From contig DVMP01000141.1 of assembly GCA_018714925.1 (NCBI GenBank), forward strand, positions 1 through 32,291: a DNA stretch of 32,291 bases, given 5' to 3'. Origin of the DNA: Candidatus Allocopromorpha excrementigallinarum. Its GTDB lineage: Bacteria > Bacillota > Clostridia > Peptostreptococcales > Anaerovoracaceae. Positions 1-32,291 of the stretch are shown here, one piece after another. Below the pieces are notes generated by a model. That model was given only the letters and a program-made list of their open reading frames with translations. It made no database searches and was not told the DNA's origin. Both the position numbers and the translations under genes were made by a program. Within the stretch, counting starts at the first letter, position 1, and each line of letters opens with the position of its first letter.

Positions 1-15
1 TTCAAGCTTGTTCAT
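1..15 (-). CDS. 5' end of a CDS running off the window (MNKLE...)
   Basis: Minus-strand ATG at 15..13, preceded by AGGAGG (plus-strand cctcct 23-28) at about 7 nt; only 5 codons visible. Confidence 0.5.
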
Positions 16-192
16 TATGCTTCCTCCTTATAGTATTTTGGTTGTTTGTTAAAAATCAATCAGTATATAAGATACCACTCTTAATATACCGTATGAGGTT
101 GTGGTTTGCAACTTGTTTTTGTTTGTATACATTATTCATTAACAGCCCGTTCCCCTTGTGGAAACCCATTCCCAGGGCCTTGACTATTAGCT

Positions 193-1446
193 CTATCCCC
201 TGAAGTTTTTATGGAGAGGATATTTGTCCGTAAGCTCTTTGACAATGGCTCTGGCTCTGTCCATGGCCGCAGGATCCTCAGGGTTGTCTATTACGAGAGC
301 TATTGCCTCAACTGTCTTTACCACGTCCTCCTCCTTAAAGCCTCTGCTGGTCATGGCAGGTGTTCCTAGACGCAGGCCGCTTGTAACGAAAGGACTTTCG
401 GGATCGTTAGGTATGGCGTTCTTGTTGGTGGTTATATTGGCCTCGTCAAGAAGGTTCTCCGCTCTCTTTCCGGTTATGTTCTTGTTTACAAGCTTTACGA
501 GAACCAGATGGTTGTCCGTTCCGCCTGACACCAGCTCAAAGCCCTTTTCCGTAAGAGCCCTGGCCAGAGCCTGGGCATTGTTTATTACCTGCTGCTGATA
601 GTCCCTGAATTCAGGCTCCAGGGCTTCCTTGAAGCATACCGCCTTGGCGGCGATTATGTGCATGAGAGGGCCTCCCTGAGTTCCCGGGAATATGGCCTTG
701 TCTATGGCCTTGGCGTACTCCTCCCTGCAGAGAATAAGTCCGCCCCTCGGGCCTCTGAGGGTTTTGTGGGTAGTGCTTGTAACTATGTCCGCGTATTCCA
801 TTGGGTTAGGATGAAGTCCCGCGGCGACAAGCCCCGCGATATGGGCCATGTCCACCATGAGTATGGCTCCCACTTCATCGGCGATTTCCCTGAACTTATC
901 CGTCTCTATGGTTCTCGGATAGGCGGAGGCTCCGGCTACTATAAGCTTCGGCTTATGCTTGAGGGCCAGCTCTCTCACATTGTCAAAATCTATTTTTTCC
1001 GTTTCCGGGTCAAGGCCGTATGAAACGAAATTGTATGATTTTCCCGAAATATTTACCGGGGATCCGTGAGAAAGGTGTCCTCCGTTGGAAAGATCCATGC
1101 CCAGCACCGGATCTCCGTACTTAAGAACAGCCTGGTATACGGCGGTATTGGCGTTGGCTCCGCAGTGGGGCTGAACATTGGCGTGATCCGCGCCGAATAT
1201 TTTCTTGGCTCTCTCTATGGCCAGGGTTTCAACCTCGTCTACGAATTCGCAGCCTCCGTAATATCTTTTTCCCGGATAGCCTTCCGCGTACTTGTTGGTA
1301 AGGGCGCTCCCCGAGGCTTCCATAATCTCATAGTTTACAAAGTTCTCAGACGCTATCATTTCGATCTTCGTCTCCTGGCGGTTGATCTCCCGCTTTATGG
1401 CCGCGGTTATCTCCGGATCAGCTTTTTCAAGATAGTTAAAGTACAT
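193..1446 (-). CDS. glyA: Serine hydroxymethyltransferase
   Basis: 417 aa; [36 protein letters not shown] and PLP-lysine region [14 protein letters not shown] are typical of GlyA; AAGGAGAG upstream. Confidence 0.98.
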
Positions 1447-1486
1447 TTCTCTCTCCTTGTTATATAATAATTTTAACTTATGACTG

Positions 1487-3055
1487 TCAGCTTACGACAC
1501 GCTCGAGCCGTTTCAGAGCCAGGGCCATGGTCAGTCCCGGTATTACTCTGTTTCCTGTAATCTCCACTCCCAGCATCTCGTTTATCTTCTTAAGCCTGTA
1601 CTGTACGGTATTGGCGTGGATTCCCATGAATTCAGCGGTTTTGCCGCTGTTCATTCCCGCGTCCAGCACAAAGGTCTCAAGGGTTTCCAGCAGCTGTTTT
1701 CCCTTGTTTTCCCCGGCCTCCTTAAAGGGGTCGAGAAGCTCCATATAATTTTTCTTTACGAAGCCTCCCTGTATCTGTATGTTTATACAGTTGCTTACCA
1801 GAGTAAGCTCGTATTTTGTAAAAACTCTCTTGTAGGGGAAGACATTCTGCACAAAGGACCAGCTTTCGCTTATAAGCCTGTAGGCGTCTCCCGCTCCCTC
1901 TATACCGTTGAGGCCGGTAACATGAAAAACTCTCGCCTTCTTGTTTCCCTTCAGCTTATTGAAAAGCCGGACGCAGCTGTTTTTAAGATCTCTGGCGGAC
2001 TCCTCATCCTCGTATTTAAGTATCATGCCGTAGGTTTCGTCTCCTTCGGTGATCTTCATTACGTTGAGATCCTCCTCCTTCTCAAACTCGGAGAAAATCT
2101 GGCTCTCCGCCTCGAGCCCTATTCCCTTTGAGAAGAACACGCTGATTATGTCCTCGCCGCTTATTCTGGCCTCATCCTTAAGGGTGTAGGCCAGACTCTT
2201 GTTGCCTCTTATGAGGGCCTTTATAAATTCCGCCTTGGCGTCTCTTTCCGGTGTGTATTTCCACATGCCCATGGCCAGCTCTATTATTTCAGCCAGCTTG
2301 GTTATTTCTCCCGCCGTGTAGGAGTCTTCATTGTCCACTATGAACATGTAGTATTTTTCATTGTTTATGGTAACAGGGCCCCAGTATGTAAGAACTCCGT
2401 TTACGTCTATCATGGTGTAGACCCTGGAGCTGCTTTCGACGTTTCTCTCCTTGCCCAGCTTTATGGCGTCGGCTATGGTGGCCTTATGCCTCGTCTCCAC
2501 CGTCAGTATGGGATTGAAATCCTCGCTGAGTATTATAAGCTGAAAATCGTTGTTTATGGCCGCTTCACGAACCGCCGACTGAAAATTGCTGTGCTTCTCA
2601 AAGTTGAGGAGGTGGAACACCGTATTGCTGATAAGAGTGTTTCTGAAATTATCCCCGTAGAGGACCTTGTCCATAACCTCCGTAATGGCATGGGAATATC
2701 CTTCTGATTCCGGCATCAATACAAGGGGCAGCATCGTTTCCTCTGCCGCCTCTATAACCTTACCATCAATAAATTTTACTCCTCTTCCCACATAGCAGAC
2801 CACCAGAGCGGCGCATCCCCGCTCCGCGATCCTTCTCACCATGGCGCACTGCTTCGCCACGTCGTCCTTTATTCCCAGAAAGCCTGTGAGAAGTATTTCG
2901 GTGGAGTCTCCTTCATAAAGGTCAATATCACTTTCATCCCGGATATCCAGAACGGATATTGCTTTCACCTCGTTTATTAAGTTGACCTTTCCGGCAAGAA
3001 CCTTCGCGTCTTTAAAAACGTCAAGCTCCAGACAGTCTGCGACTGTAACCTTCAT
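1487..3055 (-). CDS. PucR-family transcriptional regulator (N-terminal PucR-like domain, C-terminal PucR HTH)
   Basis: N-term [23 protein letters not shown]-term [24 protein letters not shown] matches the PucR/CdaR-type C-terminal HTH; start overlaps the ftsH stop (TAATG). Confidence 0.85.
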
Positions 3056-5322
3056 TACTCTCCGCTCTCCTTCTTCTTATCTTCTTCCGTTTCTCCCTTG
3101 TCCTCCTCCTGATCATCATCATCGTTGAGGTAGTCGGTATCGTATACAGCCAGCTCCTCTTCCGTAGGCATATCGTCGTCGTCATCGTCAAAGTAAGGGT
3201 CTCTTACCTCATCATCGTCAGCGGGATCTATATACCCGTCGTCCTCCTTCCCTGCCGAGAGGTCCTCCGGATTAACAGGCTTCGCCGTCTTTGTCACGTC
3301 GTCGTATGTCATGACAGTGGTCTTAAGCCTTTTCTTATTTCCTTTTTTGTTCTCCTCGTCAGCAGCCGCAAGGGCTCCCTCAAGCTGTCTCTGTCTTTCC
3401 AGCTCGGCTTCCCTCTTTCTTATTTTTCTCGCTTCGGCAGCTTCCTTCTTGTCCTTTTCCTTTTTCTTCTCCATTTCCTCCTTGAGATCCTCAGCCAGCT
3501 CATCAGGAGTCTTTTCCTTATTGTAAAGCTGCTCGAACTGCTTGTTGTCGAGGGTTTCAATCTTGAGAAGGCCTTCAGCCACCAGCTTCAGCTCCTCAAG
3601 ATGCTCTGTCAGTATTTCTCTCGCAGCCCGGAAGGCTTCCTCTATAATCGCTTTTACCTCTTCGTCTATTTCCGAAGCCGTTTCTTCTGAGTAATTCTTC
3701 CTTGTGGAGAAATCCTTTCCAAGGAACACCTCATCGGAGGAGCTGTAGTTTACAGGTCCCAGCTTCTCGCTGAATCCGTACTTGGTTACCATATCCTTGG
3801 CGATTTCCGTGGCTCTCATTATATCGTTGCTGGCTCCGGTGCTTATATCGTCAAGAGTGAGCATTTCCGCCACACGGCCTCCCAGAAGATGGATTATCTG
3901 CTCCCTCATGGTTTCCCTTGTTCCGTAATACTTATCCTCCTTAGGAAGGATCATTGTAAAGCCGCCGGCCCTTCCTCTAGGAATAATCGTAACCTGATGA
4001 ACGGGGTCCGTCTTAGGAAGCACATGGGCGACCACAGCGTGTCCCGCTTCATGGTAGGCTGTCAGCTTTCTTTCCTCTTCGCTTATTACCCTGCTCTTTT
4101 TCTCAGGTCCCGCTATTACCTTGGTTATGGCCTCCTCAATTTCCTCCATCCTTATTTTCATGCCGTTTCTTCTGGCTGCCAGAAGAGCGGCTTCATTTAA
4201 CATGTTCTCTATGTCTGCCGGAGTAAAGCCCGGAGTCCTTCTCGCCAGAACCTTAGGGTCCACGCTCTTGTCCAGAGGCTTGTTTCTGGAATGTATTCTG
4301 AATATCTCCTCTCTTCCCACTATGTCCGGTATGCCTATGACTATCTGCCTGTCAAATCTTCCCGGTCTGAGAAGGGCAGGGTCGAGAACGTCAGGTCTGT
4401 TGGTGGCCGCCAGGATGATTATTCCCGTGTTTTCCGCGAAGCCGTCCATCTCAACAAGAAGCTGATTAAGGGTCTGCTCCCTTTCATCGTGGCCGCCGCC
4501 AAGGCCCGCGCCTCTCTTTCTTCCCACGGCGTCTATCTCATCTATGAACACTATACATGGAGCGTTTTTCTTGGCCTGATCAAAAAGGTCTCTTACTCTT
4601 GAAGCTCCCACGCCCACAAACATCTCCACAAAGTCGGAGCCGCTTATGGTGAAAAAGGGAACTCCCGCCTCTCCCGCGGTGGCTCTGGATATATAGGTCT
4701 TACCTGTTCCCGGAGGGCCCACCAGAAGTATGCCCTTAGGTATCCTGGCTCCCAGATTGTTGTACTTGGCAGGATGCTTGAGAAAGTCAACGATTTCCTC
4801 CAGCTCTTCCTTTTCCTCCTTAAGACCGGCCACATCCTTGAAGGTGATCTTTTTAAGATCTCCGTCCTTCTGAAGACGCGCCTTGCTCTTGCCGAAGGAC
4901 ATGGCCTTGCCGCCTCCGCCGCTCTGGTTCATTATCATTATGAAGAACACTACCATTATGCCTATCATCAGGAGAGTAGGCAGCAGACTCAGCCATATGG
5001 ACTGGGTCTCAGGCTCGTCGCTTTCAAGATCCAGGGTGCCTTCGTTTACCTGAGGCATAATGTACTGTTCGTAGATATATGACAGGTCCACAGTGCTGTT
5101 TACGTATGAGTACACTGTTTCTCCCGAGTTAAGCTTTGCCGTCAGCTTTGTGTCCGTTACGTTTATGTCCTCTACCTCGTTTTCCTGCAGATGCTTTATC
5201 ATGGTAGAGGTTTTTATCTCCGTCTCATCCTCAGGAGCGTCGCTGTTGTAAAACCACACCATAGCCAGGACAAGTCCGAATATTATCACATATATCCAAA
5301 TATTTCTTGTAACCCTTTTCAA
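3055..5322 (-). CDS. ftsH: ATP-dependent zinc metalloprotease FtsH with long acidic C-terminal tail
   Basis: Walker A GPPGTGKT, Walker [16 protein letters not shown] region, zinc motif HEAGH; the supplied ORF extends to 5373, but AGGAGG at 5337-5332 sits 9 nt before a TTG at 5322-5320, a better start. Confidence 0.95.
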
Positions 5323-5389
5323 GCTTTCTTTCCTCCTGCGCCTTTCAGCGCCCTTAATTTTTGTTAAATTCAAACAAATTAGCTATGTA

Positions 5390-5418
5390 ATTTTAGCACT
5401 AAACCCAAGTTTTTTCAA
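5390..5418 (-). promoter_or_regulatory. Sigma-A-type promoter for ftsH
   Basis: Minus strand TTGAAA - 17 bp - TAAAAT with extended TGC just before the -10. Confidence 0.65.
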
Positions 5419-5447
5419 TAGCGGCGAAAGTTTTTTTTAAAGGCATT

Positions 5448-6878
5448 TCACATAACCTTCACCGTTATGACTCTTTCCGTATTCCCGTCTATTCCGTAGA
5501 CTTCGGCAAATCTTTCCTTTTCCTCCCACAGCATCCACAGGATCTCACTTCCCAGGGCCACCAGAGGGATGGCGTTTCTTTCGAAGGAGGGTATTTTCAT
5601 GTCTATCATCAGCTTTTTTATCTTCCTTCTGCCCGATGAAAGGATAATATAATCTCCCTCTTCTCTGTGTCTGAGTGCTATGGCCTCAATAAGCTTTTGA
5701 GGCTTTTCCCCGGGCCCGCGGCTGTCACGGCTTCTCATCAGCTTATCCAGGTCAAAGGCCACTTCCCTTGCAGGCTTCCCTCCGCCGGCCTTTTCCTCCT
5801 TTTTCCTTCTGTATTCCGCCGCCGCTGTTACCTCAATGGTCAGGCCCGTTCTTTCCTTTTCATTTTTATCTCTGTCCGATGAAAACCTTACCTGCCCAGA
5901 GGCTGCCGTCATCCTGTATCCGTGGGGGAACTCCACGGTTCTGGTTCCCCGGCTCTTTTCTATAACCTTATCGGCGGCCGTAAGCCGCTCCCAGGTTATA
6001 TCTTCAGCAAGTCCCGCCTCCTCAAGGGCTTTTATCATCACTCTTCGGCGAAGAGCCTCAGGCAGCTCCCCAAGTCCCTCTCTGTCCAGAATCACCGGGC
6101 TTCCCTTTCCGTCTCCGCCTCTTTTTAAACTCATATAGGCCTTTTCCGCCTCTTCCCACATGTATTCTCTGTCGGCAGCGGCTATTTTTCCCAGGCGTAT
6201 GAGCCCCTCCTTTATATTGGCGTTGTATTCCCTCTGAAGAAGAGGTATAAGCTCCAGGCGTATTTTGTTTCTGGCATATATGGCTTCACTGTTGGTATGG
6301 TCCATGACGGGATCCAGTCTGTAGTAACGGCAGTATCCTTCTATTTCCTCTCTTCCTACGTCGAGAAGAGGGCGTATAACGTCAAAGCCTCTTTCCTTTC
6401 TCCTGTAGTCCATTCCTCTGAGTCCGTCTGTCCCCGTTCCCCTTATGAGCCTGAAGAGTATGGTCTCCGCCTGATCGTCGGCATTGTGAGCCACCGCGAT
6501 TTTTACGGATTCGCTGTCTCCCGTCTTCACGGCTGTTTCAAAGAAGGCGTCGTATCTGGCTTTTCTTCCCGCTTCCTCGCTTGTCATTGACAGCTCCTCC
6601 GCCATTTTCAGACAGTCGGCGGTATAAACGGCGCATTCCACGCCTCTTTCCCGGCACAGCCGCTCCACATATGCCTGATCCCGCTCCGCTTCTCCCGGCC
6701 GCAGCTTGTGGTTCACATGAACAGGGTGAAGGGTAAGCCCCAGCTCCTGCCTGAGGCTCAGCAGCACGTGAAAAAGGCATACCGAGTCAGGTCCTCCGGA
6801 AAGACCTATTACGATATGCTGGTTTTTTTCAATGAGATTATGCTTTTTTATAGTTTCCCGTACCTTTTCAATAACCAT
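5448..6878 (-). CDS. tilS: tRNA(Ile)-lysidine synthetase
   Basis: PP-loop IGLSGGPDSVCLFHVL; AVAHNADDQAETILFRLIRGTGTDGLRGM; RNKIRLELIPLL. Confidence 0.95.
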   Translation of the reverse strand: MVIEKVRETIKKHNLIEKNQHIVIGLSGGPDSVCLFHVLLSLRQELGLTLHPVHVNHKLRPGEAERDQAYVERLCRERGVECAVYTADCLKMAEELSMTSEEAGRKARYDAFFETAVKTGDSESVKIAVAHNADDQAETILFRLIRGTGTDGLRGMDYRRKERGFDVIRPLLDVGREEIEGYCRYYRLDPVMDHTNSEAIYARNKIRLELIPLLQREYNANIKEGLIRLGKIAAADREYMWEEAEKAYMSLKRGGDGKGSPVILDREGLGELPEALRRRVMIKALEEAGLAEDITWERLTAADKVIEKSRGTRTVEFPHGYRMTAASGQVRFSSDRDKNEKERTGLTIEVTAAAEYRRKKEEKAGGGKPAREVAFDLDKLMRSRDSRGPGEKPQKLIEAIALRHREEGDYIILSSGRRKIKKLMIDMKIPSFERNAIPLVALGSEILWMLWEEKERFAEVYGIDGNTERVITVKVM

Positions 6879-6884
6879 GGAATT

Positions 6885-6890
6885 ATTATA
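6885..6890 (-). promoter_or_regulatory. Extended -10 (TGG TATAAT) immediately upstream of tilS
   Basis: Minus strand ...CCCTATGGTATAATAATTCCATGG; -10 ends 6 nt before the tilS ATG; no good -35. Confidence 0.45.
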
Positions 6891-6908
6891 CCATAGGGAA
6901 CCTTTCTT

Positions 6909-6938
6909 AAAAAGCCGTCTTTTGCGTGAAGGGACGGC
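6909..6938 (-). terminator. Intrinsic terminator after spoIIE
   Basis: Minus strand GCCGTC-CCTTCACGCAAAA-GACGGC followed by TTTTTAAG; abuts the spoIIE stop codon (6941-6939). Confidence 0.75.
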
Positions 6939-8792
6939 CTACAGTATTTTCGCCGCCAGAACTGTGAGATCGTCTCTCTCCCTTCCTATATATGAGTCTG
7001 AGGCCCTGTTGATAATAAGGTCGCACATTGTCTTAGGGTCCTCGGATCTTACCGCTGCCGCCGTCTCCTTTACGGCGGACAGTCCCTTTCCGTCGCCTCC
7101 GTCGCTTACTCCGTCGGACATCATTATCAGCCAGTCGCCTTTTTTTAGAGATACTTCCACGTATTTTATTTTAAGGCCGTTGACTATTCCCAGGGGCACC
7201 GCCGAGAGCCTCACCTCCTCCACAGCGCTTTTTCGCCTTATGAGAGTAGGCGCGGCGCCTGTTTTATAAAACTTCGCTCTTGCGGCTTTTCTGTCGGCTA
7301 TTACAAGGTCCACAGTGGCAAAGGAATCTTCGTTTTCCTTCATGAGCATCACTTCGTTTATCATTTTAAGAATAAGCTCAACCCCGGCCCCTTCCTTTAA
7401 GAGAGACAGAACAGTCCTCGTAACAAGGAGGCTTTCCGCCGCCGCCTTCTTTCCCTTTCCCATTCCGTCGCTTATTATCATGGCTGTCCGGCCGTCTCCT
7501 ATATCCTGCCAGCCGCAGCAGTCGCCGTTTATGCTGCCCGCGGCGGCGCACTGAGAGCAGCCGATGCGCATGGTTATTTTCCCCTCGCCCTCCCGGGCCT
7601 TTTCCGCCGGGAATCTCCTCATTTTATATCGCGCCTTTTCTATAATCTGCTCCGTTACAGCCAGCTGCGTGGCGATAACCGACCGGCTGTCCATATATGT
7701 GCCGTAAAGCTCCGCCAGGGCTCCTACATTCTTTTCGCTTTCCTTCAGGGCATCCTCCGCCGCCTTTTTCTCTCTGTAAGCCTTTTCTCCTTCATTTTCG
7801 GAAAGGCTCCACATCAGCTTTCTCAAGGAAGAGGAAAGCTTCCAGTTAACCGCCAGAAACACAGCGGCTCCCAGAAGGAGGCAGTAATTGTCAACTCCCA
7901 GAATCACGCCGCTTTCAGCGCTCCCTAAAGCCGCGCACGATACTGCGAATATAACAGTCATGAATACCCTTCCGTATCTTCGTCCAAGGGAAGCCGCCGT
8001 TCCGCCAATGAGGAGAGTTATAAGAAAACCCCACTGCTCATTTCCCAGAAGGGCCGCGGCGGCTCCGGAGGATACAATAACCGCCAGACATTTCCCCTGG
8101 CTTCCATAGGTCAGTGCCCAGAGAGCCGCGAATATAATAAAGGGCCAAATGAGAAAATCAAAACCCGCTCCCTTTATGACCACAGGGCACAGGGCTCCGA
8201 GAGATATAAGGGACAGGTTGTCCTCAGCCCCGCTGCCGTCTTCATTTTTTCTCTCCAGGGCCGCCTGCAGCCGGTCAAATGCCATTACCGCTCCAAATAC
8301 CACGGCCCCCTGAAAAATAAGATCCCAGGGAGATATTTTGTAGGCAGTGGAGCTTATGAGTCTGTACATGCTGACGCATATTACGTCCGCGGCCGCGGCG
8401 CACAGGGCCCGCTGCCACATTTCCAGCTTCACGCCTCTCACAGATGAAAAAATCAGGCCGCACAGACACACCGCGGCCAGATCTCCCCATATGTCGTAGC
8501 CTCTTCCCCCAAAGGGCAGTATTGCCGCCGCTGCCGGCAGCACAAGATATATGTTAAAGGCGCTCCTTGACACCATGTATGATATCAATGCCGCCGCTCC
8601 CGGAAAGCATTCGCCCATAAAGGGAGCGCGGCTTATAAGGAAGGTCGTTACAACCAGTAATATTCCCCGGGCTATCCTTGCTCTCGCTGCGCTGAAGGTC
8701 CCGGCTTTTCCCGCTCTGTCCGTATGTTCCATAAAAATCTCCAATCCCGATACAGGATGATTATACAGCCTGTCCTTATCGTTTTTTGTCAT
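6939..8792 (-). CDS. spoIIE: Stage II sporulation protein E-like: polytopic membrane domain plus PP2C-type phosphatase
   Basis: Hydrophobic N-terminal half; phosphatase motifs AMIISDGMGKGKKA, WLIMMSDGVSDGG, RERDDLTVLAAKI; adjacent to tilS as in Bacillus. Confidence 0.88.
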   Translation of the reverse strand: MTKNDKDRLYNHPVSGLEIFMEHTDRAGKAGTFSAARARIARGILLVVTTFLISRAPFMGECFPGAAALISYMVSRSAFNIYLVLPAAAAILPFGGRGYDIWGDLAAVCLCGLIFSSVRGVKLEMWQRALCAAAADVICVSMYRLISSTAYKISPWDLIFQGAVVFGAVMAFDRLQAALERKNEDGSGAEDNLSLISLGALCPVVIKGAGFDFLIWPFIIFAALWALTYGSQGKCLAVIVSSGAAAALLGNEQWGFLITLLIGGTAASLGRRYGRVFMTVIFAVSCAALGSAESGVILGVDNYCLLLGAAVFLAVNWKLSSSLRKLMWSLSENEGEKAYREKKAAEDALKESEKNVGALAELYGTYMDSRSVIATQLAVTEQIIEKARYKMRRFPAEKAREGEGKITMRIGCSQCAAAGSINGDCCGWQDIGDGRTAMIISDGMGKGKKAAAESLLVTRTVLSLLKEGAGVELILKMINEVMLMKENEDSFATVDLVIADRKAARAKFYKTGAAPTLIRRKSAVEEVRLSAVPLGIVNGLKIKYVEVSLKKGDWLIMMSDGVSDGGDGKGLSAVKETAAAVRSEDPKTMCDLIINRASDSYIGRERDDLTVLAAKIL

Positions 8793-8845
8793 AATTCCTG
8801 CGGGAAGAAAAATTTTTCATGGATTTTCACAGGTACGCCGGATTT

Positions 8846-9694
8846 CTACTTTATTCCGTAAAACCTCATGGCGTTTTCCTTTGTGGCGGCTGCTGCCTCC
8901 TCAAGGGTTATACCCTTTATTTCCGCCACCTTTCGCGCGGTGTACTCAACCATTGGCGGAGTGTTTCTCTTGCCGCGGAAGGGCTCGGGAGTAAGGAAGG
9001 GGGAGTCGGTTTCCACCAGAAGAAATGACAGAGGAATCTCCTCTACCACTGACACTGTCTTTCTGTTGTTCTTATAGGTAACGGGACCGGCTATGGAAAG
9101 AGTTGCTCCCAGCTTTACGTACTGAGCTCCCAGCTCCCTGCTTCCCGAAAAGCAGTGGAGAAGGACTCTGGCATCCTCGCAGGCGCCGTCGCCTCCTCTT
9201 GTAAAGCCTTCCGGATCGGGACGTCTCGGAAACCAGCTTTTTCTCTCCTGAGAAAAGGCTCCTTCTTCCTTCAGTATGTCCATAACCTCCTGGTCCGCTT
9301 CCCTTGAGTGGATGACTATGGGCATTTTAAGCTCATTGGCCAGCTGTATCTGACGTCTGAACCAGTACCTCTGAGTATCTCTCGGCGAGTGATCGTAGTG
9401 AAAGTCAAGGCCTATTTCCCCTATGGCCACGACCTTGCTCCTTCGGGCTATTCCCTTTATGAGAGCCAGCTGCATGTCATCCATGTCCTTTGTGTCGTGG
9501 GGATGGCAGCCGGCGGCCGCGTAGCACCATGGATATCTTGAGGCATGTTCCGCCGCCAGCCGGGAGCTTTCCGTATCAAAGCCTATGTCCGTTACATAGT
9601 CGACGGCCGAAGCCTCTATGGCTTCGGCTACGGCTTCCCTGGCCGCCGGAGTCATGTCTCCGTTGTTTATGTGAGCATGTGAATCAAAAAACAT
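8846..9694 (-). CDS. tatD: TatD-family metal-dependent hydrolase
   Basis: MFFDSHAHINN, AIGEIGLDFHYDHSPRDTQRYWFRRQIQLA, MPIVIHSREA, LLHCFSGS, LLVETDSPFLTPEPFRGKRNTP. Confidence 0.94.
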   Translation of the reverse strand: MFFDSHAHINNGDMTPAAREAVAEAIEASAVDYVTDIGFDTESSRLAAEHASRYPWCYAAAGCHPHDTKDMDDMQLALIKGIARRSKVVAIGEIGLDFHYDHSPRDTQRYWFRRQIQLANELKMPIVIHSREADQEVMDILKEEGAFSQERKSWFPRRPDPEGFTRGGDGACEDARVLLHCFSGSRELGAQYVKLGATLSIAGPVTYKNNRKTVSVVEEIPLSFLLVETDSPFLTPEPFRGKRNTPPMVEYTARKVAEIKGITLEEAAAATKENAMRFYGIK

Positions 9695-9721
9695 GATATG
9701 TCTCTATCTCCTTTCCTTATA

Positions 9722-9760
9722 AAAATTATGCCGCGCGGTCATGTAAACTGCGCGGCGGTT
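9722..9760 (-). terminator. Probable intrinsic terminator after metG
   Basis: Minus strand GCCGCGC-AGTTTACATGACC-GCGCGGC followed by ATAATTTTTAT. Confidence 0.6.
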
Positions 9761-9788
9761 TTCTTCCTGTTCTCTTTTATGCTTCCCA

Positions 9789-11744
9789 CTATGTTACGGG
9801 ATTTCCATCCTCCGCCTCAGTGGTGACGAATTCGCATCTCATGCTGCCGTTGACCTCATTGTCGGCAAACATGATCATTCCCTTTGATTCGAGGCCTCTG
9901 AGCTTTCTCGCCTTAAGGTTGGCTACAACCACCACCTTCCTGCCTACGCATTCCTCAGGCTTAAAGTACTCAGCGACTCCTGATATCACCTGACGTGTCT
10001 CAGTACCCATTTTCACCTGAAATACCAGCAGCTTGTCAGCCTTAGGGTGCTTTTCCGCCGAAAGGATGGTCCCTACTCTGAAATCTATCTTGTCGAAATC
10101 ATCAAATTCTATGTCAGGCTTAAGGTCAAGAGGGGTATTTTCCTCAGAGTCTCCTCCCTTCATGGCTTCCAGCTCCTCAAGCTCCTTGTCTATATCCAGT
10201 CTCGGGAATATAGGAGCTCCCTTCTTAACCTGCTCTCCGCTCATCATGGAAAACTCAAAGGCGTCCTCCCAGGCCACATCGGAATACCAGAGACCCATCT
10301 GCTTTCTTATCTCCTTTGAGGTGGTGTGCATGAAAGGATAGATGAGCACCGATATTATTCTTATGGTCTCGGCAAGATTGTGGAGAACAGTGTCCAGCCT
10401 CGACTTTCTGCTCTCCTCCTTTGCCAGGATCCATGGCATTGTCTCGTCAATGTACTTGTTGGCTCTCCTGACCACTGTCCATATATCCTCCAGAGCCAGG
10501 TTGAAGGCAAACTTATCCATATTTGCCTCTACCTTTGAAGCTGCTCCCACGGCAACAGCCTTAAGATCGTCGTCAAAGGCGTCGGTCTCTCCGGAAGGAT
10601 CCGGAACCCTGCCGCCGTTGTACTTTTCTATCATGGAAACGGTTCTTGAAACAAGATTTCCCAGATCATTGGCCAGATCGTAGTTCATCCTCTTGAGCAT
10701 AACCTCGTTGGTAAACACTCCGTCCTGACCGAAGGTGTATTCTCTGAGGAGGAAGTATTTGAGAGCGTCTATGCCGTATCTTTCTATAAGCTTCACGGGA
10801 TCCACCACGTTGCCCTTGGACTTGGACATCTTTCCCCCCTCCAGAAGGAGCCAGCCGTGGCCGAGAACCTGCTTGGGAAGAGGCAGCTCCATGGACATGA
10901 GCATGGCCGGCCATATTATGGAGTGGAACCTGACGATTTCCTTGCCAACCAGGTGAACGTCCACAGGCCAGTACTTTTCATAAAGACCGGGATCATCGGG
11001 ATATCCCAGGGCAGTTATATAGTTGGTGAGAGCGTCAAGCCACACGTATATGACGTGCTTTTCATCTATAGGCACCGGTATACCCCAGTTAAAGGTTGAC
11101 CTGGATATACACAGGTCCTCAAGGCCCTGCTTCAAAAATGCTATCATCTCGTTTCTTCTCGTCTCCGGCTGAAGGAAGTCGGGATTGTTTTCAAGGAGCT
11201 CCAGAAGCCTGTCCTGATACTTTGAAAGCCTGAAGAAATAGGCCTCCTCCTTGGCCTTCTCCACAGGACGGCCGCAGTCGGGACACTTGCCGTCAATGAG
11301 CTGGCTTTCCGTCCAGAAGGACTCGCACGGCGTGCAGTACATTCCCTCGTACTCGCCCTTGTATATGTCTCCCTTTTCGTAGAGCTGCATGAATATGCTC
11401 TGAACTCTCTTTACGTGTCTCGGCTCCGTGGTCCTTATAAAGTCGTCGTAGGATATTTCCATGGTTTTCCACAGCTCCTTTATCCCGGACACCACTTCAT
11501 CCACGTATTCCTGAGGAGTTACTCCCTTTTCCTCGGCTATGGTCTGTATCTTCTGTCCATGCTCGTCGGTGCCTGTGAGAAATCTCACGTCGTACCCGCA
11601 CAGGCGCTTAAACCTGGCCATGGCGTCGGCCATGACAGTGCAGTAGGTATGACCTATATGCAGGTTTGAGCTTGGATAGTATATAGGTGTGGTGATATAG
11701 TATTTTCCTTTGTTTTCCGCCATTTTTCGCATCATTCCTTTCAT
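9789..11744 (-). CDS. metG: Methionyl-tRNA synthetase with C-terminal tRNA-binding domain
   Basis: [20 protein letters not shown], zinc-binding [34 protein letters not shown]-terminal [25 protein letters not shown]; start may be an internal ATG (MAENKGKYY). Confidence 0.97.
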
Positions 11745-11807
11745 CCCCGCCGCGGATGAGCGGCGGCAGTATATCTATCAGGATACCACTATCCCGCTTC
11801 TCAGGCA

Positions 11808-11850
11808 ATGAAAAAATCAAAGCCGCCGTCACAGAAAGAGAGACGGCTCC
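11808..11850 (-). terminator. Possible intrinsic terminator at the end of the purine/EFR1 transcription unit
   Basis: Minus strand GCCGTC-TCTCTTTCTGT-GACGGC then GGCTTTGATTTTTT; T-run is a few nt from the stem. Confidence 0.5.
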
Positions 11851-12743
11851 TTTCTTTCCATGTACTGGGCCTCCAGCTCTTCCTTATGATAAAGGTATCC
11901 CGGATCGTCAAAGTAAAGAGCCTCACGCGGACATTTTTTTACGCAGGCGCAGCATTTTATACATATTCCCTTTACAAGGCCGGGCTCCTCCTCTGATATG
12001 GATCCCATGGGGCAGAGGGAGACGCATATGCCGCAGCCGTCGCATTTTTCCTTATTGAGCTTCGGCTTTACCTTCAGTATATTTATGTGGTTTCCCTTTC
12101 TGTCCCTCGGCTGATAGTATCCTCTGAGAGGCTCCTGTCCGTCTACCTTTACAGGACCGGCCGCCTTCAGAGCCGCCTCCAGCCTTTCATTGTCCCCGTC
12201 TGCTTCTCTTACTGCGCTCAGTATCTTTTCAGCCGCAAGCTTCGCGAACCTTTCCACCGTCTTCATATCCTCAATGTCCGGTCTTCCGGCGGCGAGAATC
12301 TTTGAAAAGGAGTGCTCGCCGATAAAGGCGGCGGCCGCCACTGTGTGAAAGCCTCTCTCCTCCAGGATGTTTCTCAGCTCTATGAGAGCGTCGTCGAAAT
12401 TCCTGTTGCCGTAGACCACCAGAGGAACAGCCATGGCTCCTCCTCCCTCAAGGGTGTTGAGGAACTTTAAAAGCACATTGGGAACACGGCCCGCTATTAC
12501 GGGAGTGGCAAAGACAACTATGTCGTCCATGTCAAAGGTGTATTTTTTCTCTCTGGCTTCAGGAGGAGTAAAATTAATGTTCTCCTCCTTTACGTAATCT
12601 ATCTTATCGTCTGTGGCGCCGCTGACGCCTGTTTTATGCTCTGTTTTGTCCAGCTCCTGCCACATTCTGTAGGCTGCTCCGGCCGCCACCTTGGCGGTGG
12701 TTCCGGTGCCGCTGAAATACATGGCCCTTATTTTCTTTTTCAT
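11829..12743 (-). CDS. EFR1-type flavodoxin-ferredoxin fusion (flavodoxin-like domain plus two 4Fe-4S motifs)
   Basis: N-term MYFSGTGTTAKVA flavodoxin-like; C-term CDGCGICVSLCPMGSI and CIKCCACVKKCPREAL. Confidence 0.85.
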   Translation of the reverse strand: MKKKIRAMYFSGTGTTAKVAAGAAYRMWQELDKTEHKTGVSGATDDKIDYVKEENINFTPPEAREKKYTFDMDDIVVFATPVIAGRVPNVLLKFLNTLEGGGAMAVPLVVYGNRNFDDALIELRNILEERGFHTVAAAAFIGEHSFSKILAAGRPDIEDMKTVERFAKLAAEKILSAVREADGDNERLEAALKAAGPVKVDGQEPLRGYYQPRDRKGNHINILKVKPKLNKEKCDGCGICVSLCPMGSISEEEPGLVKGICIKCCACVKKCPREALYFDDPGYLYHKEELEAQYMERKEPSLFL

Positions 12744-12751
12744 GGCAGCTC

Positions 12752-13372
12752 CTATTTATACAGCTTCACGTCTGTATATTTAATTATAAGATCCACAATG
12801 TCTTCTATCTCTATATATCCGCTGTCTATGGCTATATGGTAATTGACCGGCTCTCCCCATTTTCTTCCCGTATGGTAGGAATAGTAATTGGCTCTGGCCT
12901 TGTCGGTATCCTTCATAAGCTTTTTCACCGCGTCGGCAGGAACTCCGTAGTCCTCAACGGCTCTTTTAATCTTATCCTCCTCCTCAGCGTATATGAACAC
13001 ATTGGTAGCCTCGGGAACGTCTCTCAGTATATAGTCGGCGCATCTTCCCACTATAACGCAGGAGCCCTCATCAGCTATTTTCTTTATTACGTCAAACTGT
13101 GCCAGGAAGAATCTCTCGTTGAGAGAAAGGCTCTCCGGCCCCGCCTCTCCTGTGCCCATGGCTGAGGCGAGACTGTAGAGGAAGCTGTTTTTGGCCTTCA
13201 TTTCAGCACCTTCTATCATTTCCTTGCAGAAGCCTGATTCCTCGGCTATTCTGTCGAGAAGCTCCTTATCGTAATAAGGAATATCCAGCTTTTCAGCCAG
13301 CCGTTTTCCTATAAGCCTTCCGCCGCTGCCGAACTCTCTGCTTATGGTTATTATCTTCTTCTCTCCACTCAT
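12752..13372 (-). CDS. Cytidylate kinase-like family protein
   Basis: ITISREFGSGGRLIGKRLAEKLDIPYYDKELL, CVIVGRCADYILRD, ARANYYSYHTGRKWGEPVNYHIAIDS. Confidence 0.88.
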   Translation of the reverse strand: MSGEKKIITISREFGSGGRLIGKRLAEKLDIPYYDKELLDRIAEESGFCKEMIEGAEMKAKNSFLYSLASAMGTGEAGPESLSLNERFFLAQFDVIKKIADEGSCVIVGRCADYILRDVPEATNVFIYAEEEDKIKRAVEDYGVPADAVKKLMKDTDKARANYYSYHTGRKWGEPVNYHIAIDSGYIEIEDIVDLIIKYTDVKLYK

Positions 13373-13385
13373 ATTTTTAACCTCC

Positions 13386-14720
13386 TTACAGTTTGTTTAT
13401 AACGCCTATGTCCTTTCTGTACTGCATTCCCTCAAAGCGTATGCGCTTTATGTTGTCATAGGCTTTGGCTCTGGCCTCCTCATGGGTCTTTCCCATGGCG
13501 GTAACCCCCAGAACCCTTCCTCCTGATGTAACCGTCGCCATATGAGGCTCTCCCGGGCAGCCTTCCTTTCCCAGGGAAGCACAGCCCAGCTGTGCCGTGT
13601 CCTTTTTCGCCGTTCCCGCGTGAAATACCATTACGTCCTCGTCTACCCTGTCGAGGCCGCCGATAACCTTGTTTTTCTCATAGCTTCCCGGATATCCTCC
13701 CGAGGCTGCCACAACGCATACGGCCTTGTCCTCCTTCCAGCTTATATCCACATCCGCCAGCCTGTTTTCCGTAACGGCGACGAATATGTCAAGAAGATCG
13801 CTTTCAAGACGAGGAAGCACCGACTGGGTCTCGGGATCTCCGAATCTGTTGTTGAACTCTATGACCTTGGGGCCCTCCTCTGTAAGCATAAGGCCTATGA
13901 AAAGCACTCCCTTAAAGTCAAGGCCATCCTCCTGAAAGCCCTTCAGGGCAGGCTCAAGTATGCGCTCTCTTATCTGCTCCTCCAGCTCCGGCGTAAAAAG
14001 AAGGCTTGGGGAATATGTTCCCATTCCTCCCGTATTGGGGCCCTTGTCGCCGTCAAAGACTCTCTTGTAGTCCTGAGCCGACTCCATGGGAACTATGGTT
14101 TTTTCATCGACAAAGCACAGCATGGAGGCCTCAACTCCTGTGAGGAATTCCTCCACCACCACCTTGTCTCCGGCGGAGCCGAAAACCCTTTCTCCCATTA
14201 TTTCTTCTATGGCCTTTTCGGCTTCCGCCCGGTTTTCGGCTATTACTACTCCCTTGCCCGCTGCCAGGCCGTCAGCCTTTAAAACCATAGGATAGCCGAA
14301 GATTCCCACTGAGCTGAGAAGCTCTTCCTTGCAGGTAAACTCCCTGTACCCGGCTGTAGGTATATTATGTCTTTTAAGAAATTCCTTTGTAAAGGATTTG
14401 CTGGCCTCAAGACGGGAGCATTTCTTATTTGGGCCGAAGGTTTTTATCCCCGCCTTCTCCAGTCTGTCGGTGACGCCCATGGCCAGAGGCACCTCCGGCC
14501 CTATTACCGCCAGATCTATATTCTCCTCTTTCGCCAGTGAAACGATTCCCTCTATATCCTCCGCCCCTGTGTCGACACATCGGGCCACAGCTTCTATTCC
14601 GGCGTTTCCCGGAGCGCACAGAAGCTCTGTCACCTTGGGGCTCTGAGCCAGCTTCCAGCATATGGCATGCTCTCTTCCGCCGCCCCCTACTACAAGAACT
14701 TTCATCTTCAACACCTCCAA
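13386..14720 (-). CDS. purD: Phosphoribosylamine-glycine ligase
   Basis: MKVLVVGGGGREHAICWKLAQSP; GPNTGGMGTYSPS; EFNNRFGDPETQSVLPRL. Confidence 0.97.
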   Translation of the reverse strand: MEVLKMKVLVVGGGGREHAICWKLAQSPKVTELLCAPGNAGIEAVARCVDTGAEDIEGIVSLAKEENIDLAVIGPEVPLAMGVTDRLEKAGIKTFGPNKKCSRLEASKSFTKEFLKRHNIPTAGYREFTCKEELLSSVGIFGYPMVLKADGLAAGKGVVIAENRAEAEKAIEEIMGERVFGSAGDKVVVEEFLTGVEASMLCFVDEKTIVPMESAQDYKRVFDGDKGPNTGGMGTYSPSLLFTPELEEQIRERILEPALKGFQEDGLDFKGVLFIGLMLTEEGPKVIEFNNRFGDPETQSVLPRLESDLLDIFVAVTENRLADVDISWKEDKAVCVVAASGGYPGSYEKNKVIGGLDRVDEDVMVFHAGTAKKDTAQLGCASLGKEGCPGEPHMATVTSGGRVLGVTAMGKTHEEARAKAYDNIKRIRFEGMQYRKDIGVINKL

Positions 14721-14729
14721 AAGCTTTCA

Positions 14730-15905
14730 TCAGTGATGGAACAGTCTCATGCCGGAGAAGTACATGACGATGCCGTACTGGTCGCAGGCCTTTATCACTA
14801 TATCGTCTCTCACAGAGCCTCCCGGCTGGGCGATATATCTCACGCCGCTTCTGTAAGCTCTCTCAACGTTGTCGCTGAAAGGGAAAAAGGCGTCCGAGCC
14901 AAGGGCCACGCCATCCATCTTATCCAGCCAGGCTCTTTTTTCCTCTCCTGTGAGAGGCTCCGGCTTTTCCGTAAAGAAACGCTGCCACCGGCCGTCGGCC
15001 AGCACGTCCATGAAATCCTCTCCCATGTAAACGTCTATGGCGTTGTCTCTGTCAGGCTTTCCTATATCATCTCTGAAGGGCAGTCCCAGCACCTTTGGAT
15101 GCTGTCGTGTGAACCAGTTGTCCGCCTTCTGCCCCGCCAGTCTCGTACAGTGGATCCTGGACTGCTGTCCCGCTCCTATGCCTATGGCCTGGCCTCCCTT
15201 AACGTAGCATACGGAGTTGGACTGAGTGTACTTTAAGGTTATGAGGGCTATTATAAGGTCCCTTTTGGCTTCCTCTGTAATCTCCCTGTTTTCAGTAACA
15301 ATGCTGCCCAGAAACTCCTCGTTTATGGGCATTTCATTTCTGCCCTGCTCAAAGGTAACGCCGAAAACCTGCTTTCTCTCTACAGGGTCAGGTCTGTAAT
15401 CCGGGTCTATCCTTATGACATTGTAGTTGCCCTTTTTCTTGGTCTTAAGTATTTCAAGGGCCTCAGGCTCATATCCCGGAGCTATTATTCCGTCGGACAC
15501 CTCGTGCTTTATTATCCTTGCCGTAGGCACGTCGCACACGTCTGAGAGGGAAATAAAGTCTCCAAAGGAGGACATTCTGTCGGCTCCCCGCGCCCTGGCG
15601 TAGGCACAGACAAGAGGAGACATGCTCTCCTGATCGCCTGCCCAGTATATTTTCTTTTCAACCTCGCTGAGAGGCAGTCCTATAGCCGCTCCCGCCGGGG
15701 AGACGTGCTTAAAGGAGGTTGCCGCCGGAAGGCCTGTGGCCTCCTTCAGCTCCTTTACAAGCTGCCAGCCGTTAAGGGCGTCCATGAAGTTGATATATCC
15801 CGGTTTTCCGTTGAGCACCTCTATGGGCAGCTCTCCCTTTTCCATGAAAATTCTCGACGGCTTCTGATTGGGATTGCATCCGTATTTTAATTCCAGCTCT
15901 TTCAT
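14730..15905 (-). CDS. purH: AICAR formyltransferase, stand-alone (no IMP cyclohydrolase/MGS domain)
   Basis: KYGCNPNQKPSR, ATSFKHVSPAGAAIG, KYTQSNSVCYVKGGQAIGIGAGQQSRIHCTRLAGQKA, ALGSDAFFPFSDNV, C-term MRLFHH; only 391 aa. Confidence 0.93.
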   Translation of the reverse strand: MKELELKYGCNPNQKPSRIFMEKGELPIEVLNGKPGYINFMDALNGWQLVKELKEATGLPAATSFKHVSPAGAAIGLPLSEVEKKIYWAGDQESMSPLVCAYARARGADRMSSFGDFISLSDVCDVPTARIIKHEVSDGIIAPGYEPEALEILKTKKKGNYNVIRIDPDYRPDPVERKQVFGVTFEQGRNEMPINEEFLGSIVTENREITEEAKRDLIIALITLKYTQSNSVCYVKGGQAIGIGAGQQSRIHCTRLAGQKADNWFTRQHPKVLGLPFRDDIGKPDRDNAIDVYMGEDFMDVLADGRWQRFFTEKPEPLTGEEKRAWLDKMDGVALGSDAFFPFSDNVERAYRSGVRYIAQPGGSVRDDIVIKACDQYGIVMYFSGMRLFHH

Positions 15906-15907
15906 TT

Positions 15908-16633
15908 TTATTCCTCGCTTTTTACGTTTTTATTTACGATACGTGTTCTGTACTCGCCTGTCTCTATATCTGTATATCTTACAAAGAGAGATACCTTGTT
16001 GTCTTCGTTGAGGCTGTTCCACACAGTTTCCGTGAACTCATCCATACCTCCCGCTATGTCTACCCTTTCCGGCTCTCCCTCATAGCTGGGCAGAGGATTT
16101 CCGTCTCCCATGTAGGTATGTATGAACCGCCCCTCTCCCGGCCGGCAGCCTTCGTAGGAAAAGGTATTTCTTATACAGCGTCCCTCCTCGCCTTCATCTC
16201 TCTTTAAAATTGACATGGCAAAGGAATGTCTTCCGTCCTCTACATTGATTATACACGATATTCTCGGAGTGTAGTTGGGCGCATCCGGCTCAAATTCTCT
16301 TTCTCTCAGAGCCTCTTCAAAGGTTTTGCCCTTTCCCATAAGCTCCCGGACCGTATCCGTCTGATCTCCGTTTGTTACTATGGTGCTGCTTCCCATTACT
16401 CTCACAGGGGAGTATATAATAAGGCTGGGATCCTTAAGCCTGGAAATATCAAAGGCCTCTGTTTTTATGCCTTCCCCCTCCGGAGTGAAAACCCTGTTTC
16501 TGCTGTTTTCGCTGCGTCCCATAATAAAGTAGGCCGCCACCGCATATCTTCCGTCTTCGGAGCGTCCCGCCACTATGCCGCGGCCCGGGTATGAATTTTC
16601 TTTAAGTATGGTTTCCAAGGATTTTATCGTCAT
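15908..16633 (-). CDS. purO: IMP cyclohydrolase, archaeal PurO-like
   Basis: TILKENSYPGRGIVAGRSEDGRYAVAAYFIMGRSENSRNRVF; located between AICARFT and purF. Supplied ORF starts at 16678, but AAAGGAATAGAGAAAATG supports the ATG at 16633. Confidence 0.82.
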   Translation of the reverse strand: MTIKSLETILKENSYPGRGIVAGRSEDGRYAVAAYFIMGRSENSRNRVFTPEGEGIKTEAFDISRLKDPSLIIYSPVRVMGSSTIVTNGDQTDTVRELMGKGKTFEEALREREFEPDAPNYTPRISCIINVEDGRHSFAMSILKRDEGEEGRCIRNTFSYEGCRPGEGRFIHTYMGDGNPLPSYEGEPERVDIAGGMDEFTETVWNSLNEDNKVSLFVRYTDIETGEYRTRIVNKNVKSEE

Positions 16634-16638
16634 TTTCT

Positions 16639-18057
16639 CTATTCCTTTCCGTCCCAGCAGTAGGTACATAGCTTGCACCTGTCTATTCCTATAGCCTCAA
16701 TGGTATTCTCCAGATCCTGGAATTTCAGACTGTCGAACTTCATCCTCTTTCTGATTTCCTCTACCATTTCCGCGTACTTTTCCGTAGTGCTGTCGGTATA
16801 TTCCTTTAAAAGCTCTTCAGGTATGGTCTCGCCCTCTATTCCTTCAAGATCCTTTATAACTCTCCTGGTTATCAGCTCCATATCGCTTACGGATCTTGAG
16901 AAGTTAAGGAACTTGCACCCGTACATTATAGGAGGGCAGGCGGACCTTACGTTTATTTCCCTGGCGCCGTTTTCTATAAGGTATGAAACCGTCTCCGAAA
17001 GCTGGGTTCCCCTTACAATGGAATCGTCTATGAGGACGAATTTCTTATCCTTTATTATCTGAAATACAGGCACCAGCTTCATCTTGGCAATAAGGTTCCT
17101 TGCCTTCTGATTCTGCGGCATAAAGCTCCTCGGCCATGTAGGCGTATACTTTATGAGAGGTCTGGCGTAAGGGACTCTTGACTGATTGGCGTATCCCAGA
17201 GCATGGGCCGTGCCGCTGTCGGGAACTCCCGCCACATAGTCCACGTCCATGTCTCCGTCCATTTCAGCCAGCAGCTCGCCGTTGCGGTTTCTCATCAGCT
17301 CAACGTTCCTGCCTTCGTATATGGACGTCGTATATCCGAAATATGTCCAGAGAAAGGCGCATATGCGCATTCCCTCCTGAGGCTCTGATACGGTTTTTTC
17401 TCCCTCGGCGGTGAGAAAGGCCACCTCAGCCGGCCCCAGCTCTCTTTCATATTTATATCCTATGTTAATAAAGGCGAAGCTTTCCGACGCGGCGCAGTAG
17501 GCCCCGTCCTTTTTTCCGATAATAAGAGGCGTTCTTCCGTACTTGTCTCTCGCCGCGTAAAGGCCTTCCTTTGTAAGCACCAGCATGGTTACGGACCCGT
17601 CTATTTTGGCCTGGGCTGTTCTTATGCCGTCCACTATGTCTCTTCCCGTGGAAACAAGGGCCGCCACAAGCTCTGTGTTGTTTATATCTCCTCCGCTCAT
17701 GGACATAAACTGGCTTGGCCTGTCCTTAAGAAGCTCCTTTACCAGCTCCTTTTTATTGTTTATTCTGCCCACTGTGGTTATGGCGTAGTCTCCCTGTCTG
17801 CTGTATACCGTAAGAGGCTGAGGATCGCTGTCGCTTATGGCTCCGATGCCCATATTCCCCTTCATCTTTTCTATATCGCTTTCAAATTTGCTTCTGAAGG
17901 GAGAATTCTCTATATTATGTATGGATCTGTTGAATCCGTCCTCCTGGAGCACACACATTCCTCCGTTTTTCGTTCCCAGGTGTGAATGGTAATCTGTCCC
18001 GAAAAACAGATCCATCACACAATCCTGCTCTGAAACAAAACCTACTACTCCGCCCAT
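16639..18057 (-). CDS. purF: Amidophosphoribosyltransferase-like protein (PurF homologue) lacking the N-terminal catalytic Cys
   Basis: PRPP motif KFVLIDDSIVRGTQLSETVSYLIENGAREI; C-term RCKLCTYCWDGKE; N-term MGGVVGF instead of MCGIVG-type. Confidence 0.88.
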   Translation of the reverse strand: MGGVVGFVSEQDCVMDLFFGTDYHSHLGTKNGGMCVLQEDGFNRSIHNIENSPFRSKFESDIEKMKGNMGIGAISDSDPQPLTVYSRQGDYAITTVGRINNKKELVKELLKDRPSQFMSMSGGDINNTELVAALVSTGRDIVDGIRTAQAKIDGSVTMLVLTKEGLYAARDKYGRTPLIIGKKDGAYCAASESFAFINIGYKYERELGPAEVAFLTAEGEKTVSEPQEGMRICAFLWTYFGYTTSIYEGRNVELMRNRNGELLAEMDGDMDVDYVAGVPDSGTAHALGYANQSRVPYARPLIKYTPTWPRSFMPQNQKARNLIAKMKLVPVFQIIKDKKFVLIDDSIVRGTQLSETVSYLIENGAREINVRSACPPIMYGCKFLNFSRSVSDMELITRRVIKDLEGIEGETIPEELLKEYTDSTTEKYAEMVEEIRKRMKFDSLKFQDLENTIEAIGIDRCKLCTYCWDGKE

Positions 18058-18647
18058 TATTTGCCTCCTTCATCCTTTTTAATGTTTTTTATTACCTCTT
18101 TCAATCCTTCCGCCAGTATCTCATGCTCCGTTTCCAGAACTCTCGCCGCCAGGGTCTCCGGCGTATCGCCTTCAATTACGGGGACCCTTCTCTGGAGTAT
18201 GATCTTTCCCGTGTCCACGCCCTCGTCAACGTAGTGAACCGTGGCTCCGCTTTCCTTCTCTCCGGCCTCGATAACAGCCCGGTGGACTCTCATGCCGTAA
18301 AATCCCTTTCCGCAGTATTTCGGTATAAGGGAAGGATGTATATTTATTATCCTGTTTCTGTAGCTTTCTATTATTTCCGGCGGCAGCACCTTCATATATC
18401 CGGCCAGGACAACTATATCCGCGCCCGAAGCCTTAAGCTCCTTAAGCACCTCATCCTGCTCCGCCGCCACCGCTGTATCTATGCCCGCCTTTCTGGCTCT
18501 CTCAAGAGCAAAGGCGTCAGGTCTGCTGGATATGACCTTTACTATTTTCGCCTCCTCCAGCCGGCCTTCTCTGATTTTATCTATAAGCGCCTGAAGATTG
18601 GTGCCTCCGCCTGACACCAATACAGCCACCTTTGCCGAATCTTCCAT
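18057..18647 (-). CDS. purN: Phosphoribosylglycinamide formyltransferase
   Basis: VAVLVSGGGTNLQALID, IINIHPSLIPKYCGKGFYGMRVHRAVIEAGEKESGATVHYVDEGVDTGKII. Confidence 0.97.
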   Translation of the reverse strand: MEDSAKVAVLVSGGGTNLQALIDKIREGRLEEAKIVKVISSRPDAFALERARKAGIDTAVAAEQDEVLKELKASGADIVVLAGYMKVLPPEIIESYRNRIINIHPSLIPKYCGKGFYGMRVHRAVIEAGEKESGATVHYVDEGVDTGKIILQRRVPVIEGDTPETLAARVLETEHEILAEGLKEVIKNIKKDEGGK

Positions 18648-18719
18648 TGTATTTTACCTTTCGCGCGATGCTCACGCTTCTTTATACTCTGTGCTTCTCC
18701 GTCTGTCACACGGACCGTC

Positions 18720-19763
18720 TCATATATCAAGGAGCACTTTCTCTCCCGCGTCCTTTACCGTTCTTCCTATGATAAAGGCCTCTTCTCCCGTCTTTTTCAC
18801 GGCTTCCACGGCCTTTTCGGCGTCCTTTTCCGCCACAGCCGCTATCATGCCTATGCCCATGTTGTAGGTGGAAAACATTTCCCTTCTCTCTATGCCGCCC
18901 ATTTCAGCTATGCACCTGAAAATTTCCGGTTCCTCCCATGAGCCTGTGTCAATGGAAACCGCCGTGCCCTCAGGGAGTATTCTTGGTATATTTTCGTAAA
19001 AGCCGCCTCCCGTTATGTGAACGATACCCTTAACGTCCGCGTTTTCCATAAGGGCCCCGCACTCTCCGGCATATATTCTGGTAGGCTTCAGAAGGGCCTC
19101 TCCCAGGGTTGTTCCCAGCTCCTCCACGTAGTCGGACACCTTCATGCCCATTTTCTCAAAGAAGACCTTTCTAACGAGAGAATAGCCGTTGCTGTGCACT
19201 CCACTGGAGGGAAGACCTATTAAGACATCTCCCTCGCCTATTCTCTCTCCCGTTATTATCCTCTTTCTGTCGGCCACTCCCACGGCAAAGCCCGCCATAT
19301 CGTACTCACCTTCGCCGTAAAAGTCAGGCATCTCGGCAGTCTCTCCTCCTACAAGAGCGCAGCCTGACTGCCTGCAGCCTTCAGCTATGCCCTTTACTAT
19401 GTCGGCGATTTTTTCTGCCCTTACACTTCCCGTGGCTATGTAATCCAGGAAAAAGAGAGGCTTGGCTCCCTGACACAGAATATCGTTGACGCACATGGCT
19501 ACACAGTCTATTCCCACCGTGTCGTGTCGGTCCATAAGAAAGGCTATTTTAAGCTTTGTTCCCACACCGTCGGTTCCCGAGACCAGCACCGGCTCCTCTA
19601 TGCCCTTAAGATCGAGGCTGAAAAGGCTGCCGAAGCTTCCCAGTCCCGTAAGGACGTTTTCGTTGAAGGTGCTTTTCACATGGCTCTTCATAAGCTCTAC
19701 GGCTCTTTCCCCTTCCTTTGTGTCTACTCCCGCGTCCTTATAGGTGAGCTTTTTTTCTTCCAT
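18720..19763 (-). CDS. purM: Phosphoribosylformylglycinamidine cyclo-ligase
   Basis: TYKDAGVDTKEGERAVELMK, VSGTDGVGTKLKIAF, DCVAMCVNDILCQGAKPLFFLDYIATG, GGETAEMPDFY, VHITGGGFYENIPRILP. Confidence 0.97.
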   Translation of the reverse strand: MEEKKLTYKDAGVDTKEGERAVELMKSHVKSTFNENVLTGLGSFGSLFSLDLKGIEEPVLVSGTDGVGTKLKIAFLMDRHDTVGIDCVAMCVNDILCQGAKPLFFLDYIATGSVRAEKIADIVKGIAEGCRQSGCALVGGETAEMPDFYGEGEYDMAGFAVGVADRKRIITGERIGEGDVLIGLPSSGVHSNGYSLVRKVFFEKMGMKVSDYVEELGTTLGEALLKPTRIYAGECGALMENADVKGIVHITGGGFYENIPRILPEGTAVSIDTGSWEEPEIFRCIAEMGGIERREMFSTYNMGIGMIAAVAEKDAEKAVEAVKKTGEEAFIIGRTVKDAGEKVLLDI

Positions 19764-19784
19764 ATTTTTTCCTCCCGGCTGTTC

Positions 19785-20492
19785 TCAGTCCTTCTTTACT
19801 CTTCTCAGGACTTCGGCGTAAGTCTCCTCTATTTTGCCAAGGTCTCTTCTGAACCTGTCCTTATCCATCTTTTCGTTGGTTTCAACGTCCCAGAGCCTGC
19901 ATGTGTCAGGTGATATTTCATCTGCCAGAAGGATTTCCCCGTCGTAAAGACCGAACTCTATTTTAAAGTCTATAAGCTTAAGCCCCTTGTCCAGGAAAAA
20001 CTCCTTGAGCGTGTCGTTTACCACAGACGCGTATTTTTTTATAGTCTCCAGCTGCTCTTCAGTGGCAAGCTTAAGGGCCAGCGCATGGGACTCGCACATG
20101 AGAGGATCTCCCAGATCATCGTTTTTATACGAAAGCTCAAAGGTAGGCCTGTCGAAGACTATGCCCTCCTCCACTCCGTATCTCTTGGCAAAGGAGCCTG
20201 CCGATACGTTTCTCATTATAACCTCGAGAGGGAGTATCTTCACAGCCTTGACGAGGGTTTCCCTGTCGCTGAGCTGCTCTATAAAGTGAGTAGGCACTCC
20301 CTTCTGCTCCAGAAGCTGAAATATTATATTGCTCATGGTGTTGTTTACAACGCCCTTTCCCACTATCTGACCTTTCTTTTCTCCGTTGAAGGCAGTAGCG
20401 TCATCCTTGTAATCCACTATAACCTTCTTGGGATCGTCTGTCTTAAATACTTTTTTTGCCTTCCCTTCGTAAAGCTGCTCCAGTTTATTCAT
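19785..20492 (-). CDS. purC: SAICAR synthetase
   Basis: [23 protein letters not shown]-like [63 protein letters not shown]. Confidence 0.97.
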
Positions 20493-20521
20493 CTTTCTTA
20501 CCTCCTCGTATATATGCTTAT

Positions 20522-21007
20522 CTATCTGTTTTCATTGAATTCTCTGTCAAGGGCCACAATATCCTCTTCCTGCTTTTTCTTAAAATCCTTCACAGCCTGT
20601 CTCAGCCCTTCATCGGCTGTGGCGAGAATCTGTACCGCCAGTATGGCCGCGTTTTCGGCTCCGTCTATGGCGACGGTGGCAACGGGAACCCCCTTAGGCA
20701 TCTGAACCACTGAAAGAAGAGAGTCCAGTCCGTCCATGGTGCTGGACTTCATAGGCAGTCCTATTACCGGCAGCGGCGTGGTCGCCGCCAGGACTCCCGC
20801 CAGATGAGCGGCCTTTCCCGCCGCCGCTATTATGGCTCCGAAGCCTCTGCTCTCCGCGGAGGCGGCAAACTCCTCCGCCTGTCTCGGAGTTCTGTGAGCG
20901 GAAATTATTCTCGTCTCATACTGAACGCCGAAGCTTTCCAGCATTTTTTCCGCCTTTTCCACTACGGGATAATCTGATTTGCTTCCCATTATTATAGCTA
21001 CTTTCAT
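20522..21007 (-). CDS. purE: N5-carboxyaminoimidazole ribonucleotide mutase
   Basis: [64 protein letters not shown]. Confidence 0.97.
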
Positions 21008-21036
21008 TTTTTCCTCCTGTAAGCTGTATATATTTT

Positions 21037-24000
21037 TTACATAGATGTAAAATATTTTACTCCTGATTCAAATATCCTCTGATCCTTCTGACCGCCGACG
21101 TTTTTATAGAGATTCTCCCCGATTCTTTCGGAATGTCCCATTTTACCCAGAACTCTTCCGTCAGGCGAGGTTATTCCCTCTACAGCCATCATTGATCCGT
21201 TGGGATTGAAGCTTATGTCCATGGAAGGCTTTCCGCTGAAATCCACGTACTGAGTGGCTATCTGTCCGTTTTCCGCCAGCTTTTCAAGAAGTGATTCTTC
21301 CGCTATGAACCTTCCCTCTCCGTGAGATACTGGTATGGTGAAAACGTCTCCTGGCGAAACTCCCGCCAGCCACGGCGATTTAACCGACGTTATACCGGTT
21401 CTCACAAGGCATGAGGCGTGTCTTCCTATGGTGTTGTAGGTAAGAGTAGGACTGTTTTCATCCATTTCGGATATTCTTCCGTAAGGCACCAGTCCCAGCT
21501 TTATCAGCGCCTGGAATCCGTTGCATATGCCCAGCATAAGGCCGTCTCTTTCTTCAAGCAGCTCTGTAACCGCGTCTTTTACGGCAGGATTCCTGAATAC
21601 GGCGGTTATGAACTTGGCCGAGCCGTCAGGCTCGTCTCCTCCGGAAAATCCTCCCGGAATCATTATCATCTGGCTTTCTCTTATTTTTTTCTCAAGAGCT
21701 TTTATGGACTCCTCAAGCTGAGCCGGTGTGAGATTCCTTATTATGTGTATATGGGCGTCGGCCCCGGCCTTTATAAAGGCTCTCGCCGAATCCATCTCGC
21801 AGTTGGTTCCCGGGAACACAGGAATTACCACCTTAGGCCTGGCTGTTTTAACGGCGGGAGCGGAGGCGTTTCTCTCCTTCCAGAAAGGAATTTCGGGGCT
21901 TCCCTTTTCCTCCTCTCCCGATACCCTTACCGGGAATATTTTTTCAAGAGGCTGCTGCCATTTTTCAACCAGAGCCTTCAGATCCTCCTCTTCTCCGTTT
22001 ATCCTTATAACAGCCTTTTCCGTTGTTTTTCCTATAACCGTATAGGCGGAGCCGCTCAGAAGGCTGTCAGCGTCTTCTCCCGAAGGCAGCTCCAGAAGAA
22101 GGGAGCCGTACATAGGCGAAAGCATATCTCCCTGTATTTTCACATCAGCTCCCGTAAGGTTTCCCGCGGCCATTTTCACAAGGGACATGTACAGGCCGCC
22201 TCTGCCTATGGTGCCGGCCGCCAGGAGCTTTCCCTTTTCCGCCAGCTCTCTCACCCTGGCCATGTTGTGTCTGTAGACCTCAAAATCTATGACGCCGTTT
22301 TTGTCCACAGGGGCCGTTACGGCGGCTATGACGCTTCCCGGCTTTTTAAATTCAGGCGATATAACCTCTCCCGCCGAAACTGCTGTTATGGCGAAGGAGG
22401 CAAGGGTAGGCGGAACGTCTATATCCATAAAGGTTCCCGACATGCTGTCCTTTCCTCCTATGGACGGTATGCCCAGCTCTCTCTGAACCGTAAGGGCTCC
22501 CAGAAGAGAGGCCACAGGCTTTCCCCATCTTGAAGGATCAGACCCCAGCTTTTCAAAGTACTCCTGGAAGGTCAGCCTTGTTTTTCTGTAATCTCCGCCC
22601 ATGGCGGCAATCTTTGTAACCGAGTCAACCACAGCGTAGAGGGCTCCGTGGAAAGGACTTGCCGATGACAGCTCCGGATCAAAGCCGTAGCTCATAAGTG
22701 TGGCCGTGTCCGTGCTTCCTTCCGTAACAGGCAGCTTCGCCGCCATTCCCGAAGCAGGAGTAAGCTGATACCTTCCTCCCAGAGGCATAAGAACCGTAGC
22801 CGCTCCTATGGTGCTGTCAAACCTTTCTATAAGGCCTTTTTTGCTGCAGCAGTTAAGGTCCTCTATCAGCTGCTCCTTTGATTTCTTTTCCTTCAGTATA
22901 TCCGAAAAGGCAGTCTTTGAATCTTTTTCCTCTGATTTCCCGCCGGGAGCGGCCACATATGCTCTGGCAAACTGCCTGGCTCCGTTGGTGTCCAGAAATT
23001 CTCTGCTTATATCGAGGATGACCTTTCCTCTCCATCGCATCCTCACTCTCCCGGTGTCTGTAACCAGGGCCACTTCTGTGGCCTCCAGATTTTCCTCCCG
23101 GGCGTAGCTTATAAACTCTTCCTTTTTATCCGCGGCCACCACTACGGCCATACGCTCCTGAGATTCGGAAATGGCCAGTTCAGTTCCATCCAGTCCCTCG
23201 TATTTTTTAGGAACGGCGTCAAGGTCTATTTCAAGGCCTTCAGCCAGCTCTCCTATGGCGACTGACACGCCTCCGGCGCCAAAGTCGTTGCATCTTTTTA
23301 TGAGAACCGCCGCTTCCTTTCTTCTGAACAGCCTCTGTATATTTCTCTCCACAGGAGGATTTCCCTTCTGAAGCTCGGCGCCGCACTGAAGTATGGACTC
23401 CTCCGTATGCTCCTTGGATGAGCCTGTGGCTCCTCCGCAGCCGTCTCTTCCCGTTCTGCCGCCCACCAGGATAATAACGTCTCCCTTTTCGGGCTTCATT
23501 CTTCTTACGTGATCAGCGGGAGCCGCTCCCACGACAGCGCCTATTTCCATTCTCTTGGCCACGTAATTCTCGTGATAAACCTCATCCACAAGTCCGGTGG
23601 CAAGGCCTATCTGGTTGCCGTATGAGCTGTAGCCGGCGGCAGCCTCTCTGGTTATTTTTCTCTGAGGAAGCTTGCCGCTTATGGTTTCCTCCACAGGCCT
23701 TCTTGGATCGGCCGCTCCTGTGACTCTCATGGCCTGATAAACATAGACTCTTCCCGAAAGGGGATCTCTTATGGCTCCTCCCAGACAGGTGGCGGCTCCT
23801 CCGAAGGGCTCTATTTCAGTAGGATGGTTGTGGGTCTCGTTTTTGAACATAACCAGCCAGTCCTCTTTTCTGCCGTCTATATCCGCCTCTACCTTTATGC
23901 TGCAGGCGTTTATCTCCTCAGATTCGTCAAGATCGGGTATCATGCCCATTCCCTTCAGGTATTTGGCTCCTATACAGGCCATATCCATGAGACAGAGGCT

Positions 24001-24807
24001 CTTTTCCCTTTCTCCGTAAACCACGCCTCTCATCTCCATGTATTTGCCGAAGGCTTCCTTTACCAGCTCTCCGTACCGGCTGTCCTCAAAGGAAATCTCC
24101 TCCAGCTGCGTGTTAAATGTAGTGTGTCTGCAGTGGTCGGACCAGTAGGTATCTATAACTTTAAGCTCCGTAAGGCTTGGATCTCTTTTTTCATCCTCTC
24201 TGTAATATTTCTGTACAAACCTTATGTCCTCGGGACTCATGGCAAAGCCCATTTCCCTTCTCCAGCTTTCAAGGCTTTCCTCATCCATGGTGATAAAGCC
24301 GCGGACTACAGCCACATCGTCTGGCTCCGGATATTCCGTTTCAAGAGTATCAGGCTTTTCATTTTCGGCTATGCGGGAATCCACAGGATTTACGCAGTAT
24401 TCCTTTACAGCCTCCGCCTCCTCCTTTGTGATCCTCCCCTCAAGGACTATGACTCTGGCGAATCTCACCCGGGCCTCTGCCTCCCGGTTCATAAGCCTTA
24501 TACACTGGGCCGCCGAATCGGCTCTCTGATCGTACTGTCCCGGCAGGTACTCCACCGCGAAAAAAATTGCAGAACTCAGCTCTTGAGGCATCGTCTCCTC
24601 GTAGACGATGTCTACAGCAGGTTCTGCAAACACTGTGGCTCTCGCCGCCGCGTATGTTTCGTCATCTATCCCGTCGATGTCGTATCTGTTGAGTACTCTT
24701 ACTCCTGTCAGGCCCTGAAGGTGCAGGTTCTCCTTTATATCCTCAAAGAGCCCCGCAGCCTCCACATCAAAGCCTTTTTTCTTTTCAACGTAGATTCTTC
24801 TTACCAT
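21037..24807 (-). CDS. purL: Phosphoribosylformylglycinamidine synthase, large single-chain form with C-terminal glutaminase domain
   Basis: 1256 aa; FKNETHNHPTEIEPFGGAATCLGGAIRDPLSGR; C-terminal glutaminase PGTNCEMDSARAF, LMLGICNGFQALIKLGLVP (Cys present), PVSHGEGRF. Confidence 0.97.
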   Translation of the reverse strand: MVRRIYVEKKKGFDVEAAGLFEDIKENLHLQGLTGVRVLNRYDIDGIDDETYAAARATVFAEPAVDIVYEETMPQELSSAIFFAVEYLPGQYDQRADSAAQCIRLMNREAEARVRFARVIVLEGRITKEEAEAVKEYCVNPVDSRIAENEKPDTLETEYPEPDDVAVVRGFITMDEESLESWRREMGFAMSPEDIRFVQKYYREDEKRDPSLTELKVIDTYWSDHCRHTTFNTQLEEISFEDSRYGELVKEAFGKYMEMRGVVYGEREKSLCLMDMACIGAKYLKGMGMIPDLDESEEINACSIKVEADIDGRKEDWLVMFKNETHNHPTEIEPFGGAATCLGGAIRDPLSGRVYVYQAMRVTGAADPRRPVEETISGKLPQRKITREAAAGYSSYGNQIGLATGLVDEVYHENYVAKRMEIGAVVGAAPADHVRRMKPEKGDVIILVGGRTGRDGCGGATGSSKEHTEESILQCGAELQKGNPPVERNIQRLFRRKEAAVLIKRCNDFGAGGVSVAIGELAEGLEIDLDAVPKKYEGLDGTELAISESQERMAVVVAADKKEEFISYAREENLEATEVALVTDTGRVRMRWRGKVILDISREFLDTNGARQFARAYVAAPGGKSEEKDSKTAFSDILKEKKSKEQLIEDLNCCSKKGLIERFDSTIGAATVLMPLGGRYQLTPASGMAAKLPVTEGSTDTATLMSYGFDPELSSASPFHGALYAVVDSVTKIAAMGGDYRKTRLTFQEYFEKLGSDPSRWGKPVASLLGALTVQRELGIPSIGGKDSMSGTFMDIDVPPTLASFAITAVSAGEVISPEFKKPGSVIAAVTAPVDKNGVIDFEVYRHNMARVRELAEKGKLLAAGTIGRGGLYMSLVKMAAGNLTGADVKIQGDMLSPMYGSLLLELPSGEDADSLLSGSAYTVIGKTTEKAVIRINGEEEDLKALVEKWQQPLEKIFPVRVSGEEEKGSPEIPFWKERNASAPAVKTARPKVVIPVFPGTNCEMDSARAFIKAGADAHIHIIRNLTPAQLEESIKALEKKIRESQMIMIPGGFSGGDEPDGSAKFITAVFRNPAVKDAVTELLEERDGLMLGICNGFQALIKLGLVPYGRISEMDENSPTLTYNTIGRHASCLVRTGITSVKSPWLAGVSPGDVFTIPVSHGEGRFIAEESLLEKLAENGQIATQYVDFSGKPSMDISFNPNGSMMAVEGITSPDGRVLGKMGHSERIGENLYKNVGGQKDQRIFESGVKYFTSM

Positions 24808-24869
24808 CGGGTGTCAATCCTTTCTCCTACCTTACGGATGTTTGTATTACATGGTTTTCCCATGGAATA

Positions 24870-24898
24870 ATATTAGCATTTTTACTCTTTTATATCAA
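24870..24898 (-). promoter_or_regulatory. Sigma-A-type promoter for the purine operon
   Basis: Minus strand TTGATA - 17 bp - TAATAT with TGC extended -10; leader of about 55 nt to the purL ATG. Confidence 0.7.
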
Positions 24899-25038
24899 TG
24901 AGTTTTCGGGAGTTTTCCCTCAAAAAACCTCTCCTCCTCTCTCCCGGGGACCTTCTGCCATATTATACACATGACCCTTTCAATATATCTTCACATTAAC
25001 AACTCAAAAACAGCATATTGGACTGCTATTATATAGTC

Positions 25039-25243
25039 ACAGCAAAGGAAAATGCTGTTAATGAATACAGAGGGCTGAGCAGAACAACACTTCTTCTTCT
25101 CAAAACCATAAAAATACAAGTACAGCGCAAAGGCCCTCAGCGAATATTCATCAATAACCACCTCTCCTAATTAAAACAGCAACTAATAATGACAACAGGG
25201 CAGGAGCGCCGCAGATGATTCTGACGGCGCTCCTGTTCTTTTT
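25039..25243 (+). ncRNA. Candidate structured small RNA (identity unknown; 6S RNA is one possibility)
   Basis: Extended -10 TGCTATTAT at 25024-25032; nested complementary segments ATGCTGTT/AACAGCA, TGAATA/TATTCA, GAGGGC/GCCCTC; ends at a strong terminator hairpin; no credible ORF. Confidence 0.5.
25201..25243 (+). terminator. Strong intrinsic terminator, plus strand
   Basis: CAGGAGCGCC-GCAGATGATTCTGAC-GGCGCTCCTG (10-bp perfect stem) followed by TTCTTTTT; no annotated plus-strand gene precedes it. Confidence 0.8.
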
Positions 25244-25312
25244 GGTTTCGGTTTGAAATTGTGCCGGCCTGGCGGCTGTTGACCTGAAGCGCCGGGTTTT
25301 CTCCCTGTTTTC

Positions 25313-25386
25313 CATTATGAAGCCGCGCCTGAGGGAGAAATTCAGGAGCCCGGAGCTGTCCGGGGAAGGTGCGGCGGCTTTTTTCT
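25313..25386 (+). terminator. Terminator-like hairpin with T-run, plus strand
   Basis: AAGCCGC ... (inner hairpin CCCGGA-GCTG-TCCGGG) ... GCGGCTTTTTT. Confidence 0.4.
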
Positions 25387-25612
25387 ACCGCAACTATTCC
25401 CATAATTTTAATTTCAGGGAGAAAAATATTGCGCGCTAAAGCGTTAAAGTAAAACTTTTTGACATAAATACCATAAAATGGAAATATTTCTCCCTAAATG
25501 GCCTTCCATAATTCAAATATGGGAGAAATCGCCTGCGGCAGCATAGTATGTACATGAATCAGTGCAGGATTTCTCCCTCAGAAGCGAATTATCGGAATAG
25601 TTGCGGTAGAAA
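25382..25612. repeat. Inverted-repeat element (MITE-like candidate) with 19-bp perfect terminal inverted repeats
   Basis: TTTCTACCGCAACTATTCC (25382-25400) is the exact reverse complement of GGAATAGTTGCGGTAGAAA (25594-25612); similarity continues inward (ATAATT, AGGGAGAAA); internal hairpins; no ORF. Confidence 0.6.
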
Positions 25613-25728
25613 CAGACAAAAACCTAATGAAGATCCCGGCCCGGAGGCCGGAAAGGAGCTCCGACAGGCAAGCTGCCGAAATGAACGGCCGCGGATTTCA
25701 ACACAAAATCGAAAATGCCAGAAATAAT

Positions 25729-25766
25729 AAAAAAGGGAAATCCTCAATGAAGCAAGGATTTCTCCT
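25729..25766 (-). terminator. Intrinsic terminator after cysK
   Basis: Minus strand GGAGAAATCC-TTGCTTCATTGA-GGATTTCCC followed by TTTTTTATT. Confidence 0.75.
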
Positions 25767-25790
25767 GATTGTTTTCCGCGTCCTCCCCTG

Positions 25791-26711
25791 TCAGTCCAGA
25801 GCGCTTAAATACCTTTCTCCCGTGTCAGGGAGTATAACAACTATTCTCTTTCCTCTGTTTTCTTCTCTGGCGGCGACGATTCCCGCTCCGTAGAGGGCGG
25901 CTCCCGAGGAAATCCCCGCCAGAACGCCTTCTTCAGCGGCAAGGGCCTTCATGGTCTCAAAGGCTTTGTCGTCTTCCACTGTAATAATCTCGTCTATAAG
26001 CTCTCTGTCTAAAACATCGGGTATGAAATTGGCTCCTATGCCCTGTATTTTATGAGGGCCCGCCTTGCCCTGGGACAGAAGCGGCGAAGCCGCCGGCTCC
26101 ACTGCCACGATCCTTATGTCAGGGTTTTTCTCCTTGAGGAATTTTCCCGCTCCGGAAAGGGTTCCTCCCGTTCCGAAGGCTGAGACGAATATGTCCACTT
26201 TTCCGTCTGTATCAGCCCATATTTCAGGACCCGTAGTCATATAGTGAGCCTGTGGATTTGCCGGATTCTCAAACTGTCCTGCTATAATGCTCCCTTCAGT
26301 TTCCCCGGCCAGCTCAGCGGCCTTATCGACGCTGCCCTGCATTCCCTTTTCCCGAGGAGTCAGCACCAGCTCGGCCCCCAGAGCCTTAAGCAGCTTTCTT
26401 CTTTCAATGCTCATGCTTTCCGGCATGACCATTATTGCTCTGTAGCCTCTGGCCGCGGCGGTCATGGCTATTCCCACTCCCGTGTTGCCGCTGGTAGGCT
26501 CTATTATAGTTCCTCCCGGCTTCAGCCTTCCGCTTTTCTCCGCTTCAATAATCATGTTGAAGCCTACCCTGTCCTTTACGCTGCCGGCGGGATTAAATGA
26601 TTCCAGCTTTCCTGTGATTTCTCCCTTGGCCTTGAAAAGCTTTTCCATCTTTTTAAGCCTCAGCAGAGGAGTCCCCCCGATGAGATCTGTAACCGATTCT
26701 CTTATTTTCAT
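25791..26711 (-). CDS. cysK: Cysteine synthase A (O-acetylserine sulfhydrylase)
   Basis: DLIGGTPLLRLKK, FNPAGSVKDRVGFNMI, IIEPTSGNTGVGIAM, VSAFGTGGTLSGAGKFLKE, GISSGAAL. Confidence 0.97.
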   Translation of the reverse strand: MKIRESVTDLIGGTPLLRLKKMEKLFKAKGEITGKLESFNPAGSVKDRVGFNMIIEAEKSGRLKPGGTIIEPTSGNTGVGIAMTAAARGYRAIMVMPESMSIERRKLLKALGAELVLTPREKGMQGSVDKAAELAGETEGSIIAGQFENPANPQAHYMTTGPEIWADTDGKVDIFVSAFGTGGTLSGAGKFLKEKNPDIRIVAVEPAASPLLSQGKAGPHKIQGIGANFIPDVLDRELIDEIITVEDDKAFETMKALAAEEGVLAGISSGAALYGAGIVAAREENRGKRIVVILPDTGERYLSALD

Positions 26712-27332
26712 TTAAAAATCCTCCTTTTCCTTTACCTCTCCATTTTCTAACATCAGTATATATCCATGTCCCGGATCGGGAATCCATTGGAAAAAATTAT
26801 CCTTTACCTTTGGAAAGAGACCTTCCAGTATGGCAGCTATGGTTCCTCCGTGACAGACAACCACGGAAAGTATGTCCTCTCCCCTGTGCCTCATGGAAAG
26901 CTCCTTTAAGGCGTGTCGCTTTCTCAGCTCCTTAAAGCCCCTCTGAATCCTTGCGTAAAAATCATTTATGCTTTCTCCTCCGGGAGGAGCCGTCTCTCCC
27001 CTTTCATCCCCTGTCCACAGCCTGTAGTTTTCCGTATTCTTAAGCTGCCTGTGGCTTTTCATCTCAAAATCTCCGAAGTTCATCTCCCTGAGCTCCTCTA
27101 TGCTGTCGTGAGATCTGTCCCCGTATATTATTGAAAGGGTCTCCTCTGTTCTCAAAAGCCCTGTGGTATAAAAATCCGCCTCCTCGCTGAAGGGATATAT
27201 TCCCTCTCCCGTAAGCTTTTTCAGCTCCCTCCTTCCTTCCTCGGCGAGAGGAATGTCAGAGTGTCCGTAATAGAGTCTTTTGAGATTCCCCTCGGTTATT
27301 CCGTGTCTTATTAAGCATATTCTGGATTTCAT
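26712..27332 (-). CDS. Histidine phosphatase family protein, probably alpha-ribazole phosphatase (CobC-like) by context
   Basis: ICLIRHGITEGNLKRLYYGHSDIPLAEEGRREL; VVVCHGGTIAAILEG; in a cobalamin cluster. Confidence 0.82.
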   Translation of the reverse strand: MKSRICLIRHGITEGNLKRLYYGHSDIPLAEEGRRELKKLTGEGIYPFSEEADFYTTGLLRTEETLSIIYGDRSHDSIEELREMNFGDFEMKSHRQLKNTENYRLWTGDERGETAPPGGESINDFYARIQRGFKELRKRHALKELSMRHRGEDILSVVVCHGGTIAAILEGLFPKVKDNFFQWIPDPGHGYILMLENGEVKEKEDF

Positions 27333-27704
27333 CTATTTCTCTCTCTTTCCTATGCCGCAGAAGACTCTTATTACCCGGTCCGCCTCTGCCGCCAGATATA
27401 CCATGAGTCTTCCCGTTTCCTCTCTGTATTTTCTCATAATGGGATCCACAGGCACTATTCCCCGGGAAACATCCCTGCATATGAGCACCTTGTCCCGCCA
27501 TTCTTCCTTTCTTCTTCTGAAAAACTCCCCGGGATCCTCTCCCTCTCTGACACACGCCAGTACAAAGTCCTCTATGGAGCATACAGCGTCCTTTGTAAAG
27601 TCGGGAGTCTTTCCTCCCCGGCAGTCGCTGACTGTCTTCACTCCGAAATTTTCCACAGCGTAATCCAGCTTTCCCTGGTACGCTCCTCCGAATATAAATA
27701 TCAT
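27333..27704 (-). CDS. Short CobU-like protein (degenerate adenosylcobinamide kinase homologue)
   Basis: N-term MIFIFGGAYQGK resembles a CobU P-loop; C-term RDVSRGIVPVDPIMRKYREETGRLMVYLAAEADRVIRVFCGI resembles the CobU C-terminus; 123 aa. Confidence 0.65.
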   Translation of the reverse strand: MIFIFGGAYQGKLDYAVENFGVKTVSDCRGGKTPDFTKDAVCSIEDFVLACVREGEDPGEFFRRRKEEWRDKVLICRDVSRGIVPVDPIMRKYREETGRLMVYLAAEADRVIRVFCGIGKREK

Positions 27705-27720
27705 CCGATGCTCTCCTTTG

Positions 27721-28551
27721 TTAAGCCGGGAAGAAAAAGCTCCAGGTGAGAGCCGCCGTCACAAGGGCCGCCGTCTCTCCGCTGACTATCATATAGCCTG
27801 AAATGTCTCCGCTCATTCCTCCAAGCTGCTTTCTCGCCCTTCTTCCCCCTATCCAGGAAACAATTCTTTCAGCCGCCGCGGCCGCCGCCAGCGCGGCCAG
27901 GCTCAGGAGGGTTTCCCTCTCTCCGCCGCCCGCCTCTGATATAAACAGAGCCCATATTATTATTACAGCCGCGTAGGTAATAAACATTCCGGGAATACCC
28001 TTCATCCCCCTGGATCTTTTCTTCCCCGTCTCCGCGTACTGACTGCCCTCCATAGGCTCCTTGTTTATAACGTCATATGCGGAAAACTCCCGGGACAGCA
28101 TCAGTACGGCTGTTATAAGCCCTGCCTTTTTAAGGGAAAAACCGTCGGCCATGGAGACCAGGGAGGCCATAAATATCATGGACATAAAGACCAGGGAGAT
28201 GACCGCGAAGGCTCCCACTCTGGAGTCCTTTAATATCCTCCTTCTTTCCTCCATGTCGGGGCGTCTTGAAAGAAGCGCGTCGCTGCAGTCCATGAAGCCG
28301 TCCAGATGTATGTAGCCTGTTATAAAAAAATACATACATGTGAGAAGAACTCCCGTAAGCAGGCTTCCCGCCTCCAGCCAGTCGAGACAGAACCAGACTC
28401 CTCCCAGAAGCGCTCCGGCCATAAGTCCCGTCAGGGGAAACATATTGAGCATGGCGTATCTGTCTTCTTCTTTCCATTTTTTATAGGGACACGGAATTCT
28501 CGTAAAATATCCCCATGCCATTAAAAATCCTCTTATATAATTCATTTCCAA
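27721..28551 (-). CDS. cobS: Adenosylcobinamide-GDP ribazoletransferase (cobalamin synthase)
   Basis: FFITGYIHLDGFMDCSDALLSRRPDMEERRRILKDSRVGAFAVISLV; multiple TM segments. Confidence 0.93.
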   Translation of the reverse strand: MEMNYIRGFLMAWGYFTRIPCPYKKWKEEDRYAMLNMFPLTGLMAGALLGGVWFCLDWLEAGSLLTGVLLTCMYFFITGYIHLDGFMDCSDALLSRRPDMEERRRILKDSRVGAFAVISLVFMSMIFMASLVSMADGFSLKKAGLITAVLMLSREFSAYDVINKEPMEGSQYAETGKKRSRGMKGIPGMFITYAAVIIIWALFISEAGGGERETLLSLAALAAAAAAERIVSWIGGRRARKQLGGMSGDISGYMIVSGETAALVTAALTWSFFFPA

Positions 28552-29078
28552 ATCTCCAGGCAGCCGAAGGACACCTCTATTACTCTGTCACAGATCCCGG
28601 CCAGCGTTCTGTCCACATAGGCCAGGCCTCTTCTGTACATTTCCGTAAGCTCGTCATATATATGGGCGTCGTCGTATATGAAATCCGATACAAAGAGGCT
28701 GTGACCCGTCATCTCGGCGAACCGGGCCAGGTCCTCGGCGCACCTTTGGGGAGCCGCCTCGTTTATCTCCCCCTTTTCCGAAAACATCTCGTTTCCCAGA
28801 AGAGCCGTAACGCTGTCCACCAGAAACACTCCATCTCTGTCAACTCCCTTCCTGGTCAGAAGCCCTGTAATATCCCAGCCTCTTTCAAGGGTTGTAAAGC
28901 CCCAGCCCTCTCTGTCGGCTATGTGCCTTCTTATTCTCTCCCTGTCCTCTCCGTCTGAAGGGATCATGGTGGCCACGTAGTAGAGAGGTCTTCCCTCTTC
29001 CTCAGCCTGTCTCTTCGCCTCTTTCTGGGCAAAGGAGGATTTTCCGTTCTTACAGCCTCCGCTTATGAAAAGGTTCAT
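28542..29078 (-). CDS. cobU: Adenosylcobinamide kinase/adenosylcobinamide-phosphate guanylyltransferase
   Basis: MNLFISGGCKNGKSSFAQKEAKR, YYVATMIPSDGEDRERIRRHIADREGWGFTTLE, FLVDSVTALLGNEMF. Confidence 0.87.
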   Translation of the reverse strand: MNLFISGGCKNGKSSFAQKEAKRQAEEEGRPLYYVATMIPSDGEDRERIRRHIADREGWGFTTLERGWDITGLLTRKGVDRDGVFLVDSVTALLGNEMFSEKGEINEAAPQRCAEDLARFAEMTGHSLFVSDFIYDDAHIYDELTEMYRRGLAYVDRTLAGICDRVIEVSFGCLEIWK

Positions 29079-30241
29079 TAAAAGCAGTTTCCTTTCCTTA
29101 TTTCCTCAAGATAGCCGTCGTTTATTTCAGCCTCCTCAAAGGTGGCCATATTGCTCATTACATCGCAGGCTCCCTTTATAACGTCAAAGGCTATGGGACA
29201 TCCGCTTCCCTCTCCAAGTCTCATGTCCAGAGCCAGGAAGGGCTTGAGGCCCATAATTTCCACCGCCAGGGAATACCCCTTTTCCCATGACCTGTGAGAG
29301 GCGAACATATATCCTGAAGCCCTGGGAGCCATCAGGAACGCCGACAGGGCCGCCACAGCCGATATGTAGCCGTCGATTACAACAGGCAGTCTGCCGGCCG
29401 CCGCGCCAAGGAAAACTCCCGTCATGGCGCATAGATCAAAACCGCCCATGCGGGCCAGTATGTCCGTCATCATTGAAATTCTTTCACGGCTTTCCGGCTC
29501 CGAGGCCTTTATAAGACCTCCCTTTTTTCTGTAGTCCCGGGAAACCAGGTCCACTATTTTCATTTTTCTCATGTAGCTTTCATCGTTAATTCCACCTCCT
29601 CGGCCGCAGGTACGGCTGCTGTCCTGTCCCGTTACAGCCGAAAGCACCGCCGCGCTGGTGGTGGTGTTCCCTATTCCCATTTCCCCTACTCCGGCAATAT
29701 CAAAGCCCGCCTTACTGACGGCAGCGGCCATTTCCACTCCCGTCTCAATACATCTGAGGGCCTCCTCCTTTTTCATGGCCGGACCTCTGGCCAGATTGTC
29801 GGTGCCCGGTCTTATTCTCCTGTCAACGATTTTATGAGTATCTCTGAGAGGCTGGCTGTCGTAAAGCTCCGCGGGGATAGGCTCCTTTACTCCCACATCT
29901 ACTATGAGAAGCTCGCTTCCGAAGCTTTCGGCCAGAGCGCCCACTCCTGTAAGCCTCCTTGTAAAGTTGACTGTCTGGGCCATTGTCACCGACTGGGGCG
30001 CCGAAGCCACCTTTTCCTCAGCCACTCCGTTGTCGGCGCACATTACGACTACGCAGCCTTTTTTGACAGAGTTTTTCACCTTTCCCGTTATCTCCGCCAT
30101 TTTCACGGAAATATCCTCAAGACAGCCCAGGCTTCCCGGAGGCTTGGCCAGACTTTCCTGTCTGGCGCGGGCCTTCCTGCCCGCCTCTCCGTCTGTGGCT
30201 TTTATGGATTTTATTACCTCAAGCAGTTGATTTTCCGTCAT
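29078..30241 (-). CDS. cobT: Nicotinate-nucleotide-dimethylbenzimidazole phosphoribosyltransferase
   Basis: ARQESLAKPPGSLGCLEDISVKMAEITG, VVMCADNGVAEEKVASAP, GEMGIGNTTTSAAVLSAVTG, MRLGEGSGCPIAFDVI. Confidence 0.96.
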   Translation of the reverse strand: MTENQLLEVIKSIKATDGEAGRKARARQESLAKPPGSLGCLEDISVKMAEITGKVKNSVKKGCVVVMCADNGVAEEKVASAPQSVTMAQTVNFTRRLTGVGALAESFGSELLIVDVGVKEPIPAELYDSQPLRDTHKIVDRRIRPGTDNLARGPAMKKEEALRCIETGVEMAAAVSKAGFDIAGVGEMGIGNTTTSAAVLSAVTGQDSSRTCGRGGGINDESYMRKMKIVDLVSRDYRKKGGLIKASEPESRERISMMTDILARMGGFDLCAMTGVFLGAAAGRLPVVIDGYISAVAALSAFLMAPRASGYMFASHRSWEKGYSLAVEIMGLKPFLALDMRLGEGSGCPIAFDVIKGACDVMSNMATFEEAEINDGYLEEIRKGNCF

Positions 30242-30295
30242 TTCTTTTCTCCATTCACGGTATTCGCCGTACTCTTTAAAAATACGGTTCTTATT

Positions 30296-30325
30296 ATTGT
30301 AACACTTTCTTTATGGAAAGGGCAA
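30296..30325 (-). promoter_or_regulatory. Candidate promoter of the cobT operon
   Basis: Minus strand TTGCCC - 18 bp - TACAAT. Confidence 0.4.
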
Positions 30326-30355
30326 TGATATAGTGCATTAATAGGCTTCAGTTTA

Positions 30356-30384
30356 TTGACAAAAGGCTGTAAACATGGTAAAAG
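30356..30384 (+). promoter_or_regulatory. Promoter of the nhaC-type gene
   Basis: TTGACA - 17 bp - TAAAAG with TGG extended -10. Confidence 0.55.
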
Positions 30385-30439
30385 TCTAGAGGGGATGCGA
30401 ATTTAGCAAATCTGTATACATCTGAAAGGAGAAGCAACA

Positions 30440-32056
30440 ATGAACAAAGAAAAACACAGCAGAAGGAGGATTATAGCCGCAGCGGCCCTGGCAGTTATCT
30501 GCTGCCCTGTAATGGTCTTCGCGGCTGAGCAGGAATACGTGCCTGACATGTACGCCACCTTCTGGTCCCTGATACCTCCCCTTGTAGCCATAGTCCTCGC
30601 GCTCATAACGAAAGAGGTCTACAGCTCCCTGTTTATAGGAATTGTCATCGGAGCGCTGTTCTACTCGGGATTCTCATTTGAAGGAACTGTAAACCATGTG
30701 CTTTCAGGAGGCGTCATCTCGGTTCTTTCCGACACCTATAACGTTGGTATCATAGTATTTCTCGTTATTCTGGGAATCATGGTGTGCCTCATGAACCAGA
30801 CGGGAGGCTCGGCTGCCTTCGGAAGATGGGCCAAGGCTCACATAAAATCAAGAGTTGGAGCCCAGCTGGCCACCATACTTCTGGGAATAATGATATTTGT
30901 GGATGACTATTTCAACTGCCTGACAGTAGGAAGCGTTATGCGTCCCGTTACTGATGAAAACAAGGTTTCAAGGGCCAAGCTGTCATATCTCATAGATGCC
31001 ACCGCGGCGCCTGTATGCATTATAGCTCCCATATCCTCATGGGCTGCCGCCGTTACCGGCTTCGTGCCGGGAGAAGACGGCTTCTCAGTTTTTGTGAGAG
31101 CTATTCCTTACAATTTCTACGCGCTGCTTACAATATTTATGATAGTGGCCATAACCGTAATGCGCTTTGACTACGGTCCTATGCGCCTTCACGAGGAAAA
31201 CGCCATTAAGGGAGATATTTACACCACTCCCGACAGGCCTTACGCTGACGCGGAGATTGAGGATGTAAACGAAAACGGCAGAGTGACGGATCTTGTCCTT
31301 CCTGTTATCATCCTTATAGTGTTCTGCGCGGGCGGTATGCTCTACACAGGAGGCTTCTTCTCGGGAGCAAGCGTTGTAGAGGCATTCTCTCAGAGCGACG
31401 CCGCGGCGGGTCTTTCCATAGGAAGCCTGCTGGCTCTCATAATAACCGTGATTTTCTACATGGCAAGGCGTCTTCTCAGCTTCAAGGAATGTATGGCCTG
31501 TGTGCCCGAAGGCTTTAAGGCCATGGTGCCCGCTATACTCATACTCACCTTTGCCTGGACTCTCAAGGCCATGACCGACAGCCTGGGAGCCGCTGATTTC
31601 GTGGGCGACTTTATGAGCACCAGCGCCTCAAGTCTCATGAGCTTCCTTCCTGCCATTATCTTCCTGGTTGGATGCTGCCTGGCCTTTGCCACTGGAACCT
31701 CCTGGGGAACCTTCGGCATACTGATTCCTATAGTTGTATCTGTATTTGCCGGAGCTGACGACACCATGATGATAATGTCCATATCCGCCGCCATGGCCGG
31801 AGCCGTATGCGGAGACCACTGCTCCCCTATATCCGACACCACTATAATGGCCTCGGCGGGAGCTCAGTGCAATCATATAAATCACGTAAACACTCAGCTT
31901 CCTTACGCCATAACAGTAGCTGCCGTATCCTTTGTAAGCTATATAATAGCCGGTTTTATAAAGATCATATGGATAGCTCTGCCTATAGCTGTGGTACTTA
32001 TGTTCCTGACGCTTCTCGTCATAAGGAAAAAGTACGGCAGGGAATCGGAAGTGTAA
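30440..32056 (+). CDS. Na+/H+ antiporter NhaC family protein
   Basis: 538 aa polytopic; IFVDDYFNCLTVGSVMRPVTDENKVSRAKLSYLIDATAAPVCIIAPISSW and ATGTSWGTFGILIPI...GAVCGDHCSPISDTTIMASAGAQCNHINHVNTQLPYA are typical; RBS AAGGAGAAGC. Confidence 0.93.
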   Translation: MNKEKHSRRRIIAAAALAVICCPVMVFAAEQEYVPDMYATFWSLIPPLVAIVLALITKEVYSSLFIGIVIGALFYSGFSFEGTVNHVLSGGVISVLSDTYNVGIIVFLVILGIMVCLMNQTGGSAAFGRWAKAHIKSRVGAQLATILLGIMIFVDDYFNCLTVGSVMRPVTDENKVSRAKLSYLIDATAAPVCIIAPISSWAAAVTGFVPGEDGFSVFVRAIPYNFYALLTIFMIVAITVMRFDYGPMRLHEENAIKGDIYTTPDRPYADAEIEDVNENGRVTDLVLPVIILIVFCAGGMLYTGGFFSGASVVEAFSQSDAAAGLSIGSLLALIITVIFYMARRLLSFKECMACVPEGFKAMVPAILILTFAWTLKAMTDSLGAADFVGDFMSTSASSLMSFLPAIIFLVGCCLAFATGTSWGTFGILIPIVVSVFAGADDTMMIMSISAAMAGAVCGDHCSPISDTTIMASAGAQCNHINHVNTQLPYAITVAAVSFVSYIIAGFIKIIWIALPIAVVLMFLTLLVIRKKYGRESEV

Positions 32057-32068
32057 TTTAGTATTCAT

Positions 32069-32111
32069 GGGCCCTGCATCAGGTTAAAACCCTGGTGTGA
32101 GGCCCTTTTTT
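32069..32111 (+). terminator. Intrinsic terminator of the nhaC-type gene
   Basis: GGGCC...ATCAGG-TTAAAAC-CCTGGT...GGCCC followed by TTTTTT. Confidence 0.85.
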
Positions 32112-32242
32112 CATGTTGTAATATATGTATTCCCTGATCTTTGGAGTTGTTTTTAAGGTTAAATTAAAGAAGCCGCCGCTCTAACGGTTTTATTCGTTAA
32201 CGCGACAGCTCCTCCCCGCTATCTCACCTTTTCCTCTGAGGT

Positions 32243-32291
32243 CTAACTTTCTTTTTTCTTCCTTCCGTAAAGGACTGCTCCAGTTGCTACT
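32243..32291 (-). CDS. Possible 3' end of a CDS running in from beyond the window (...VATGAVLYGRKKKES*)
   Basis: Minus-strand open frame to stop 32245-32243; hydrophobic then KKK tail, as in a membrane-protein C-terminus; only 15 codons. Confidence 0.25.
   Translation of the reverse strand, partial: VATGAVLYGRKKKES

Follow-up and report, generated by a model that had tools for sequence, protein, structure and literature searches.

The window (the whole stretch of DNA analysed, 32,291 nt) carries, on the plus strand of the gap between purL and cysK, what looks like a genuine small RNA (sRNA) gene at 24979-25243, in which a regulated promoter is predicted to start a transcript of about 205 nt that would end at an intrinsic terminator. 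By sequence comparison this predicted RNA is a member of an undescribed multicopy family, and we place at roughly 0.6 the probability that the family consists of trans-acting, anti-Shine-Dalgarno (anti-SD) sRNA siblings, run by an OmpR/PhoB-family stress regulator that also controls HtrA, which would block the Shine-Dalgarno regions of mRNAs. All of the evidence is computational and comes mostly from incomplete metagenome-assembled genomes. The parts of the locus are as follows.

21037-24807, minus strand: purL, FGAM synthase
24979-25022, plus strand: predicted regulator box, four half-sites TTCAATATATC / TTCACATTAAC / AACTCAAAAAC / AGCATATTGGA at 11-bp spacing
24981, 24992, 25003 and 25014, plus strand: core C positions of the half-sites, from the alignment of sibling promoters
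25024-25032, plus strand: extended -10 TGCTATTAT, read from the sequence and kept in siblings
25039-25243, plus strand: predicted small RNA of about 205 nt, from promoter and terminator positions (start inferred about 7 nt past the -10, end placed at the T-run)
25039-25058, plus strand: 5' hairpin P1, ACAGCA 25039-25044 with TGCTGT 25053-25058, from arm permutation and the MFE fold
25062-25150, plus strand: outer stem P2, TGAATA 25062-25067 with TATTCA 25145-25150, from arm permutation
25070-25138, plus strand: inner stem P3, GAGGGC 25070-25075 with GCCCTC 25133-25138, from covariation (models R1 and R2)
25090-25101, plus strand: conserved pyrimidine loop CUUCUUCUUCUC, from comparison of homologues
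25158-25169, plus strand: anti-SD segment CCACCUCUCCUA, a CCUCC-type motif in siblings, predicted unpaired
25184-25196, plus strand: purine/U tract CTAATAATGACAA, counterpart here of the AAUGAUAAUGAUGA element
25201-25243, plus strand: intrinsic terminator, 11-bp GC-rich stem plus T-run
25201-25211 and 25225-25235, plus strand: terminator arms CAGGAGCGCCG and CGGCGCTCCTG, then TTCTTTTT at 25236-25243
25791-26711, minus strand: cysK

Every sequence element named in a preliminary description of this DNA, which had proposed a plus-strand sRNA here, was found in its place, with the letters at 25052-25059, 25062-25067, 25070-25075, 25090-25101, 25133-25138, 25145-25150, 25158-25168 and 25175-25181 as claimed, and the terminator and the extended -10 were likewise confirmed in the sequence. 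The terminator was computed at -30.8 kcal/mol. Only short reading frames overlap the gene, and a small protein was rejected as a candidate, the sole plus-strand frame of at least 20 aa (25018-25170) beginning upstream of the RNA start placed at 25039. Between the sRNA terminator and cysK there is also an inverted-repeat-rich stretch (25289-25612), with 43-nt arms at 25382-25424 and 25570-25612 that are 84% complementary and with GGGAGAAAT/ATTTCTCCC repeated several times; from its sequence it is possibly a MITE-like element.

Upstream of the family members, 36 sibling promoters form a gapless alignment of 69 nt, and the core cytosines in columns 6, 17, 28 and 39 are present in 36, 36, 34 and 36 of them, respectively. 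These mark four half-sites, of the types TTCA-N6-CTTCACA and GCATA, at exactly 11-bp spacing and followed by the extended -10, which we take to be the layout of tandem OmpR/PhoB-type response regulator dimers.

Searches with the promoter model gave matches in 45 of 49 genomes of the genus, and 24 of the same 49 were matched by a covariance model built on the internal hairpin. Strong promoter matches number two in the source genome and one or two in most genus genomes, the assemblies being incomplete; the second copy in the source genome (contig C163), a partial match at first, proved to be a full sibling. Across 395 genomes of the order the hairpin model found no genus beyond the RNA's own, in a search that scored few candidates per genome and from which weak members may escape. 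Loci with one short block each (L009, L010) were discarded as likely to be chance matches, and L045, L051, L052, L056 and L060 were left out likewise. Where a record containing members is named, it is as uncultured Clostridiales or Bacillota, and jejunum is one of the sources given. The purL-cysK position is retained in several relatives (G031, G039 and G048 carry the RNA beside purL, there in its short form), and the other common home of the family is the bioY/birA neighbourhood. That the gene neighbourhoods of members differ argues for action in trans. Purine or one-carbon control is not indicated by these positions, since the family has at least one chromosomal home besides the purL side, and the shared promoter site directs attention to htrA. 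Literature on small RNAs in the host family was searched with no useful result.

The promoter search uncovered further siblings, many of 84-113 nt, which are without the hairpin and keep the promoter, a CCUCC-type segment, a AAUGAUAAUGAUGA-like tract and the terminator. The hairpin bearing CUUCUUCUUCUC is thus an optional module, which the window copy has, upon a conserved core. Among 46 sibling RNAs, CCUCC, CCUCUCC or CCUUCC occurs in 42 (shuffles give an expectation of 4.2), and the AAUGAUAAUGAUGA-like tract, between the anti-SD segment and the terminator and with no evident pairing role, in 37 of 46 (0.6 expected), these expected counts serving as a guide only because the motifs were defined after the sequences had been seen. 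A terminator was detected by script in 46 of 54 members.

Within the hairpin module, covariation in relatives, which had been named beforehand as a check on this RNA together with an Rfam scan, is strong. All nine pairs of P3 show double-sided changes over 26-29 members, with 53-57 such cells vs 13-14 in shuffles, a level reached by 0 of 500 shuffles; because the sequences had been aligned to fit the model, the alignment-free arm test is the cleaner one. By this test, which leaves sequence relatedness in, the arms of P1, P2 and P3 each fit their own RNA better than they fit other members' arms (0 of 2000 permutations each). The TGAATA/TATTCA and GAGGGC/GCCCTC pairings proposed earlier are upheld as P2 and P3, relatives pairing different letters at the same places. 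The long-range pairing of ATGCTGTT (25052-25059) with AACAGCA (25175-25181) fell away: it is not conserved, and TGCTGT at 25053-25058 pairs instead with ACAGCA at 25039-25044 in the conserved 5' hairpin, which the MFE fold of the window RNA contains.

Both pyrimidine segments, earlier described as largely unpaired, are conserved. The anti-SD segment is predicted to be unpaired at 0.90 in the window RNA, in agreement with that description, but the CUUCUUCUUCUC loop at only 0.45 (mean 0.92 over 24 members). The CUUCUUCUUCUC loop is invariant in the 7 founding members and near-invariant in the remainder; the apical loop ACACUUCUUCUUCUCA hardly varies, and UUCCCC often comes next. Over the family, the anti-SD segment (0.56-0.59) is no better exposed than the remainder of the RNA (0.59-0.63). 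With promoter, structure, anti-SD segment and terminator conserved family-wide, there is good support for a plus-strand sRNA that includes an anti-SD-like segment, and partial support for the preliminary interpretation taken as a whole.

The same promoter site, in the same register, stands before htrA, the gene for an envelope protease of protein quality control. Using a profile trained solely on sRNA promoters, 20 of the 40 weaker matches in the genus (E above 3e-6) were found directly upstream of htrA, in its orientation and 0.5-1.3 kb before the TIGR02037-matched part of HtrA; the chance of such a placement is about 0.0006 per match, although the htrA promoters are orthologous and not independent, so that a binomial figure for 20/40 overstates the case. 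Of 28 htrA upstream regions, 24 outscore the 99th percentile set by 244 control genes. The source genome's own htrA, whose product has Trypsin_2 and PDZ domains, scores -16.1, and the best control that is not an sRNA promoter -17.7, the two top-scoring controls among the 244 being sRNA promoters themselves. With the -10 columns removed the htrA signal was weaker (7 of 28 above the 99th and 22 of 28 above the 95th percentile), but the htrA group as a whole was still higher-scoring. A motif search for a two-component system adjoining htrA saw none in 8 loci. Outside the genus but within its family, the profile picks up clpB promoters that have CIRCE-like repeats, further CCUCC-bearing sRNAs and an HtrA-like gene (L190, so called by inspection of its first 135 residues, in which there is no Pfam match). 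By these sequence comparisons, a site common to the sRNA promoters and htrA is well supported.

Several features were seen around these related sites. At most of the htrA loci viewed (among L242-L247 and L249), a gene with an Hsp33-like start (M..ALIAIDKS..YRVYI, named by eye) is transcribed away from htrA. At L183, L186, L187 and L211, in other genera, clpB-like promoters have TTCACA-type direct repeats beside CIRCE-like TTAGCACTC/GAGTGCTAA, a sequence arrangement that suggests dual control of clpB by HrcA and an htrA-type regulator in those genera. Genus g51 has a related sRNA type (L172, L173, L181, L182, L184, L188, L189, L191 and L209) in which GAAACCTCCATATAACATTTTCCATATAATACCT, an anti-SD plus anti-start CAU, is followed by a terminator, and a second putative sRNA type (L175, L177, L180 and L185) with a similar promoter, AAACCTTTTTCTTTTGATTGTTCTTTCTTA and a terminator.

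The 11-bp direct repeat of OmpR/PhoB type in the sRNA promoters would also suit PhoB, switching on the same sRNA family in phosphate starvation in place of an HtrA-type stress regulator, and an 11-bp repeat, TTTTACATAGATTTTACATA, is also present in the genome's own pstS promoter, where its spacing to the -10 is almost identical. Control by PhoB is nevertheless disfavoured, and we consider it quite improbable, because with the sRNA promoter profile the own pstS scores as background (-47.3 vs a control median of -49.9, and -16.1 for the own htrA), a comparison that uses the own pstS only, as the automatic promoter set had the neighbouring gene in several loci. In addition, most genus genomes are without any pstS match (the figure given is 18/49) yet have an sRNA promoter. 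The RNA might alternatively titrate a protein or the ribosome and not pair with mRNA, the 16S-tail-like ACACCUCCU and the AAUGAUAAUGAUGA tract acting as decoys; the conservation of that tract without a pairing role would fit, as would the several siblings that read ACACCUCCUUC, which is close to the 16S 3' end. This we regard as unlikely, since the CU-rich anti-SD segments of Firmicute sRNAs with such a layout pair with mRNAs where studied (PMC3091779, PMC4132741) and there is no known binding protein for the present RNA.

Two further explanations concern the window locus itself. A position between purL and cysK, with one or other neighbour retained in several relatives, could be that of a cis-acting leader, a 3' end or a by-product of purL or cysK transcription, but both genes lie on the opposite strand, the RNA has a promoter and terminator of its own, and the same RNA is found in other neighbourhoods such as bioY/birA, so that we judge a cis origin very improbable. 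In favour of the preliminary suggestion that this is the 6S RNA of the organism are its length of about 205 nt and its rod-like fold, a likeness to 6S RNA (RF00013) in length and in the long stem of the long form, and the fact that RF00013 matches nowhere else in the genome. When 4227 covariance models of Rfam 15, RF00013 included, were run against the window, nothing reached the gathering score, and at E<=10 there were three chance-level matches only, all outside the RNA, so that neither RF00013 nor another family matches over it. Against 6S RNA stand also the two copies in the genome, siblings of 84-113 nt that lack the rod, and a conserved part that is an anti-SD core and not a promoter-like bubble; a 6S identity is accordingly rejected, the faintest of prospects aside. 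As a separate matter, no RF00013 6S RNA was found in the source genome (91% complete), where it may be missing, divergent or unassembled.

The preferred reading, of trans-acting anti-SD siblings under an HtrA-controlling regulator, has its closest parallel in the streptococci, where CiaRH drives htrA and the csRNAs (PMC3091779; PMC12826053), the latter being RNAs of 51-202 nt with anti-SD sequences, two to six per genome (PMC3091779). Like the csRNAs (PMC3091779, PMC4507080), the present RNAs are intergenic siblings with an OmpR-type direct repeat at 11-bp spacing, an anti-SD segment and a terminator; the csRNA gene layout, promoter then terminator, recurs here in RNAs of 84-246 nt (median 141), and as the CiaRH regulon includes htrA, so the present sRNAs share their promoter site with htrA. 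They differ in that the CiaR box is TTTAAG-N5-TTTAAG, whereas the 36 promoters have TTCA/TTCACA half-sites; in that an anti-start CAU beside the anti-SD segment is, by inspection, not consistent in the present genus, though genus g51 sRNAs do carry one (CCUCCAUAUAACAU); in the extra covarying hairpin module; and in belonging to a different order of Firmicutes, with no sequence similarity noted. The present RNA is not filed as a csRNA because it lacks the CiaR box and the consistent anti-start codon, but by analogy the system most likely works like the csRNA system.

LhrC1-5 of Listeria are likewise CU-rich sRNAs in several copies, controlled by LisRK, a two-component system that responds to cell-envelope stress, and in them several CU-rich sites, in a loop and a single-stranded stretch, block a Shine-Dalgarno sequence (PMC4132741). 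They differ from the present RNAs in sequence and promoter and use CUCCC/UCCC motifs; the passages cited show no htrA link, and a LisR consensus was not known to their authors. In Bacillus subtilis, CssRS is the secretion-stress regulon controlling htrA (PMC6749698, PMC12826053), and the CssR box, given as TTTTCACA (PMC6749698), resembles TCTTCACA and TTTTCAACAC of the present promoters. A literature search on CssR, small RNAs and secretion stress returned no title describing a CssR-run sRNA.

From the computed gene, family, structure, conserved anti-SD segment and htrA-shared site we infer transcription, the identity of the regulator, the stress signal and mRNA targeting. An OmpR/PhoB-family response regulator, of the CssR or CiaR type, would drive both the sRNAs and htrA, with envelope or secretion stress as the signal that raises htrA and fires the trans-acting sRNAs, of which a genome has one or a few siblings. 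The exposed CCACCUCUCCUA, aided by the CUUCUUCUUCUC loop, would pair with Shine-Dalgarno regions of target mRNAs and block 30S binding. Certain proteins, probably secreted ones or those of the envelope, would thus be made in smaller amounts when HtrA is raised. As a more speculative extension, which we hold to be doubtful, the family may be a modular translational switch with a core made up of promoter, anti-SD, AAUGAUAAUGAUGA and terminator. Under envelope stress this core would imitate the 16S tail and so reduce initiation on many mRNAs simultaneously, the CUUCUUCUUCUCAUUCCCC hairpin of some copies being a later addition that provides a second target site, and the logic of htrA plus anti-SD RNA having arisen separately from streptococcal CiaRH.

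This amounts to a predicted stress sRNA regulon for uncultured Clostridiales of gut and rumen that form a large genus, and since its promoter site is defined and its loop near-invariant, its targets can now be sought. Together with the CiaRH csRNAs and LisRK LhrC, the present family suggests that Firmicutes have repeatedly come to couple HtrA, or envelope stress, with sets of sRNAs that block ribosome-binding sites.
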